From: Caballeronia sp. LZ062
GTDB taxonomy: Bacteria > Pseudomonadota > Gammaproteobacteria > Burkholderiales > Burkholderiaceae
Assembly: GCF_031450785.1 (NCBI RefSeq)
Contig: NZ_JARTWB010000003.1
Coordinates: 310,001-374,000, forward strand
Length of the DNA: 64,000 nt
Direction of reading: 5' to 3'
Below are positions 1 to 64,000 of this stretch, one piece after another. Under the pieces are notes generated by a model. It had not been told where the DNA came from, did not search any database, and saw only the letters and a list, made by a program, of their open reading frames with translations. Position 1 is the first letter of the stretch. Every line of letters starts with the position of its first letter. A program made the translations under genes and the position numbers.

Positions 1-826
1 AAGCTGCCTTCGCGCGATCGAGCTTGCGCTCCAGCGCGCCGAGCGAACGGTCCGCGATGAAACCGATCGCGCCCACGATCAGCACCGAAGCCAGCACGAG
101 ATCGAGCTGGAAGAGCTGGCGGCCGTACACGATCAGATAACCAAGCCCTTCCGACGACGCCACGAGTTCCACCACGACGAGCGTGAGCCAGGCCTTGGTG
201 AACGCGAGGCGCAGGCCGGTGCAGATCATCGGAATGGCGGCGGGCAGCGTGACGTGAAGAATGGTCTGCCAGCGCGAGTAGCGATACACGGACGCCACTT
301 CGCGCAACGCGGGCGGCGTATTGCGAAAGCCCTGCAACGTGCTGAGCGTGACCGGCACGAGCGCCGCATGGCCGATCAGCAGATACTTCAACGGCTCGCC
401 GATGCCGACCACGATCATCAGAAACGGCAGCCATCCGAGCACGGGCACCTGCACGATCGCATTGAAGCTCGGCAGCACATACGCTTCGAGCGAACGCGAC
501 AGCCCGAGCGCCGCGCCCAGCAACACGCCCAGCGCCACGCCGCCGAAGAACCCGACGGCCACGCGCGAGAGGCTCGCGGCCAGATGCGTCCACAATTCGC
601 CGCTTGTCGCCAGCGCGCCGAGCGTTTCGAAGACCAGCGCGGGCGGCGGCAAGACTTGCGCGGAAATCCATCCGTAGCGCGAACCGACCACCCATAGCAA
701 CGCGCAGAGAACGGGCAAAAGCCAGGGAAGCGCGGTCCAACCGACCGCGTGCAACGCCTGCATGCCGGACGCACGCGTGCGGGCGCGGTCAGTCGTTGGC
801 AGCGCGCGAGACAGTGTGTTCGCCAT
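1..826 (-). CDS. Sulfonate/taurine-type ABC transporter permease (partial)
   Basis: Inner-membrane permease of the SsuC/TauC type, imported-substrate channel of an aliphatic sulfonate or taurine ABC transporter. Reading the minus strand from the ATG at 826 gives about 275 residues without a stop before the left edge, so the C-terminus is missing or nearly complete (SsuC is about 263 residues). It is hydrophobic with several membrane segments, and the typical permease cytoplasmic loop appears as EVASVYRYSRWQTILHVTLP. The binding-protein gene and a TauD-family gene lie immediately upstream on the same strand, so this is one operon; the ATPase gene probably lies beyond the left edge. Substrate inferred from context only. 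Confidence 0.88.
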   Translation of the reverse strand, partial: MANTLSRALPTTDRARTRASGMQALHAVGWTALPWLLPVLCALLWVVGSRYGWISAQVLPPPALVFETLGALATSGELWTHLAASLSRVAVGFFGGVALGVLLGAALGLSRSLEAYVLPSFNAIVQVPVLGWLPFLMIVVGIGEPLKYLLIGHAALVPVTLSTLQGFRNTPPALREVASVYRYSRWQTILHVTLPAAIPMICTGLRLAFTKAWLTLVVVELVASSEGLGYLIVYGRQLFQLDLVLASVLIVGAIGFIADRSLGALERKLDRAKAA

Positions 827-856
827 TCGCCGATTCTCCGTGATGAGTTGAGCGCG

Positions 857-1933
857 TCACGCCTGCGGCTTGCCGGACGCGTCGAAGCGCGGCCAGTAGC
901 CATCGAGTTTCAGCGACTTGATGGCCTGATCCAGATATTTCGGCTCGAACCATCCGTTGACGCTGACGGGCTGACGAATCAGATTCAGGCGAAGCGCATC
1001 GTCGGCAACAGCCTGATAGCGCGCGACGAGAAACGGATCGATGAGCGGCGACATGCGGTCCTTCAACGGCTGGCTCGCATACTCCGCTTGCCACGATTCG
1101 GCCGGCACGCCGCTTTTCGCCCACAGCGCGAACAGCGCGCTTCGGTTCGCTTCATCCGACGACCATTGCGCCGCCTGCACCACCGACGTCACCACTTTCT
1201 GCACCGTATCGGGATGCGCGCGCTCGAAGTCGTCGAGCACCAGCAAATGCGCCTGCCGCGTGAGCTGCAAACCGCCGTCGCGCGATGCATAGACGATCTT
1301 CGCCAGCCCCTGACGTTGCAGCTTGAACAGCGAATAGTCGAGGAACACCGCATCCACACCCTTCGATGCGAGCGCCGCTTGCGCCGCCGCCGTATCGAGG
1401 TTGATGACGCGAAGATCGCGCTCGGTCAGTCCGTTTTCCTTGAGCACGTTGTCGGCCACGAGCTGTAGATTCGTACCCCGAAATATTCCAACGCGCTTTC
1501 CTTTGAGGTCTTTCACGCCCTTGATGTCCGAATCCGGCGGCACCGCCAGATAGACGCCGGCGCGCACGTTTGATGCCAACAACAAGTGCGTCTTGAGCCC
1601 GTTGGCGCGTCCGAGCACGGAAGGCAGATCGCCCTGATACGCGAAGTCGATCTGCTTGTTCGCGAGCGCTTCGTTCACGGCGGGGCCCGCGCCCTTGAAG
1701 AAGATCCACTGCACATTGACATGCTCGGGCTTCAGCGCACCTTCCACGCGATGCTGCAATTGCGCGGTCGCGGCAGGCGATCCGCCGAATGTCGGCGGAT
1801 CGCCTGCGCCTTGTTGCGCGACGCCGATGCGCACCACGTCCGGCTCCGCCGCGTGCGCGGAGCACAGAAGCGCCGCGCCGAACAACGCGATCAGATTGCG
1901 TGTGATGAGGCAAAAGGTTCTGCTCGATTTCAT
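857..1933 (-). CDS. Sulfonate-type ABC transporter periplasmic substrate-binding protein
   Basis: SsuA/TauA-like solute-binding protein that would deliver an organosulfur compound to the downstream permease. The ATG at 1933 is followed by a signal peptide (hydrophobic stretch about residues 12-27, ending in SAHA). The mature part has the NMT1/SsuA family pattern, including KGKRVGIFRGTNLQLVADNV and a DAVFLDYSLF segment; about 358 residues, a little long for SsuA. A TTG at 1966 is in frame but would add a non-signal leader and lies 4 bp from the upstream stop, so the ATG is preferred, although neither has a strong ribosome-binding site. Lies between the TauD-like gene and the permease. Confidence 0.88.
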   Translation of the reverse strand: MKSSRTFCLITRNLIALFGAALLCSAHAAEPDVVRIGVAQQGAGDPPTFGGSPAATAQLQHRVEGALKPEHVNVQWIFFKGAGPAVNEALANKQIDFAYQGDLPSVLGRANGLKTHLLLASNVRAGVYLAVPPDSDIKGVKDLKGKRVGIFRGTNLQLVADNVLKENGLTERDLRVINLDTAAAQAALASKGVDAVFLDYSLFKLQRQGLAKIVYASRDGGLQLTRQAHLLVLDDFERAHPDTVQKVVTSVVQAAQWSSDEANRSALFALWAKSGVPAESWQAEYASQPLKDRMSPLIDPFLVARYQAVADDALRLNLIRQPVSVNGWFEPKYLDQAIKSLKLDGYWPRFDASGKPQA

Positions 1934-1969
1934 CGCTTGATTGCTGGAGTGAAGGGGCGTCGGCAAAGA

Positions 1970-2920
1970 TCAGTGCGTGCGGGTTTCCCGCTTGACGATG
2001 CGGCTCGTGCGTCCGTCGATGCCCACGGGGACATCGCCGTGCACGGTCGCGCGCCGTACCACGCGATGCGCGTCGCCGTAATCGTTCACCGCATAGTGCT
2101 GTGTCGCGCGGTTGTCCCAGATGGCGACGTCGCCCTGCGTCCAGCGCCAGCGCACGGTGTTCTCAAGACGCGTGATGTGATCGTGAAAGATGGCGAGCAG
2201 CCGGTCGGAATCCCGCTGCGACAAGCCGGTGAAACGCTGCACGAAGTGGCCGAGCACGAGCGTGCGCTCGCCCGTCTCGGGATGCACGCGCACCACCGGA
2301 TGCTCGGTCTCGTACAGCGTGGAGGTGAACTGCTGGCGGTACTCGCGGTCCGCTTCCGTGTCCGGCGTGTTGCGCGCAGCCGCGTAGTCGTAGGCGTTCG
2401 AATGCAGCGCCCACAAGCCGTCGGCGAGATCGCGCAAGGCTTGCGGCAAATGCTGGTAGGCGGCGGCCGTGTTGGCCCACACGGTGTCGCCGCCAGCGGG
2501 TGGAATCACCACGCCGCGAAGAATCGAAATCTTTGGGTAAGCATCGACGAACGTGACGTCGGTATGCCACGAGTTCGCTCGCGCGCCGTGCTTCGAGTCG
2601 AGTTCGAGCAGGCGGCTGCCGCTTGCGAGCGACGGCACCGTCGGATGCGCGACCGTCTCGCCGAAGCGCGCGGCGAAGGCTTCCTGCGCGGCGTCGTCGA
2701 GATGCGACTGGCCGCGGAAGAACAGTACCTTATGCTGAAGCAGCGCCGCGTTGATCTCGCCGATGGCCGCATCGTCGAGATCGGCGGATAGCGTCACGCC
2801 GCGCACTTCCGCGCCGATGCGCCCACCTATCGGGCGCACCTGGAACGGTTCGTGTGACGTGGCGGGCTGGCGGGCGGCGTCGCTGTGAGACTCGGCGGTG
2901 AGCGAGGCAGTATCGGACAT
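1970..2920 (-). CDS. TauD/TfdA-family Fe(II)/2-oxoglutarate dioxygenase
   Basis: Probable desulfonating or sulfate-ester-cleaving dioxygenase that hydroxylates the carbon next to sulfur so sulfite or sulfate is released. The Fe(II) facial triad can be read as H119 and D121 (SWHTDVTF) and H275 (ATQHYAVNDY), and R290 (HRVVRRATV) takes the place of the 2-oxoglutarate-binding arginine; the 15-residue spacing from H275 to R290 equals that of E. coli TauD H255-R270. It is 316 residues against 283 in TauD because of an N-terminal extension. ATG at 2920 has GGAG 6 nt upstream. First gene of the sulfonate operon; whether taurine, another sulfonate or a sulfate ester is used cannot be told. Confidence 0.9.
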   Translation of the reverse strand: MSDTASLTAESHSDAARQPATSHEPFQVRPIGGRIGAEVRGVTLSADLDDAAIGEINAALLQHKVLFFRGQSHLDDAAQEAFAARFGETVAHPTVPSLASGSRLLELDSKHGARANSWHTDVTFVDAYPKISILRGVVIPPAGGDTVWANTAAAYQHLPQALRDLADGLWALHSNAYDYAAARNTPDTEADREYRQQFTSTLYETEHPVVRVHPETGERTLVLGHFVQRFTGLSQRDSDRLLAIFHDHITRLENTVRWRWTQGDVAIWDNRATQHYAVNDYGDAHRVVRRATVHGDVPVGIDGRTSRIVKRETRTH

Positions 2921-3008
2921 CGTGGGCTCCGTTGATCTTGGTTTCGGCTGCGAGAAAACATTGAAGCATCTCGCAACCGCCCGACCAACGAAGCGTTTCG
3001 ACTTTGCT

Positions 3009-4133
3009 TTACAGCATCGACGTCATGCGCAAAGCTTGTGCGTACTGCTGCAGCCCGCCGATGCTCTCTTCCAGTTCAGCGACGAGTTGCGCCATGAGTT
3101 CCGCAGCCGGCAGCTCGCGTGCGAGCGTCGCCGCTTGTCCGGCCCACTGCGCGCCGTAGCCGAACTCGCCCTTCGCCTTGGCCGCCGCGTGCAGCGCCTT
3201 GCCTGCGTCATAGGTAATCGGATAATCCGGGATCGCCGGCGCGCCAGCGCTGCGGCCCAGTTCGGTGAACTTGTTGACGATGCCGCGCGCGGCCCGACCG
3301 GAAATGGCAGCGGTGAGCGTCGTGCGGTTCGCGGCATCGCTCAGGATTGCGCGGCGAAAACCCGCGTCGATCGACGTCTCCGTGCAAGGCACGAAGGCCG
3401 TGCCCATCTGCGCCGCCTGCGCGCCGAGCGCAAGCGCCGCCGCAATGCCCGCACCATCCATGATGCCGCCCGCCGCGATCACGGGCAGGTCGAGCGTGCG
3501 CGCGATCAGGCGCGTGAGCGCGAAGGTGCCGATACGTTCGTCGTCGGCTTCCGTATCGAAGACGCCGCGATGCCCGCCTGCTTCGATGCCCTGCGCGATG
3601 ATCGCATCCATGCCCGCGTCGGCCACTTGTTCCGCTTCGTGCAGGTTGGTTGCGGCGGCCATCAGCGTGATGCCGGCCCGGCGCAACGCATCGATGTACG
3701 CTTTCGATGGCAGTCCGAAATGAAAGCTGACGACGGCCGGCCTCTCTTCGACGAACACGTTTAGCATGGCTTCATCGACGACGAAGCTCGTATAGATCTC
3801 GCTCAGCTTTGCGGGCGGCTTCGCGTCGTACTGCGCGAAGAGCGGCGCGAGCCAGTCGATCCATGCCTTCTCGACGGCATCGTTCGCTCGCGCGGGGCGA
3901 TGACAGAACACGTTGATATTGAACGGCTTGTCCGTCAGCGCACGCGTTTCGCGGATCACCTTGCGCGCGCCTTCTCCGTTCATCGCGCCGACGCCGAGCG
4001 AGCCGAGCCCGCCCGCATTCGATACGGCCGCCGCGAGCGCGGGCGTGCTGACGCCTGCCATCGGCGCCTGGATGATGGGCTGCGTGATGCCGAGCAAGGG
4101 CAACAACGTGTTGTGTCTGGTCTGCTGAGTCAT
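3009..4133 (-). CDS. Nitronate monooxygenase (2-nitropropane dioxygenase family)
   Basis: FMN-dependent TIM-barrel oxidase that detoxifies alkyl nitronates such as propionate 3-nitronate. The N-terminus has the family signature [20 protein letters not shown], later [20 protein letters not shown] and [11 protein letters not shown] form the FMN phosphate-binding part; 374 residues is normal for class I enzymes. ATG at 4133 has AGAGGA 7 nt upstream. It lies downstream of mmsA on the same strand but a hairpin at 4177-4208 separates them, and about 90 bp upstream of the sulfonate operon. A second, more distant family member is at 34604-35812. Confidence 0.9.
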
Positions 4134-4176
4134 GTGAATGTCCTCTCACGCGGTCAACCCGCACGCCCAAAGCATA

Positions 4177-4208
4177 ACGCCCGCTGAATCCGAGGAGTCA
4201 GCGGGCGT
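4177..4208 (-). terminator. Hairpin downstream of mmsA
   Basis: Perfect 11-bp inverted repeat ACGCCCGCTGA / TCAGCGGGCGT with a 10-base loop, just after the mmsA stop codon. On the minus strand it is followed by TATGCTTTGGG, only a weak U-tract, so termination may be partial and allow read-through into the nitronate monooxygenase gene. Confidence 0.55.
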
Positions 4209-4228
4209 GAGGTTCATGCACTCATGGA

Positions 4229-5740
4229 TTACTTCGCGGTCGGCATCACGAATTCCGCGCCTTTTTCGGTGCTTTCGGGCCAACGCTGCATGATCGACTT
4301 CTGCTTGGTATAGAAGCGCACACCTTCCTCGCCGTAAGCGTGGGTGTCGCCGAAGAGCGAACGCTTCCAGCCGCCGAAGCCGTGCCATGCCATCGGCACC
4401 GGAATCGGCACGTTGATGCCCACCATGCCCACTTCGATGCGCCGGCCGAATTCGCGGGCGATGTGTCCATCGCGTGTATAGCACGCGACCCCGTTGCCGA
4501 ACTCGTGTGCGTTGACGAGATCCACGGCTTCGCTGAAGTCCTTGGCGCGCACGCACGCGAGCACCGGTCCGAAGATCTCTTCCTTGTAGATGCGCATTTC
4601 CGGCTTCACGTGATCGAACAGCGTGCCGCCCGTGAAGAAGCCGTCTTCGTGGCCCGGCACTTTCAGGCCGCGCCCATCGACGACGAGTTGCGCGCCTTCG
4701 TCCACGCCCATCGCGATGTAGCCCTCGATGCGCTCCAGCGCCGCACGCGTGACGATCGGGCCCATTTCGGCGTCCAGTTCCATGCCGTTCTTCACGACAA
4801 GCTGACGCGCGCGTTCGGCGAGGCGCGGCACGATTTTGTCGGCGACGTCGCCTACCAGCACGGCGACGGAAATCGCCATGCAGCGTTCGCCCGCGGAGCC
4901 GTACGCTGCGCCGATCAGCGCATCGACGGCCTGATCGATATCGGCGTCCGGCATCACGACCATATGGTTCTTCGCGCCGCCGAGCGCCTGCACGCGCTTG
5001 CCGTGCTTCGCGCCCGTTTCATAGATGTAGTTCGCGATAGGCGTCGAGCCGACGAAGCTGATCGCGCGCACATCGGGATGCTCGAGCAGCGCATCGACGA
5101 CGACCTTGTCGCCCTGCACGACGTTGAAGATGCCATCGGGCAAACCCGCTTTCTTCAGCAGATTCGCCATGAAGAGCGACGCCGACGGGTCGCGCTCGCT
5201 CGGCTTCAGGATGAACGCGTTGCCCGTTGCAATGGCGACCGGGAACATCCAGCACGGCACCATGCACGGAAAGTTGAACGGCGTGATGCCCGCGACGATG
5301 CCCAGCGGCTGGCGCATCGTCCAGTTGTCCATGCCCGTGGAGACCTGTTCGGTAAAGTCGCCCTTCAGCAATTGCGGAATGCCGCACGCGAATTCGATCA
5401 CTTCGATGCCGCGCGTCACTTCGCCCTGCGCATCCGTGAAGACTTTGCCGTGCTCGGCCGTGATGATCGCGGCGAGTTCGTCGCGGTGCTGATTCATCAG
5501 TTCCAGAAAACGCAGCATGATGCGCGCTCGGCGCAGAGGCGGCGTGTCGCGCCACGCCGGAAACGCGGCCTTCGCGCTTTGCACCGCCGCTTCCACGTCC
5601 GCCGCTTCGCCCAGCACGAGCTTGCGCGGGCGCTCGCCCGTGGCGGGGTTGAAGATGGGCTGCGAGCGAGCGCCTGAGCCGCTCACGCGCTCCCCGTGAA
5701 TGTAGTGGACGACATCGGCGGTATCGTTGAAGGCTTGCAT
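4229..5740 (-). CDS. mmsA: CoA-acylating methylmalonate-semialdehyde dehydrogenase
   Basis: Oxidises methylmalonate semialdehyde (valine, pyrimidine or inositol breakdown) or malonate semialdehyde to propionyl- or acetyl-CoA with NAD. Aldehyde-dehydrogenase fold of 503 residues, the normal size. The catalytic cysteine is C287 in [15 protein letters not shown], the MmsA-type context; [20 protein letters not shown] near residue 151 and the C-terminal [11 protein letters not shown] also fit this subfamily. The ATG at 5740 has AGGAGA 4 nt upstream; an in-frame extension to 5902 would run through the divergent promoter and is rejected. The LysR gene at 5853 is divergent and is probably its regulator. 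No other valine-pathway gene is visible. Confidence 0.93.
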
Positions 5741-5824
5741 TTCGTCTCCTAGTCTCGAACGTTTCGGCAATTTCATCAGTTTAGGAAGCGATTCACGCCG
5801 TGCAAAGACGTTATGATTGAAATC

Positions 5825-5836
5825 GTTGTTCACAAC
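5825..5836. promoter_or_regulatory. Inverted repeat in the mmsA/LysR divergent promoter
   Basis: GTTGTTCACAAC is a 5-bp perfect inverted repeat around two bases, in the 112-bp gap between mmsA and the divergent LysR gene. This is where a LysR-type regulator would bind; the assignment rests on position and symmetry only. Confidence 0.35.
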
Positions 5837-5852
5837 CGCAAACAATCCGCGC

Positions 5853-6794
5853 ATGGACGAGCAAAAGATCGAGGCGCTCTGGACGCATCTGCACTGGCTC
5901 ACAGTGCTCGCGGAGCAAGGCAGTTACACGGCGGCCGCGGCGCGGCTCGGCGTCAGCAAGGCGGCGATGAGCCAGCGCATCGCGGAACTGGAGCGCGCAG
6001 CGGGCGTGCCGCTCGTCACGCGCACGACGCGCAGCGTGCGCTTCACGGAAGCGGGCAGGCGGCTCGTCGACGACACGCGCGCGCAATACGCGCAAATCGC
6101 GACGAGCTTTTCAAGCGTGCGGGAGATGGCGGGCGTGGCGCGCGGCCTTATTCGTATGACGGCGCCGGTGGCTTTCGCGCGGCAGCAGATCGTGCCGAAG
6201 CTCGCGGGTTTTCTGCACGCGCATCCGGAAGTGCGCGTCCAATTGGAGGCGTCGGACCGGCTGACGTCGATTGCGACCGAAGGCTTCGATCTTGCCATCC
6301 GCCACAGCGCGCAGGCGCCGGAGACGCACGTCGCATGGAAGCTGTGCGATACGCATTCGGTCATCGTCGCGACGCGGGCGTACTTGCGGCGGCGCGGCAC
6401 GCCCGCCACGCCCGCCGATCTCGCCGTTCACGACTGCCTGTACTATCCGCGCACGCAGGCCGCGAGCATCTGGTCGTTCGTGCGCAAGGGCGCGCGCAAG
6501 ACGACGGCGGGGCCGTTCACGCTCGCGGTCAACGGCGCGTTCTCGGCGAACAACAGCGAATTGCTGCGCGATGCGGCGCTCGACGATCTCGGCATCGCGC
6601 TATTGCCCGACTTCACGGCGCAAGCGGCGGTGCAGGCGGGCAAGCTCGTCGTGCTGTTGCCCGAGTGGCGTCCCGTGGGCGCGTTCGCGGATCAGCTCTA
6701 CGTGGTTCGGCCCTATGCAACACATGTGCCGCGCGCCGTCGCGCTATTCATCGGCTATCTGCGCGAGGCGTTCGCGGGCGGCTTTCCGCTGTGA
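5853..6794 (+). CDS. LysR-family transcriptional regulator (probable mmsA regulator)
   Basis: DNA-binding regulator with winged helix-turn-helix near residues 14-60 ([20 protein letters not shown], then [20 protein letters not shown]) and a LysR substrate-binding domain of the CrgA-like group. The ATG at 5853 gives 313 residues, usual for the family; an in-frame start at 5817 would add 12 residues and cover the inverted repeat. Divergent from mmsA across 112 bp, the classical LysR arrangement, so control of mmsA and of itself is inferred. Its stop is only 28 bp from the convergent small membrane protein gene. Confidence 0.9.
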
Positions 6795-6822
6795 CGCTTC
6801 CTTCGCGGCCACGCCTAAGTGT

Positions 6823-7047
6823 TCACGTCACGTAAAGCAGACCCGCCACCGACACGAGACAGGCGCATGCGCTTGCATAGAAGAACCATGTTGAGCGCAA
6901 AACGCGCAAGCGAGCGGGTTCCTCGTCGCGCCGTTCCTGCTCATGAAGCTGCCACAGGTCTAGATAGGCCGTGATCGTGCAGGAAAGCAGCGCGACGGCT
7001 GATAATGAGGACACCAAAAAGAACAGAGTCCAGGCAAGGTCGTTCAT
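6823..7047 (-). CDS. Small two-helix membrane protein of unknown function
   Basis: 74-residue protein starting at the ATG at 7047. Two hydrophobic segments (about residues 5-29, starting LAWTLFFLVSSLSAVALLSC, and 53-73, FFYASACACLVSVAGLLYV) flank a charged loop rich in E and R (HEQERRDEEPARLR). In-frame codons continue further upstream but are not protein-like. No family recognised. Lies alone between a LysR gene (convergent) and the fda terminator. Confidence 0.5.
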   Translation of the reverse strand: MNDLAWTLFFLVSSLSAVALLSCTITAYLDLWQLHEQERRDEEPARLRVLRSTWFFYASACACLVSVAGLLYVT

Positions 7048-7232
7048 GATGAGGGCGTCGGTAATGGTTCGGCACGCGGTGCCGTGACAAGTGACGACCG
7101 CAAGCTGACGACAGCCAAAACGTCTCGCAGCTCGTGTCCCATATGTTGAGTATAGGGACCGACCAAAACCGGCACAACGACGGCAAACCCCAGTAAATAA
7201 TCCGACGGATTGCACACGGCGTCCGCCATGAA

Positions 7233-7258
7233 AAACGCGCCCGCGAAGGGGCGCGTTT
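7233..7258 (-). terminator. Rho-independent terminator of fda
   Basis: Perfect 10-bp stem AAACGCGCCC / GGGCGCGTTT with a 6-base loop, ending on the minus strand in a T run (GTTTTT). It lies 22 bp after the fda stop codon. Confidence 0.85.
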
Positions 7259-7280
7259 CGTTCAAGCAATCGGTCGATGC

Positions 7281-8183
7281 TCAGACCTTCTGTACCGACG
7301 CCTCGTAGATTTCGTCGATGGATTCCGCGAGCGTCGCGTTGAATTCGCTGTCGCTCATCGACTTCTTCAGCTCGTTGATCAGCGCGCGCGAGAAGCTTGC
7401 AATCATGCCGTGGTTCTCGGCGAGGCGCTTGCATGCGTCGGTGCGCGAGTAGCCGCCCGACAGTGCGACGACGCGCACGACGCGCGGATGCCCGATCAGC
7501 GGCCGGTAAAAATCGGCTTCGTCCGGAATGGTGAGCTTGATCATGACGTTGCTCGATTCCGGCAGCGCGTCCAGGCCCTTCAGCAACTCGTCGCGCAGAA
7601 TCTTTTCGGCGCCCTTCTTGTCCGGGCTCTTGATCGACACTTCCGGTTCGAGAATCGGCACGAGACCCTGCGCGATGATCTGCGCGCCCACTTCGAACTG
7701 CTGCTGCACGAGCGCCGCGATGCCCTTCTCGTTCGCCTGATGGACGACCGAGCGCATCTTCGTGCCGAACACGCCGAGCTTCGCCGCGCGCTGGAGCAGC
7801 TCGTCGAGGCCGGGAATGGGCTTCATCATCTGCACGCCGTCGGCTTCGGCTTCGAGACCCTTATCGACCTTCAGAAACGGCACGACGCCGCGGTCTTCCC
7901 ACAGGAACGTGGGCACCGGCTTGCCTTCGGCTTCGCCGTCCATCGTGCGTTCGAACAGAATCGCGCCGATCACCTTGTCGCCCGTGAAGGCGGGCGCGGT
8001 CATGATGCGAACGCGCATATCGTGCATCAGCTTGAACATTTCGGCGTCGCCGTTGTAGGCGTCGTCCGCAATTCCGTATTGGCGCAGCGCGCCGGGCGTC
8101 GAACCGCCGCTTTGATCAAGAGCGGCGATGAAACCCTGCTTCTCTGCCATCTGCGCCAGCATCTTTTCGTTAGCCACGAACAT
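7281..8183 (-). CDS. fda: Class I fructose-bisphosphate aldolase
   Basis: Schiff-base aldolase that cleaves fructose 1,6-bisphosphate, of the staphylococcal Fda type. Characteristic segments are GFIAALDQSGGSTPGALRQY near residue 17, PFLKVDKGLEAEADGVQMMK, LVPILEPEVSIKSPDKKGAE, LKGLDALPESSNVMIKLTIP and RVVALSGGYSRTDACKRLAE; 300 residues is the family length. AGGAGG lies only 1 nt before the ATG at 8183, while the GTG two codons on (8177) has the better spacing of 7 nt, so the true start may be GTG 8177. Followed by a clear terminator, so it is monocistronic. Confidence 0.93.
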   Translation of the reverse strand: MFVANEKMLAQMAEKQGFIAALDQSGGSTPGALRQYGIADDAYNGDAEMFKLMHDMRVRIMTAPAFTGDKVIGAILFERTMDGEAEGKPVPTFLWEDRGVVPFLKVDKGLEAEADGVQMMKPIPGLDELLQRAAKLGVFGTKMRSVVHQANEKGIAALVQQQFEVGAQIIAQGLVPILEPEVSIKSPDKKGAEKILRDELLKGLDALPESSNVMIKLTIPDEADFYRPLIGHPRVVRVVALSGGYSRTDACKRLAENHGMIASFSRALINELKKSMSDSEFNATLAESIDEIYEASVQKV

Positions 8184-8341
8184 CCCTCCTCAAAGTTCAA
8201 ACACCGGAGCGTGCGCGCACGGTCCGGGCTTCTGGTTCAACTTCTTCAAGTTTAATGGTTTTGAGGCGTGGCTTTCTCGTGCAAATCCGCCATTTCCCCG
8301 GCGTTGCGGCCACTGTGGCGGCTGATTCGTGCCACCAGGAG

Positions 8342-8725
8342 TCAGGAAGCGGCGGAATTGAGGTCGCCAGTCCCGACGGGCTTGGCCGTGCTCGCGCCCG
8401 CTCGCCTGAGCACGGCGGCGGCGCGGCCGAGGAACGACGGCGTGGCGGGCTGCGCCGGGAGCGATTCCGGGAGTTCGGGCGCCTGCGGTTCTTCCGGCAC
8501 TTGCGGAAGCAGCGCCTCGCGGGCGTCGGCGCATCGCTCGTTCAACTGGCGGCGCATCTCCGGATGGTCGATGAGCGCCTGCGCCGTCGCGATTCCATGC
8601 TCGAATTGGAGCGCGTAGGCGATGTCGGCGAAATTCTCGTAGCGGCCGCTATCGGCCAGCTCCAGCGCGAGTGCGACGGTGCGCTGCCGTTTCCATGCGT
8701 CGAGATCGTCGTGGGCCGTGCTCAC
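8342..8725 (-). CDS. Conserved hypothetical protein
   Basis: 127-residue soluble protein. A GTG start at 8725 is chosen because AGAGG lies 5 nt upstream and the longer frame to 8812 looks non-coding. The N-terminal half is helical and charged (AWKRQRTVALALELADSGRY, FADIAYALQFEHGIATAQAL), the middle is a proline/glutamate stretch (PQVPEEPQAPELPESLPAQP) and the end is basic. No family recognised and no co-transcribed neighbour is evident. Confidence 0.6.
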   Translation of the reverse strand: MSTAHDDLDAWKRQRTVALALELADSGRYENFADIAYALQFEHGIATAQALIDHPEMRRQLNERCADAREALLPQVPEEPQAPELPESLPAQPATPSFLGRAAAVLRRAGASTAKPVGTGDLNSAAS

Positions 8726-8869
8726 ACGTGCCTCTTGTCGGCAATGAGGTGCCGACGATGTTAGCCCGGGCGCCGTGCGTTTTCCGTTGTCCTGCCACAA
8801 CACGCGAAACAAAAAGTACGACGAGACGCGCGAGAGGCGCCCGTCAGCACGACCGTTCGTCTGAGCCTT

Positions 8870-9748
8870 TCACCACGCCGCCGCAAACGCGCGCACCGCG
8901 CGATTGAAGGCGCCGGGACTCGCGACATTCATCCCGTGCGACGCCCCCGCGATCGTCTCCCGTTGCGCGAACTCGATCCATTCTTCGAGCTTTTCGACGT
9001 TATTGCGGAACATGCGCGGACTTTTCTGCCCGTCGATGAGGAGCGTGCGGCACTTGATGTCGCGCGCCGCCTCGCGCGTGTATGCGGGCAGCGGATCGCG
9101 AAACTGCTTGGGCAGCGTGAGGGCGTTATCGAGCGCCATGCGCCGGAAGCTCTCCGTGCTCTTGCGCCAGAAGCCCGGCATGCTGACCGAATCGACGAAC
9201 ATTTCGAGGCCCGCGTCGAACTCGCCTGCCTCGATCAGCTCCGCGACGCGCGTGCGCAACGCGTTGGTCGCGGGCGGCAGCGTGGCGGGCGCTGCGGGCG
9301 CGGCGGGCGGCGACGTTTGCAGCGGGCCGCCCGGGTCCGCGAGCGTCAGCGTCTTGACGAGCCGCGGATACTCACGCGCCAGATGAAACGCGATGCAGCC
9401 GCCGCGCGAATGCCCGACGAGATGCACCGGCGCGAGATCCAAAGCGGCGATGAACTCCGCCATCTCCGCAACGTGCGCGTCCCAGCCGAACTCGCCCTGC
9501 ACGTAGGCGTCGACGGCGGGCCAGTAGTGGCTGAGGCTCGGCGCGATGCAGCGGAAATGCTCGCCGAGCGGCGCGAGTTGCGCGGTCCACCAGCGAAAGT
9601 CGCACAGCGAACCGTGAATGAACAGCAACGGCTCGCCTTCGCCGCACTCGACGTAAGGCACCGAAATCCCCGAGGCCACCGTCGCAAAAGACGGTTCGGG
9701 CAAGGTTCGCACTGCGGCCAGCACGGCGGGATCGGTACGCGCGTTCAT
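8870..9748 (-). CDS. Alpha/beta-fold hydrolase
   Basis: Serine hydrolase of unknown substrate. The oxyanion strand LLFIHGSLCDFRWW (about 41-54), nucleophile elbow VGHSRGG with S114, and a C-terminal IAGASHGMN carrying the probable catalytic histidine are visible; an acid is likely in TLLIDGQKSP. 292 residues. ATG at 9748 has AAGGAG 7 nt upstream, better than the in-frame codon at 9769. Divergent from the LysR gene at 9839 across 90 bp, so that regulator is its likely controller. Confidence 0.88.
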   Translation of the reverse strand: MNARTDPAVLAAVRTLPEPSFATVASGISVPYVECGEGEPLLFIHGSLCDFRWWTAQLAPLGEHFRCIAPSLSHYWPAVDAYVQGEFGWDAHVAEMAEFIAALDLAPVHLVGHSRGGCIAFHLAREYPRLVKTLTLADPGGPLQTSPPAAPAAPATLPPATNALRTRVAELIEAGEFDAGLEMFVDSVSMPGFWRKSTESFRRMALDNALTLPKQFRDPLPAYTREAARDIKCRTLLIDGQKSPRMFRNNVEKLEEWIEFAQRETIAGASHGMNVASPGAFNRAVRAFAAAW

Positions 9749-9838
9749 CGGTAAGCTCCTTTCCTGCACTATGCGCCGCGCCTATTCAAAAGAAAATCGC
9801 ATAATATTGATAGAATCATTCAGCTTTTCTTATAGCGA

Positions 9839-10702
9839 ATGCGTCCCGACGTGAAAGCCCTCGACCTCGATGTCCTCGCGATGATCGTCGCCGTCGCCGA
9901 TACCGGCAACATCAGCCGCGCGGCCGAACTCGTGCATCGGTCTCAGTCGGCCGTCAGCATGCAGATCAAGACGCTGGAAAACGCGCTCGGCAAGGCGCTG
10001 TTCGTGCGCAAGCCGCGCAGTGTCGTGCCGACGCAGGACGGCGAAGTGCTGCTGACCTACGCGCGCCGCATGATCGCGCTGCGCGACGAGGCGTGGGCGG
10101 CGGTCGTGCGGCCGGACGTGACTGGGCGCGTGGTGATCGGCGTGCCGGACGACTACGCGTCGTCGCTCTTTCCGCCAATTCTCAAGAAGTTCTCCGCGAC
10201 GTATCCGAAAGTCGAGATTCAGGTGGTCGGCCTGCCGAGCGCAGCGCTTGCGCCCATGCTGAAAGACGGCGCGGTCGATCTGGTCTGCGCGACGCGCATC
10301 AAGGGAATCACGGGCGAATTTCTGCGTCACGAGCCGATGGTGTGGGCCGCCGCGCCCAGCGCAAACGAGATCTGGCGCGAGCGGCCGCTCCCCATCGCGG
10401 TGTTTCTCCCGGGCAGCGTCGCACGCGAAAACGCCATCCACAGTCTGGAGCGGGCGCGCATTGGCTATCGCACGTCTTACGAGAGTCCGAGCCTGCTCGG
10501 TCTTCTGACGATGGTCGAAGCGGGACTCGCCGTTGCGCCGCTCGCGAAATGCGCGGTGCCGTCGCGGTTCACGCTGCTCGGGCAGGCGCACGGTCTGCCG
10601 GAAATCGCCGCGCTGGAAGTGGTGCTCGCGCGCAGTGCGGCGTCGAAGCGTCCGCCGTGCGATTTTCTGGCCGAGCGCATCATCGCGGAGTTGCGGCGCT
10701 GA
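9839..10702 (+). CDS. LysR-family transcriptional regulator
   Basis: 287-residue regulator. The winged helix-turn-helix lies near residues 9-65 (GNISRAAELVHRSQSAVSMQ, IKTLENALGKALFVRKPRSV), followed by the LysR effector domain beginning RVVIGVPDDYASSLFPPILK. Divergent from the alpha/beta hydrolase gene; the AT-rich 90-bp gap contains TGATAGAATCA, a short inverted repeat that could be part of the binding site. Its last 23 bp overlap the end of the convergent squalene/phytoene synthase gene. Confidence 0.9.
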   Translation: MRPDVKALDLDVLAMIVAVADTGNISRAAELVHRSQSAVSMQIKTLENALGKALFVRKPRSVVPTQDGEVLLTYARRMIALRDEAWAAVVRPDVTGRVVIGVPDDYASSLFPPILKKFSATYPKVEIQVVGLPSAALAPMLKDGAVDLVCATRIKGITGEFLRHEPMVWAAAPSANEIWRERPLPIAVFLPGSVARENAIHSLERARIGYRTSYESPSLLGLLTMVEAGLAVAPLAKCAVPSRFTLLGQAHGLPEIAALEVVLARSAASKRPPCDFLAERIIAELRR

Positions 10703-11741
10703 GTTCGGCTTCGATGGCGCGCACGCGGCGCGACGCCCACGCGCGCAGCAATCCGTTCGATGCCACGAGCGGCAGCGACGCCGCCATGATCCGATACACG
10801 TCGTTGCGGCGAATCTTCGAGACGTGCGCGGGGTCGAGCCACGCGTCGTTTCGCGCGAGCAGCGCGAGCGTCTCGAGGCCGATCATGATCGGCCACAGGC
10901 ACGCGAGCCGCAACCGCACGGCGCTCGCGGGAATGGCGAAGGTGTAGTCGAGCGCGTCGCGGTACAACGAAAGCGTGCTGCGCAACAGGTCGGCGAGCAC
11001 CGGGCGCGCACGCGTAGAAGCGCTTGCATTGAAAAGATCGGCGGGCGCGAGACCATGACGCGCGAGCATGTCGGCGGGCAGATAGCATCGGCCGATGCGC
11101 AGATCGCGCGCGCAATCGCGCAGCACGTTGGTCATCTGCAATGCCTTGCCAAAGCGCACGCCGCGCGCAAGCATTGCGTCGGGCGCGGCCTTCAGCGTGC
11201 CGGGGCTATGCGCGTAAGTCATCTTCGTCCAGAACTCACCGACGCATCCCGCGACGAGGTACGTGTAGCGATCCAGTTCGTCGAAGCGTTGCAGCGCCGT
11301 CACCTGGCCCGACGTTTCGTCGGGGAACGTGCGCAGGTCGAATTCCATGCCGGTGGTCAGCGTCGTGACGATATCGCGCACGGCGGCGCGGTCGGCGGCG
11401 TTCAGTTCGCGCAGGATGGCGAGCGCGTCGCCCAGCGATTCCAGCAGCGTGCGTTCGTCGGGCTGCGCCTGCTGTCCGGCCACTTCGCTTTCGATTCGGG
11501 CGAGCGCGCCGTCGTCCGCTTCGCCGTTCACCTGCGCGCGCAGCGACAGCAGCAGTTCCAGACGACGCCCGGGCGCTACCAGCGACGTATCCGCGATGGT
11601 ATCGGCCGCACGCGCAAGGAGATATGCGAGTCCGATGGGGTCGCGCATGCCGGGCGGCAGGATGCGCAGCGTCAGATAGAAAGACCGCGAGACGCGCTTG
11701 AGCAGCGGACCAAGCAAAAACGCGCGAGGTGATGGATTCAT
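10680..11741 (-). CDS. Squalene/phytoene synthase family protein
   Basis: Head-to-head prenyl synthase fold that condenses two farnesyl or geranylgeranyl diphosphates. Both Mg-diphosphate-binding DxxxD motifs are present: DTIAD at 47-51 and DCARD at 209-213, with the N-terminal SRSFYLTLRILPPGMRD typical of bacterial squalene synthases; 353 residues, 50-70 longer than HpnC or HpnD. No other hopanoid or carotenoid gene is in the window, so the product (squalene most likely) is inferred. Weak ribosome-binding site before the ATG at 11741. Its 3' end overlaps that of the convergent LysR gene by 23 bp. Confidence 0.88.
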   Translation of the reverse strand: MNPSPRAFLLGPLLKRVSRSFYLTLRILPPGMRDPIGLAYLLARAADTIADTSLVAPGRRLELLLSLRAQVNGEADDGALARIESEVAGQQAQPDERTLLESLGDALAILRELNAADRAAVRDIVTTLTTGMEFDLRTFPDETSGQVTALQRFDELDRYTYLVAGCVGEFWTKMTYAHSPGTLKAAPDAMLARGVRFGKALQMTNVLRDCARDLRIGRCYLPADMLARHGLAPADLFNASASTRARPVLADLLRSTLSLYRDALDYTFAIPASAVRLRLACLWPIMIGLETLALLARNDAWLDPAHVSKIRRNDVYRIMAASLPLVASNGLLRAWASRRVRAIEAELSAATPR

Positions 11742-11828
11742 GTGTCGGATGGATGGCTCGGCAAGCGCGTCCGTGCGCGCCGCCGCATTGTATCCGTCCG
11801 TGCGGGATCGTTACCGCGTTTCGCCGCG

Positions 11829-12629
11829 CTAGTGCGCTACCTGCTTGTGAGCCGGCACGCAATGCCGGACGTGCGAAATATGCAGCGTCACGGGCTTCAC
11901 CGCCGTTTTTGCGTGGCGAACGCGCGAGCGGGCCGGTGCGACGTGGGTCGCAGATGCGTGCGTCGCGGGTGCGTGCGTCGCCGATGCCTGCGTCGCCGAT
12001 GCGTGCGTCGCCGATGCGTGCGTCGCCGATGCGTGCGTCGCCGATGCGTGCGTCGTCGATCCATGCGCCGGCGCGAGTTCCAGCGCGACGGGCGTCACCG
12101 GTTCGAGCACCACGCGCGCGCGTCCCGATTGCTGCAGGCCGAGCACGCTCGCCGCAGCGAACGAGAGATCGATGACGCGCGTCTTCACGAACGGTCCGCG
12201 ATCGTTGATTTTGACGACGACCGACTTCGTTCCCGACACGTTGCTCACGCGCACATACGACCCGAGCGGCAAGGTGCGGTGCGCCGCCGTCAGCGCGTGC
12301 ATGTCGTACCGCTCGCCGCTCGCGGTGCGGCGGCCCTGGAACTTGCCGCTGTAGTACGACGCCTCGCCGACTTGCCGGAACGCGGGCGATGCATCCTCGG
12401 CTATTGGTGCAGGCGCGGATGCGCTATCGGGGGCCGATGCGGCGGGCGCATCCACCGCGGAAGCCGATGCCGCAGCCGCCGCGGGCGCGCTTTCCTCTTG
12501 CGGTTTTTTCTGCGGCGGCGGCGTTGCAGCCGCAGGCCGATGCGCCGCGCAGCCGCTCAGCAGCATCCATGCGCCGACCGATGCGACACCGGCCACGCGT
12601 GAACGGCGAATCCATGCCTTTGCGACCAT
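11829..12629 (-). CDS. rlpA: RlpA-like septal ring lipoprotein
   Basis: Outer-membrane lipoprotein with a double-psi beta-barrel; RlpA proteins cleave naked peptidoglycan at the septum. Signal peptide ends in the lipobox LLSGC with C27. Residues about 30-85 are an Ala/Pro/Ser linker; the barrel (about 87-165) contains GEASYYSGKFQGRRTASGER, the catalytic-type KINDRGPF and VIDLSFAAASVLG. The C-terminal SPOR domain of classical RlpA is absent; instead there is a Thr-His-Ala-Ser-Ala pentapeptide repeat coded by a 15-bp tandem repeat and a basic tail. 266 residues. GGAG lies 10 nt before the ATG. Confidence 0.88.
   Translation of the reverse strand: MVAKAWIRRSRVAGVASVGAWMLLSGCAAHRPAAATPPPQKKPQEESAPAAAAASASAVDAPAASAPDSASAPAPIAEDASPAFRQVGEASYYSGKFQGRRTASGERYDMHALTAAHRTLPLGSYVRVSNVSGTKSVVVKINDRGPFVKTRVIDLSFAAASVLGLQQSGRARVVLEPVTPVALELAPAHGSTTHASATHASATHASATHASATQASATHAPATHASATHVAPARSRVRHAKTAVKPVTLHISHVRHCVPAHKQVAH
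11941..12060 (-). repeat. 15-bp tandem repeat inside rlpA, about 8 units
   Basis: Consensus unit on the plus strand GCGTGCGTCGCCGAT; eight consecutive 15-bp units, the central five nearly identical and the outer ones diverged. Read on the minus strand each unit codes for Ala-Thr-His-Ala-Ser or its permutations, so unit gain or loss keeps the frame. Confidence 0.9.
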
Positions 12630-12753
12630 GAGCGAGCTTCTCCACGTAATGCCGGTCCATCCCGAACCGGCTCGCCCATAACGCGGCCTTGCCGAGGCAG
12701 TTGACCCGCGTCGCGCAGATATGACTCAAGTTCACAGAAACGCGCGCCTGACA

Positions 12754-13464
12754 TCAGACATATTCGAGCTTCGGATACCAGTCGGTGCCGCGCCCTTCCG
12801 GCGTCATGTCAAGCACGGTCCAAAGCGGCATCAAATCCGGCGCGCCGCGCGGATCTTCGCCGGGGTCGGCTGTGGCGAAATCCATCTCGCCGCTCCAGAA
12901 ATGGCGGATCACGCCGTCGCGCCGCGTGAACACGTTGAGCGCCGGCTCGTCGCCGCCGTCTTTCGAGACAGCGTGGTAATCGCGGCTGAAGTTGCCGTTG
13001 ATGTCTGAGTAGAGCTTCAGATGGCGCCAGCCGCGCGCCTCCTTGAACGCAAGGAGCCGTTGCAGCGGCGAGCGCGCAATCACGGCGAGCGCCACGCGCT
13101 GTTCGATATCGCGCGCTTCGCCTTCCCATGCAGAGAGCAGCGACGTGCACATCGGACACGGACGCTCGCGTTGCGGGCCGAACATGTAGCTGTACGTGAC
13201 GAGCGTGGTCTTGTCGCCGAAAAGGCCCGCCATATCGACGACACCTCGCTCGCCTTCGAAGCGATAGTCGCCCGTGACGTCGCCGCCGGGCGGCAGCGCG
13301 CGCCGCATTTGCGCGACGCGTTCAATGTGCCGCCGCAACTCGATTTCCTCCGCGAGCAACGCGGTGCGCGCGCGGCGGTATTCGGCGCTTTCGTTCGGGA
13401 ATGTCATCGTGGCGCGCTTGGCCAGCTCGGCAGCCGCAACGAGTGGGGTCGTGGATGAGGTCAT
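12754..13464 (-). CDS. DUF899 (thioredoxin-like) family protein
   Basis: Cytoplasmic protein of the DUF899 family, thioredoxin-fold proteins of unknown role. Family features: a conserved N-terminal helix (EEIELRRHIERVAQMRRALP), LVTYSYMFGPQRERPCPMCT with a CPMC-type cysteine pair, and a C-terminal VLDMTPEGRGTDWYPKLEYV. 236 residues. ATG at 13464 has GGAGA 6 nt upstream. It follows a glutathione S-transferase gene by 27 bp on the same strand, so the two are probably co-transcribed, which would fit a role in redox or electrophile stress. Confidence 0.85.
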   Translation of the reverse strand: MTSSTTPLVAAAELAKRATMTFPNESAEYRRARTALLAEEIELRRHIERVAQMRRALPPGGDVTGDYRFEGERGVVDMAGLFGDKTTLVTYSYMFGPQRERPCPMCTSLLSAWEGEARDIEQRVALAVIARSPLQRLLAFKEARGWRHLKLYSDINGNFSRDYHAVSKDGGDEPALNVFTRRDGVIRHFWSGEMDFATADPGEDPRGAPDLMPLWTVLDMTPEGRGTDWYPKLEYV

Positions 13465-13491
13465 GTTTCTTCTCCGGTTCTGAGAATGGTC

Positions 13492-14151
13492 TCAATCGCG
13501 GTCGGGCGCGCCGAGCGGAAAAAGCGGCCGATACGGCCGCGCCTCATCGACTGCCCGCGCGAACGAAGGCCGCGCGAGCAGCCGCTCGCGATACGCGATC
13601 ACATTCGGATAAGCGTCGCTAATGCGATGCGTCCAGTCCGCGTAGAACAGGAACGGCGCGGCGGCGCAATCGGCGAGGCTGAAGACATCGCCCGCGGCCC
13701 ATTCGCGGTTCGCCATCAGGCGGTCGAGATACGCGTAGGACGTGTCGAGCATCGCGCGGGCATCCGCGACGCCGCGCGCATCGCGTTCGTTCTCTGCGCG
13801 CATGCAGTCGAACACGATCTTTTGCTGCGGCGTGGCCACGTAATTGTCGAAGAAGCGGTCCATCCACCGCACTTCGAGCGCGGCGCGCGGATCTTCCGGG
13901 ATAAGCCGCACGGGGCCCGGATAGAACACATCCAGATACTCGATGATGACCGTCGCTTCGATCACCGGCTTGCCGTCATCGACGAGCACGGGGAATTTCC
14001 TGATGGGCCACATTTCGGCGAGTTCGCGCATGGACTGCGGCGCGTCGGGCGTGAGCGGCCGCCATGCGAACGGCGTCGCGTTTTCGTAAAGCGCAATCAG
14101 CGCTTTCTGACAATAAGACGAAAAAGGATGCGCATAGAGGATGAGGCTCAT
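13492..14151 (-). CDS. Glutathione S-transferase family protein
   Basis: 219-residue two-domain GST. Thioredoxin-like N-terminal domain begins LILYAHPFSSYCQKALIALY, where the Ser-Ser-Tyr-Cys stretch carries the usual glutathione-activating residue; FPVLVDDGKPVIEATVIIEY (about 60-80) is the glutathione-binding cis-Pro region; the C-terminal helical domain includes AGDVFSLADCAAAPFLFYAD. ATG at 14151 has GGAG 8 nt upstream; 30 additional in-frame residues upstream look non-coding. Pairs with the DUF899 gene 27 bp downstream. Confidence 0.88.
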   Translation of the reverse strand: MSLILYAHPFSSYCQKALIALYENATPFAWRPLTPDAPQSMRELAEMWPIRKFPVLVDDGKPVIEATVIIEYLDVFYPGPVRLIPEDPRAALEVRWMDRFFDNYVATPQQKIVFDCMRAENERDARGVADARAMLDTSYAYLDRLMANREWAAGDVFSLADCAAAPFLFYADWTHRISDAYPNVIAYRERLLARPSFARAVDEARPYRPLFPLGAPDRD

Positions 14152-14402
14152 CGGGCGGACTCCGCTTTGAACGATGAAACGAACGGACGGCGCTGCTGGC
14201 CGGCTATAGCGACGACGAGCGACGTGGCGGTGAATCGACACGTTCGCGCATCCGAAGCAGAAAATTTTGTTGTGCGATGCAGCGCCGCCGCACGGCGCAT
14301 TGTGGTGCGTCCGGGCGTTTGCTACCGTGCGAGGTTCCGGCGAGAAGCAGTCACGAGAACCGCTCGCGTCGAGACGAAATAATCACTGGGTCGAGGCAAA
14401 CA

Positions 14403-14930
14403 ATGGTACGTACGGACAAGATAAGACTGGTTGTCGCAGACGAGCAACCGGTCATCGTTCTGGGACTGCAGACGTGGTTCGAGGCGCGCGAGCGTTATCG
14501 CGTGGTCGCGAGCGCAACGGACGAAGCGCAGCTGCTGTGGAAGCTGCGCGATGCGAACGCCGAGTTGGTGATCGTCGACTGCGCGCTCGGTGCGCACGCG
14601 CGCCCGGCAGCCGACCGGTTCGGCATCCTGCGCGTGCTGCGCGGGCAGGCGCCGCATGCAGCGGTCGTCGCGTTGACGCGGGACACGGATCCGCTCGCCG
14701 TTCGCGCGATGCAGCGCGCGGGCGCCGACGGCATCGCGAGTACCCGCGACGAGCTGAAGGACCTCGGGCGCGTGTGCGACCGCGTGCTGTCGGGCGTAAA
14801 GGGCGTGATTTCGCGGCGCATCGCCGCTTGTCCAGAAAGCGAGGGCCGGATCGCGCACGGTGCGTTCAATCCGAACGCGATCTATCGCGAAGTGCGCGTG
14901 AGCGCGACGACGCTCCCCGCGCGCAACTGA
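14403..14930 (+). CDS. Stand-alone response-regulator receiver protein
   Basis: 175-residue protein made of a receiver domain (about 6-130) with acidic pocket D13/E14 (VVADEQP), phosphoacceptor D59 (LVIVDCALG) and a following ALTRDTDP strand. After the receiver there are only about 45 residues with no helix-turn-helix, so it may act through protein contacts or be a shortened NarL/FixJ-type regulator (the DEQPVIVLG start resembles RcsB-type receivers). No histidine kinase is nearby. The next gene, on the opposite strand, belongs to a small-protein family; another member of that family lies next to the second orphan receiver at 49076. Confidence 0.75.
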   Translation: MVRTDKIRLVVADEQPVIVLGLQTWFEARERYRVVASATDEAQLLWKLRDANAELVIVDCALGAHARPAADRFGILRVLRGQAPHAAVVALTRDTDPLAVRAMQRAGADGIASTRDELKDLGRVCDRVLSGVKGVISRRIAACPESEGRIAHGAFNPNAIYREVRVSATTLPARN

Positions 14931-14986
14931 CATGGCGCGCTGCGCCCGCTCTCGCGTCTTTTGCGCGGCGGCGGGCATGGCGCGGC

Positions 14987-15328
14987 TCAGGCGGACGGCG
15001 AAGCGTCGTTCGAGAGTGCGGGCGCCTTCTTTCTCGGGAAGCTGACGTCCCGTCCGTCGTCGAAGCCTTTTTCGTAAGCGCGCTGGTCGAGCGCCCGGAA
15101 AAGCGGCGCCAGTTCTTCGGCGTGCGTGCGGATTAGTTCCATCAGCGGTTTGACGAGCGCGGGCGACACCGGGTTTGCGCCATCGGCATGGCCTTGCCCG
15201 CTGCTCACGACTTCGACCATCGCGCGTAAGGTTTGCGCGCGCTTCACGCAGTAATCGACGAGCGGCAAGGCGTGAGTGATGACCGCGTGTCCTTTCTCGT
15301 TGACCGACACCGTCACATTCGATTCCAT
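14987..15328 (-). CDS. Small conserved protein, family member A
   Basis: 113-residue protein of unknown function. ATG at 15328 is preceded by AAGGAGA 5 nt away. The N-terminus VTVSVNEKGHAVITHALPLV, the middle VKRAQTLRAMVEVV, then LVKPLMELIRTHAEELAPLF and YEKGFDDGRD match in order two other proteins of this window (47515-47865 and 48643-49056), so the three are paralogues. Predicted to be a short beta-hairpin followed by helices, cytoplasmic. Convergent with the orphan receiver gene at 14403. Confidence 0.65.
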   Translation of the reverse strand: MESNVTVSVNEKGHAVITHALPLVDYCVKRAQTLRAMVEVVSSGQGHADGANPVSPALVKPLMELIRTHAEELAPLFRALDQRAYEKGFDDGRDVSFPRKKAPALSNDASPSA

Positions 15329-15986
15329 GAGCGTCTCCTTTCCGAATTGGGGGACCGAAACTCTAGAAGCCGCGCGTCGGCGCGCGCCAGCGGAATAATC
15401 CGAAAGGTCGGGGGGTGTCGTCTGGTTGTCAGGCGTCGCGAAGGTTGCGCGTGGGCTGGAGGGATCGCGCTTTCAGCCATTGAACGAGCGGACGCGGCGA
15501 TCAGGATCACAATCCTGGACTCGTCTTCGCGCCGCACGTCGCGCCCCTATTCGCATGACGCTGCGCAGTGTGCAGCGTGAGAAACCGGGCAGCATCGATG
15601 CTTCGAGAATGCGGAGTCGTATCGAATTGGCGCGCACGGCGTAGCGGCCGGATCGCCGCATATCCGCATTCCCGAGGCCATGACATGGGACGCCGCGCAA
15701 TAAGTAGGGTGAGAGGCCGGGCAGCATCCATGCGTCGAGCGTGCGCCGGTATGGAATCAGCACACACGGCGTCGCGCGCCTGGAAACGCACGGCGTAGCG
15801 GCCGAATCGCCGCGAATCCAGATTCGCGACGCCGCGACATCGACAACCCTGCGCGCCTGACACAACGCCGCCTGTTTTGCCAGGCGCAGCCGCCCGCGAC
15901 CCGCCAGCAAGGATGCGCCAACTTCGCTACGATGCTCGCTCCACTTCTTCCCCCACCGGCGCGCGCCGCCGCCTCTCGAAAAGACT
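15329..15986. other. 658-bp intergenic region with duplicated hairpin-rich sequence
   Basis: No convincing gene was found on either strand: the frames that stay open here code for repetitive basic peptides. The region holds the imperfect duplicated unit described at 15578-15835 and the promoters of the divergent small-protein and nudC genes. Confidence 0.6.
15578..15835. repeat. Imperfect direct repeat of about 105-125 bp, two copies
   Basis: Copy 1 begins near 15578 (GTGAGAAACCGGGCAGCATC) and copy 2 near 15709 (GTGAGAGGCCGGGCAGCATC). Both continue through an ACGGCGTAGCGGCCG core at about 15638 and 15790 and end in a hairpin: GAATGCGGA (15607-15615) pairs with TCCGCATTC (15663-15671) in copy 1, and GCGAAT/ATTCGC (15812-15827) in copy 2. 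Confidence 0.6.
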
Positions 15987-16916
15987 ATGCTCACGCCGCC
16001 TCACGCCATCGGTTTCACGCAGGATCCGCTTGACCGCATGTCCGAAAAGCGCGACGACGAAGCTTTCGTCGCGAGCCTCCACGATCACGCCACCACCCGC
16101 TTTCTGCTCTTCGTGAAGGACGTGCCGCTCTTCAAGCGCACGGACGGCCACGATCCGCTCTTCGTCGCGCAGGAAGCCGCGCAGTTCGGCGCGCCGCTGC
16201 AGACAGTTCTGCTCGGTCGCGACGCGGACCAGCGCGCGCTCTTCGCCTGCACAGTCGATACGACCCCCGACGCCGCCGCGGATGTGCTCGGGAGCACGCC
16301 CGTCGAAGCCATCGAACTGCGCCCGGTCGCGATGCAGGGGCTCGTCGCGCCGCCGCTCGTCAGCGCGCTCGGCGAGGCGCGCTCGATGCTCGACTGGCAT
16401 CGGCGGCACCGCTTCTGCGCAAACTGCGGGCATCCGACCGACAGCGCGGGCGCGGGCTGGCGGCGCATCTGCGGCAACTGCCGCGCGCAGCATTTTCCGC
16501 GCGTCGATCCGGTCGTCATCATGCTCGTCACGGACGGCGAGCGCTGCCTGCTCGGCCGCCAGCCGCAATTCGCGCCGGGCATGTACTCCGCGCTCGCGGG
16601 CTTCATCGAGCCCGGCGAAACCATCGAACATGCGGTGTATCGGGAAGTGCTGGAGGAAGCGGGCATCCGCTGCGCCGACGTGCGTTACTTCGCGTCGCAG
16701 CCGTGGCCGTTTCCTTCATCGCTCATGATCGGCTGCTTCGCGCGCGCGACGGACACGCAAATCACCGTTGACCAGCACGAACTGGAAGACGCGCGCTGGT
16801 TCTCCCGCGATGAAGTCGCCGCCATGCTCGACGGCGCGCACGCGCAAGGACTCAGCGCGCCGAAGCCGTTTGCCATCGCGCATCACTTGCTGAAGGCGTT
16901 CGTCGAGGGAATCTGA
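15987..16916 (+). CDS. nudC: NAD+ diphosphatase / NAD-cap hydrolase
   Basis: Nudix hydrolase that splits NADH to NMNH and AMP and removes NAD caps from RNA. Zinc ribbon cysteines C144, C147, C162 and C165 (RFCANCGHP, RICGNCRAQHFPR), then the Nudix box at 205-227 (GFIEPGET followed by YREVLEEAGI), and the NudC-specific SQPWPFPSSLMIGCFA. 309 residues, the usual size with the non-catalytic N-terminal domain. Stop codon is 4 bp from the convergent LacI gene. The ATG at 15987 is the first good start; a start at residue 18 is possible. Confidence 0.95.
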   Translation: MLTPPHAIGFTQDPLDRMSEKRDDEAFVASLHDHATTRFLLFVKDVPLFKRTDGHDPLFVAQEAAQFGAPLQTVLLGRDADQRALFACTVDTTPDAAADVLGSTPVEAIELRPVAMQGLVAPPLVSALGEARSMLDWHRRHRFCANCGHPTDSAGAGWRRICGNCRAQHFPRVDPVVIMLVTDGERCLLGRQPQFAPGMYSALAGFIEPGETIEHAVYREVLEEAGIRCADVRYFASQPWPFPSSLMIGCFARATDTQITVDQHELEDARWFSRDEVAAMLDGAHAQGLSAPKPFAIAHHLLKAFVEGI

Positions 16917-16920
16917 GGCT

Positions 16921-17979
16921 TCAGAGCGTTTCGCGCTCGATGATCTCGAAGCCCACATCGACCGGCGCAACCGGCGCCGCGCCACTTAGCCGGTCGATCA
17001 GGCAGCGCGCCGCCGTCGCGCCGATGCGCTTGCCATCGACGCGCACCGTGGTCAGCGCGGGCGTCGTGTCGGCGGCGAAGTCGAGATCGCCGAAGCCGCA
17101 GACCGCGAGCCGCGCGGGCACGTCCAGACCGAGCCGCCGCGCCTCGGACACCACGCCGAGCGCAAGCAGGTCCGAGCTGCAAAAGATGGCGTCGACCTGC
17201 GGCGCCGTCTCCCGGATGCGCCGCAGCGCGTCCTTACCGAGCGCCACCGACGAGGGCGGCGGCATCAGCACATCGGCGACGTCGTGCATGCCGCGCAAAG
17301 CAAGCGTCTCGATGAAACCGCGCCGCCGCGCGAGCGCCCGCTGATCGGTCGCGCAGACGAGCGCCGGGTGCTTCGCGCCGCGCGCGACGAAGCGCTCCGC
17401 CACCGCCGCGCCTATCCGATAGTGGGAGAAGCCCACGAGCATGTCGATGGGATCGTCGGTCATGTCCCATGTCTCGACAATCGGAATGCCGATCTTGCGC
17501 AGGCGCTCGCGCAGCGTCGCCGTATGCGCGACGCCTGTGAGCAGCACGCCTTCGGGACGGCGGCTCAGCACGGCGTCGAGCAGTTGATCCTCGTTGTCGT
17601 CGCTGTAGCCGGACAGGCCGAGCAGCACCTGATAGCCGGCGCGCGACATCGTATCGCTGAACACCTGCACGGTTTCGGAGAACAGCGAATGCGCGACGGT
17701 CGGCACGATGGCCGCGATCAGCCGCGACTTCGCCGACGACAAGCCGCCCGCCAGCCGGTTCGGCACGTAGCCGAGTTCGTTCACCGCCTGGCGCACGCGG
17801 GCGAGCGTCTCCGGCGCGACCGTGTCCGGCGCGTTGAACACGCGCGAAACGGTGATCGGCGAGACGCCCGCGGACGCCGCCACGTCCGTGATGCGCACGC
17901 CCTTCGGCGTGCCGCGCGTGCGGCGTGGCGTGGCGGCCGCCTTTGCGGCGTCGTCAGAGAGGTCGGCGAGCTTGGTCAT
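16921..17979 (-). CDS. LacI-family transcriptional repressor of the sugar-acid operon
   Basis: 352-residue repressor. Helix-turn-helix at about 30-50 (ITDVAASAGVSPITVSRVFN) with hinge helix LGYVPNRLAGGLSS, then a periplasmic-binding-protein-like effector domain. It resembles GntR-type (gluconate) LacI members. Last gene of the minus-strand run dehydratase, RraA-fold protein, transporter, regulator; the gap to the transporter is 45 bp. Two operator-like palindromes of LacI type with a central CG stand at the start of the operon (21973-22017), so it very probably represses its own operon until a sugar acid binds. Confidence 0.92.
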   Translation of the reverse strand: MTKLADLSDDAAKAAATPRRTRGTPKGVRITDVAASAGVSPITVSRVFNAPDTVAPETLARVRQAVNELGYVPNRLAGGLSSAKSRLIAAIVPTVAHSLFSETVQVFSDTMSRAGYQVLLGLSGYSDDNEDQLLDAVLSRRPEGVLLTGVAHTATLRERLRKIGIPIVETWDMTDDPIDMLVGFSHYRIGAAVAERFVARGAKHPALVCATDQRALARRRGFIETLALRGMHDVADVLMPPPSSVALGKDALRRIRETAPQVDAIFCSSDLLALGVVSEARRLGLDVPARLAVCGFGDLDFAADTTPALTTVRVDGKRIGATAARCLIDRLSGAAPVAPVDVGFEIIERETL

Positions 17980-18024
17980 GCATGGATTGGCGCGTCAGAG
18001 GCGGATCGGAGAAAACGCGCCATT

Positions 18025-19380
18025 CTAGGCCTTCGCCGGCGCATCGACGGCCGCGTCGCCGCGCGTGTTCCCGCGCCGCATCAGCAGCATCGTGACGACG
18101 GCGAAGATCAGCAGGCACGCGGCCGGAATGAGCATCGGCGCCTTCACGCTTCCGCTCGTCTGCCGGACCCACGGAACCAGATTCTGCGCGATGAATCCGC
18201 CGACGTTGCCGAGCGAATTGATCGCGGCAATGCCCGCCGCCGCGCGCGCGCCGGTCAGGAATTTCGGCGGGATCGTCCAGAAGCACGGCAGCAGCAGGTA
18301 CATGCACGGCGCGCCGAGGCAGAGCGCGATGAAGCGCAGCGTGTTGGTCGGCAGAAACACGCTCGCGAGGAAGAACACGACGCCGAGCAGCGCCGCAGCC
18401 AGCATCGCCACCGTCGTGCGCCGGTCGGAGCCGTTCGTCGCGCGCAGCTTCGCCGGCAGCCACGCGAGCACGACGGTTGCCGCGAGCCACGGCACGATGT
18501 TCAGCAGGCCGTTCGTCGTATTCGAGACGCCGAAGCCCTTCACGAGCGTGGGCAGCCAGTAGCTGACGCCGTAGACGGACATCGACAGCATCATGTAGTA
18601 GAGCGCCATGCCGATCACGCGCGGCTCGGTGAGCACGCGCATGACGTTCGCGTGGCTCGTCTCGGCTTTCTTCGCCTGCTGCCGTTCGGTTTCGAGCGTG
18701 GCATCGAGCCAGTGCTTTTCGTCGTCGGAGAGAAAGCGCGCCTTTTTCGGCGATGCCGGCAGCCACAGCAGCACGACCGCCGTGAGCAGCACGGAAGGCA
18801 CGCCCGTCACGATGAAGACCAGTTGCCAGCCTTGCAGGCCGAACCATGCCTTGTCGAGCAGATAGCCGCAGATGGGCGCGCCGACCATGTTGCCGATGCT
18901 GCTGCCGAGCGTGAAATACCCGAGCATCCGCACGCGATGCCGCTGCGGAAACCACAGCGTCAGGTAATAGATGACGCCGGGATACAGCCCCGCCTCCGAC
19001 GCGCCGAGCAGAAAACGCAGGATGTAGAACATCGTCGCGTTCGTGGTGAACGCAAGGGAAATCGTGACGACGCCCCACGTCAGCATGATCCGCGCAATCC
19101 AGCGCGGCGCGCCGTACTTGTGCAGCAGCACGTTGCTCGGAATCTCGAAGATGAGATAGCCGATGAAGAAGAGCGACGCGCCGAGACCATACGCGACCTC
19201 GGAGATGCCTAAGCTGCCGAGCATCTGCAACTTGGCGAAGCCGATGTTCGAGCGGTCGATATACGCGACGAGATACAGCAGCCCGACGAGCGGCATCAGC
19301 CGCCACGCGAGGCGATTGATGAGACGCGGCTCGTCGACGGCCAGCGGCGCGTTGCGGGAAAGCGGCGATCGGGTGTTCAC
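18025..19380 (-). CDS. MFS transporter, anion:cation symporter (ACS) family
   Basis: 12-helix inner-membrane carrier of 451 residues, typical of ACS transporters for sugar acids or organic acids. N-terminal signature LVGLLYLVAYIDRSNIGFAK, then GASEAGLYPGVIYYLTLWFP and the cytoplasmic loop with YFTLGSSIGNMVGAPICGYL. Start is a GTG at 19380 with GGAGA 5 nt upstream. In the operon between the RraA-fold gene and the LacI regulator, so uptake of the sugar acid dehydrated by the IlvD/Edd-family enzyme is inferred. Confidence 0.92.
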   Translation of the reverse strand: MNTRSPLSRNAPLAVDEPRLINRLAWRLMPLVGLLYLVAYIDRSNIGFAKLQMLGSLGISEVAYGLGASLFFIGYLIFEIPSNVLLHKYGAPRWIARIMLTWGVVTISLAFTTNATMFYILRFLLGASEAGLYPGVIYYLTLWFPQRHRVRMLGYFTLGSSIGNMVGAPICGYLLDKAWFGLQGWQLVFIVTGVPSVLLTAVVLLWLPASPKKARFLSDDEKHWLDATLETERQQAKKAETSHANVMRVLTEPRVIGMALYYMMLSMSVYGVSYWLPTLVKGFGVSNTTNGLLNIVPWLAATVVLAWLPAKLRATNGSDRRTTVAMLAAALLGVVFFLASVFLPTNTLRFIALCLGAPCMYLLLPCFWTIPPKFLTGARAAAGIAAINSLGNVGGFIAQNLVPWVRQTSGSVKAPMLIPAACLLIFAVVTMLLMRRGNTRGDAAVDAPAKA

Positions 19381-19461
19381 GATGTCTCCAGTGCGAGGCG
19401 GTCAGCTGCGGTCGGCAGCGCGCTCTTGTCGTATGCGTTTCCTGCTGGCGCGCCTAAAAAC

Positions 19462-20196
19462 TCAACCGCGCGTCTTACGCCATTCGGCATACGCCGCGAG
19501 CGTTTCCTCGTTCGGCGGATACGTGCCGCGCAACAGCGCGCCCGCTTCCACGCGCGTCGTCACGAACTCTTCGAGCAGTTCCTGCTCGGCGGCATCTTTC
19601 GCGACCTGCTCGGCCATGTGACGCGGCACGATCACGACGCCATCCACATCGCCGACGACGATATCGCCCGGATACACCGCCACGCCGCCGCACGCGATCG
19701 GCACGTTCATGTCCACCGCGTGATGCTTTGCCAGGTTGAGCGGCGCGCTCGCGCCCGCGCAGAAGAGCGGCAGCCCGATGTCGCCGATGGTGCCGCTGTC
19801 GCGCACGCAGCCGTCCGACACCATGCCCGCGACGCCGCGCACCTTGAGGCGCGTCGTCAGGATCGAACCGGTGGATGCCACCGTGCGATCGCCGCGGCAA
19901 TCCTGCACCAGCACGCTGCCCGGCGGCGCGCTTTCGACCGCCTTGCGCTGCGGATGGTCAGGGTCCTGAAACACGCCGACGTGATCGATGTCCTCGCGCG
20001 CCGGAATGTTGCGCAGCGTGAAGGCCGGGCCGACGAGATTCGGCGCGCCCTTCGCGGGCTTCACGAGCGGCGCGACGCCTTGCAGGAACACGTTGCGCAG
20101 GCCGCGTTTGAAGAGCTGCGTCGTGAGCGTTGCGGTGCTGACGTGGCGCAGCAAGTCGAGCGTTTCGTCGGAAATGGCGATGTCTTGTGTCGTCAT
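19462..20196 (-). CDS. RraA-fold protein, probable sugar-acid-pathway aldolase or hydratase
   Basis: Member of the RraA/HMG aldolase fold family. Such proteins are often annotated ribonuclease activity regulator, but those beside dehydratases more likely act on 2-keto acids. Family features: RGVAGMVSDGCVRDSGTIGD with the metal/substrate-site arginine and aspartate, and YPGDIVVGDVDGVVIVPRHM. 244 residues, longer than E. coli RraA (161) and near the HMG/CHA aldolase size. 16 bp downstream of the dehydratase gene, so it probably handles the 2-keto-3-deoxy acid formed there. Exact reaction unknown. Confidence 0.82.
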   Translation of the reverse strand: MTTQDIAISDETLDLLRHVSTATLTTQLFKRGLRNVFLQGVAPLVKPAKGAPNLVGPAFTLRNIPAREDIDHVGVFQDPDHPQRKAVESAPPGSVLVQDCRGDRTVASTGSILTTRLKVRGVAGMVSDGCVRDSGTIGDIGLPLFCAGASAPLNLAKHHAVDMNVPIACGGVAVYPGDIVVGDVDGVVIVPRHMAEQVAKDAAEQELLEEFVTTRVEAGALLRGTYPPNEETLAAYAEWRKTRG

Positions 20197-20212
20197 GGTG
20201 TTGTGATCGTGT

Positions 20213-21958
20213 TCAGTGGATTTCCGGCTCGCCGCCGTGCGCGGCCGTCTTCTCTTCGAGGAAATCGAAGTCGCAGCCCTTGTTCGCCTGCGTGACGTGC
20301 AGTTGATGCATCACGCCGAAGCCGCGTTCGAACGGGCGCTTAGGCGGCGTCCACGCGGCTTTGCGCGCGGCGAGTTCATCGTCGCTGACGTCGAGATGCA
20401 GGCGGCGGGCGGGCACGTCCAGTTCCACGATGTCGCCGTCCTTCACCAGCGCGAGCGGCCCGCCGACGAACGATTCGGGCGCCACATGCAGCACGCACGC
20501 GCCGTAGCTCGTGCCGCTCATGCGCGCGTCCGAGATGCGGACCATGTCGCGCACGCCCTCTTTCAACAGCTTCTGCGGGATCGGCAACTGGCCCCACTCC
20601 GGCATTCCAGGCGCACCGACCGGCCCCGCGTGCTGAAGCACGATCACGGAATCGGCGGTGATATCGAGGGCTTCGTCGTCGATGCGTGCGGCCATGTCCG
20701 CGTAGTCCTTGAACACGACCGCCGGCCCGCGATGCTTCAGCAGATGCGCTTCCATCGCCGCCGGTTTGATGACGGCGCCATCGGGCGCGAGGTTGCCGGT
20801 GAGCACGGCGAGACCGTCGTTCGGCACGAGCGGATTGCCAAGCCGGCGAATCACGTCGTCATTGAAAATTTCGGCGCCCGCGATGTTCTCGCCGAGCGTC
20901 GCGCCATTGACCGTTAGTTGCGAACCGTCTATCAAGCCGCCGAGTTCGGCGAGCAGCGCGCGCAAGCCGCCCGCGTAGAAGAAGTCTTCCATCAGATACT
21001 TGCCGGCCGGCCGCAGATTGCCGATCACCGGCGTCACGCGCGACAGTTCGTCGAAGCGCGCCGTCGTGAGCGGCACGCCCGCGCGGCGCGCAACTGCGAC
21101 CAGATGCACGATAGCGTTGGTCGAGCCCGACATCGCGAGCACCGTGGTGACGGCGTTGTCGAATGACTTCGGCGTGAGAATGTCGGACGGCTTGAGATCG
21201 GTCCACACCATCTCGACGATGCGCTGCCCCGTCAGCGACGCATACTGCGCATGCCGCGAGTCCACCGCCGGAATCGACGCGAAGCCGGGCAGCGTGAGGC
21301 CGAGCGCTTCGGTGGCGCTCGTCATCGTTGATGCCGTGCCCATCGTCATGCAATGGCCCGGCGAGCGCGCGATGCCGCTCTCGACGCCCTTCCACTCGTC
21401 CTCGGTGATCTTGCCCGCGCGCAGTTCCGCCCAATATTTCCACGTGTCCGACCCGCTGCCGAGCGTGCGGCCGTTCCAGTCGCCGCGCAGCATCGGTCCG
21501 GCCGGAAGGTAGATGGCGGGCAGGTCCATGCTGATCGCGCCCATCAACAGGCCGGGCGTGGTCTTGTCGCAGCCGCCCATCAGCACGCAGCCATCGAACG
21601 GGTACGAGCGCAGCAGCTCCTCCACTTCCATCGCGAGAAAGTTGCGATAGAGCATGGTCGTCGGCTTCTGGAACGGCTCGGCGAGCGTCATAACCGGCAT
21701 TTCCACCGGAAAGCCGCCCGCCTGCCAGATGCCGCGCTTCACTTCCTCGACGCGCTGCTTGAAATGCGTGTGACACGAGTTGATCTCGCTCCACGTATTG
21801 ACCACGGCGATCACCGGCTTGCCCATGTAATCGGACGAGTGATAGCCCATCTGCGCCGTGCGCGAACGGTGTCCGAACGAGCGCAGGTCGTTCACGCCGT
21901 ACCACCGATGGCTGCGCAGTTCTTCTGGCGTCTTGCGTTTCGTGGGGTCGTAGGCCAA
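20213..21958 (-). CDS. IlvD/Edd-family sugar-acid dehydratase (L-arabonate dehydratase-like)
   Basis: Fe-S dehydratase that removes water from an aldonic acid to give a 2-keto-3-deoxy acid. Signature segments: [40 protein letters not shown] with a cluster cysteine, and [20 protein letters not shown]. The TTG at 21958 is preferred: AAGGAGA lies 6 nt upstream, the protein (581 residues, then [20 protein letters not shown]) matches the arabonate-dehydratase length, and the alternative ATG at 21988 sits in an operator palindrome. First gene of the operon with RraA-fold protein, transporter and LacI. Arabonate, xylonate or a related acid is possible. Confidence 0.9.
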
Positions 21959-21972
21959 GCGATGTCTCCTTG

Positions 21973-21988
21973 ATGGTAGCGTTACCAT
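21973..21988. promoter_or_regulatory. LacI-type operator 1 of the sugar-acid operon
   Basis: ATGGTAGCGTTACCAT, a 16-bp palindrome with 7 of 8 base pairs symmetric and a central CG, the hallmark of LacI-family operators. It lies just upstream of the dehydratase ribosome-binding site. Confidence 0.8.
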
Positions 21989-22001
21989 TTCGATGCACGC
22001 G

Positions 22002-22017
22002 ATGGTAGCGTTATCAC
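22002..22017. promoter_or_regulatory. LacI-type operator 2 of the sugar-acid operon
   Basis: ATGGTAGCGTTATCAC repeats operator 1 with two changes in the right arm. Its centre is 29 bp from that of operator 1, close to three helical turns, so cooperative binding of two dimers on one DNA face is possible. Confidence 0.75.
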
Positions 22018-22055
22018 CGACAAGCGTCGCTTGGGGTTTTTACGAACAGCAGCCG

Positions 22056-22721
22056 CTATTTGACGACGGGATGAATGGAGCCGAGCAGTTCCGAAAGCCC
22101 GAGCCACAGAATCTGCACGCCGATGCAGAAGATGACGAACGCGAAGAGCCGCATGGCGACCTGCGTGCCGACCGTGCCGAGCAGCCGCTCCAAATATCCG
22201 GCGAAGCGCACGCAGACGTAGATGCTCGCGCACACCAGCACGAGCCCGATCGTCACGCCGACGATATGGACCGGCTGCAAGCCGTGGCGCGGCGAGCCCG
22301 TGCCGAGCGCGATCGCGACGGCGATCGAGCCGGGGCCGACGGTGATCGGCAGCGTCAGCGGATAGAACGCCTTCGCGCGCAGCGATGCGCCGCTGCGTGG
22401 CTTAGGCGTCGGCTCGGCGGAAGCGTCTTCGTCGGGCGCCTGCAGGAGACTCCAGCCCGCCATCGAGACCACGATGCCGCCCGCCACGCGCAACACCGGA
22501 ATCGAGATGCCGAAGAAGTTGAGCACGTATGCTCCCACCGAGAGCGACACCAGCAGAATCACGAAGCTGTTCAACGAGATGCGCCGGGCGAGTTCCTGCC
22601 GCTCGGCATCGCTGATATGCGGCAGCATGCTCAGCACGACGAGCGCGACCGCAGGCGGATTGATGATCGGAAAGAGCCCGGCGACGATCACGAGCACGGT
22701 CTTCGCGAATTCGTTGAACAT
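22056..22721 (-). CDS. marC: MarC-family integral membrane protein
   Basis: 221-residue, six-helix inner-membrane protein of the UPF0056/MarC family, whose function is unknown (a link to multiple antibiotic resistance was not confirmed). Family features: FAKTVLVIVAGLFPIINPPA at the N-terminus and the internal repeat YPLTLPITVGPGSIAVAIAL, each with the NP / GPG turn. A non-conserved loop (APDEDASAEPTPKPRSG) separates the halves. It stands alone between the dehydratase operon and a small membrane-protein gene. Confidence 0.92.
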   Translation of the reverse strand: MFNEFAKTVLVIVAGLFPIINPPAVALVVLSMLPHISDAERQELARRISLNSFVILLVSLSVGAYVLNFFGISIPVLRVAGGIVVSMAGWSLLQAPDEDASAEPTPKPRSGASLRAKAFYPLTLPITVGPGSIAVAIALGTGSPRHGLQPVHIVGVTIGLVLVCASIYVCVRFAGYLERLLGTVGTQVAMRLFAFVIFCIGVQILWLGLSELLGSIHPVVK

Positions 22722-22761
22722 GCTCGATAGATTTTTATGTCGGTTTGTCGGCTGACACGCT

Positions 22762-23109
22762 CTAGCCGGACACGATCGGCGCGGCGAGAATCAGCGCGCA
22801 TTCGGTCACGAACGAGCCGAGTCCCACGCCGATCAGCACCCGCGCGACATACGTCCACATGCGCCGCTCCACGTTACCCGAGCAGCGCCACGCCGCCGTG
22901 CACCATGCGAGATACAGCGCGCCGCACGCCGCGAAAAGGCCCAGCGTGCCGGGCCAAAACCAGATGGTAATCAGGAGGAACGCTTCGGGAGCGACGCCGG
23001 TGCCCCAGAGGTACAGGTAGACCGCCCACCATGCGAGGTGCAGCGGCAGGCCCAGTAGCCACCAGACTTTCCAGAAGCGTTCTTCTCCGCGCCAGGCCTT
23101 GCGCAACAT
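22762..23109 (-). CDS. Small membrane protein of unknown function
   Basis: 115-residue protein from the ATG at 23109 with three likely membrane helices: FWKVWWLLGLPLHLAWWAVY, ILLITIWFWPGTLG-like segment near residues 46-68, and VARVLIGVGLGSFVTECALI near the C-terminus. The start MLRKAWRGEERFWK is basic, which favours a cytoplasmic N-terminus. In-frame codons upstream to 23217 are not protein-like. No family recognised; same strand as marC, 40 bp upstream of it. Confidence 0.6.
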   Translation of the reverse strand: MLRKAWRGEERFWKVWWLLGLPLHLAWWAVYLYLWGTGVAPEAFLLITIWFWPGTLGLFAACGALYLAWCTAAWRCSGNVERRMWTYVARVLIGVGLGSFVTECALILAAPIVSG

Positions 23110-23253
23110 GCGTCGCCGTATAGAGGAATGAGGCTGGCATTTTACTTCACCGGATGCCGCCGCACGGCCGACGCAACGCCGGCCGAAATGCCGGTAACGA
23201 CTAGGTTCTTGTGGCATTTCAGCATATTGCGTCGCGGCAAACGCCGGTTGCGG

Positions 23254-24594
23254 CTATGCGCGCCGCTCGGTCAGCATCTGGCTTGCGAGGTCGCCGTGAT
23301 GCATCGCGAGCGCGCGCAGCGAAGGCCACATGTGCATGTAGTGGACCATGAAACTGTCCGCGCGCTGAAGCTGATACGGCGTGTTCAGCGTGATGCAGTC
23401 GACGAGTTCGGGATCGCCTGCCATGCCGTGACGCGTCAGCACCTTGATGAACGTGTCCTGATCGCCGCCGCTCGCATACGTCGATGACTTGTCCGCGACG
23501 CCGCCGATTATCTGCTCCACTTCGCCCAGCACGTCGAAGTTCGCCTGCGTGCGCCGAAAGCCCATGATGCCCGAGTTGAACTGCCAGCTCATGTCCATCG
23601 CGATCAGGCGGTCGCGGTTGTCCAGCAGGCGTTCGAGCAGCATCGACTGGTCGATCACCAGCACGTCCGCGTCGATCCAGAACACCCATTCGTGCTGAGG
23701 CATATGACGCCGCAGCACCCACGGTTTCAGCCAGTTGCCGCTTGCGCCGTGCGGCGATTCCTGCGGGACGTCGCGGTACAGATGCAGCGCGTAGCCGTGG
23801 CGCGCGCAGTAGCGGCGCAGATTGCGCTCGGCAATAGCGCCGTACGCGCGAATATTCGGCGTGTACAGCATGGCAAGCGCGATGGGCGCATCCGGGCGCA
23901 GCGCCTCATACGCGTCGTGCGCCGCGTCCGTCGGCGGCAGCGTCAGATACGCCTCGCCCTTCGTCTGGCAGGCGTTGATGTGCGACGCGAAAAGATCGCG
24001 CAGATCGGCGTGGACCGGCTGGTTCGGCGGCGCGTCGGGAATGTCGGCGAGCGCGATGGCGAAGACGCGCAGCCGCGCCCACATCGGATCGATATGCCAC
24101 GCCGCAGGCACGACGGCATGCACGCCGTCGATCTGCGTCATGTAGCCGAGCGGCGCGGTCATGCGCAGCAGCGCCGACTCGCTCGCCAGCGCGCCGCCGA
24201 AGCGCGCGCCCGCGCACAGCCGCTCCACCAGCGCGCGCGACGCAGGCGTGTTGCGCCAGAGCTGGAACGCGCCGATCACGCTGTCGCTTTCCGCGTCGCC
24301 CATCGACACGACCAGCGAATCGCGCGCGGGATCGGCCATCAGCGTTTCGCACGCGATATCGCTCACGATCAGACAATCTTGCGTGAGCAGCAGTACAAGA
24401 TCGCCGTCGGCCGCGGCGCGCAGCGCGCGCAAGAGCGTCTGAAACTTGAGCATCATGCGCAGATGCGCCCAGCCGATGCCGCTCGCGTCGACGAACTCGT
24501 GCGCGTACGCGCGGCGCGCGCAATAGCGCCGATGGTTCTCGAAGGACGCGTGTGCCTCCCGGCTCGCGAAGAAACTGATGACGCGGGTTGTCAT
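23254..24594 (-). CDS. Glycosyltransferase-like protein with two related halves
   Basis: 446-residue soluble protein. The C-terminal half (about 236-430) resembles GT34-type (GMA12/MNN10) nucleotide-sugar transferases: RNLRRYCARHGYALHLYRDV (257-275 area), WVFWIDADVLVIDQSML with the metal-binding D308-x-D310, FNSGIMGFRRT at 339-349 and ASGGDQDTFIKVLTRHGMAG. The N-terminal half (1-205) repeats the same order in weaker form: NHRRYCARRAYAHEFVD (20-36), LVLLLTQDCLIVSD where the DxD aspartates are replaced, and VIGAFQLWRNT at 106-116. The first half is probably non-catalytic. No sugar-biosynthesis genes are adjacent; acceptor unknown. Confidence 0.72.
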   Translation of the reverse strand: MTTRVISFFASREAHASFENHRRYCARRAYAHEFVDASGIGWAHLRMMLKFQTLLRALRAAADGDLVLLLTQDCLIVSDIACETLMADPARDSLVVSMGDAESDSVIGAFQLWRNTPASRALVERLCAGARFGGALASESALLRMTAPLGYMTQIDGVHAVVPAAWHIDPMWARLRVFAIALADIPDAPPNQPVHADLRDLFASHINACQTKGEAYLTLPPTDAAHDAYEALRPDAPIALAMLYTPNIRAYGAIAERNLRRYCARHGYALHLYRDVPQESPHGASGNWLKPWVLRRHMPQHEWVFWIDADVLVIDQSMLLERLLDNRDRLIAMDMSWQFNSGIMGFRRTQANFDVLGEVEQIIGGVADKSSTYASGGDQDTFIKVLTRHGMAGDPELVDCITLNTPYQLQRADSFMVHYMHMWPSLRALAMHHGDLASQMLTERRA

Positions 24595-24799
24595 GGATGC
24601 TCGATGAATGGCTCAGGCGATCATCGATTCTGCGTTCCGTTGCGCGCTGCGGGCAAGGGGCAGGACACTTTGTTTCATGCTGCGTGAACGTCGCGCCGGC
24701 GGTTTTCGCTCGCCGGCGTTCGCGTGTGCAACAGGATTCAAGACGCAGCCCGTCCGCGCCTCGACAATTGCGCTTTGTGCAAACCGAACGGGGATACGC

Positions 24800-25234
24800 A
24801 TGACAAACGAGACAACACAAGCCGGCGCGCGAGCGCAACGCTGCGTGATCGTGGTGGATCGCGCGCTGCCTGCCGGCAAAGCCGCGAATGCAGCGGCGGT
24901 GCTGGCGTTGACTGTCGGGCAGCGGCACCCGGCGCTCGTGGGAGAACCGCTCGTCGATGCGTCCGGCGTCGCGCATCCGGGGCTGATTCCGGTCGGCATC
25001 GCGGTGCTCGCGGCCACTCAGGACGAACTCGCGTCGATTCGCGGCAAGGCGCTCGCCGCCGATTGCGACGTCGTCGCGTTTCCCGAGCAGGGTCAGCAGA
25101 CGACGGACTATGCCGCCTTTCGCGATGCCGTTGCGACGGTCGCGACCGACGCGCTGCGCTACGTGGGCGTCGCGCTGATCGGCGACAGAAAGCCGGTGAG
25201 CAAGGCCGTCGCGAATCTCGGCCTGTTGAAGTGA
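24800..25234 (+). CDS. DUF2000 family protein
   Basis: 144-residue cytoplasmic protein of the DUF2000 family (peptidyl-tRNA hydrolase-like fold, function unknown). The family start is clear: CVIVVDRALPAGKAANAAAV, then LVGEPLVDASGVAHPGLIPV. The ATG at 24800 gives the normal length; an in-frame start at 24608 would add 64 unlikely residues. It converges on an AraC-family regulator gene only 7 bp away; DUF2000 and AraC genes neighbour each other in related genomes as far as I recall, which suggests a functional pair. Confidence 0.83.
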   Translation: MTNETTQAGARAQRCVIVVDRALPAGKAANAAAVLALTVGQRHPALVGEPLVDASGVAHPGLIPVGIAVLAATQDELASIRGKALAADCDVVAFPEQGQQTTDYAAFRDAVATVATDALRYVGVALIGDRKPVSKAVANLGLLK

Positions 25235-25241
25235 TGCAAGT

Positions 25242-26060
25242 TCAGCCGCGCGTCGCGGCCTTGTAGGCGCCGGGCGTCACGCCGAGCATACGGCGAAAGG
25301 TGCGCGTCAGATGCGCCTGATCTGCGAAGCCTGTGTCGGCGGCGATATCGCTCAACGCATTGCCGCGCCGAATCAGCGCCATCGCGCGACGCACGCGCGC
25401 CTGCCGCTGGTATTCGTGCGGCGTCATCCCGGTTTCCCGGCTGAACGCACGGAACAGGCGATACGGCGGCAAACCCGCCGCCGCCGCGATTTCATGCAGG
25501 CGCAGTTGCTCGCCGAGACGATCTTCGAGAAACCGCCGCGCCGTGACAACGGCGCGCGGCTCGTTCGCCTCGCGCGGCGCCGTTGTCTGCTTCATGTGTC
25601 GCCCGGCGAGCCGCGCCGCGAACGACAGATACCGCTCGTCGCGATACAGCGACGAACCGCGCACTTCCGACGACCGATGCACGTCCTGAAGCGCCATGCT
25701 CAGGACCGGATCGCGGATGATCGGGCCGACGAGCCCGCCTGCTCGCTTCTCGCCGGTCAACTCCAGCAGATGCGCGACGTCCACGTACAGCGTGCGCTGC
25801 GTCCAGCCGTCGCCGTCGACGGGCCAGCCGGCGTGCGGTTCGTCGGCGTCGATGGCGTACAGGTCGCCGCGCCGCGCGACGAACTCGGTGCCGCGCATGC
25901 GGATGCGGATCGCGCCGCCCGTGAGCAGCGCGAAACACGCGGTGTCGTGCGCGTGAACGTCGTAGGCGAAGTCCGCGAAGCGCCCGAGCAGCAGCTCCGC
26001 ACCGAGATCGGGCGCCCGCCAGATGTGCGTGTCGGAGGTGGGACGGGCGTTCGTGGACAT
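25242..26060 (-). CDS. AraC-family transcriptional regulator
   Basis: 272 residues: an N-terminal cupin-like effector domain (about 15-105, with VHAHDTACFALLTGGAIRIR and the cupin strand DEPHAGWPVD) and a C-terminal double helix-turn-helix (about 170-268: LRLHEIAAAAGLPPYRLFRA, ALSDIAADTGFADQAHLTRT, FRRMLGVTPGAYK). Effector unknown. Lies between the convergent DUF2000 gene and the zinc alcohol dehydrogenase gene 16 bp downstream, on the same strand as the latter, so regulation of either is possible. Confidence 0.9.
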   Translation of the reverse strand: MSTNARPTSDTHIWRAPDLGAELLLGRFADFAYDVHAHDTACFALLTGGAIRIRMRGTEFVARRGDLYAIDADEPHAGWPVDGDGWTQRTLYVDVAHLLELTGEKRAGGLVGPIIRDPVLSMALQDVHRSSEVRGSSLYRDERYLSFAARLAGRHMKQTTAPREANEPRAVVTARRFLEDRLGEQLRLHEIAAAAGLPPYRLFRAFSRETGMTPHEYQRQARVRRAMALIRRGNALSDIAADTGFADQAHLTRTFRRMLGVTPGAYKAATRG

Positions 26061-26076
26061 TTGCTGGCGCGCCGCC

Positions 26077-27132
26077 TTAGCGCATCGTCGCCATGTCGAT
26101 CACGAAGCGGTACTTCACGTCGCTCTTCAACATGCGCTCGTATGCCGTATTGATCTCGTCCATGCGGATCATCTCGATATCGGACGTGATGCCGTGCTTG
26201 CCGCAGAAGTCGAGCATTTCCTGCGTCTCCGCAATGCCGCCGATGAGCGAGCCCGCGAGCGAACGGCGCTTGAAGATCAAGTTCCCGACCGACGGCGACG
26301 GATGCGGGTGCTCCGGCACGCCGACGAGCGTCATGGTGCCGTCACGCTTGAGCAGCGTGATGAACTGGTCGAGATCGTGCGAAGCCGCAACCGTGTTCAG
26401 GATGAAATCGAAGCTGTTCGCGTGCGCGGCCATCTGATCCGGGTCCTTCGACACGACGACTTCGTGCGCGCCCAGACGCTTGGCATCCTCGATCTTGCTC
26501 GGCGATGTCGTGAAGAGCACGACATGCGCGCCCATCGCCGCCGCGAGCTTCACGCCCATGTGCCCCAGGCCGCCCAGACCCACGATACCGACTTTGTGAC
26601 CTTCCTTGACGCCCCAGTGACGCAGCGGCGAATACGTCGTGATGCCCGCGCACAAGAGCGGCGCGACCGCGGCCAGTTCGAGATTCTCGGGCACGCGCAG
26701 CGTGAAGGCTTCATCGACGACGATGGACGTCGAATAGCCGCCATACGTCACGCCGCCCGACTTCTTGTCCGCCGAGTTGTAAGTCTGCACGAAGCTCTCG
26801 GGGCCTTCGCAATACTGTTCGAGGCCTTCCTTGCACGCCGCGCAGACGCGACACGAATCCACCATGCAGCCGACGCCTGCGATGTCGCCCGCCTTGAACT
26901 TCGTCACGTCCGAGCCGACTTCGGTCACGCGCCCGACGATTTCGTGACCCGGCACGACCGGATAGTTGGTGCCGCCCCATTCGTTGCGCGCCATGTGCAG
27001 ATCCGAGTGGCAGACGCCGCAGAAGAGGATATCCATGCGCACGTCGTTCGGGCCGACTTCGCGGCGTTGAATTTCGAGCGGACCGAGCGGCTTGTCAGCG
27101 GCGGACGCAGCATAGGAATAGGCTTTGAACAT
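26077..27132 (-). CDS. Zinc-dependent NAD(P) alcohol dehydrogenase (YahK/CAD type)
   Basis: Medium-chain dehydrogenase reducing aldehydes with NADPH, of the YahK / cinnamyl-alcohol-dehydrogenase group. Catalytic zinc ligands are in ILFCGVCHSDLH and VVPGHEIVG; the structural zinc cysteines in CRVCAACKEGLEQYC; Rossmann motif VGIVGLGGLGHMGVKLAAAM. 351 residues, normal. The ATG at 27132 has AGGGAA 5 nt upstream and the family start FKAYSYAAS; 17 in-frame residues further upstream are ignored. No partner enzyme is visible. Confidence 0.92.
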   Translation of the reverse strand: MFKAYSYAASAADKPLGPLEIQRREVGPNDVRMDILFCGVCHSDLHMARNEWGGTNYPVVPGHEIVGRVTEVGSDVTKFKAGDIAGVGCMVDSCRVCAACKEGLEQYCEGPESFVQTYNSADKKSGGVTYGGYSTSIVVDEAFTLRVPENLELAAVAPLLCAGITTYSPLRHWGVKEGHKVGIVGLGGLGHMGVKLAAAMGAHVVLFTTSPSKIEDAKRLGAHEVVVSKDPDQMAAHANSFDFILNTVAASHDLDQFITLLKRDGTMTLVGVPEHPHPSPSVGNLIFKRRSLAGSLIGGIAETQEMLDFCGKHGITSDIEMIRMDEINTAYERMLKSDVKYRFVIDMATMR

Positions 27133-27693
27133 GGTCGTTCCCTGTTGAGGTTTGAAGCGTGGACATGAGGCCGGCGCCTTCACGCATGGGGAAGACGCGG
27201 CCGAATCGGGCGTATGCGCACGAGGCGCGCAGCAGTTTATGTGCGGTAGCGAACGCTCGCCATGCTGTTTCGCACTCGTTGCTCCGTACTTGCCGATGTT
27301 GCCGATACTTCGGCGCCGGTGCGCAACCTCGTTACTGTATGCCTATCGGACTATCTCTGCTGAAGCGGCTGAAGCGGATGAAGGAGCTGTAGCGCCTGGA
27401 GCGTCTGAAGAGGCTGAAGCGGCGAAAGCGGCTGTAGCGGCTGACGAGGCTGTAGCGGCGGCTGAAGCGGCCGTAGCGGCTGAGGCGGGACGGGTCTGCG
27501 ACCTCGTCCGTCCCGGCTCGCTCCTTCAGCGCGACTATGTGGCGGCGAACGGCGGTTCTGACGTCGCGGCACGCGAGCCAATCACGCGCCTTGCGAGCGG
27601 CGGGAGACAGTGGCGCTTGCCACGCCCGCCATACGATGACGGAAGGCCGGCCGCCATGCACGCGCCGGCACGCAAACAGACGGGGCCACGACG
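27133..27693. other. Intergenic region with a 9-bp repeat tract
   Basis: 561 bp between the alcohol dehydrogenase promoter and a small plus-strand gene. Several frames stay open across it because of the repeat at 27357-27489, but none has a good start and codon pattern, so no gene is called. Confidence 0.55.
27357..27489. repeat. Degenerate 9-bp tandem repeat (consensus GCTGAAGCG)
   Basis: About fifteen imperfect units of GCTGAAGCG / GCTGTAGCG run almost without break. On the plus strand they would code for Ala-Glu-Ala / Ala-Val-Ala triplets, on the minus strand for Pro-Leu-Gln or Ser-Arg-Phe triplets. Whether any frame is translated is unknown. Confidence 0.75.
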
Positions 27694-27972
27694 ATGAACG
27701 CGATTGCAATGACGGTGAGTATCGATTTGCCGGGCGGTGCGGTGAGCGCCGAGTTTTGCCCGGACACGGGACGCTTGCGGATTCTGGAGCGCGACGTGTT
27801 GCGCGTCGAACTCTTCCCGCCGCACTCGTGGTTCACCGTGGCGTCGGTCGCGGGCAACAGCCGATGGGGCACGCGGCCGCGCGAGTCGGACCTCTACCTT
27901 GTGCTGGAGAGCTTCATCATGCAACGGTTCGGAATGGCGGCGCTGGGGAAGGCGCTGACGCTCGCGCATTGA
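27694..27972 (+). CDS. Small hypothetical protein
   Basis: 92-residue protein: a beta-rich N-terminal half (MTVSIDLPGGAVSAEFCPDT, GRLRILERDVLRVELFPPHS) and a C-terminal helix (ESDLYLVLESFIMQRFGMAA). Cytoplasmic, no motif recognised. Codon use is typical for this genome, with GC at third positions. The ATG at 27694 has only a weak ribosome-binding site; a start at residue 6 is possible. It stands alone before the fimbrial operon. Confidence 0.5.
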   Translation: MNAIAMTVSIDLPGGAVSAEFCPDTGRLRILERDVLRVELFPPHSWFTVASVAGNSRWGTRPRESDLYLVLESFIMQRFGMAALGKALTLAH

Positions 27973-28498
27973 CGCAGTCGGTCGGGTTTGCATTCGCGGT
28001 AGCGCCGAGCGCGCCGCGCTCATTCGCCATCTCTCTTGCCAACCGCAGGTCTTCGAAGAAGACGCACGGGCTGCGAACCGTCGCCCCCTCTTTCTGTGTT
28101 ACGTGTAGCGCTTCTTGTCATAGCGCAGTGCCGTGCGCGCTGGCCCTCGGCGCATCGTCCGGCAATCGGTTAGGGATACGAGTTTGCGTCATAAGCGTAT
28201 CGAAAACCGAAAAAGGCCACGATGCTATCGCCTACCGCACGACAGCCAGCCACCGTCAACGGACACGCAAACGCGATGGCGCACCGGAATGCGCTTCGGA
28301 GCTTTCGCGCCGCCTCGAACGCGAGCATCCGTCGCGGTTCTTCACGCCCGCACCGAAACTTGCGCCATCTCAATTTAAGACCCGTCTCATTCATTCTCAA
28401 ACTCTCTCTGCTTATTCTGTGTGCACTTCGACGCGGCATGGATCTTCCAGACCGCGACAGCACAGGTTCCCGTCGTCTTAACCAGAGAGAGATTCAGC
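27973..28498. other. Upstream region of the fimbrial operon
   Basis: 526 bp with lower GC than the surroundings, especially 28050-28420, and no convincing gene. It must hold the promoter of the fimbrial operon; no clear -35/-10 pair or operator could be assigned. Confidence 0.5.
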
Positions 28499-29005
28499 AT
28501 GAAGAGCATGTTCAAGAAAGCCGCAGTCGTTGCCCTGATCGCCGGTGCCACGCTTCCCGTTTCCACCAGTCTGTTTGCCGCCAGCAAGACCGCGACCTTT
28601 CAGGTCACGTTGACCATTCAGGATGACTGCTCGATCAGCGCAAGCCCGCTCAACTTCGGCTCGACGGGTGTGCTTGCGAACGACATCGACCAATCTGCCA
28701 ACCTCGCGGTGACCTGCACGGCCGGCACGCCGTACAACGTCGCGCTCGACGCCGGCAGCGCAACCGGCTCCTCCATCTCGGCTCGCACGCTGACGAACAC
28801 GGCGAGCACCGGCGTCGTGCAGTACAACCTCTTCCGTGATGCTTCGCGCACTCAGATCTGGGGCCAAACGGTCGGCAGCGACACGGTTTCGGGTGTCGGC
28901 AACGGCAACGCACAGACGATCCCCGTTTTCGGCCGCGTTCCCGTGCAAGCCACGCCCATAGCGGACACCTACACATCCACCGTCACGGCCACTGTCGTTT
29001 TCTGA
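28499..29005 (+). CDS. Spore coat U (SCPU) domain fimbrial major subunit
   Basis: Secreted pilin-like subunit of the SCPU family, assembled by the chaperone and usher encoded next. ATG at 28499 starts a signal peptide (SMFKKAAVVALIAGATLPVS ... LFAAS, cleavage near residue 28). The mature domain has two cysteines that likely form the usual disulfide (DDCSISASPLNFG and NLAVTCTAGTPYNVALDAGS), followed by VQYNLFRDASRTQIWG and a C-terminal beta strand DTYTSTVTATVVF ending in Phe, as donor-strand subunits do. 168 residues. First gene of the operon. Confidence 0.9.
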   Translation: MKSMFKKAAVVALIAGATLPVSTSLFAASKTATFQVTLTIQDDCSISASPLNFGSTGVLANDIDQSANLAVTCTAGTPYNVALDAGSATGSSISARTLTNTASTGVVQYNLFRDASRTQIWGQTVGSDTVSGVGNGNAQTIPVFGRVPVQATPIADTYTSTVTATVVF

Positions 29006-29117
29006 CCCACAACCGTTGTCGACCATGCAGGCGCCTCCCTCATGCGGGGCGCTTGCGCGAATGCCGCGCACGCTATATCAAGTTGAAGCGGACAGGACGC
29101 CCGAATGGAGGCGGCTC

Positions 29118-29843
29118 ATGCGGCAACTGCGTACACTGGCCTTGCTCGTCTTGCCGACGTTTCTGATAGCGTCGGCGCACGCCGCTTCGTTGCAGATCTC
29201 GCCCGTATCCATTGCGCTCGACGCCACCGAAGCCGGAAAGGTGCTCAATTTGCGCAACGAGAGCGATACCGCCATTCATGCGCAAGTGCGCGTCTTTGCG
29301 TGGGACCAGGCCGACGAAGACGAGCGCCTCACGCCGACGCGCGATCTGCTCGCGAGTCCACCCATCGCCGAGATTCCTGCAGGCGGCCAGCAAGTCATCC
29401 GCGTGATTCGCTCCAATCGCGATGCGCCGGAGCACGAACGCGCATACCGGTTGTTGATCGATGAACTGCCGCCCGAAGGCGCGAATGCAGGCAACGGCGT
29501 TCAGTTTCGCTTTCGATACTCGGTGCCGCTCTTTGTCGCACCAGCCGGCGAGCCGGCGCCGCCAGAGCTGCACTGGTCGATCGTCGAAAAAAGCGGCCAG
29601 CCCTATCTCCGCGTCTCGAACAGCGGGAAGATTCACGCACGGCTCAGCGCCGTCTCGCTGACGATCTCCGCTGCGAAAGTGCCGGTCGCGGCGGGACTGC
29701 TCGGATATGTGCTGGCGGGCCGCGCGCGTTCATGGCCGCTCTCGAACGCAAGCCACGCAGCACGCGCACGGAGCGGCGAGGTGACCGCGACCGTCAACGG
29801 CAACGGCGTAACAGCCCCGCTCATGACCAACGCCGCTCCCTGA
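29118..29843 (+). CDS. Periplasmic fimbrial chaperone
   Basis: FimC/PapD-like chaperone of 241 residues that holds subunits by donor-strand complementation. Signal peptide RQLRTLALLVLPTFLIASAH then the mature N-terminus ASLQISPVSIALDATEAGKV. The subunit-binding F1-G1 region includes IPAGGQQVIRVIRSNRDAPE and AYRLLIDELPPEG, the family hallmark. ATG at 29118 is chosen because GGAGG lies 6 nt upstream; the in-frame ATG at 29016 would add 34 non-signal residues. Between the subunit and usher genes. Confidence 0.92.
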   Translation: MRQLRTLALLVLPTFLIASAHAASLQISPVSIALDATEAGKVLNLRNESDTAIHAQVRVFAWDQADEDERLTPTRDLLASPPIAEIPAGGQQVIRVIRSNRDAPEHERAYRLLIDELPPEGANAGNGVQFRFRYSVPLFVAPAGEPAPPELHWSIVEKSGQPYLRVSNSGKIHARLSAVSLTISAAKVPVAAGLLGYVLAGRARSWPLSNASHAARARSGEVTATVNGNGVTAPLMTNAAP

Positions 29844-29867
29844 TTCAATCGCTTCGGGGCCGCGCCT

Positions 29868-32288
29868 GTGAGCAATTCGCCCGACGCACATGGAACGCTA
29901 TACAGCCGGCGATGCCGGCCAATCGAGGTCGTGGTTGCACTGTCCGTCATCGGGCAGCCAGCCATTGCACAGATCGACATAACGGGCGGCAGTCCGGCCG
30001 CGCTACCGAGTCTCACCGGCGGCACGCCTGCGCAAGCGGTTCCTTCGACGGCCTCCGGGCGTGAATCGCTCGTGCTCGAGATCGTCGTCAACGGGACGAG
30101 CCAGGGCGAACCTTCCGGCTTCGAACTGCGCGACGGCGAGCTTTACGCCGAGCCGCAATCGCTCACCAACGCCGGCATTCGCGTCGATGACGTCAAAGCC
30201 GGCGCGGATGGCTGGCTCGCGCTCTCGTCGATACCGGGTGTGCATGCAACCTACGTGGCGCGCGCCCAGCAAGCCGTGCTCGATGTCGCCACGGACCGGC
30301 AGATCGCGCAACAGATCGGCTATCGCGTGCCCGTCGTGCCGAAGGCGACGCCGGGCACGGGCTTCGTCCTCAACTACGATGCAACTTATCAGCGGTCGTC
30401 GGGCGAAGTGCATGGCGAACAGTTCGGCGTATGGAGCGAGCAGCGCTTTTTTTCGCCGTTCGGCGTGTTCGACAACACAGGCACGTACCTGAACGGCACC
30501 GGCATCAACCGCTACACGCGACTCGACACCAACTGGACCTATACCAACGCCACGAAGCTCTTCTCGCTGACGATGGGCGACGCCATTTCCGGATCCCTGC
30601 CCTGGTCACGGTCGGTGCGCTTCGGCGGTATCCAGATTCAGCGGGATTTCACGCTGCGTCCCGACCTCATCACATTCCCGTTGCCGATGTTCACGGGCTC
30701 CGCCGCCGTGCCGTCGGCGGTGGATTTGTATATCAACGGGCTGAGGCAATACAGCGGCAACGTCGCGCCGGGCCCGTTCCAGATCGCGCAGGCGCCGAGC
30801 CTGACGGGCGCGGGCGTCGCGCAGGTCGTCGTCACCGATGCGCTGGGCCGGCGTGTGACGACGAGCGTGCCGCTCTACGTGGACACCCGCCTGCTCGCCA
30901 AGGGCCTTTTCGATTACTCCGTCGAGTTCGGTTTCCTGCGCAACGACTACACGCTGCAGTCCTGGTCGTACGACGCGTCGCCCGTATTCAGCGGCACGTT
31001 CAACTATGGACTGAGCGACGCGCTCACGCTTCAGGCGCACGCCGAGGCCGCGAAGGACCTTCGCAACGGCGGCGCCGGTGCCGTGATGGCTATCGGCAAC
31101 CGGGGCACGCTCAGCGCCGCGGTGGCGGGCAGCAATGGGAATGGCGAGTCGGGTGCGCTCGCGAGCGTCGGCTATCAATATATCGGGCCGCGCTTCTCGG
31201 TGAATCTGCAAGGCACGCGCGCGACGAGCGGCTACCGCGACATCGCATCGCTCAACGGGGCATCGACCTTCGAACATCTGTATCAGGCGACCGCGTCAGT
31301 GGCACTGTTCCGCACTCAGTCGGCGAGTGTCAGCTATATCGACTCGAAAGATACGTTCTCGGGCCATGCGCGCGTCGTCACGCTCGCCTACAACGCGCAA
31401 CTCGGCAGGCGCTGGTCTCTTTTCGCGAGCGTATTTCGCGACTTCCTGCAGCGCAACGTCTATGGAGGATCGGTCGGCGTGACGGTAAGTCTCGGCGGCA
31501 ACGCGTCCGCCAGCGCGACCGTCTCACAGTCCGGCGGCCACACGACAGCCGATATCAGCGCGTCGCGCCCGGCCGACTTCAGCGGCGGATGGGGCTGGGC
31601 CGTGCAAGGCGGCGCGGGCGCGGACTATCGCCATGCGTTTGCCGGCGCGAATTATCGTGCGAGCTTCGGCGACTTCCAGGCGACGGCGCAGCGTTTCAAC
31701 GGCACGACAACGAGCACGTTGCAGGCAGCGGGCGCGCTGGTGGCGATGGACGGCACGGTCTTGCCCTCGCGCTCGCTAGGCGACGGCTTCGCGCTTGTCG
31801 CAACCGACGGCGTCGCCGGCGTGCCTGTGTTGCAGGAGAACCGCCTGGTCGGCACGACCAACAGCCGCGGGTACATGCTCGTGCCGGACCTGTTGTCGTA
31901 TCAGCGCAATCAGCTCGGCATCGACCCGCTTGCCTTGCCCGCCGATGCGATGATCGACAAAACGCAGATGGACGTCGCGCCGCAGCGGCGCGCAGGTGTG
32001 TTGGCGCGCTTCGGCTTGAGCCATTACCGAGGCGCGTCCGTGAGCTTCGTCGATACGGATGGAAAGGCCGTCCCGGCAGGCAGCGTGGCCACGGTGAGGG
32101 ACACGGGCGCTTCGGCAGTCGTCGGGTATGACGGCGTCGCGTTCTTCGAGCAGTTGTCTGCGACGAACACGGTCGCAATTCACGGTAAGGGCGCCGATTG
32201 CGCGGCCGACGTGGCCTTCGACCCGTCGACCGCACGGACGATGCCGCAGCTCGGTCCGATCATATGCCGCGCGACCGGTAAGCCGTGA
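29868..32288 (+). CDS. Outer-membrane fimbrial usher
   Basis: 806-residue usher (FimD/PapC family, the smaller SCPU type) that secretes and assembles subunits through a 24-strand beta-barrel. The N-terminal chaperone-binding domain contains LVLEIVVNGTSQGEPSGFEL and DGELYAEPQSLTNAGIRVDD; the barrel with plug includes FSLTMGDAISGSLPWSRSVR and VPLYVDTRLLAKGLFDYSVE; the C-terminal domains include LVGTTNSRGYMLVPDLLSYQ. Start is a GTG at 29868, 24 bp after the chaperone stop; the signal peptide (about 18-35, VVVALSVIGQPAIAQ) follows a longish polar lead, so a later start is possible. Confidence 0.92.
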   Translation: MSNSPDAHGTLYSRRCRPIEVVVALSVIGQPAIAQIDITGGSPAALPSLTGGTPAQAVPSTASGRESLVLEIVVNGTSQGEPSGFELRDGELYAEPQSLTNAGIRVDDVKAGADGWLALSSIPGVHATYVARAQQAVLDVATDRQIAQQIGYRVPVVPKATPGTGFVLNYDATYQRSSGEVHGEQFGVWSEQRFFSPFGVFDNTGTYLNGTGINRYTRLDTNWTYTNATKLFSLTMGDAISGSLPWSRSVRFGGIQIQRDFTLRPDLITFPLPMFTGSAAVPSAVDLYINGLRQYSGNVAPGPFQIAQAPSLTGAGVAQVVVTDALGRRVTTSVPLYVDTRLLAKGLFDYSVEFGFLRNDYTLQSWSYDASPVFSGTFNYGLSDALTLQAHAEAAKDLRNGGAGAVMAIGNRGTLSAAVAGSNGNGESGALASVGYQYIGPRFSVNLQGTRATSGYRDIASLNGASTFEHLYQATASVALFRTQSASVSYIDSKDTFSGHARVVTLAYNAQLGRRWSLFASVFRDFLQRNVYGGSVGVTVSLGGNASASATVSQSGGHTTADISASRPADFSGGWGWAVQGGAGADYRHAFAGANYRASFGDFQATAQRFNGTTTSTLQAAGALVAMDGTVLPSRSLGDGFALVATDGVAGVPVLQENRLVGTTNSRGYMLVPDLLSYQRNQLGIDPLALPADAMIDKTQMDVAPQRRAGVLARFGLSHYRGASVSFVDTDGKAVPAGSVATVRDTGASAVVGYDGVAFFEQLSATNTVAIHGKGADCAADVAFDPSTARTMPQLGPIICRATGKP

Positions 32289-32331
32289 TGCGCCGAGACT
32301 TCGCCCGCACATCCGCACAAGGAGACACGTG

Positions 32332-33315
32332 ATGAATAACGCCGCGAGACGGAAGTTCGACTGCTGGCGACTCGGCCTCTGTGCGTTGCTATTGGTTTTG
32401 TCACCGCGCTTTGCGTGGTCGCAAAGCTGCGCCTTCACCACCAGCAACATCAATTTCGGCGTGGTCAGCACGATCAGCGGCGCGCCCGCCGACGCGACGG
32501 GAACCATCGGCGTCACTTGCACGGGGTTCTCGACGGCGACCGTGAGGCTGTGCCTGAGCCTCGGCGCGCCGGGAGGCTCGACATTCACGCAACGCTACTT
32601 GAGCGGGCCGTCGGGGAACAAGCTCACAGCGAACATCTACTCCGACGCTTCGCATCAGACGATATGGGGTTCGTACTATTCATCGGGCTCGCCGCCGCTC
32701 GTGCAGCTGGATCTTCCGGTGACGGCCGGAAGCGCATCGACGAACGTGACGATGTATGGGCGCATCGACGCGAACCAGGTATCCGCAGTCGTCGGTAGCT
32801 ACACTTTGCCGTTCACGACGAACGACACGCTCTTCGCGTACTCGGGCTATACGGGCACGCCGCCGAGTTGCAGCAGCTTCACCAGTCCCAATGGCAGAAC
32901 CGCCTTGACGCTGTCGGCGACCGTCATCGCGGATTGCAACATCGTTGCGGCACCGCTCGCGTTTCCCGCCGCCAGCCTGCTGAATCAGCCGCTTCAGGCG
33001 ACGAGCACAGTGCAGGTCACGTGTGTGTCAGGCGCACCCTATACCGTCGCACTCGACGGCGGCACGACGCCCGGCGGCACCGTTGCGATGCGCAAGCTCG
33101 CGCTTCAGTCGGGCGCCGCGACCGTCGACTACCAGTTGTACACGGACGCCGCTCGCACCAAGCCTTGGGGCGACGGCACGAATGGCACGACGACGAACAC
33201 GGGAACGGGCGTCGGTTCATCGCAGTCGTTCGTCGTCTATGGCGTGGTGCCGGCTCAGACATCGCAGCCCGCCGGCAAATACTCGGACACGATCACAGCG
33301 ACGGTCAGCTTCTGA
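32332..33315 (+). CDS. Two-domain SCPU protein, probable fimbrial tip subunit
   Basis: 327 residues: signal peptide (LGLCALLLVLSPRFAWSQ, cleavage near 31), then two SCPU domains in tandem. Domain 1 (about 32-175) starts SCAFTTSNINFGVVSTISGA, has a VTCTGFSTATVRLCLSLGAP strand; domain 2 (about 195-327) starts VIADCNIVAAPLAFPAASLL, has VQVTCVSGAPYTVALDGGTT and ends KYSDTITATVSF, like the major subunit. The ATG at 32332 has AGGAGA 6 nt upstream. An N-terminal extra domain and last position in the operon fit a tip adhesin; ligand unknown. Confidence 0.88.
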   Translation: MNNAARRKFDCWRLGLCALLLVLSPRFAWSQSCAFTTSNINFGVVSTISGAPADATGTIGVTCTGFSTATVRLCLSLGAPGGSTFTQRYLSGPSGNKLTANIYSDASHQTIWGSYYSSGSPPLVQLDLPVTAGSASTNVTMYGRIDANQVSAVVGSYTLPFTTNDTLFAYSGYTGTPPSCSSFTSPNGRTALTLSATVIADCNIVAAPLAFPAASLLNQPLQATSTVQVTCVSGAPYTVALDGGTTPGGTVAMRKLALQSGAATVDYQLYTDAARTKPWGDGTNGTTTNTGTGVGSSQSFVVYGVVPAQTSQPAGKYSDTITATVSF

Positions 33316-33412
33316 AGGCGCTGTGACGCGCGGATCTTTCCGACGTGGCATCATGAAGGCGCTGTCCGCCATCCACGCAACGCCATCCACGCAACCGCTT
33401 GCCGGAGACGCC

Positions 33413-33715
33413 ATGGAAGTGACCATCAGCGAATTGACCGGGCTGCTCGAAGAACTGGAACGCGAAGACCCCGTCGATTACGGCGACCTGCCGTTCGGCG
33501 AGCCGGAACTGCGCGGTCTCGTATTGACGTCGCTGCTGGAAAGGCATCGCAGCCTGCAGGCAAGCGGACTCAATCCCGGCGACGTGAACGTCACCTACAT
33601 GCTGACCACGGCGCTGCTTGTGATCGAGAATCTGGTGTTGCACGCGCGGCTGCTGTTGCTGCAAGGACAGCGCATCGATGTGAGCGCGCTGTTGCGCAAA
33701 TATTCCGGCGGATGA
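33413..33715 (+). CDS. Small helical protein of unknown function
   Basis: 100-residue cytoplasmic protein: acidic N-terminus (ISELTGLLEELEREDPVDYG), then PELRGLVLTSLLERHRSLQA and a strongly hydrophobic-amphipathic C-terminal helix (TTALLVIENLVLHARLLLLQ). The ATG at 33413 has GGAG 5 nt upstream; an in-frame ATG at 33353 lacks this. No family recognised. It follows the fimbrial operon by 97 bp on the same strand but shares no obvious theme with it. Confidence 0.6.
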   Translation: MEVTISELTGLLEELEREDPVDYGDLPFGEPELRGLVLTSLLERHRSLQASGLNPGDVNVTYMLTTALLVIENLVLHARLLLLQGQRIDVSALLRKYSGG

Positions 33716-33736
33716 TGTTAGCTGTCGCGCCGACGC

Positions 33737-34168
33737 TCAGTCGCGCGGGCGGCTGGGCGCGCGATACCCCGGAATCTGATGCAACGCCTGATGGCACGCC
33801 TCCGACAGCGCGGCCAGCCGTTCGACGCTCGCGCGCAACTGCGCATGCGTCTGTGCGATGCCGTCGCGCAGCATATCGATGCGCGGCGTGATGTGGTCTT
33901 CAATCGCCTCGCCGATCGCGCCGCATGCTAGGAGCGCCTCTGCATCGTGGCGCGCTTCCCGCAATTCGATCACATGAAGCTTGTTCTGCGCGAGGAGCCG
34001 CGCGTGCGCTTCGGCGAGCTGACCGAGTCCCATGGCGCGCATTCGCTCGATGAAATGTCGCATGGAATGCAACGTGGCCTCGCCGGCGTCGTAGGCCATG
34101 AATTCAACATCGTCTATCGGCAGCGACAAACGGCCTTCCGGGGTTTCGAACTCGAGCTTCGTGGGCAT
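33737..34168 (-). CDS. Hypothetical helical protein
   Basis: 143-residue protein from the ATG at 34168. A short beta part (KLEFETPEGRLSLPIDDVEF) is followed by long charged helices (LHSMRHFIERMRAMGLGQLA, ELREARHDAEALLACGAIGE, AQTHAQLRASVERLAALSEA) likely to form a coiled coil. No signal or membrane segment. Family unknown. Convergent with the small gene at 33413 and not obviously linked to the neighbours. Confidence 0.6.
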   Translation of the reverse strand: MPTKLEFETPEGRLSLPIDDVEFMAYDAGEATLHSMRHFIERMRAMGLGQLAEAHARLLAQNKLHVIELREARHDAEALLACGAIGEAIEDHITPRIDMLRDGIAQTHAQLRASVERLAALSEACHQALHQIPGYRAPSRPRD

Positions 34169-34285
34169 GACGGCGGCAACGCGTGGTGTGGGTTGCCAAA
34201 ATTCTAGGCACGCCGATAGCGTCATTCCGTAGGAGAACGCCGAATTACGAGCGCGGGCTTGCGGTCACTGCATTTCGCGCGCCGC

Positions 34286-34507
34286 TTAACGCGCCTTCAT
34301 TACAGCCGGTTGAATGGACGTGGCCTGATCGACGATGTCCAGCCCCCAGTCGCCGAACGTGTACCAGTCTTCGCCCAGAAGCTCGGCCGGATGCTGCGTG
34401 CGGCTAGAGCCGTTTCCGCAACGCAGCGCATCGGCCGCGCAATAGTGGTCGCAGCCCCAGCAGTTGCGTTCCGGATGCTTTGGATGGACGGGGAATCGCT
34501 TCGACAT
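34286..34507 (-). CDS. DUF3079 family protein
   Basis: 73-residue protein of the DUF3079 family, common in Burkholderiales. Recognised from FPVHPKHPERNCWGCDHYCA and LRCGNGSSRTQHPAELLGED plus DWYTFGDWGL; the cysteines in CWGCDHYC and RCG may bind a metal ion. ATG at 34507 has GGAGA 8 nt upstream. Function unknown. Alone on the minus strand, upstream of the flavin oxidoreductase-like gene's end. Confidence 0.85.
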   Translation of the reverse strand: MSKRFPVHPKHPERNCWGCDHYCAADALRCGNGSSRTQHPAELLGEDWYTFGDWGLDIVDQATSIQPAVMKAR

Positions 34508-34603
34508 GTGTCTTTTCTCCTTGATCGGGTACGTCTAGCCGCGTCAAAGAGGCTACGACGGGCCCGGTAGCCGGCCAATAGGACGAATTCGAACGTTCGG
34601 CGG

Positions 34604-35812
34604 TCAGCAAGCCGCGACGGGCGCTTGCGTATTACCGGTCAGGAGCAGTTCGATCAGTTCGCGAACGCTGCGAATGGCCGCGCCGAACGGCAATTTCTCG
34701 CGGCCACGGAAGAACAGGCCGTTGCCCACGTCGCCGCGCAGCGCCGCGGCGAGCCGCGTGTCGATGCAGAAGTGTCCGAACTTCTCGATGCCGTCGCGCA
34801 GCCCGCACGCGCTCAGGCACTCGAGCGCCGTCGGGCATGTCTGCTTGCGCGCGCCGATCTTCGTGCGGATGCGCTCTTCGTTGCGCAAATAGCGCATGAG
34901 CCACGGCGTCTTGACGGCTCGCGCGGGCAGCCCCGTGACGCTGACGAACTCGACGATATCGTCGGGCGTCGCCTGCGCGAGCACGCGCTTGAATTCCGGA
35001 TGTGCGTCGCCCTCTTCCGTGACCGCGAAGGGCGTGCCGATCTGGACGCCGTTCGCGCCGGCCGCGAGCCACGTGCGCACGGCTTCGTGGCTGTTGATGC
35101 CGCCCGCGACGATCACCGGCACGTCCGAGCGCGCAAGTCCGAGCGACACGAACGCCGTCTCCAGTTCGGCGAGCACGCGCGCAAAGCCGAAACGCTCGTT
35201 GTTCATGTCCGACACGTCGTTGACGCCGAGGTGCCCGCCGGCATGCGCCGGATGTTCGATCACGATGGCATCCGGCAAGCGCCCCTTCTTCATCCACTTT
35301 TTCAGGACGAGCGCGACGCCGCGGCTGTCGGAAAGAATCGGAATCAGTGCGATATCGCAGCCTTGCGTCAGATCGGGCAGATCGAGGGGCAGGCCCGCGC
35401 CCATGACGATCGCGTCGGCGCCCTCTTCGCAGGCCACACGCACGTAATCGGCATGGGCGCTGACCGCTTTCATGACATTCACGGCGATCATGCCGCGACC
35501 TTCCGACAGTTCACGCGCGCCGCGAATCTCGCGCGCGAGCGCGGTCAGGTTCGCCCGCTCGAGCGTTTCGCGCGAGGGATCGGCGCGGCAGATGTCCAGC
35601 AGATCGGCGTGATGGTGACGCAGATCGATACTGGCGATCGTGCCGACCGCGCACTCCCGCGCGACGCTGCCCGCCAGCCGATGCGCGGAGATGCCGACGC
35701 CCATGCCGCCCTGCACGATGGGCAGCACGCTGCGCCCGCGAATGACGAGGGGCGCGAAATCATGCCGCCATGGGCTTGGAGAGACTTGGGTTCCAGCTTG
35801 ATATCGATTCAT
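34604..35812 (-). CDS. NAD(P)H-dependent flavin oxidoreductase, nitronate-monooxygenase family
   Basis: 402-residue FMN TIM-barrel protein of the nitronate monooxygenase / FabK / YrpB superfamily. Features: LPIVQGGMGVGISAHRLAGS near the N-terminus, DAIVMGAGLPLDLPDL, the histidine segment VIEHPAHAGGHLGV, PVIVAGGINSHEAVRTWLAA and ANGVQIGTPFAVTEEGDAHP for FMN phosphate binding. Compared with the enzyme at 3009-4133 it has a longer C-terminus with several cysteines (TCPTALECLSACGLRD), so its substrate may differ. The ATG at 35812 starts the protein; in-frame codons to 35956 look non-coding. Confidence 0.85.
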   Translation of the reverse strand: MNRYQAGTQVSPSPWRHDFAPLVIRGRSVLPIVQGGMGVGISAHRLAGSVARECAVGTIASIDLRHHHADLLDICRADPSRETLERANLTALAREIRGARELSEGRGMIAVNVMKAVSAHADYVRVACEEGADAIVMGAGLPLDLPDLTQGCDIALIPILSDSRGVALVLKKWMKKGRLPDAIVIEHPAHAGGHLGVNDVSDMNNERFGFARVLAELETAFVSLGLARSDVPVIVAGGINSHEAVRTWLAAGANGVQIGTPFAVTEEGDAHPEFKRVLAQATPDDIVEFVSVTGLPARAVKTPWLMRYLRNEERIRTKIGARKQTCPTALECLSACGLRDGIEKFGHFCIDTRLAAALRGDVGNGLFFRGREKLPFGAAIRSVRELIELLLTGNTQAPVAAC

Positions 35813-36206
35813 GATCTGACTGCCTGATTTGACCGGCGCGAGCCGTCGAAGCGACGCTTGCGCCAAGCGACGTTCATGGTGTTTCGTAGCGATTGGGCAC
35901 GGCAGACGCGCGTTGAAGTCGAGCTTGCACAAGCTGCTGCGCTCGTGGAACGGCATATGATGTACGGCGCGTCAGACGGCCTCACGCAGTCCAGCCGGTG
36001 CGACGTTTCGCACCGCGCATTCGCACACGATAAGTTAAGCCCACACTTCTCGTCCAAAGCGCCCATGTCTTTAGATCGTAGCTCTGGCCGTCTCCCTCGA
36101 CAAGCAGCCCAAACTTGCTGTTATTGACGATCGTCACGGGAACAGCGGTTCCATCTGCACGCTTCCCACCGCTGGCGCAGATGTACGACCGGGCGCGGCT
36201 TCTTGA
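35813..36206. other. Gap of about 390 bp containing a possible coding remnant
   Basis: No complete gene is visible. The minus-strand frame 36185-35982 is protein-like but has no start codon (see the separate entry); the rest looks non-coding and would hold the promoter of the flavin oxidoreductase gene. Confidence 0.5.
35982..36185 (-). pseudogene. Possible gene remnant
   Basis: A 67-residue frame reads YICASGGKRADGTAVPVTIV, NNSKFGLLVEGDGQSYDLKT, WALWTRSVGLTYRVRMRGAK and ends at a stop at 35982. It looks like real protein but lacks a start: an ATG at about 36212 (MIKKPRPVV) is in the neighbouring frame, so a one-base shift would be needed to join them. Could be a frameshifted small gene, a sequencing error or chance. 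Confidence 0.25.
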
Positions 36207-36950
36207 TCATCCGTTGCGCTGCAAACCCTTCGGCACGCTGTAGCGCCCGTTTCGATACTCAAGCGTGAAGTGCGTCCGTTTCGGCGCGCCGTCCTTGTTG
36301 ACACAGACGCCCTTGGTCATGCGCGAGACGCTATGCACCGTCTGCTCCGCGATGTAGAGCGACGCGTAACCTTCTGCGCCGGGCGCGCCCACCGACAGCG
36401 TTCGCTTCGTGGAGTCGTACCAGCCGTCGCAACGCGTGTCCCATTCGCCGCTCGCCTGAGCGACCGTCAACTGATCGAGCACGGGACGCAGCGTGTGTCC
36501 GTCGAACGTGTAGAGACTGAGTGTCACTTCGCCATATGGCGCGGGACGCGACGAGCCGTCGTAACTCACGCGCACGCCGAACGCGCGCTCCTTCGGCGCG
36601 AGTCGATAGCGCGCCGTCTCGAGCGCGAGATCGGCGGACCCGGCCGCGTCCCGCCTGATCGCGCCGGCCTGAAACACGTGCGCGACGATCGCTCCGGTCG
36701 CACTGTCGGCGACGAGCACGTCGAGGTCCCCCGCGCCGTTCTCCGACTCCATGTCGTCGCCAGCGAACGCAAGCGCCGCGAGCGTCAACGCGGGATTCGC
36801 GGGCCACGTCTTGCACACGCTGAGCGTGCTATCGAGTGTCTTGTCGGCGTGCAGCGTATTCGCCCACGTCTGCATCATGTCTTCGCAACCGGCGTGCGCG
36901 AGCATCGGGGCCAGCAGCGTGGCGGCCAGAGTGATGAGTTTCTTCTTCAT
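36207..36950 (-). CDS. Secreted hypothetical protein
   Basis: 247-residue periplasmic or secreted protein. Signal peptide KKKLITLAATLLAPMLAHAG, cleaved near residue 20. The mature part has four or five cysteines (C22, C46, RCDGWYDS, GVCVNKDG) that may form disulfides, and beta-rich segments such as YGEVTLSLYTFDGHTLRPVL and YASLYIAEQTVHSVS. No family recognised with confidence. It stands between a coding remnant and the long upstream region of the cyo operon, on the opposite strand to the latter. Confidence 0.7.
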   Translation of the reverse strand: MKKKLITLAATLLAPMLAHAGCEDMMQTWANTLHADKTLDSTLSVCKTWPANPALTLAALAFAGDDMESENGAGDLDVLVADSATGAIVAHVFQAGAIRRDAAGSADLALETARYRLAPKERAFGVRVSYDGSSRPAPYGEVTLSLYTFDGHTLRPVLDQLTVAQASGEWDTRCDGWYDSTKRTLSVGAPGAEGYASLYIAEQTVHSVSRMTKGVCVNKDGAPKRTHFTLEYRNGRYSVPKGLQRNG

Positions 36951-37367
36951 GTGTGTGGTGTCGGGCTGTGGTCGCCCCGACGGCGCCAGAACGCGGCTGC
37001 GCTACGGGGCCCCGCATTTTGAACGCTTACATTTCGCTCAATGCGTCGCGCAACACCATTTGACAAGAAACGTCCTTCGCTATGCCAAATTTTGATGCAT
37101 TCGATGTCGAACGTTCTTATCGCTCGCAAGCGTGACGCGATGCCGGCAGAATGGCGGGTTCAGCGCTAGCAAACGCGTACTCATGCACGCGCTCATTCGA
37201 AAGGCGTAACCCGCGCGACACAGCGTCGCAACACCGCGTTTTACGACCAAATTCCATAGATTCGCAACATCGCGATAAATCTCGCGTGGCATGATCGCGT
37301 CGCGGCGCAACGCCGTGAAACGGCGTTCTTCCCAAGGACGCTTCGATCCAAAAAACCAGCGAATGCA
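36951..37367. other. Divergent promoter region upstream of cyoA
   Basis: 417 bp between the secreted-protein gene and cyoA, less GC-rich than its neighbours. No convincing small gene on either strand. The cyo promoter must be here, but no -35/-10 pair, Anr/FNR box or other operator was recognised. Confidence 0.5.
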
Positions 37368-38252
37368 ATGAATGAAAATACTCACCGTTTAGCAGCGCCA
37401 TTGTTATCGGGTTTGTTGGCCAGTGTCTGTTTATCGGGATGCAATCTCGAGGTGCTCGACTCGAAAGGCGTGATCGGCGCGGCGGAAAGCTCGCTTATCG
37501 CCACCGCGACTTTCACGATGCTTCTCGTCGTCGTTCCGGTGATTCTGCTCACCCTGATCTTTGCCTGGCGCTATCGCGCATCCAACACGAACGCCACGTA
37601 CGCGCCGAAATGGACGCACTCCACGGCCATCGAGGTCGTCGTCTGGGCGATCCCGGCGGCCATCATCCTCTTTCTCGGCACGCTGACGTGGAAGAGCACG
37701 CACGAACTCGACCCGTACAAGCCCATACAGTCGAACGTGAAGCCGATCAACGTCGAAGTCGTCGCGCTCGACTGGAAATGGCTCTTCGTCTATCCGGACC
37801 TCGGCATTGCGTCGGTCAATCAGGTGGCGTTCCCGGTCGGCACGCCGGTCAACTTCCGCATTACGTCGGACTCCGTGATGAACTCGTTCTTCATCCCGCA
37901 GCTCGGCAGCCAGATCTACGCGATGGCGGGCATGCAGACGCGTCTGAACCTGCAAGCCGACCACGCGGGTGACTACGCGGGCATCTCGGCGAACTACAGC
38001 GGCGCGGGCTTCTCCGACATGAAGTTCCGCGCGCTCGCCCTGTCGCAGGCTGACTTCGATTCGTGGGTCAAGAAGGTCAAGACCGCGCCCGAGGCACTGG
38101 ACATGAACGTTTATGCGGGCGTCGCGCGTCCGAGCGAGAAGGTCGCGGTCCGCTACTTCTCGACCGTCGATCCGAAGCTCTTCAACAACATCGTCGGCAA
38201 GTACAACAACGGGAATGTCACCGTTGGCACGAATTGCGTAACCAAGGGGTAA
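37368..38252 (+). CDS. cyoA: Cytochrome bo3 ubiquinol oxidase subunit II
   Basis: Subunit II of the terminal quinol oxidase; like other CyoA it lacks the CuA ligands. Signal peptide with lipobox CLSGC, lipid-attached C25, then two membrane helices (ATFTMLLVVVPVILLTLIFA and AIEVVVWAIPAAIILFLGTL) and a periplasmic cupredoxin domain (about 125-285, VEVVALDWKWLFVYPDLGIA, MNSFFIPQLGSQIYAMAGMQ). 294 residues. No strong ribosome-binding site before the ATG at 37368. First gene of cyoABCD; the next starts 3 bp after its stop. Confidence 0.96.
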   Translation: MNENTHRLAAPLLSGLLASVCLSGCNLEVLDSKGVIGAAESSLIATATFTMLLVVVPVILLTLIFAWRYRASNTNATYAPKWTHSTAIEVVVWAIPAAIILFLGTLTWKSTHELDPYKPIQSNVKPINVEVVALDWKWLFVYPDLGIASVNQVAFPVGTPVNFRITSDSVMNSFFIPQLGSQIYAMAGMQTRLNLQADHAGDYAGISANYSGAGFSDMKFRALALSQADFDSWVKKVKTAPEALDMNVYAGVARPSEKVAVRYFSTVDPKLFNNIVGKYNNGNVTVGTNCVTKG

Positions 38253-38255
38253 GCC

Positions 38256-40265
38256 ATGTTCGGCAAATTAACGCTTGAGGCGATCCCGTACCACGAGCCG
38301 ATCATCATGGGGGCGACCGTCCTCATGGCGGTCATGGCGCTCGGGACGGCCGCCGCTCTCACCAAGTTCGGAAAATGGGGCTGGCTCTGGCGCGAGTACC
38401 TGACTTCGACTGAGCACAAGCGCATCGGCATCATGTATCTGGTCGTCGCCGGACTGATGCTCGTGCGCGGCTTCGTCGACGCCGTCATGATGCGCGCGCA
38501 GCAGGCCATCGCGCTCGATTCGCCGGGCTTTCTGCCGCCGCATCACTACGACCAGATCTTCTCCGCGCACGGCACCATCATGATCTTCTTCATGGCGATG
38601 GCCCTGCTCGTGGCGTTCTTCAATCTCGTGGTGCCGCTGCAGATCGGCGCGCGCGACGTGGCGTTCCCGTTCATCAACTCGCTGTCGTTCTGGATGACGG
38701 CGATGGCCGCAGTGCTGATCAACCTGTCACTCTTCATCGGCGAGTTCTCGGCGACGGGCTGGCTCGCCTATCCGCCGCTGTCGGAAACGCAGTTCAGTCC
38801 GGGCGTGGGCGTCGACTACTACATCTGGGCGCTGCAGTTGTCCGGTGTCGGCACGCTGCTCACCGGCGTGAACTTCTTCGTGACCATCGTGAAGATGCGC
38901 GCGCCCGGCATGACGTGGATGAAGCTGCCGGTGTTCACGTGGACGGCGTTCTGCTCGAACGTGCTCATCATGGCGACGTTCCCGATTCTGACCGTCGCGC
39001 TCGCGCTGCTCGGCCTCGACCGCTATCTCGGCATGCACTTCTTCACGAACGATGCCGGCGGCAATCCGATGGTGTATCTGAACCTGATCTGGGCGTGGGG
39101 CCACCCCGAGGTCTACATTCTGGTTCTGCCGGCGTTCGGCATCTATTCGGAAGTCGTCTCCACGTTCTCGAAGAAGCCGCTCTTCGGCTACAAGACGATG
39201 GTCTGGGCGACGTGCTGCATCATGGTGCTGTCGTTTCTCGTGTGGCTGCACCACTTCTTCACCATGGGCTCGGGTGCGAACGTCAATGCCTTCTTCGGCA
39301 TCATGACGATGATTATCTCGATCCCGACCGGCGTGAAGATATTCAACTGGCTCTTCACGATGTACCGCGGCCGCGTGCAGTTCACCACGCCGGTTCTGTG
39401 GACCATCGGCTTCATCATCACGTTTACGCTCGGCGGCATGACGGGCGTGATGCTCGCCATTCCGGGCGCGGACTTCGTGCTGCACAACAGCCTGTTCCTG
39501 ATCGCGCACTTCCATAACGCCATTATCGGCGGCGTGGTGTTCGGCTACTTCGCGGGCGTGCAGTTCTGGTGGCCGAAAGTGTTCGGCTTCAAGCTCGACG
39601 AAAAGCTCGGCCGCAATGCGTTCATCTGCTGGTTCGTCGGCTTCTTCGTGGCGTTCGTGCCGATCTACATTCTCGGCTTCATGGGCATGACGCGCCGCCT
39701 GAATCACTACGACAACCCCGCATGGCAGCCGTATCTGGTGGTCGCGGCGTGCGGTGTCGGCATCATTGCGCTGGGCGTGGCGTTCCAGGTCGCGCAGATC
39801 GTCGTGAGCGTGATTCGCCGTAATCAGCCGGCTTATCGCGATGTCACGGGCGACCCGTGGGGCGGACGTACGCTCGAATGGTCGATCAGCTCGCCGCCGC
39901 CGGTCTACAACTTTGCGCATGTGCCGGCCGTTCGTGAACTCGACGACTTCGCTCACGCGAAGGAAACGGGTCGCGTCGAAACGCGTCCGTTCCGCGACAT
40001 CCATATGCCGTCGAACACGAGCGCCGGTTTCCTGGTTGGCGTGTTCGCGCTGGCATTCGGCTTCGCGGCGATCTGGCATATCTGGTGGCTGGCTATCGTC
40101 GGTCTGATCGGCGTCGCAGCGGTCGTGATCGGCTACAGCTTCGGCGAGAACGCCGGCTATATCATCCCCGCCGCCACGGTGAAGGCGACCGAAGAGCGGA
40201 ATCGTCCGCCGAAGTCGCCCGCCAAGGCCGGCGCGGGGCGCGAAATGGAACTGGAGGTGCTGTAA
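38256..40265 (+). CDS. cyoB: Cytochrome bo3 ubiquinol oxidase subunit I
   Basis: Catalytic proton-pumping subunit reducing O2 to water with electrons from ubiquinol; binds heme b, heme o3 and CuB. 669 residues, about 15 membrane helices. CuB ligands: H283 in [15 protein letters not shown] (with the cross-linked tyrosine) and H332/H333 in [10 protein letters not shown]; heme ligands in [17 protein letters not shown] and an early histidine in [20 protein letters not shown]. Overlaps nothing: stop at 40263-40265, cyoC ATG directly follows. No cyoE (heme O synthase) follows in the window. Confidence 0.97.
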
Positions 40266-40871
40266 ATGTCGCAATCGACGCTTTCCGCGCATGACGCGCA
40301 CGAGCACGAACACCAGCCGTCTCATTCGGTGTTCGGCTTCTGGTCCTACCTGATGACCGACTGCGTGCTGTTCGCGTCCCTCTTCGCGACCTTCGCGATG
40401 ATGGCGAACCAGTTCGCGGGCGGCCCCACGGCCAAGGATCTCTTCAATCTGCGCGATGTCGCCATCGAAACCGGACTGCTGCTCACGAGCAGCCTCACAT
40501 TCGGCTTCGCGATGATCTCGGCGCATCGCAAGCAGACAGGCGGCGTGCTCGCGTGGCTCTTCGTCACGTTCGCGCTGGGCGCGGGCTTTCTGTGGCTCGA
40601 ACTGCACGAGTTCGCCCACTTGATCGCCGAAGGCGCGGGCCCGCAGCGTAGCGCGTTCTGGTCGTCGTTCTTCACGCTCGTCGGCACGCACGGTTTGCAC
40701 GTCACGCTCGGCCTCGTGTGGCTCGTCGTGCTCGCCGTGCAAATCATGCAGAAGCCCGAGTTGAACGAGCGCCAGATTCGCCGGCTCGCGTGCCTCAGCC
40801 TCTTCTGGCACTTCCTCGACATCGTCTGGATTTGCGTGTTCTCCTTCGTCTACCTTGCGAGCGTCGTCTAA
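40266..40871 (+). CDS. cyoC: Cytochrome bo3 ubiquinol oxidase subunit III
   Basis: Five-helix membrane subunit III, 201 residues, needed for oxidase assembly. Features: SVFGFWSYLMTDCVLFASLF, GGPTAKDLFNLRDVAIETGL, GTHGLHVTLGLVWLVVLAVQ and the end CLSLFWHFLDIVWICVFSFV, all typical of CyoC. A histidine-rich lead (SAHDAHEHEHQPSHS) precedes the first helix. Starts right after the cyoB stop and its own stop overlaps the cyoD ATG by one base (TAATG), so the genes are translationally coupled. Confidence 0.97.
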   Translation: MSQSTLSAHDAHEHEHQPSHSVFGFWSYLMTDCVLFASLFATFAMMANQFAGGPTAKDLFNLRDVAIETGLLLTSSLTFGFAMISAHRKQTGGVLAWLFVTFALGAGFLWLELHEFAHLIAEGAGPQRSAFWSSFFTLVGTHGLHVTLGLVWLVVLAVQIMQKPELNERQIRRLACLSLFWHFLDIVWICVFSFVYLASVV

Positions 40872-41203
40872 TGGCTCATACGCATACAACGCATAGCGAT
40901 ATTCCGCACGTCACCGTGGGCGGGTATCTCGCCGGCTTCGTGCTGGCCGTCGTCCTCACGGTGGCTTCGTTCTGGCTCGTGACCGCAGGCAAGGCGTCGG
41001 GCGAACAAGGGCTCGTCTGGCTGGCGGTGCTGGCCGCCGTGCAGATGGTCGTTCATGTGGTGTTTTTCCTGCACGTGAATACGTCGAAGGGACAACGCTG
41101 GCATGCCCTGTCGTTCGCGTACACGATCCTGATGTCGCTCGTGATCATCGTCGGTACGGTGTGGGTCATGCATAACGTGCACATGCTGATGATGGCGCGA
41201 TAA
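40871..41203 (+). CDS. cyoD: Cytochrome bo3 ubiquinol oxidase subunit IV
   Basis: Small three-helix subunit IV, 110 residues, that stabilises the oxidase. Histidine-rich start (AHTHTTHSDIPHVTVGGYLA) and the segments VLTVASFWLVTAG, VQMVVHVVFFLHVNTSKGQR and YTILMSLVIIVGTVWVMHNV match CyoD. The start ATG overlaps the cyoC stop by one base. Last gene of the operon, closed by a strong terminator at 41223-41256. Confidence 0.96.
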   Translation: MAHTHTTHSDIPHVTVGGYLAGFVLAVVLTVASFWLVTAGKASGEQGLVWLAVLAAVQMVVHVVFFLHVNTSKGQRWHALSFAYTILMSLVIIVGTVWVMHNVHMLMMAR

Positions 41204-41222
41204 GGCGCCGCAGTTCGCGTGC

Positions 41223-41256
41223 AAAAGCGGGTCCGGTTCCGGGCCCGCTTTTTTTT
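41223..41256 (+). terminator. Rho-independent terminator of cyoABCD
   Basis: Stem AAAGCGGGTCCG / CGGGCCCGCTTT around GTTC, one G-T type pair, followed by a run of eight T. It lies 20 bp after the cyoD stop codon. Confidence 0.92.
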
Positions 41257-41317
41257 CGTCCGCCGTTTTCGCACCCGCTGACAAATCTTGACATTTCGCC
41301 GACGCAGCGCGACCATT

Positions 41318-41354
41318 TGTCCATAATTTGATTCTACGATCCACATTATGGACA
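41318..41354. promoter_or_regulatory. Perfect 10-bp inverted repeat at the cupin operon promoter
   Basis: TGTCCATAAT (41318-41327) and ATTATGGACA (41345-41354) are exact reverse complements 17 bp apart. They sit just before the ribosome-binding site of the cupin gene, and a TTGACA (41288-41293) lies upstream. Probable operator of the IclR regulator encoded at the end of this cluster. Confidence 0.7.
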
Positions 41355-41365
41355 CAGGAGACGCG

Positions 41366-41893
41366 ATGCCCGCGCCAAAACCGTCGGCGGACGCAATGAC
41401 GCCGTACCAATATCCCAATCCCAAGGAAGCGCAGAAGGAAATCGTCATCGGCCATGCCATTCCGACCGACGAGCGCGAATGGGTCGCGCAGGCCGAGAAC
41501 GTGTGGTTTCGCCCACTCTGCCTGAACGTCTCCACCGGCTACTGGATGAACCTGCTGCGCGTGCGCAAGTCCGGCGTGCTTTCGCGGCATCGTCATCCGC
41601 AAGCCGTTCACGGCATGGTGCTGAAAGGCCGCTGGCGTTATCTGGAGCACGACTGGGTCGCGACAGAAGGCAGCTATGTCTTCGAGCCGCCCGGCGAAAC
41701 GCATACGCTGTACGTGCCGGAAGACGTGGAAGAAATGATCACCTACTTCCAGGTGAACGGTGTCATGTTCTATTGCGATCCGTACGGCAACTACACCGGG
41801 TACGAAGACGTGTTCACCAAGGTCGATATGTGCCGCAAGCACTATGAATCGGTCGGGCTGGGCGCGGATTTCGTCGACCAGTTCATCCGCTAG
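41366..41893 (+). CDS. Cupin protein, 2,4'-dihydroxyacetophenone dioxygenase-like
   Basis: 175-residue single-domain cupin; the family cleaves C-C bonds with non-heme iron. The metal-site stretch is VLSRHRHPQAVHGMVLKGRW with further GSYVFEPPGETHTLYVPED (likely His of motif 2). The ATG at 41366 has GGAGA 4 nt upstream; the ATG at 41348 lies inside the operator repeat and has no such site. First gene of a cupin, MFS transporter, SDR, IclR cluster, so it probably acts on an aromatic or hydroxyketone substrate taken up by the transporter. Exact reaction inferred only from resemblance. Confidence 0.78.
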   Translation: MPAPKPSADAMTPYQYPNPKEAQKEIVIGHAIPTDEREWVAQAENVWFRPLCLNVSTGYWMNLLRVRKSGVLSRHRHPQAVHGMVLKGRWRYLEHDWVATEGSYVFEPPGETHTLYVPEDVEEMITYFQVNGVMFYCDPYGNYTGYEDVFTKVDMCRKHYESVGLGADFVDQFIR

Positions 41894-41957
41894 TTCGTCG
41901 GACAGCCAAACCACCATAAGAGCCGAAGCGCCAAAGAAGCGCATTCGGGGAGACACC

Positions 41958-43259
41958 ATGCAAAGCAAATCGCCGCGCATCAAGCGCATTCAGTGGATCG
42001 CGCTCACTTTTTTGACGCTCGCCGGGATCGTGAATTATCTCGACCGCAGCACGCTGTCCATCGCCAATCATTCCGTCACGCAGGAACTCGGGCTCTCGGC
42101 ATCGCAGATGGGACTGCTGCTGTCCGCCTTCTCCTTCGCGTATGCGTTCTCACAGTTGCCCATCGGCGTGATGCTCGACCGTTTCGGCGCGCGCATCATG
42201 CTCGGCCTCGGCATGTTCGTCTGGTCGGTTGCGCAGTTGTTCGGCGGCCTCGTCACGAACCTGCATCAGTTCCTCGCGGCGCGCATCGCGCTCGGCATCG
42301 GCGAAGCGCCGCAGTTTCCGGCCGGCGCCAAGGTCGTCTCGGAATGGTTCGCGCAACACGAGCGCGGCAAGCCCACCGGCATCTTCGTCACGTCCTCGAC
42401 GATCGGCCCCGCGCTCGCGCCGCCGATTCTCACCGTGCTGCTGCTCAGCTTCGGCTGGCGCAACATGTTCGTCATCATGGGCGTGCTGGGCATTGCGGTG
42501 GCGATCGGCTGGTACATCGTGTATCGCAACCGCAAGGATATCGCGCTGGAGCCGCAGGAGATCGCGCATCTGACCGAAGGCGAGCCGGCGCAGCGCACGG
42601 AGCGCAGCATGAGCTTCGCGGAGTGGCGCGGGCTCTTCGGCAAGGCGACCACGTGGGGCATGATCTTCGGCTTCATGGGCGTGATCTACATGGTGTGGCT
42701 GTATCTGACGTGGCTGCCCGCCTATCTGGAACACGAACGGCATCTGACTATTGCGAAGACGGGCTGGATCGTGTCGATTCCGTATCTCGCAGGCACGCTC
42801 GGCATGCTGTCGTCGGGTTTCATCGCCGATGGACTCATGGCGCGCGGCGTCGCACCGATTCGCAGCCGCAAGTGGCCGATCTGCTCGGGTCTCATCGGCG
42901 CGGCGCTCTTCACGGTTCCGGCTGCGTTCACGCCGAACCTCGCGCTTGCCATCACGTATCTCTCGGCGGCGATGTTCTTCGTCAACATGGCGAGCGGCGC
43001 GGCGTGGGCGCTCGTCTCGGTGGCGGCGCCGCGTCACATGGTGGCGTCGCTCGGCAGCATTCAGAACTTCGGCGGCTATTTCGGCGGCTCCTTCGCGCCG
43101 TTCATCACGGGCCTCGTGGTCGACAAGACGCATTCGTTCGTCAACGCGTTCCTGATCAGCGCGGGCGTCGCGTTTGCAGCCGCGCTCGTCTACATGTTCG
43201 TCGTGCGCGTGCCGATTCAGGACGCCGAGCAGCCGGCGTCGGCCGTTCCCGTCGTGTGA
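41958..43259 (+). CDS. MFS transporter (ACS-like)
   Basis: 433-residue 12-helix inner-membrane carrier. Start region IQWIALTFLTLAGIVNYLDR and STLSIANHSVTQELGLSASQ, then LARI-type helix IALGIGEAPQFPAGAKVVSE and the GALA/FGGYFGGSFAPFITGL segment; resembles glucarate/galactonate and aromatic-acid ACS carriers. ATG at 41958 has GGGGAGA 4 nt upstream. Sits between the cupin gene (64 bp upstream) and the SDR gene (15 bp downstream), so it likely imports the cluster's substrate. Confidence 0.92.
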   Translation: MQSKSPRIKRIQWIALTFLTLAGIVNYLDRSTLSIANHSVTQELGLSASQMGLLLSAFSFAYAFSQLPIGVMLDRFGARIMLGLGMFVWSVAQLFGGLVTNLHQFLAARIALGIGEAPQFPAGAKVVSEWFAQHERGKPTGIFVTSSTIGPALAPPILTVLLLSFGWRNMFVIMGVLGIAVAIGWYIVYRNRKDIALEPQEIAHLTEGEPAQRTERSMSFAEWRGLFGKATTWGMIFGFMGVIYMVWLYLTWLPAYLEHERHLTIAKTGWIVSIPYLAGTLGMLSSGFIADGLMARGVAPIRSRKWPICSGLIGAALFTVPAAFTPNLALAITYLSAAMFFVNMASGAAWALVSVAAPRHMVASLGSIQNFGGYFGGSFAPFITGLVVDKTHSFVNAFLISAGVAFAAALVYMFVVRVPIQDAEQPASAVPVV

Positions 43260-43273
43260 GCGTGAGCACCAAA

Positions 43274-44011
43274 ATGAGCGATATGACTTTTCAGACTGAT
43301 CTCTTCAAGGGTAAGACCGTCGTCGTCACAGGCGGCACGCAGGGCATCGGCGCGGGCATCGCCCAGCAGTTCGCCGGGCTCGGTGCGCGCGTGATCGCGG
43401 CGGGCATCGCACCGACCGATGCCCAGCGCGACGCGCTCGGCGGCAGCATCGAAGTCGCCGCGCTCGATGTCGCGGATGCCGCCAGCGCCGCCGATCTCGT
43501 GAATCGCCTCGATGCGCTCGACGTGCTCGTGAATTGCGCGGGCATGATCAAGCGCGGCGACGAACACGATATCGAAACGTTCGAGCGCGTGATCGCCGTC
43601 AATCTGAACGGCACCATGCGCATGTGCGCCGCCGCTCGCGGCTTGCTCGCGAAAAGCGACGGGAGCATCGTGAACACGGCGTCCATGCTCACGTTTTTCG
43701 GCGGGGGTCTCGTGCCCGCATACAGCGCGAGCAAGGGCGGCGTCGCGCAGCTGACGAAGTCGCTTGCCATCGCGTACGCGGCCGACGGCATTCGCGTGAA
43801 CGCGGTCGCGCCCGGCTGGATCGCGACGCCGCTCACGCAGGCGCTTCAGGACGACGGCGGGCGCTCGCAAGCGATTCTGGATCGCACGCCGATGAAACGC
43901 TGGGGCTTGCCCGAGGACGTCGCGCGCGTCGTCGCGTTTCTGGCGTCGCCGGCGGCGGCGTTCATGACGGGGGCCATCGTGCCGGTGGACGGCGGCTATC
44001 TCGTGGCGTGA
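43274..44011 (+). CDS. Short-chain dehydrogenase/reductase (SDR)
   Basis: NAD(P)-dependent oxidoreductase of 245 residues. Cofactor motif VVVTGGTQGIGAGIAQQFAG, LVNCAGMIKRG (NAG-like), catalytic serine in IVNTASMLTFFGGGLVPAYS, then Y-x-x-x-K in AYSASKGGVAQLTKSLAIAY, and C-terminal FLASPAAAFMTGAIVPVDGG. Substrate probably a hydroxy acid or alcohol of the same pathway as the cupin and transporter. Three starts are possible (GTG 43262, ATG 43274, ATG 43283); the middle one is shown. Confidence 0.9.
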   Translation: MSDMTFQTDLFKGKTVVVTGGTQGIGAGIAQQFAGLGARVIAAGIAPTDAQRDALGGSIEVAALDVADAASAADLVNRLDALDVLVNCAGMIKRGDEHDIETFERVIAVNLNGTMRMCAAARGLLAKSDGSIVNTASMLTFFGGGLVPAYSASKGGVAQLTKSLAIAYAADGIRVNAVAPGWIATPLTQALQDDGGRSQAILDRTPMKRWGLPEDVARVVAFLASPAAAFMTGAIVPVDGGYLVA

Positions 44012-44056
44012 GCGGGCGTCGATATAATCGCCGCGCCGCCGCTTCCCTCTCCGATC

Positions 44057-44854
44057 ATGTCCGCTGATCCCGCCTCTCTCGACGCCGCCCGCGCAACCGG
44101 CACCGCCGCGTTCTCCAAGTTCATGGCGGTGCTTCAGTTCATCGCCGATTCCGCCGAGCCGCCGACTATCGCGCGTCTGACGGCGCAAAGCGGGTATCCG
44201 CGTCCGACGGTGTACCGCATCGTCGGCGCGTTGATGGCCGAAGGGCTCGTCGTCGAAAGCGCGCGCGGCGGCTCTTATACGCTCGGTCCGCGCCTGATGT
44301 CGCTTGCAAGCCGAAGCTGGGAGCGCTCCGACCTGCGCATCGCCGCCGCCGACGCTTTGCAGACACTGCGCGACGCCACGCAGGAGACCGTGCATCTGGC
44401 GGTGAGAAGCGGCGCGGAAATGGTCTATGTCGAAAAGCTCGAAAGCCCGCACGCGGTGCGCATGGCATCGCGCATCGGCACGCGCGTCACGCTGTATTCG
44501 AGTTCCGTCGGCAAGGCGTATCTTTCGAAGCTTTCACATGCCGAACGCGATGCGCTTCTGCAAGGCATCCCGTTCCAGCAGTTCACGCCGAATACCATCG
44601 TCGATCGTGCCGCACTCGATACGGAACTCGACGCGTGCCGCGCGCGCGGCTACGCCGAAGACCGCGAGGAGAACGAAGCGCAGATTTTCTGCTACGGCAG
44701 CGCGATCGTCGGCGCGAACGGCGCGCCGCTCGGCTGCGTCAGCGTGAGCATTCCGCTCTTCAGAAAGAGCGCGACGCCGATGGAAACCTACGTCGCGCCG
44801 CTCAAGGCTGCGTGCCGCGCCATTGCCGAGCGGATGAGTCCCGGCACGCGCTAA
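44057..44854 (+). CDS. IclR-family transcriptional regulator
   Basis: 265-residue regulator with an N-terminal winged helix-turn-helix (about 20-80: MAVLQFIADSAEPPTIARLT, SGYPRPTVYRIVGALMAEGL) and a C-terminal IclR effector domain (GTRVTLYSSSVGKAYLSKLS, RARGYAEDREENEAQIFCYG). Last gene of the cupin, transporter, SDR cluster, on the same strand, 45 bp after the SDR gene. The inverted repeat before the cupin gene is its likely operator, which would make the cluster autoregulated. Confidence 0.92.
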   Translation: MSADPASLDAARATGTAAFSKFMAVLQFIADSAEPPTIARLTAQSGYPRPTVYRIVGALMAEGLVVESARGGSYTLGPRLMSLASRSWERSDLRIAAADALQTLRDATQETVHLAVRSGAEMVYVEKLESPHAVRMASRIGTRVTLYSSSVGKAYLSKLSHAERDALLQGIPFQQFTPNTIVDRAALDTELDACRARGYAEDREENEAQIFCYGSAIVGANGAPLGCVSVSIPLFRKSATPMETYVAPLKAACRAIAERMSPGTR

Positions 44855-44858
44855 AGCG

Positions 44859-46208
44859 TCAGAACGTGTTGCCTTGTGACGCGCCCGCGCGCTTTGCGAT
44901 GAGCGTCGGCAGGCGCGGCAGCAGTTGCGGCCAGTGCGTCGCTTCCTGCGCCAGATGCGCAAGCAAACCGTGGCAGCCGAACTGATCCGCGGCGAGCCGC
45001 GCGATCACGCGCCGCGCGATTTTCCAGACATCGACATCCGGCGCGACCGTGTGCGCCATGCGCTCGATCGTCTCGACGGAGCGCGACAACAACACCGCCC
45101 GCGACGCGATCCGCCCGTGCGCCGCGCTGAACATGTGCTCGGCGGGCGCCTTGCCGATGGCGTCGAATAGATGGGAGACGTGCGTGCCCTGCCGCGCATC
45201 CGGCGACGAGAAGCGCTCGGCCTCGCGGCGATACGTCGATTCCACGCGCACTTCGTGATGCGCCGCGTGCTGCTCCGGCCGCCCGTGTTCGAAATGCGTG
45301 CGCGCCGCCGCCTTGTGATCGCCTTCCAGCAGCGAATTCGACACACCGACGATGAAATCGCGCTCGTGCGCAGCGAAAAAGGACATGGCGTTATCGGCTT
45401 CGAGCACGATCTGGCCGCGCGTGCCCGGCTCGACACTCACGCGCGCTCCCGCCGCATCCAGCCCCGCGTGATACACGCCCTGCCCGAGCGCCATTTCGAA
45501 GAACGCTTCGATCAGCGTCGCGACGAGATCGGCCTGTTGCAAGCCGTGCGACGCGAGCGCATGCCCGTCCGACAGCGGCACGGTTTCGATCGCGCGAGTG
45601 GTCAGCACGGCGTCGTTGCAGAAATCCCAGAGGACTTCGGGCACCGCGAGGCGGCCGTCTTCGCGCAGACGGTAGCGCAGATAGCTCTGGTCGGCGGCGC
45701 GCTGGCGTAGGTCGATCATCGTATTCACGCTCTCGCGCACGAGGGCGAGGCACTGCACCGCCTGCAGTTCGCGAGCCGTCGCCGAGCGCCGCTCCGCAAA
45801 GCGCGCGGCGGCAAGCGCGAGATCGAGATCGTCGGCGAGTTCCTGGCGGGCATCGGCGCGAAGCAGCGTGACGCGCACCGGCACGCCATCGATGCGCGCC
45901 GCGTGCGTCTGTTCCGCAATGCCCGAGCGCAGCGGCAACGCGCTGATATCCGTCATTTCGGCACGCGGCGCCGCCGCCAACGCGATGGCGCATGCACTGC
46001 GGAATCGCGCGGCGTCGTAAGGCGTGAAGAGACCCTCCATCTCCGAGAGCGCCACACGCACAGCGGCTTCCGCGAGCGCGGGATGGCGCGTGAGCGCCCC
46101 CGACGCGAGCGAAAACACGCGCGGCAATTGGCGCAGCGCCGGCATACCGGCGGCGAGCGGCGCGGCGCGCGCGCCGTGCAACGCAAAGAAGCGCGCGATG
46201 CGCTGCAT
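44859..46208 (-). CDS. UbiB/ABC1-like protein lacking kinase motifs (probable pseudokinase)
   Basis: About 450 residues, no signal peptide. The order of segments recalls the ABC1/AarF/UbiB atypical kinase family: SGIAEQTHAARIDGVPVRVT (alanine-rich loop and beta strand), ADDLDLALAAARFAERR, VNTMIDLRQRAADQSYLRYR (place of the ExD motif), LAVPEVLWDF, then YHAGLDAAGARV at 246-257 where UbiB has HADPHPGN, and VLEADNAMSF where UbiB has DFG. The catalytic residues are replaced. ATG 46208 is shown, but RRLATLWRLGRAFAR upstream in frame looks coding, so a TTG at 46292 may be the true start. Divergent from the serine hydrolase. Family call is tentative. Confidence 0.6.
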   Translation of the reverse strand: MQRIARFFALHGARAAPLAAGMPALRQLPRVFSLASGALTRHPALAEAAVRVALSEMEGLFTPYDAARFRSACAIALAAAPRAEMTDISALPLRSGIAEQTHAARIDGVPVRVTLLRADARQELADDLDLALAAARFAERRSATARELQAVQCLALVRESVNTMIDLRQRAADQSYLRYRLREDGRLAVPEVLWDFCNDAVLTTRAIETVPLSDGHALASHGLQQADLVATLIEAFFEMALGQGVYHAGLDAAGARVSVEPGTRGQIVLEADNAMSFFAAHERDFIVGVSNSLLEGDHKAAARTHFEHGRPEQHAAHHEVRVESTYRREAERFSSPDARQGTHVSHLFDAIGKAPAEHMFSAAHGRIASRAVLLSRSVETIERMAHTVAPDVDVWKIARRVIARLAADQFGCHGLLAHLAQEATHWPQLLPRLPTLIAKRAGASQGNTF

Positions 46209-46396
46209 CGACGCGCCGTCGTGGTTCGAATGGCTTTCGCGGGCGAATGCCCTGCCGAGACGCCAGAGCGTTGCGAGTCGTCGGACGGACAAAAGAGGTC
46301 TCTTAGGCTTGAGGGTGCCGTGGCATCCGGCTTGCTCGATTTCCACATCTTGGAGCACGAATCGCTCCCGCTTGCCGCGTACTACGGTCAACCGAC

Positions 46397-47383
46397 ATGG
46401 AAATGAAAACGGACAACGCTTTGTCGCACGGTTCCGTCGATCAACAAGGCTTCCTGGCACTGCGCGATGCGCTCGAAAGCGAGAGCAGCGGCGTGCGCAC
46501 CTTCGTCGTCGTGCGCGACGGCCGCATCGCATTCGAACATTACCGCAGCGACGCCGCGCCCGATACGCTCGAAAACGTCAATTCGGTCACGAAGAGCGTC
46601 GTGGGGCTGGCCGTGGGCATCGCCGTGACCGAGCGGCGCTTTGCGAGCCTCGACACGCCGGTCGGCGAGATCGTCGAGAAAGCGCGCGACCCCGCACTCG
46701 ATGAGCGCGTGCGACGCATCACGCTGCGGCATCTGCTCACGATGACCTCGGGCTTCGAATGCGAGCCCGGCGCGGTCGACCAGTGTCTGCTCGGCGCGTG
46801 CGATCGCCTTGCCGGCGAAGACGACCGCCTGAACTTCGTACTCTCACGGCCCATGGTCGACGCGCCCGGTACACGCTTTCGCTACGATTCGCACGCGGTG
46901 CAACTGCTCTCGCTCGCGATCGAAGCCGTGACAGGGGCGACGGTCGAAGACTATGTGCGCGAAAAGCTCTTCGCGCCGCTCGGCATCGAAACGAGCGAAT
47001 GGATCGCCGATGAAGCCGGGCATACGTTCGCGGGGCGCGGCCTCATGCTGCGCGCCCGCGACATGACTAAGCTCGGCACATTGATGATGGATCGCGGCGC
47101 GTGGCGGGGCGCGCAAATCGTGGACGCATCGTTTATCGACGACGCCATGTCGGTTCACAGCGAAGGCGGCCCGCCCATGCACGGCGCGCAGTACGGCTAT
47201 CTCTGGTGGATCGCGCCGCACTATGTCTTCGCGGCCGGCTTCGGCGAACAGTTCATCTTCGTTGCGCGTGATATGCGACGTGATAAGCGGATCGTCGCCT
47301 CCGCGACGTGCGACAACAGCGCCGCAAGCAAGGACGTTCGCGCGCTCTTCGAGCAACACGTGCTCGGTCTCGGTGCGCGTTGA
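46397..47383 (+). CDS. Serine hydrolase, beta-lactamase (class C-like) family
   Basis: 328-residue penicillin-binding-protein/beta-lactamase fold enzyme. The nucleophile motif is S63-V-T-K66 in NVNSVTKSVVGLAVGIAV; the tyrosine motif is probably RFRYDSHAVQLLSLAIEAVT; a third motif may be HYVFAAGFGEQFIFVA. No signal peptide, so likely cytoplasmic: an esterase or amidase rather than a true lactamase. LTMTSGFEC is typical of the family. Divergent from the UbiB-like gene, whose start is 189 bp away or less. Confidence 0.88.
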   Translation: MEMKTDNALSHGSVDQQGFLALRDALESESSGVRTFVVVRDGRIAFEHYRSDAAPDTLENVNSVTKSVVGLAVGIAVTERRFASLDTPVGEIVEKARDPALDERVRRITLRHLLTMTSGFECEPGAVDQCLLGACDRLAGEDDRLNFVLSRPMVDAPGTRFRYDSHAVQLLSLAIEAVTGATVEDYVREKLFAPLGIETSEWIADEAGHTFAGRGLMLRARDMTKLGTLMMDRGAWRGAQIVDASFIDDAMSVHSEGGPPMHGAQYGYLWWIAPHYVFAAGFGEQFIFVARDMRRDKRIVASATCDNSAASKDVRALFEQHVLGLGAR

Positions 47384-47514
47384 AGTCGGACGCGTTGTTT
47401 CGCGTTCCTCGCCGCTTCGTTTCTTAACTGAGCGCAGATGAAAGCGGCGCGCGCAGGTATTCTCGCTTTGCGTCCGTTCCGATGGCGGGCCGCTCACGCA
47501 AGCGAGGTATCGGC

Positions 47515-47865
47515 ATGAAGACCTTCGACATTACGGTAGACGCGCAGGGGCGCGTCGTCGTTTCGCACGCCGAGCCCATCGGCGAGCATTGCAAGAGCCG
47601 GGCGCGGCTGCTTTCGTCGCTGGTCGGCATGATCGCCGCGCCGGGTGCATTCGAGCACTTCTGCACGTTCCCCGATTCGATGAAGCGCGACCTCCTGAGC
47701 CTCATGCACTCGGTGGCCGAGGAAAGCCTTCCCCTTCTCACCGCGCTCGAGCAACACACCGCGCAGTCCTTCTTCGACAAAGGCGTGCAGGCCGCGACCG
47801 AGCAACGGCGCCCGGAACTCGCGGCCAACGCGCCGCACGAGCCTATCGATTACACGCAGCGGTGA
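47515..47865 (+). CDS. Small conserved protein, family member B
   Basis: 116-residue protein of unknown function, from the ATG at 47515. It begins FDITVDAQGRVVVSHAEPIG, continues HCKSRARLLSSLVGMI, then RDLLSLMHSVAEESLPLLTA and FFDKGVQAATEQRR. The same order of elements occurs in 14987-15328 and 48643-49056, so this is one of three paralogues in the window. Followed within 210 bp by the Cas8c-C-terminus-like gene on the same strand. Confidence 0.65.
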   Translation: MKTFDITVDAQGRVVVSHAEPIGEHCKSRARLLSSLVGMIAAPGAFEHFCTFPDSMKRDLLSLMHSVAEESLPLLTALEQHTAQSFFDKGVQAATEQRRPELAANAPHEPIDYTQR

Positions 47866-48072
47866 TTCCTGCCGCGCGGCAGTAAAAGGCGCGCTTCGTC
47901 AATGTAGATTTTTGTCGATATGCGATGCGAATTATTTTCGCTACGGTATCGTAATGCGTTCGCGCAATAACATATCAATATCGCGATATCGGGAACCGCG
48001 CGAATGCGGCGTCCCGTTGCGCATGAGGCAATCGAGAGCGCCATGAGACAACCATCACAAGAAGGACGCGCC

Positions 48073-48483
48073 ATGCAGCCGCCGGTCGACGCGAGTATCG
48101 AACGAACCATGTACATCCTCGGGCAAATTGGCGCGATCGTCTGTCACGAACGCGGCCCGCGCCCGAACACGGCGATTCTCACGACCATGGCTTCCAGTCC
48201 CGCCGACGGGCTGTGGCTCGCCGTCACGCGCATGAACGAACTGTGTCCGGCCGTGCGGGGGCCGCGCCGCACGCTGCTGCAGTGGAAGCGCCGGGAGGTC
48301 GCGCGCCTCGCGCGTATGCTGCCGCATCCGCTGCCGGGCGAGGCTTGCGCGCAAACGCAAGTCCCGTTCTGGGCCGGCTACTGCCAATATTGGGAAGATG
48401 TGCTGAAAGAGCACGTCGAGTGCGAAGTCGACGCGCCCGCAGTCGCCGTGGACGACGTTCCGGCCCGGCGCGTCAACGCCTGA
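48073..48483 (+). CDS. Stand-alone protein resembling the C-terminal part of Cas8c/Csd1 (Cas11c-like)
   Basis: 136-residue helical protein. From residue 11 the sequence RTMYILGQIGAIVCHERGPR, NTAILTTMASSPADGLWLAV and, near the end, LPHPLPGEACAQTQVPFWAG, YCQYWEDV follow the order of conserved features at the C-terminus of type I-C Cas8c/Csd1: Y-LG, N-A/T-I, SAT/SSP-A, then LP-L, Q, F-x-GYY-Q. In type I-C systems this part is also made separately as Cas11c. There is no cas gene or repeat array nearby. ATG at 48073 has AAGGA 6 nt upstream; ATG 48043 is an alternative. Lies between two members of the small-protein family. Homology needs profile confirmation. Confidence 0.55.
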   Translation: MQPPVDASIERTMYILGQIGAIVCHERGPRPNTAILTTMASSPADGLWLAVTRMNELCPAVRGPRRTLLQWKRREVARLARMLPHPLPGEACAQTQVPFWAGYCQYWEDVLKEHVECEVDAPAVAVDDVPARRVNA

Positions 48484-48642
48484 AACCTCGCATCACCGCG
48501 AAAAACCGGCAGTTGCCGCGAGCCAGCAAGTCGGGCACACTTCGCGCGCCCGCGCGCAGCCGTTCGTCTGAATGAGCACGAATGCTTTCTTGCCGAAGAA
48601 GATGGCGCGGTGCGCCATGTATCGAGCAATGAGGAAGAACAG

Positions 48643-49056
48643 ATGAGCGAAGCGAAGATCACGATCAACCCGGACGGGCATCCTGTCGTCGAGCATGCAG
48701 TCACTATCGAAAAGCGCAGCACCGATGTTGCGCGCGCGGTGGCGGCGCTGTCGGACGTGCTCGCGAGCGGCGACGGCGCAGGCGTGGGTCAACCGGTGCT
48801 GATCGAGTTGCTGCGCACGCTCGCGCACGAACAACTCGCGCTGACCGAGGCGCTGTCCGACTACACGGGCGAAGTGTCGCTGGAGGAGGCGTATCGCCGA
48901 ACCTATCGACGCGCGTTCAGAAAAGGCTTCACCGCCGGACTGCAGCGCACGCTGCCCGCGCGACCGGTCGACCGTCACGACAGCGCGCTCGCGACGCCCG
49001 CTGCCGCCGCCGGCACGTCGCGCAACGACGCACTGCGCCGTCTCAAGCAGATCTAG
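48643..49056 (+). CDS. Small conserved protein, family member C
   Basis: 137-residue protein from the ATG at 48643 (GAGGA 7 nt upstream). It starts KITINPDGHPVVEHAVTIEK, continues VARAVAALSDVLASG, QPVLIELLRTLAHEQLALTE and FRKGFTAGLQR, the same layout as 14987-15328 and 47515-47865, with an added basic C-terminal tail. The middle insert (YTGEVSLEEAYRRTYRRA) makes it longer. Convergent with the orphan response regulator at 49076, 19 bp away, just as member A is convergent with the receiver at 14403. Confidence 0.65.
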   Translation: MSEAKITINPDGHPVVEHAVTIEKRSTDVARAVAALSDVLASGDGAGVGQPVLIELLRTLAHEQLALTEALSDYTGEVSLEEAYRRTYRRAFRKGFTAGLQRTLPARPVDRHDSALATPAAAAGTSRNDALRRLKQI

Positions 49057-49075
49057 CCGCGCCGCTCAGGCGCCC

Positions 49076-49540
49076 TCAGCACTCGCGCGCCCGCCACGTT
49101 TCATGCGTCGAGTAATACGTGCGCATGACGTCGATCATGCGATCCAGCGGACTCGGTTTCACGAAATAGCCGTCGAACCCCGTGCGGCGCGCCCGCTCGC
49201 AGTCGTCGGGAGACGTGCGGCCGGTATGCGCGATCAGCATCATCGACTTGTCCATCGCGCGAATCGCCTCTGCCGCTTCCCAGCCGTCGCCGAGCGGCAT
49301 CATCAGATCCAGCAGCACTACGCCAGGACGCCATTTGCGCACGAGCGATACGGCGTCGAGGCCCGTATGCACCGCGCGCACCGTGAAGTCGGCGTCTTCG
49401 AACGCCAGACAGATGGCGCGCGTGGCCTCCAGATCGTCGTCGGCGATGAGCACGCGCGGTTCGTCGTGATGCGCGGCGCGCACCGGTATCTGCCAGACCG
49501 CTTCTTCGGGTAGATGTGCGTGTCGTTGCGTGGATTGCAT
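49076..49540 (-). CDS. Orphan response regulator (receiver domain only)
   Basis: 154 residues: a 25-residue lead and one CheY-like receiver (about 28-150) with acidic residues D34-D36 (VLIADDD), phosphoacceptor D78 (VVLLDLMMPLGDG), T106 (LIAHTGRTSP) and K128 (GYFVKPSPL), all present, so it should be phosphorylated. No output domain and no kinase gene nearby. Single-domain regulators of this kind often act on partner proteins. Its convergent neighbour is small-family member C. Confidence 0.88.
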   Translation of the reverse strand: MQSTQRHAHLPEEAVWQIPVRAAHHDEPRVLIADDDLEATRAICLAFEDADFTVRAVHTGLDAVSLVRKWRPGVVLLDLMMPLGDGWEAAEAIRAMDKSMMLIAHTGRTSPDDCERARRTGFDGYFVKPSPLDRMIDVMRTYYSTHETWRAREC

Positions 49541-49739
49541 ATTTTGGCCTCGGAGTGACCGATTGTTTCAGCAACGAACGTTCCGCTCTGCAGCATCCCG
49601 CGGCTTCCTGTACACGGGAGAGGCGTTGACAACGTTGCACCTCGGGAATACCCGGACGGCGCGCGGGCCGGCCGTTTGCACCATGGAAAACCGAAATCAT
49701 CCGCGAGCGCGCACGCTCGTTCCATACGGAGGCACACGA

Positions 49740-49979
49740 ATGTTCGTCGTCTACTGGCTCGAAGGCGATGCCGGCGCCGAAAGCCACGCGCGTCACCGAC
49801 AGTTCGACGCCGCCGCGCTCGCCGAGGCGCTGCGCTTCGCTGAAGAACTGCGCAAGCGCCAGGCGCAAGGCGAGCCGGTCGGCTTCGTCACGCTGTGCAG
49901 CGAAAATCCGCAATCGGTCGGCAAGCCGGGCGTCGCGGACCCACCGGCCGATTACGACTGGAAAAAGCGCCGCCGCTAG
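49740..49979 (+). CDS. Small hypothetical protein
   Basis: 79-residue protein starting FVVYWLEGDAGAESHARHRQ, with a helical middle (AAALAEALRFAEELRKRQAQ) and GFVTLCSENPQSVGKPGVAD, ending in a basic tail DYDWKKRRR. The ATG at 49740 has GGAGG 8 nt upstream. No family recognised. Its end overlaps by 4 bp the stop of the convergent efflux outer-membrane gene; divergent from the response regulator, whose start is 200 bp away. Confidence 0.6.
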   Translation: MFVVYWLEGDAGAESHARHRQFDAAALAEALRFAEELRKRQAQGEPVGFVTLCSENPQSVGKPGVADPPADYDWKKRRR

Positions 49980-51547
49980 CCGTTGCCGGCATCGGCGTGG
50001 CTCTGCGAGCCGCTTGGCGAATCGTCCTGCCATCCGCCGCCGAGCGACTTGTACACGGCAATCAAATTCGTCGTCACGTTTACCGTCGATTGCGCGAGCT
50101 GCTCGCGGGTCTGCGCAAGCTGGCGTTCGGCATCGAGCACGGTCACGAACGCGGTCAGCCCTTTGCGATAGCTGTCCGTCGCGAGTTGCAGGCTCACGCG
50201 ATTCGCCTCCACGGTGCGCGCGAGCGCCGCGCGCCGGTCCTGCTCCGTGCGATAGGCGACGAGCGCGTTGTCCACATCCTGCAGCGCGGTGAGCACGGTT
50301 TGCCGGTACTGCAACGCGGCCTGCGCGGCCTGCGACTTCGCCACGCGAACGTTCGAGCGCAGCGCGCCGCCCTCGAAGATCGGCAGAGAAATGCTCGGCC
50401 CGACCGACCAGAAGAGGCTCGACCAGCGCGCGAGGTACTTGGCCTTCGTCGCCCGCGTGCCGACCTGGCCCGTGAGCGATATATCCGGATACAACTGCGC
50501 GACCGCCACGCCTACTTCGGCCGTGGCCGCGTGCAGTTGCGCTTCGGCGCGGCGGATGTCCGGACGGCGGCGCGCGAGCGTCGACGGCAAGCCGACCGGC
50601 ACCGTCGGCGGCACGGGCGGCACCGCGCGGGCATCGGACAGTTCGGCGTCGAGCGTACCGGGCGCGCTGCCGGTCAGCACGGCAAGCCCGTTCATCGCCT
50701 GCGCGATTTGCGCCTCCAGTGACGGCACCTGCGCCTGCAACGCGCCGACTTGCGCGCTCGCGCTTTGCACGTCCTGCTGGCTCGTCAGGCCGACGCGCGC
50801 CTGCTCGCGCGTGAGATCGAGAATCTGCTGCTCGGCATCGATTTCGGCGAGCGTGATCTCGCGGATGGACTGCGCGCCGCGCAACTGCGCATACGTGCGC
50901 GCGACTTCGGCTTCGAGGGAGACGAGCGCGTCGTTGCGGCTTTCGATTTCCGCCTGCGTCTCTGCATTCGCCGATTCGACCGAGCGCCGCACGCGTCCGA
51001 AGAGGTCCAGTTCCCACGACGCATCGAAGCCGTCCTGAAAGAGCGTGACCGGTCCCGTCGCGGAGTCCAGCCCTTGCCGGATCTGCGCGCCGTTCGCGCC
51101 CAGCCCGTCGATGCGGTCGTACACGCCCTGAGATTGCAGCAAGCCCTTCAACCCAAGCTGCTCGCGCACGACGCTCGCGTTGGCGCTGACTTGCGGCAAG
51201 CCTTGCGCCGCCGCCGACACGCTCTGCTCGCGCGCCTGCGCGATGCGCAGCACCGCGCTTTGCAGATCGAGATTGCCGGCCACCGCGCGGTCGATCAGCG
51301 AATCGAGCGTCGGATCGTCGAACTGTTTCCACCAGCGCGGGTCCGGATCGGCCGACGTCGTCGCCACGGATGGCGCGTCGGCGTGCGGCGCGCGCGCATC
51401 CGGCGCTGCGTTTTGCGCGCGCTGCAGATCGTTCCAGTTGCCGGGCGTGTCGGCGGCGGGCGGCTTGAAGTCGGGGCCGACCGTGCAGGCGCTCATCGCG
51501 AGCGCGAGCACCGGAATGGAAAGTCGAGCGGAAAGTCGCTGCGTCAT
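49976..51547 (-). CDS. NodT-family outer-membrane efflux lipoprotein
   Basis: TolC-like outer-membrane channel of the tripartite drug efflux pump encoded with the two genes upstream. 523 residues; lipoprotein signal peptide with lipobox LAMSAC, lipid-attached C21. It has the two repeated OEP domains: NLDLQSAVLRIAQAREQSVS and LALRRPDIRRAEAQLH-like segment near 300 (RRPDIRRAEAQLHAATAEVG), and periplasmic coiled-coil helices (LQAQVPSLEAQIAQAMNG). ATG at 51547 has GGAGG 7 nt upstream; the stop of the MFS pump gene is one base away, so the genes are coupled. Confidence 0.93.
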   Translation of the reverse strand: MTQRLSARLSIPVLALAMSACTVGPDFKPPAADTPGNWNDLQRAQNAAPDARAPHADAPSVATTSADPDPRWWKQFDDPTLDSLIDRAVAGNLDLQSAVLRIAQAREQSVSAAAQGLPQVSANASVVREQLGLKGLLQSQGVYDRIDGLGANGAQIRQGLDSATGPVTLFQDGFDASWELDLFGRVRRSVESANAETQAEIESRNDALVSLEAEVARTYAQLRGAQSIREITLAEIDAEQQILDLTREQARVGLTSQQDVQSASAQVGALQAQVPSLEAQIAQAMNGLAVLTGSAPGTLDAELSDARAVPPVPPTVPVGLPSTLARRRPDIRRAEAQLHAATAEVGVAVAQLYPDISLTGQVGTRATKAKYLARWSSLFWSVGPSISLPIFEGGALRSNVRVAKSQAAQAALQYRQTVLTALQDVDNALVAYRTEQDRRAALARTVEANRVSLQLATDSYRKGLTAFVTVLDAERQLAQTREQLAQSTVNVTTNLIAVYKSLGGGWQDDSPSGSQSHADAGNG

Positions 51548-51548
51548 G

Positions 51549-53132
51549 TCAATGTCCTCCCGCCTTTCCGGACGCCTTCACCGGCGAGAAGAAGAACGTG
51601 AACGGAATGAAAAGGAACGAGAAGATCGCGCACGCGGCGAAGACGTCGAGGTACGCAAGAATCGTCGCCTGCGAGACCAGCGTCGTGTACATCTGGCCGG
51701 TCGCCGCGCTCATCGCCTGCGACATGGTTTGGCCCGTGTCCATCAGCGTTCGCGCGATGCGCTGCACCGTGTCGTTGTACGGCTGATTGAGCGGCGTCAG
51801 ATGCTCGACCATGTGCGCCATGTTCGCCTGCGTGCGCTCGCGGATCATCGCGGTCGCGAGCGAAATACCGATGGAGCCCGCCACGTTGCGGAACATCGTG
51901 AAGAGCGCGGAGGCGTCGTTGTTCATCGACTTCGGCAGCGAAAGATAGGCGAGCGTCGTCACCGGCACGAACAGAAAGCCGATGGCCGCCGACTGCGCGC
52001 TGCGCATCATCGTGAGGGTGCGATAGTCGACGTTCGGCACGAGGTGATGCGAATAGATCAGCGCGCAGCCCATCAGAAAGAAGCCGAACGCGACGAGATA
52101 GCGCGTCTGCACCCAGAGCATCAGCTTGCTGACCACGGGAATGAGAAACACGATGAGCAGCGCGCCCGGTGAGAGGACGAGGCCCGCGAGCGTCGCGGTA
52201 TAACCGAGCTGCTGCTGCGCGAGCTGCGGAATGAGCACCGCGCTGCCGTACAGCACCGAAGCGAAGCCGACGATCGACAGCGAACCCAGCGCGAAGTTGC
52301 GGTCCTTCATCACGCGCAGATCGACGACGGGCCGCTTCGCATACGAAAGCCAGAACGCCGCGCCGACGATGCCGATCGCCGCCAGCACCGCGAAGGTCAC
52401 GATGAAGTTGGACGCGAACCAGTCGTCGTCCTCGCCGCGATCCAGGAACACTTGCAGGCACCCGAGCCCGAGCGCGATCAGGCCGATGCCCACGACGTCG
52501 ATGCCCACGTCCTTGTGGCTTTGCCGCTTTTCCCACGGCGGATCTTCGACGAACTGCATGACGGCGATGGTCGTCAGCACGCCGACCGGCACGTTCAGCA
52601 GGAACACCCAGCGCCACGTGAAGTTGTCGGTGATCCAGCCGCCGAGCGTGGGGCCGAGCACGGGCGCCACGACGATGGCCACCGCCGAGATGGAAAACGC
52701 GCGGCCGCGCTGCTCCGGCGGAAAGGTATCGAGAATGATCGACTGCTGGCTCGGTTGCAAACCGCCGCCAAAGAAGCCCTGCAGAATGCGGAAGACGATC
52801 AGTTGTCCGAGATTCGTCGCGATGCCGCACAGAAACGAACACACGGTAAACGCCGCGATGCAGATCAAAAAGTAGCGCTTGCGTCCGAGAATCTTCGAGA
52901 AATACGCGGAAAGCGGCAGCACGATGCCGTTCGCGACGAGATACGACGTGAGCGTCCACGTGGCCTCGTCGTAACTCGCGGACATGGTGCCGGAGATGTG
53001 CGGCAGCGCCACGTTCACGATGGTCGTGTCGAGCACTTCCATGAACGCGGCGAGCGTGACGACCACGGCGATGAGCCACGGATTCGCGCTCGGCTTCCAG
53101 CCGCTGTGGTCTTGTTCGGCGGTATCGCTCAT
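51549..53132 (-). CDS. emrB: DHA2-family (14-helix) drug:proton antiporter, EmrB type
   Basis: Inner-membrane pump of the EmrAB-TolC type. 527 residues with about 14 helices. Start WLIAVVVTLAAFMEVLDTTI (motif D1), GGWITDNFTWRWVFLLNVPV (motif C-like), and GLQPSQQSIILDTFPPEQRG are typical of DHA2 exporters. Between the membrane-fusion gene (3 bp) and the NodT-like gene (1 bp). Substrates unknown; such pumps often export hydrophobic or aromatic compounds. Confidence 0.94.
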   Translation of the reverse strand: MSDTAEQDHSGWKPSANPWLIAVVVTLAAFMEVLDTTIVNVALPHISGTMSASYDEATWTLTSYLVANGIVLPLSAYFSKILGRKRYFLICIAAFTVCSFLCGIATNLGQLIVFRILQGFFGGGLQPSQQSIILDTFPPEQRGRAFSISAVAIVVAPVLGPTLGGWITDNFTWRWVFLLNVPVGVLTTIAVMQFVEDPPWEKRQSHKDVGIDVVGIGLIALGLGCLQVFLDRGEDDDWFASNFIVTFAVLAAIGIVGAAFWLSYAKRPVVDLRVMKDRNFALGSLSIVGFASVLYGSAVLIPQLAQQQLGYTATLAGLVLSPGALLIVFLIPVVSKLMLWVQTRYLVAFGFFLMGCALIYSHHLVPNVDYRTLTMMRSAQSAAIGFLFVPVTTLAYLSLPKSMNNDASALFTMFRNVAGSIGISLATAMIRERTQANMAHMVEHLTPLNQPYNDTVQRIARTLMDTGQTMSQAMSAATGQMYTTLVSQATILAYLDVFAACAIFSFLFIPFTFFFSPVKASGKAGGH

Positions 53133-53135
53133 AGG

Positions 53136-54338
53136 TCAGTGGCGCAACATGACGGTGGGCACGACGGAAAGCCCGAGCGGCAGCGACGTGTCCGGCTTCA
53201 TGCCGCTGTCGATGACGATCTTCACCGGCACGCGCTGCACGATCTTCACGAAGTTGCCGGTGGCGTTTTCGGCAGGAAACGCCGAGAAACGTGAGCCGCT
53301 GCCGAGCTGGATGCTGTCCACATGGCCATGCAGCGAGAGGCCGGGATAGGCATCGACGTCGATATCCACCTTGTCGCCCGGATGCATGCGCGAGAGTTGC
53401 GATTCCTTGAAGTTCGCCGTCACCCACAGGCGCGTGGTGACGAGCGTGAGAATCGAGGTGCCCGCCTGCAGGAACGTGCCGAATTGCACGTTGCGCTTGG
53501 TGATCCAGCCATCGGACGGCGCGCGCAGTTCGGTGTACGAGAGATTGAGCCGCGCGGTCTCGACTTGCGCCTCGGCCTGTCGCACTTGCTGGCGCCGCTC
53601 TTCCACCGTGGCGACGACTTGCGCGATCTGCTGCGGCACCAGCCGCGCGGTGCGCACCTGCGCCCGCGCCTCCGCCACGTTCGCCTGCGCGCTCTTCTGC
53701 TGCGCGGTCGCGGCGTCGATGTTCTGTTGCGATGTCGCACGCACGTCGACCGACTGCTGGCGCTGGTAGGCCGCGCTTGCCTGCGCGAGGTTGGCGCGTG
53801 CGCTCGTTTCCTGCGCCTGCGCCTGCGCGAGCTGCGCCGGGTACTGTACCCGCGCGACCTGCAACTGGACTTCCGCCGCGTGCAACTGCGCCTGCGCGAG
53901 GCCGAGCTGCGCGTTCGCCTGATCGAGCTGCGCCTGATAATCGCGCGGATCGATGCGGATGAGCAGATCGCCTTTGTGAACGAAGCGGTTGTCGTCGATG
54001 TTCATCGCGACGACATAGCCCGATACCTTCGGCGCGATGGTGACGGCGTCGCCATCGGTATAGGCGTCGTCGGTGCTTTCCTGATTGCGCGTCATGAACC
54101 ACCACACGAGCGCGCCGATGGCCAGCACCACGACGACGATGCCTAGAATAATCAACGGCTTCTTGCCGGGCTTCTTGCGCCCTTCCTTGCCGTTTTCCTT
54201 GTCGCCTTCGTTTTTGTCGCCGTCCTTGGCTTTATCGTGCTTTTCGGCTTGGTCGTCGTTTTTCGACGGCCCGCGCTCGCCGTCTTCTTTCGCGGCGCCG
54301 GGGCGTGCATCGTCCTGGGTTTCGTCTCGATCTGACAT
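53136..54338 (-). CDS. emrA: HlyD-family membrane fusion protein, EmrA type
   Basis: Periplasmic adaptor joining the EmrB-type pump and the NodT channel. 400 residues from the ATG at 54338: a very charged N-terminal tail (about 1-58, rich in Lys, Glu and Asp), one membrane helix (LIILGIVVVVLAIGALVWWF), a biotinyl-lipoyl-like domain (DAVTIAPKVSGYVVAMNIDD), long coiled-coil helices rich in Ala/Gln (QLDQANAQLGLAQAQLHAAE) and an HlyD beta domain (APSDGWITKRNVQFGTFLQA). The in-frame extension to 54572 is not protein-like. First gene of the pump operon. Confidence 0.93.
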   Translation of the reverse strand: MSDRDETQDDARPGAAKEDGERGPSKNDDQAEKHDKAKDGDKNEGDKENGKEGRKKPGKKPLIILGIVVVVLAIGALVWWFMTRNQESTDDAYTDGDAVTIAPKVSGYVVAMNIDDNRFVHKGDLLIRIDPRDYQAQLDQANAQLGLAQAQLHAAEVQLQVARVQYPAQLAQAQAQETSARANLAQASAAYQRQQSVDVRATSQQNIDAATAQQKSAQANVAEARAQVRTARLVPQQIAQVVATVEERRQQVRQAEAQVETARLNLSYTELRAPSDGWITKRNVQFGTFLQAGTSILTLVTTRLWVTANFKESQLSRMHPGDKVDIDVDAYPGLSLHGHVDSIQLGSGSRFSAFPAENATGNFVKIVQRVPVKIVIDSGMKPDTSLPLGLSVVPTVMLRH

Positions 54339-55091
54339 CAGCGTTCGCTTAGCGGTTGGAGTCCGAGTTCGACTCAGAATGAAATCCCGGACGCAGCCGG
54401 GCGGACCTCGTGCGGATAGTGCGTGACGAGCGTGACCGGTCTGCGACTGCCGGTCGGGGACATTCGAGCGGACACTCAAAGCAAGGTGCATTCCCGTTTG
54501 TCCCGTGAACCGGCCAATCCGAACGCCCGTGCGGACTGGCATGAAACCGCATACCGGTGACGCGTTTGTCATCCGTTGCGCTTTTCACAGCCGCTGGTAA
54601 TTCCTGCACGCGCGTTTTTTTCGCCGCGCGGACTGCACGCCGACGATTGCGTCGGACGCCGGTTGTGCCGGCGCGATGGAGAGGCATCGCGATCACCCGC
54701 GCGCGCGGCGTGGCGAGCGAACGTCATAGGTCACTGTCACAACAGCGACACGTTAGCGCTCATCGAGAGAAGCCTCTGACACCGGTTGCGCCGGCACGTT
54801 GAAGACGCATCGCGATCACCCGCGCGCGCGGCGCGGCGAGCGAACGTCACGGGCCACTGTCGTCGCCGCGAAACGTGCGCGCTTATCGACGAAAACGTGC
54901 AAGCGCTCACGCGCTACAGCTCGCGTTCGATGGACCCTGCGGGCATCGAGAAAGGCGATGAACGATTCGCACGCGGATCGCGTCGTGCTCCGCGACGACG
55001 CGGGCTCGGGCTGGGCAATAGGCCGCGACGCGCTGTCCGCAGCCCCTCGCGCGGCGAAGGCATGCGCAGCAAAAATCCGAAGCGCCCCGGC
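54339..55091. other. 753-bp non-coding region upstream of emrA
   Basis: No gene can be supported on either strand. It contains the pump promoter region near emrA, two imperfect copies of a sequence of about 118 bp (54656-54896) and, further on, sequence without visible features up to the IclR gene. Confidence 0.55.
54656..54896. repeat. Imperfect direct repeat, two copies of about 118 bp
   Basis: Copy 1 starts ACGCCGGTTGTGCCGGCGCG at 54656 and copy 2 ACACCGGTTGCGCCGGCACG at 54779, a period of 123 bp. Both continue with GCATCGCGATCACCCGCGCG, GCGAGCGAACGTCA and end CTTATCGA/CTCATCGA. Each copy begins with a GGTTGTGCC/GGCGC-type hairpin. Confidence 0.75.
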
Positions 55092-55838
55092 TCAAAGCGC
55101 CTGACGCAACTGTGCGGCAAGCTGCACGATGCCCATCGAAATCTGCTTCTCGCGCTTCGGATCGAGCCGGCCGACGGGCACGCTCGTCGACACCGCGACG
55201 CGCTTGCCCGCCGGCGTCACGCCGACATACGCCGCGAAGCACGCCAGCCCTTCGGCCACTTCCTCACGTTCGACGGCGAGCCCGCTCGTCCGTATCCCGG
55301 CGAGTTCGCGCAAAAGCGCGGCGCGGCGCGTGACGGTGCGCGGCGTCACCGCTTCGAGGCGTTCGGGCAGGCGCTCGATGACGGCATCGTCCGCCAGTCC
55401 CGCGAGCAGCGCCTTGCCGAGCGCGCAACAATGCGCGGGCAGCCGCGAGCCGAGGTCCGACACGAGCCGCACGGGCCGGTGCGCGTCCTCGCGCGCAACA
55501 TAGACCACCTGCACGCCGTCTAGCACGGCAAGCTGCACGACTTCGTTGTGCTTGTTGATGAACGCGCCCGCGCCCTCGCGAAACGACGCTTGCAGCGCGT
55601 CGTGCCGTACATAGGCGTTGCCGAGCTCGAACAGGCCGACGCCGATCACATAGCCGTCATCGCGCTTTTCGATCCACTGCATGCGCGCGAGCGTTTCCAG
55701 CATCAGATAAAGCGTGCTGCGCGACAGGCCCGTGCGCTCGGCAAGCGCGGCGGCGCGCACGGGTTTCGCGGCGTCGGCGAGCGCTTCGAGGATATCGTTC
55801 GCGCGGCGCAGCGCGGGGACGTCGTAGGTCTTTTCCAT
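55092..55838 (-). CDS. IclR-family transcriptional regulator
   Basis: 248-residue regulator: N-terminal winged helix-turn-helix (about 8-70: ALRRANDILEALADAAKPVR, ERTGLSRSTLYLMLETLARM) and the IclR effector domain (VYVAREDAHRPVRLVSDLGS, PAHCCALGKALLAGLADDAV, SGLAVEREEVAEGLACFAAY). The ATG at 55838 starts the usual EKTYDVPAL lead. Divergent from the FAH-family gene across 125 bp that contain a 16-bp palindrome, so it likely controls that gene and itself. Confidence 0.92.
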   Translation of the reverse strand: MEKTYDVPALRRANDILEALADAAKPVRAAALAERTGLSRSTLYLMLETLARMQWIEKRDDGYVIGVGLFELGNAYVRHDALQASFREGAGAFINKHNEVVQLAVLDGVQVVYVAREDAHRPVRLVSDLGSRLPAHCCALGKALLAGLADDAVIERLPERLEAVTPRTVTRRAALLRELAGIRTSGLAVEREEVAEGLACFAAYVGVTPAGKRVAVSTSVPVGRLDPKREKQISMGIVQLAAQLRQAL

Positions 55839-55869
55839 GTGGTCGTGGCGTGGCGTATTGCCTCGCATC

Positions 55870-55885
55870 GTCCAGCATGTTGGAC
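55870..55885. promoter_or_regulatory. Palindrome between the IclR and FAH-family genes
   Basis: GTCCAGCATGTTGGAC, symmetric at 7 of 8 pairs, in the divergent promoter region. IclR regulators bind such short palindromes; a half-site TGGACA is repeated at 55881 and 55901. Confidence 0.6.
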
Positions 55886-55963
55886 AAAGATGCAACCCAA
55901 TGGACAGTCACGCGGTGCCAAGCTACGATCGTTTTCCCTCTTCCGATGCCCGGTGACCCTGCC

Positions 55964-57148
55964 ATGCCCTCCGTTTCCGTCTCCTCCTGCCTGCCTGAAG
56001 ACCTCGCCGATGCCGTGCTGATCGGCCGCGTATGGCGTCCCGCGCCGGTCGATGGCCCTGCGGTCGTCGCGGTGCGAAACGGCGAAGTGTTCGACATCAC
56101 GCGCGCCGCCCCGACCACCGCCGATCTGTTCGACCGCCCTGACGCGCTCGACATCGCGAAAAGCGCGCCGGGAGAGCGCCTCGGCACCGTGCAGGAACTG
56201 CTGCAGGCGACGCTCGACGCCGCGCCCGGCGGCTTGCGCGTGCTCGCCCCGTGCGACGTGCAGGCGATCAAGGCGTGCGGCGTCACGTTCGCGGTGAGCC
56301 TGCTGGAGCGCGTGATCGAAGAGCAGGCAGGCGGCGACGCCAGCAAAGCGCAGGAAGTCCGCGACACCATCAACAAGCTGATCGGCGCGGATCTTTCGAA
56401 GATCAAGCCGGGCTCCGAAAGCGCGCAGAAACTGAAGGAGGAACTCGAGCGGCGCGGCGCGTGGTCGCAATACATGGAAGTCGGCATCGGCCCGGACGCG
56501 GAAGTGTTTTCCAAGTCGCAGCCGATGTCGTCGGTGGGTTTCGGCGCGGACGTCGGCTTGTATCCGACGTCGCAGTGGAACAACCCGGAGCCGGAAATCG
56601 TGCTGGCGGTGAATGGGCGCGGCGAGATCGTCGGCGCGGCGCTCGGCAACGACGTGAATCTGCGCGATATCGAAGGCCGCAGCGCGCTCTTGCTCGGCAA
56701 GGCGAAGGACAATAATGCGTCGTGCGCCATCGGCCCGTTTGTGCGTCTCTTCGACGGGCAATTCACGCTCGACACGGTGCGCGGCACGAGCGTGTCGCTG
56801 CGCATCGAAGGCGCGGACGACGGCTTCGTGCTCGAAGGCGTGAGCCACATGAGCGAGATCAGCCGCGATCCCGCCGATCTCGTCGCGCAGACGCACGGCG
56901 CGCATCACCAGTATCCGGACGGCTTCATGCTGTTCCTCGGCACCATGTTTTCGCCGATCAAGGACCGCGATACGCAAGGCGGCGGCTTCACGCATCATCT
57001 GGGCGATGTCGTCACCATCTCGACGCCGGAACTCGGCGCGCTCGTCAACACCGTGCGGCTGTCGACGGAAATCGAGCCGTGGACCTTCGGCGTGCGCGCG
57101 CTGTATCGCAGTCTGGCGGCGCGCGGCCTACTCGCGGCGGACGCTTAA
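55964..57148 (+). CDS. Fumarylacetoacetate hydrolase (FAH) family enzyme
   Basis: 394-residue protein; the C-terminal two thirds form the FAH fold that hydrolyses, hydrates or dehydrates 2-keto acids with a divalent metal. Segments: WSQYMEVGIGPDAEVFSKSQ, VGLYPTSQWNNPEPEIVLAV (metal-binding E-x-E of the family), VGAALGNDVNLRDIEGRSAL. The N-terminal 140 residues (EDLADAVLIGRVWRPAPVDG) are an extra domain found in long FAH proteins linked to sugar-acid breakdown. Divergent from the IclR gene; the downstream sugar-binding gene is convergent and overlaps its stop. Substrate probably a 2-keto-3-deoxy sugar acid, inferred. Confidence 0.87.
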   Translation: MPSVSVSSCLPEDLADAVLIGRVWRPAPVDGPAVVAVRNGEVFDITRAAPTTADLFDRPDALDIAKSAPGERLGTVQELLQATLDAAPGGLRVLAPCDVQAIKACGVTFAVSLLERVIEEQAGGDASKAQEVRDTINKLIGADLSKIKPGSESAQKLKEELERRGAWSQYMEVGIGPDAEVFSKSQPMSSVGFGADVGLYPTSQWNNPEPEIVLAVNGRGEIVGAALGNDVNLRDIEGRSALLLGKAKDNNASCAIGPFVRLFDGQFTLDTVRGTSVSLRIEGADDGFVLEGVSHMSEISRDPADLVAQTHGAHHQYPDGFMLFLGTMFSPIKDRDTQGGGFTHHLGDVVTISTPELGALVNTVRLSTEIEPWTFGVRALYRSLAARGLLAADA

Positions 57149-58128
57149 GCGCGCGGGGCGCGCGTCTTGTCGCGCGTCACCACCTGCACGGGCGTCTCCA
57201 TGAACGGCGACAAGTCGCGCTGACGCCGCCGTTCGACGAGCGCCTTCACCGCGACATCCAGGCCGAACACCGCCTGCCGCGCGCCGAACTGCTCGACGGT
57301 CGCGAGCAGGCTGCCGTTGTCGAGCAGCGGCTGCACGGCGGTTATGTTGTTGTAACCGGTCACGAGCACCCGGCCTTTCTTGGCCGCGATGCGGATCGCG
57401 TCGATGGCGCCCATCGCGATGTTGTCGTTCGCGCACAGCATGCCGCGCAGCGCGGGATGCGCGTACAGCATTTGCAGCGCGATGGACTTGCCGCTCGGCG
57501 CGGTCCAGTCGCCGGCGTCGATGGCGCTGACGCGCAGTTGCGCGGCGCTCATCGCTTCCTTGTAGCCGATGGTGCGCTGCTGCGCGTTGCGGTCGTTCGG
57601 CGGCCCTTCGATGATGCCGACTTCGTCGCCCGGCTTGAGCTTCGAGGCGAGATACGCGCCGACGAGCCGCGCGCCGCGCCGGCTGTCCGGGCCGACGAAC
57701 GGAATGGTGACGTTCGCGGCTTCCTGCGCGTCGTCGTCGAACGGATTGTCGATGGCGATCACGATCACGCCCGCGGCGATCGCTTTCGCAGCCACCGGCA
57801 CGAGCGCCTTCGAATCGGTCGGCGCGATCACGATGGCATCCACTTTCGCGGCCACGAGCGATTCGATGATGCGCCTTTGCCCCGCCACGTCGTTGTCGGT
57901 GAGCGTGCCCTGCGTCGTGAGATCGAGTTGCGATGCGTAATGCCGCTGATAGTTCTTCGCGCCGTCGATCATGGACTGGACGAAGGGATCGCCGAGCGAC
58001 TTCAGCACCAGCGCGACGCTTGCCTTGCTGCCGGGCTGCGCCGCCACGCGGCGCACGGGCGCGATCGCGCTCGCGCTCGCCGCGAGGGCGCACGTGACGA
58101 GCAGACGGCGGCGGTCAAGACTGATCAT
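57145..58128 (-). CDS. Sugar-binding periplasmic protein (ribose/RbsB type), orphan
   Basis: 327-residue periplasmic solute-binding protein of the pentose/hexose (Peripla_BP_4) group. The signal peptide has an RRRLLVTCALAASASA pattern after a basic start, close to a twin-arginine motif, so Tat export is possible. The mature part reads ASVALVLKSLGDPFVQSMID, AKVDAIVIAPTDSKALVPVA and VIVIAIDNPFDDDAQ. No permease or ATPase lies next to it; the ribose-type ABC genes start at 60576 with their own binding protein at 63308. Its end overlaps the FAH-gene stop by 4 bp. Confidence 0.9.
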   Translation of the reverse strand: MISLDRRRLLVTCALAASASAIAPVRRVAAQPGSKASVALVLKSLGDPFVQSMIDGAKNYQRHYASQLDLTTQGTLTDNDVAGQRRIIESLVAAKVDAIVIAPTDSKALVPVAAKAIAAGVIVIAIDNPFDDDAQEAANVTIPFVGPDSRRGARLVGAYLASKLKPGDEVGIIEGPPNDRNAQQRTIGYKEAMSAAQLRVSAIDAGDWTAPSGKSIALQMLYAHPALRGMLCANDNIAMGAIDAIRIAAKKGRVLVTGYNNITAVQPLLDNGSLLATVEQFGARQAVFGLDVAVKALVERRRQRDLSPFMETPVQVVTRDKTRAPRA

Positions 58129-58186
58129 TTAGGCGGGTCGGGAATCGACGGTCGCCTCATTGTAGACAAACGGCAGCGACCGCGAT

Positions 58187-58693
58187 TCAGCCTCGCGGAC
58201 GCTCTTCCCATGCAAGCGCGATGAACGCGCCGCACAACGCCTCCATGCCGCGTGCGTCCTCGTCGTCGAAGCGGCCGGGCGCGGGACTGTCCACATCCCA
58301 CACGCCGATCAGCGTGCCGTCGTGCGCGACGAGCGGCACGACGATTTCCGAGCGCGACGCCGAATCGCACGCGATGTGGCCGGGGAACGCGTCGACGTCC
58401 GGGACGACTTGCGTCTTTCGCTCGCGCGCCGCCGTGCCGCACACGCCGCGTCCGAGCGCGATGCGCACGCACGCGGGCTTGCCCTGAAACGGTCCGACGA
58501 CGAGTTCGTCGCCATCGAAGAGATAGAAGCCGGCCCAATTCAATTCCGGCAGCGAGTGATAGACGAGCGACGAGAAGTTCGCCGCATTCGCGATGAAGTC
58601 GGTTTCGTCGCCGATCAGCGAGCGGGCCTGTTGCAGCAGGTCGCCGTAGTGAGCGGCTTTGCTGGCGTGCGCGGTCGTGGAGAGGGAAAACAT
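58187..58693 (-). CDS. msrC: Free methionine-R-sulfoxide reductase (GAF domain)
   Basis: Reduces free methionine-R-sulfoxide, protecting against oxidative damage. 168-residue single GAF domain. The three cysteines of the enzyme are present: C75 (QGKPACVRIALGRG), C85 (GVCGTAARERKTQVV) and C109 (FPGHIACDSASRSEIVVPL), equivalent to C84, C94 and C118 of E. coli YebR. ATG at 58693. Downstream of it (58 bp) on the same strand is the orphan sugar-binding gene, without obvious link. Confidence 0.93.
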   Translation of the reverse strand: MFSLSTTAHASKAAHYGDLLQQARSLIGDETDFIANAANFSSLVYHSLPELNWAGFYLFDGDELVVGPFQGKPACVRIALGRGVCGTAARERKTQVVPDVDAFPGHIACDSASRSEIVVPLVAHDGTLIGVWDVDSPAPGRFDDEDARGMEALCGAFIALAWEERPRG

Positions 58694-59326
58694 GGCGGGA
58701 GTCTCGGAAGTGCGATCGACGATAGCTTAACGGGATGCGCGACGCTTTGCGGGTCGTGCGAGACGTCGAAGCCTCCTTACTGCGGCCTTGGTTCGCCCGT
58801 TAGGTGTTGGCGGCTGGCAGCCATTGAGGCAAATGCCCGACCGCAACGGTTCACGCCTGACGACCGGGCAGAAATACGCGATGAATGCCTGGCCCGAATG
58901 ACGAAAGCGCTCGCTCCCGGAATGCACGATGCGTCGCGTCGAATAGTCGGCCGTATCCGGTCACGACGGCGAGATCACGGTTCCGCCATTCGCGCGATGA
59001 GTCGCTTCATCGGACGTTCGTTCGAGCGGTGAGTTTGGCTTCGCTGCAATTACCGACTTAACTGATTCGAAGCACGATACCGCCGAAGGCCCGTGTCGGC
59101 TGCGGAACTCCAAGTCATACGAATGCCATGTGACAGCGCAACACGTCCGCACGGTGACTGCTCGCGCCGTGAGAACTGACAGACTCCGCGCCCGAGCACA
59201 TGGAATGCCCGCTCCGCCCGGGGAATTCCCTGCTTTACACCGCCGAGACCCCGGTATTAAATAAATCAACTTGATTTAATTAATGGTCACACAGATGGCC
59301 TCTCAAGCATAACCGGAGACAGCCAA
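58694..59326. other. 633-bp region upstream of the sugar-uptake operon
   Basis: No gene is convincing here. The right end is AT-rich and carries the long palindrome at 59257-59283 just before the ROK gene; it must contain the promoter of that operon and, at the left, the msrC promoter. Confidence 0.6.
59257..59283. promoter_or_regulatory. 27-bp near-perfect palindrome, probable ROK-repressor operator
   Basis: Left arm 59257-59269 and right arm 59271-59283 match at 12 of 13 pairs around a central C; the core TAAATCAACTTGATTTA is perfectly symmetric. It is AT-rich like NagC/Mlc operators and lies 44 bp before the GTG start of the ROK regulator gene. Confidence 0.78.
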
Positions 59327-60586
59327 GTGAAACCGCCGAGCGGCAGAGGCAGCAACTCCGCGACCGTGCGCCGATACAACGAGCGTTTGCTGCTCCAGGC
59401 GCTGCGGCGCACGGAGCCGGCATCGAAGGCCGACCTCGCGCGTCACGCGAATCTCACGAGCACCGCAGTCGGCAGCATCGTCGAATCGCTCGAGCGCGCC
59501 GGTCTGATCGAATACACCGGACGACGGCTCGACGGCCAGCGCGGCCAGCCCGCGTCGCTGATTCGGCTCGATCCGCGCGGTGCGTTCGGCATCGGCGTGC
59601 GGCTCGACCGGACGAGCATCGAAACCGTGCTGGTCAATTTCGCGGGCGACGTGCTCGCGCGCAGCGCGATAGATCGCGTGTTGCCGCATCCGTCGGCGGT
59701 GCTGGAGATTGTCAAGCGCGACATCGAAAGCATGCTCGGCCTCCTCAGCGCCTCGGAGCGCGAGCGTCTCACGGGCGTCGGCGTCGCGCAGCCGTACAAC
59801 CTCGGCAGCTGGCTGCGTGAACTGGGCGTGAGCGCCGATACGTCGAGCGCCGACATCTTCCGCGCGTGGGACCAGACCGACTTCCCCGCCGCGCTGTCCC
59901 GCGCGCTCGCGCTGCCCGTCTTCGGCGAAAACGACGGCAACGCCGCCGCGACCGCCGAACTCTTTTACGGCCACGGCCGGCACTGCGACGACTTCGTCTA
60001 TCTCTTTCTCGGCTCGGCCATCGGCGGCGGCATCGCCATCGACGGCGACTGTCTGCGCGGCGCGACCGGCAATGCGGGCGACATCGGCGTCATGCCGGTC
60101 CCGCCGAGCCGCCTGCCGTCCGCGCCGCTGCCGCCCGGGCCGTGGGACATTCTGCTCTCGCGCGCATCGCTCAATGCGCTCGTGCGGCATCTGCACTTCA
60201 GCGGCGCGCCGGCGGGCAACCGCGTGGATGTAGAAGCGTGCATCGAGGGGCGCGTGCCCGCCGTCGAGGAATGGATCGACGACTGCATCGAAGCCTTGGC
60301 GCCCGCGTTGCGCGCGATGCTCTGCGTGCTCGACGTGCCGATGGTCGTGCTCGATTCCGATATCGACGGCGGCCTGCTCGACCGGCTGATTACCCGCCTC
60401 GCCGCGACGATGGCCGCGAACGCGCCCGAAGCGCGCGGCACGCCGGAGATCGTGCGCGGCAACTTCGGCCCGGACGCGGGCGCAATCGGCGCGGCCACGC
60501 TGCCGATGTTCTTCAACTTCTCGCCACGCGTGGGGCTGCATCGCGGCGCGGGTGTCAAATCGCAGGAGGTGAACCATGCCGCATGA
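59327..60586 (+). CDS. ROK-family transcriptional repressor
   Basis: 419-residue NagC/XylR-like repressor: N-terminal winged helix (about 15-65: [40 protein letters not shown]) and a sugar-kinase-like ROK domain ([55 protein letters not shown]). The zinc-binding CxCGxxGC motif of canonical ROK proteins is not seen. GTG start at 59327 with GGAGA 7 nt upstream. Overlaps the following ATPase gene by 11 bp, so it is the first gene of the sugar-uptake operon and probably represses it at 59257-59283. Confidence 0.9.
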
Positions 60587-62144
60587 CTCGGCCCTTTCGC
60601 CGGAGGCACACACGCCGCTCTTGGAAATGCGCGGCATCAGCAAGACCTTTCCCGGCGTGCGCGCATTGAACGACGTGCGCCTGTCGGTGTATCCCGGCGA
60701 AGTGCATTCGCTGATGGGCGAAAACGGCGCGGGCAAATCCACGCTGATGAAGATTCTCTCGGGCGCGTATCAGGCGGACCCCGGCGGCCAGATTCTGATC
60801 GACGGCAAGCCGGTCGTCATCGACGGGCCGCTCGCCGCGCGCTCGCTCGGCGTTGCCGTGATCTATCAGGAACTGAGCCTCGCGCCGAATCTGTCGGTCG
60901 CCGAAAACATCTACGCCGGACGCGAGCTGCGTCGCGGGAAAGGCCCGTGGGCGTTCGTCGACCGGCCCGGCATGGAGCGCGGCTGCGAAGACGTGTTGAA
61001 GCGCCTGGGCGCCACGTTCAAGCCGCATACGCTCGTCGGCGACTTGTCGATTGCCGAGCGGCAACTCGTCGAAATCGCGCGCGCAGTGCACGCGCACGCA
61101 CGCATCCTCGTGATGGACGAGCCGACCACGCCGCTCTCGTCGCGCGAAACCGACCGCCTGTTCGAACTCGTGCGGCAATTGCGCGAGGAAGGCATCGCGA
61201 TCATCTATATCAGTCACCGGATGGCGGAAATCTATGAACTCTCTGACCGCGTTTCGGTGCTGCGCGACGGCAGCTACGTCGGCACGCTGATGCGCGACGA
61301 ACTGTCCGCCGAAAGCCTCGTGCGCATGATGGTCGGCCGCGACATTTCCGGGTTCTATAAGAAAGAGCACGCGCCCTACGATCCCGGCCACGTCGTGCTC
61401 TCCGTGCGCGACATGGCCGACGGCAATCGCGTGCGCGGATGCAGCCTCGACCTGCACGCGGGCGAAGTGCTCGGCATCGCTGGACTGGTCGGCGCGGGCC
61501 GCACCGAGCTTGCGCGTCTCATCTTCGGCGCGGAGGAACCCACGCGCGGCGAAGTGTCGATGCACGGCAAGCCGCTGACGCTGCGCACGCCGCGCGACGC
61601 CATCGACGCGGGGCTCGTCTATCTCACCGAAGACCGCAAAGGCCAGGGCCTCTTCCTCGACATGAGCGTGCGCGACAACATCAACATCGCGGTTGCCGGG
61701 CGCGACGCGAAAGCCGGCGTGATGGACATCGCCCGTGGAAACACGCGGGCACGCGACGCAATAGCGGCGCTCTCGATTCGCGTGCCGAATGCGCGCGTGA
61801 ACGCGGGCGCGCTGTCGGGCGGCAATCAGCAGAAAGTGCTGCTCTCGCGGCTGCTCGAAACGAAGCCCGAAGTGCTGATTCTCGACGAACCGACGCGCGG
61901 CGTGGACATCGGCGCGAAGTCGGAGATCTACCGGATCATCAACGAACTGGCGCAATCGGGCGTCGGCGTGATCGTGATATCGAGCGAGCTGCCCGAAGTC
62001 ATCGGCGTCGCGGATCGCGTGCTGGTGATGCGCGAAGGCGTGATCGCGGGCGAACTCGGCGGCCATTCGGGCACGCCGATCTCGCAGGAAGGAATCATCG
62101 AACTGGCGACGGGCTCGCGGGCCGCGCTCGGTCAGGCGGCTTGA
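60576..62144 (+). CDS. Ribose-type sugar ABC transporter ATPase (two nucleotide-binding domains)
   Basis: 522-residue RbsA/XylG/MglA-like protein with two fused ATPase domains. Domain 1: Walker [10 protein letters not shown] at 48-56, signature [20 protein letters not shown], Walker [16 protein letters not shown]. Domain 2: degenerate Walker [21 protein letters not shown], signature [20 protein letters not shown], Walker [24 protein letters not shown] at 60576 with AGGAGGT 5 nt upstream; overlaps the ROK gene by 11 bp. The permease gene follows after 17 bp. Confidence 0.95.
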
Positions 62145-62161
62145 CGTTATTGGAGACAGAC

Positions 62162-63208
62162 ATGGCTAACACGACGAAACACCACAACACGGGCGCCGCC
62201 CCCGTTTCGAGCGCCGAAAGCGCTGAAAGCGCGACGCAGCGGCAGCGTCGCATCGAGCATCGCGAGCGCATGCAAGTGCTCATGCGCACGGCGGGCATGT
62301 TGCCCGTGTTGATTCTGCTGTGCATCGGCTTCGGTGTAGTCACCGACGGCTTCTTCAGCTTCCAGAACATGTCGATCGTCACGCAGCAGGCGTCGATCAA
62401 CATCGTGCTGGCGGCGGGCATGACCTTCGTGATTCTGACGGGCGGCATCGACCTGTCGGTCGGCTCGGTGCTGTCGGCGGCGGCGGTCACGGCGCTGCTT
62501 GCATCGAATCTGCAAGGCATGGGCTGGCTCGGCGTGCCTGCGGCGCTCGGCGTCGGGCTTGCCTTCGGCGTCATCAACGGCGCGCTCATCGCGCTGCTCA
62601 AGCTGCCGCCCTTCATCGTGACGCTCGGTTCGTTGACCGCCGTGCGCGGCATCGCGCGGCTGATCGGTCACGACACGACCATCTTCAATCCGCAACTGTC
62701 GTTCGCGTTCATCGGCAACGATTCAATCCTCGGCGTGCCGTGGCTCGTCGTGATCGCGCTCGCGGTCGTCGTCATCTCGTGGTTCATCCTGCGGCGCACG
62801 GTGCTAGGCCTGCGCATTTATTCCGTTGGCGGCAATCCGGAAGCGGCGCGGCTCTCGGGCATCAAGGTTTGGGGCATCCAGATGTTCGTCTACGCGATGT
62901 CCGGCCTGCTCGCGGGCCTCGGCGCGGTGATGTCCGCCGCGCGGCTCTATGCGGCGAACGGCCTGCAACTCGGCCAGTCGTATGAACTCGATGCCATCGC
63001 CGCGGTCATTCTCGGCGGCACGAGCTTCGTGGGCGGCGTCGGCTCGATCGTCGGCACGCTGGTGGGCGCGCTCATCATCGCGGTGCTGTCGAACGGCCTG
63101 GTGCTACTCGGCGTGTCGGATATCTGGCAGTACATCATCAAGGGCCTCGTGATCATCGGCGCGGTGGCGCTCGACCGTTATCGCCAGCGCGGATCGGCTC
63201 GCACGTGA
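62162..63208 (+). CDS. Ribose-type sugar ABC transporter permease
   Basis: 348-residue RbsC-like inner-membrane permease, about 8-10 helices. Family segments: ASINIVLAAGMTFVILTGGI, DLSVGSVLSAAAVTALLASN, LPPFIVTLGSLTAVRGIARL and IAAVILGGTSFVGGVGSIVG. A polar N-terminal tail (about 1-45, with SSAESAESATQRQRR) precedes the first helix. ATG at 62162 with GGAGA 5 nt upstream. Between the ATPase and the binding-protein genes. Confidence 0.95.
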   Translation: MANTTKHHNTGAAPVSSAESAESATQRQRRIEHRERMQVLMRTAGMLPVLILLCIGFGVVTDGFFSFQNMSIVTQQASINIVLAAGMTFVILTGGIDLSVGSVLSAAAVTALLASNLQGMGWLGVPAALGVGLAFGVINGALIALLKLPPFIVTLGSLTAVRGIARLIGHDTTIFNPQLSFAFIGNDSILGVPWLVVIALAVVVISWFILRRTVLGLRIYSVGGNPEAARLSGIKVWGIQMFVYAMSGLLAGLGAVMSAARLYAANGLQLGQSYELDAIAAVILGGTSFVGGVGSIVGTLVGALIIAVLSNGLVLLGVSDIWQYIIKGLVIIGAVALDRYRQRGSART

Positions 63209-63255
63209 CGAACTCTTGTCGGTTCACGACGCCTTACATCGCTTAGAGTCACAAC

Positions 63256-63285
63256 CATCAACATCAACATCAACATCAACATCAA
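63256..63285 (+). repeat. Five tandem CATCAA hexamers in the leader of the binding-protein gene
   Basis: Five exact copies of CATCAA, 30 bp, lie between the permease stop and the ribosome-binding site (GGAGA) of the sugar-binding-protein gene. The tract is free of G and so of base pairing. Confidence 0.9.
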
Positions 63286-63307
63286 CGAAACAACCGGAGA
63301 CAACCCT

Positions 63308-64000
63308 ATGCGCAAGTACAACAAGCTGTTCGCGAGCATGGCGCTCGCGCTCGGATGCACGATGACGCTCACCGCGCACGCCGCCGACAAGCCGCTGAAG
63401 GCCATCGGCATCACGGTCGGTTCGCTCGGCAACCCGTACTTCGTGACGATTTCCAGAGGCGCGGAAGCGAAAGCCAAGGCCATCAATCCGAACGCGAAGG
63501 TCACGGCCGTCTCGTCCGATTACGACATGAACAAGCAGTTCACGCAGATCGACAACTTCATCTCGGCGCACGTGGACATGATCCTGCTGAACGCCGTTGA
63601 CCCGAAGGCTATCGAGCCGGCGGTGAAGAAGGCGAAGGCGGCGGGCATCGTCGTGGTCGCGGTGGACGTCGCGGCGGCGGGCGCCGACGCCACCGTGCAG
63701 ACCAACAACGTGCAGGCCGGCCAGCTCGCGTGCGATTTCCTTGCTAAGAAGCTCAACGGCAAGGGCAATGTGGTGATCGAGAACGGGCCGCAGGTGTCGG
63801 CGGTGATCGACCGCGTGAACGGCTGCAAGACGGTGCTCGCGAAGAACCCCGGCATCAAGGTGCTCTCCGACGATCAGGACGCGAAAGGCTCGCGCGAAGG
63901 CGGCATGAACGCGATGCAGGGCTATCTCACGCGCTTTCCGAAGCTCGACGGTCTCTTCGCGATCAACGATCCGCAAGCTATCGGCAGCGATCTCGCGGCG
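63308..64000 (+). CDS. Ribose-type sugar-binding protein (partial)
   Basis: Periplasmic binding protein of the sugar ABC transporter; 231 codons are present and the C-terminus lies beyond the right edge. Signal peptide RKYNKLFASMALALGCTMTL ... AHA, cleavage near residue 26. Mature part: PLKAIGITVGSLGNPYFVTI, DNFISAHVDMILLNAVDPKA, AGIVVVAVDVAAAGADATVQ, and the hinge region GLFAINDPQAIGSDL. The ATG at 63308 has GGAGA 7 nt upstream. Last visible gene of the ROK-ATPase-permease operon; sugar unknown (ribose, xylose and others are possible). Confidence 0.93.
   Translation, partial: MRKYNKLFASMALALGCTMTLTAHAADKPLKAIGITVGSLGNPYFVTISRGAEAKAKAINPNAKVTAVSSDYDMNKQFTQIDNFISAHVDMILLNAVDPKAIEPAVKKAKAAGIVVVAVDVAAAGADATVQTNNVQAGQLACDFLAKKLNGKGNVVIENGPQVSAVIDRVNGCKTVLAKNPGIKVLSDDQDAKGSREGGMNAMQGYLTRFPKLDGLFAINDPQAIGSDLAA

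Follow-up and report, generated by a model that had tools for sequence, protein, structure and literature searches.

A candidate stand-alone Cas11c-like protein of Caballeronia with relatives on phages and plasmids: a possible decoy small subunit of type I-C Cascade

What might a protein that resembles the C-terminal part of Cas8c (Csd1), the large subunit of type I-C Cascade, be doing as a gene of its own with no type I-C locus around it? The question is raised by a 136-residue reading frame, hereafter Q, at 48073..48483 (+) of a 64,000-nucleotide stretch of the Caballeronia sp. LZ062 genome (the window, to whose positions all feature coordinates refer). A sequence-only reading had described Q as a separate gene resembling the Cas11c region of Cas8c and possibly domesticated for a new role. 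The protein indeed carries the motifs on which that reading relied, in the order in which they were quoted, and we list it as a candidate stand-alone Cas11c-like protein from its sequence, a predicted model, a PHROG match and profile-profile comparison. The ribosome-binding site that had been claimed for it is an AAGGA at 48062..48066 (+), 6 nt upstream of the ATG, recognised by sequence and conservation; an ATG stands at about the same place in 28 of 29 relatives, the exception being locus L026.

In a family-wide sample of 299 genomes, relatives of Q at E ≤ 4.7e-26 were found in 29, every one of them Caballeronia; nine extra matches in the same sample, at E 9.5e-5 to 0.0099, were taken as noise. 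Within Caballeronia, 34 of 58 genomes carry Q, and the 23 named loci come from Caballeronia and from species filed under Burkholderia. The alignment of Q contains 26 of the 29 loci (L026, L027 and L029 were left out as degraded), and the set used for dN/dS omits L071, whose reading begins at residue 6; the median dN/dS is 0.22 and the maximum 0.45 (252 of 253 pairs). Because of this spread and this median ratio, the frame is not a chance one: Q is a real ORF under purifying selection, with a conserved start and ribosome-binding site, and it is placed on a secondary replicon of Caballeronia, chromosomal and vertically inherited. No family was recognised for it in Pfam (E 10), NCBIfam or PADLOC, a comparison with PDB sequences returned chance-level sorting nexins only, and its NCBI label in Caballeronia sp. 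SL2Y3 is hypothetical protein. Q is short, divergent or broken in L026-L029, which come from four genomes of 3.7-5.1 Mb split into 300-520 contigs.

The gene order at this place is a beta-lactamase-family hydrolase (variable), smA (variable), Q, smB (variable) and a convergent response regulator. The small conserved protein smA (116 aa; 47515..47865, +) lies upstream of Q and smB (137 aa; 48643..49056, +) downstream. The two resemble each other distantly (25-29% in four related loci), which agrees with the earlier description of Q as lying between two members of a small-protein family; this family flanks Q in some Caballeronia and is missing from others, each of the two genes being present in only some relatives. 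A longer reading of smA (47482-47865) matched no Pfam, NCBIfam or PADLOC family and smA matched no PHROG, while smB gave sub-threshold family matches only. The response regulator that had been noted nearby is a single-domain, receiver-only protein (49076..49540, -; Pfam Response_reg, E 1.7e-19), and it is either the gene next to Q or separated from it by smB alone. No promoter- or terminator-like sites were found at 47800-49120. An AarF/UbiB-family protein, named from relative L242, is encoded at 44859-46370 (-) of the window and is a neighbour in 22 of the 23 named loci.

The absence of a CRISPR locus, as first claimed, is true of the window, where a simple script for repeats detected nothing like a CRISPR array, but it does not extend to the whole genome. 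The window lies on contig C3; contig C1 carries Cas1 and Cas7e, with a type I-E CRISPR-Cas operon and arrays at 875000-894000 (L130), whose cse2 frame is disrupted in the present assembly and intact in the four relatives listed. The same genome gave nothing against PF09709 (Csd1) at E 10 or PF05107 (Cas7) at E 0.001. Cas11c arises from an internal start inside cas8c; Q is a separate gene in a genome with no Csd1. Across the genus, a PF05107 Cas7, a family that is not specific to type I-C and also matches in Thermotoga and Haloferax, was found in 7 of 58 genomes, comprising none of the 34 with Q and 7 of the 24 without it (hypergeometric 0.0012, kinship ignored). A close type I-E Cas7e was found in 15 of the 58, all with Q (hypergeometric 6e-5, kinship likewise ignored). 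Csd1 rose above cut-off in 4 of the 299 family-sample genomes, three of which are Caballeronia, all lacking Q and all among the seven with a PF05107 Cas7; Csd1 is thus confirmed in three of the seven, the other four being outside the Csd1 sample. The mutual exclusion of Q and PF05107 Cas7 may be phylogenetic. CRISPR-like arrays lie near Csd1 in two of these Caballeronia genomes (L128, L129), and the same script found none around the third Csd1 (L127).

Direct sequence evidence linking Q to Csd1 is weak. The profile comparison that the sequence-only reading had named as its check gave a divided answer: Q had no match to the curated PF09709 at Pfam E 10, but a profile-profile comparison aligned it with the Csd1 C-terminus at E 0.0038 (score 23.2; none of 300 column shuffles scored as high). 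Against full-length Csd1 the match was in register at E 0.097. The Csd1 set comprised 28 of 30 fetched loci, L031 (wrong ORF) and L050 (truncated) having been dropped. When 8839 ORFs, the decoys among which include loci fetched for matching the Q profile, were ranked by HMM, one Csd1 came at rank 4 and the next at 25; in reverse, with Csd1 as query, the best Q came at rank 8 (E 2.7), and neither ranking is significant. One apparent bridge, a PF09709 match at G195:C9 that covered the Csd1 C-terminus only, was judged to be chance after its frame had been read.

Structure prediction points to the same family. An AlphaFold2 model of Q built from 24 sequences (pLDDT 77.5, pTM 0.72) has five predicted helices, at residues 5-23, 34-41, 43-56, 64-80 and 93-120, followed by a low-confidence tail at 120-136. 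In a Foldseek search of the PDB with this model, ranks 1-13 were type I-C Cas11c or Cas8c C-terminus throughout (probability 0.69-1.00; entries 8dej, 8dex, 8dfa, 9jhc, 9jhb, 8g9s, 8g9t, 8dfo, 8dfs and 7kha), in agreement with the first reading; since these chains are one family, they do not amount to thirteen independent hits. Rank 14 fell to probability 0.06 and ranks 14-50 stayed at 0.08 or less, so that above probability 0.1 only type I-C subunits match, and no Cse2, Csm2 or Cmr5 structure appears (best 50 of 58 matches in each case). The lowest E-value was weak, at 0.029. The model nevertheless indicates that the predicted fold of Q is that of Cas11c, and the extent of Q is close to that of the small subunit of D. 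vulgaris, which corresponds to Cas8c residues 489-612 (PMC7684278). In a library of viral structures three proteins matched the Q model above noise, of 98, 107 and 176 residues (probability 0.90-1.00), which we regard as further candidates for phage Cas11c-like proteins.

A family of mobile proteins closes the sequence gap between Q and Csd1. Among 38,880 PHROGs, the best for Q is phrog_12690, an unannotated family of phage and plasmid proteins. All 26 Q members match it at an E limit of 1, the best of the 12 listed at 4.2e-9 and the weakest at 0.0014; only 2 of 9 Csd1 C-termini do so (E 0.0016 and 0.014). When plasmids were searched by tblastn with the best-scoring Q member, matches came from X. 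translucens (E 8e-4) and Shewanella (E 0.4), with further weak ones at E 0.08 and above in Pontibrevibacter, Streptomyces and others. The X. translucens protein (P0003, 175 residues) and the Shewanella protein (P0004, 171 residues) match phrog_12690 over nearly their full length, at 2.5e-60 and 8.3e-47, and they led on to Mannheimia haemolytica phages and to seven IMG/VR loci representing three distinct proteins. The N-terminal domain of five such mobile proteins aligned with Q at E 8.5e-13 (probability 97.8%) and with the Csd1 C-terminus at E 1.5e-7 (probability 93.9%), these E-values being those of single profile-profile comparisons rather than of a database search; none of 150 column shuffles reached either score. 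Neither Q nor the mobile domain matched Cse2, the type I-E small subunit, by profile comparison. A model built from three phage sequences alone, without Q or Csd1 (best of five, pLDDT 83.5; the other four 47-75), likewise had only type I-C Cascade chains at PDB ranks 1-10, with probabilities of 0.28-0.85 and E-values of 0.95-3.2. From the predicted structures and this bridging family together, the proposed resemblance of Q to the C-terminus of Cas8c gains support, and we are highly confident in assigning Q and phrog_12690 to this fold and family.

Within this wider family, Q is by sequence closer to the mobile proteins than to Csd1. The residue after the helix-1 glycine is arginine in 28 of 28 Csd1 and glutamine in 26 of 26 Q and in four of five mobile members. 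Likewise, FWxG is found in 26 of 26 Q and in all five mobile members; of 28 Csd1, seven lack the motif region and the remaining 21 all differ from FWxG there. In an unrooted tree of 59 domains, Q and the mobile members split from Csd1 with support of 100/99, on branches long enough to draw a program warning. Because these residues and this split join Q to the mobile family, a local cas8c is not its most likely source. The earlier suggestion of a domesticated Cas11c with a new role thus holds in part, the new role staying plausible.

The mobile relatives carry a second, C-terminal part that is helix-turn-helix-like and probably binds DNA. In the X. translucens and Shewanella plasmid proteins it matches PHROG 3626 (2e-14 and 1.4e-16), families of transcriptional repressors (E 0.0016 and weaker) and, for the X. 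translucens protein, Pfam HTH_3 (0.0074) and YdaS (0.0051), all under the Pfam cut-offs; the Mannheimia and viral-contig proteins align across it. This part without the Cas11c-like part is common on plasmids: of 688 records matched, just four span 80% or more of the query, and among the 60 plasmid matches listed 55 take in only its residues from about 106 on. Q has either lost the helix-turn-helix-like part or never had one: of the 12 matches of Q to phrog_12690 that are listed, 11 stop between positions 95 and 97 of the 174-position profile, and that of L009 stops at 121. The neighbours of the relative on the conjugative plasmid of X. translucens encode ParB, an N-6 DNA methylase, a DUF932 protein, a single-stranded-DNA-binding protein, a TrfB-like protein and VbhA-Fic. 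In Mannheimia phage vB_MhS_535AP2 the relative follows one other gene in a two-gene unit that sits beside the integrase and for which a promoter and a terminator are annotated. At five loci (L230, L232, L233, L235 and L236) the phage or plasmid Cas11c-like gene is preceded on the same strand by a small gene or ORF of 64-196 aa, in an arrangement like an acr-aca pair.

Q itself was found on none of the phages and viral contigs searched. Six scans of viral contigs, whose queries were Q, Csd1, mixtures and patterns, yielded no stand-alone relative; L141 and L142 are full Csd1. A tblastn search of phages, for which four Q members and one Csd1 C-terminus served as queries, turned up nothing Q-like; the Csd1 C-terminus matched two fecal phage records. 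Anti-CRISPRs are expected on phages or plasmids of hosts that have the target system. For Q there was no phage or viral-contig match and PF05107 Cas7 was found in 0 of 34 bearers; its relatives are mobile by record, and two of their three host species have type I-C according to the literature, as judged from the strains of those papers rather than from the host strains of these plasmids and phages. In one study every M. haemolytica strain had a type I-C CRISPR (PMC4771134), and most examined strains of X. translucens have a CRISPR locus, which in those is type I-C (PMC4700564).

Taken together, we propose that Q is a decoy small subunit of mobile origin, directed against type I-C Cascade, a tentative reading to which we give a probability of about 0.4. 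As a decoy, Q would take or block the Cas11c positions along the belly of type I-C Cascade and thereby spoil support of the non-target strand or recruitment of Cas3, as is thought for Cas-homologous anti-CRISPRs. In the mobile members, the C-terminal helix-turn-helix-like part would regulate the operon. In Caballeronia, Q might then act as an inhibitor resident in the genome, or be what is left of such an inhibitor; this would fit the absence of a Cas7 of the type I-C kind from Q-bearing genomes. In favour of this proposal count the type I-C fold matches of both Q and its phage relative, the homology to phrog_12690, the helix-turn-helix-like part, the type I-C hosts, the two-gene unit in the Mannheimia phage, the precedent of AcrIB3 and AcrIB4, and the distribution of PF05107 Cas7 (0/34 with Q, 7/24 without). 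Against it count the chromosomal, vertical inheritance of Q and its absence from every phage and viral contig searched, which are unlike typical anti-CRISPRs; the want of a PF05107 Cas7 as target in any of the 34 bearers; and the insignificant Q-Csd1 rankings, the small share of Csd1 C-termini matching phrog_12690 and the weak Foldseek E-values. Our confidence is lowered further by the lack of type I-C specificity of PF05107, by helix-turn-helix matches that stay under the Pfam cut-offs and by mixed evidence on charge.

The main rival to the decoy reading, which we consider rather unlikely, is that Q is a Cas11c-like protein repurposed away from CRISPR as a small helical adaptor that binds nucleic acid or protein and works with the neighbouring response regulator. 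Q is accompanied by a match to this regulator in all 29 loci of one set and in all 23 named loci of another (the sets overlap in species), the match is shortened or weaker where Q is degraded or divergent (L026-L029), and only two of 12 Caballeronia genomes lacking Q match the regulator at E ≤ 1e-30, both at loci without Q. Yet Q and the regulator are convergent and form no operon, those two genomes retain a 58% identical regulator without Q, and the adjacency may be simple inheritance, since the whole block is syntenic. Nor is charge a firm guide to binding: the pI of residues 1-116 is 7.8-9.9 in 23 sequences, but for the Q of the window it is 6.8 for the whole protein and 7.0 for residues 5-120. 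It is improbable that Q is what remains of a type I-C cas8c formerly at this place, its Cas11c portion having outlasted the loss of the N-terminal part; the size and predicted fold would fit, including the D. vulgaris boundaries given above, but the tree, the LGQ and FWxG residues common to Q and the mobile members and not to Csd1, and the absence of Csd1 from this genome and of PF05107 Cas7 from all Q-bearing genomes speak against it.

Two further accounts fare worse. That Q might help the type I-E system of its own genome in trans, as an additional small subunit, would fit its presence in all 15 genomes with a close Cas7e and the broken cse2 frame here; 19 of the 34 Q-bearing genomes have no close Cas7e, however, the Cse2 frame is intact in the four type I-E relatives listed, and Q resembles Cse2 neither by profile nor among the best 50 of 58 Foldseek matches, so that we think this very improbable. 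Scarcely credible, finally, is a fold-level coincidence among small helical bundles. It could draw on the best Foldseek E-value of 0.029, the direct profile E-value of 0.004 and the insignificant HMM ranking, but only type I-C subunits match above probability 0.1, Cse2, Csm2 and Cmr5 all being absent from the best 50 of 58; a second, independent model, that of the phage relative, agrees; and phrog_12690 connects Q and Csd1 by sequence.

Extending the decoy reading to the whole family, we raise the doubtful possibility that phrog_12690 and its relatives are unrecognised type I-C antagonists: look-alikes of Cas11c that would enter Cascade as defective small subunits and would regulate their own operon through the helix-turn-helix-like part, perhaps sensing Cascade levels, while the look-alike of Caballeronia would have become resident and left its bearers unable to keep type I-C. 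The relative in M. haemolytica phages would be an anti-CRISPR candidate in a species in whose prophages a published homology search reported no previously described anti-CRISPR (PMC4771134). A literature search, made largely among papers open without subscription, found none on a stand-alone Cas11c-like protein in Caballeronia. Q and its relatives would also provide an example, open to experiment, of a small subunit that exists apart from CRISPR.

Four known systems come closest to Q. Like Q, Cas11c and the Csd1 C-terminus form a helical bundle, the solved stand-alone Cas11c chains having 112-124 residues, and carry Y-x-L-G, P and Q-x-x-F-x-x-G-Y in the same order. Unlike Cas11c, Q is a separate gene with its own ribosome-binding site, away from any cas8c or type I-C locus and with no PF09709 match, and it has LGQ and FWxG where Csd1 has LGR and F[ASV]xG. 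Members of phrog_12690 share with Q the homologous N-terminal domain, LGQ (four of five) and FWxG (five of five); they differ in being mobile and in their helix-turn-helix-like C-terminal part, whereas Q is fixed on a secondary replicon. AcrIC10, a type I-C inhibitor of 94 aa from X. translucens that tends to pair with a helix-turn-helix gene (PMC7391736), recalls the phrog_12690 members in its host, the species of three mobile records, and in its helix-turn-helix partner, and it is similar in size to the Cas11c-like domain, a likeness drawn from its published description only. Cas-homologous anti-CRISPRs have been newly recognised: a review describes AcrIB3 as mimicking Cas5 and AcrIB4 as having 38% identity with the C-terminal domain of Cas8b (PMC13131331, section 12). 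AcrIB4 is, like Q, a stand-alone protein resembling the C-terminal domain of a Cascade large subunit; unlike Q it belongs to type I-B and has assayed activity, Q being by prediction its chromosomal, type I-C-like counterpart. A Cas11c-like family found on phages, on conjugative plasmids and in the own genome of a bacterial genus would extend this class to type I-C and add to it a helix-turn-helix-like architecture.
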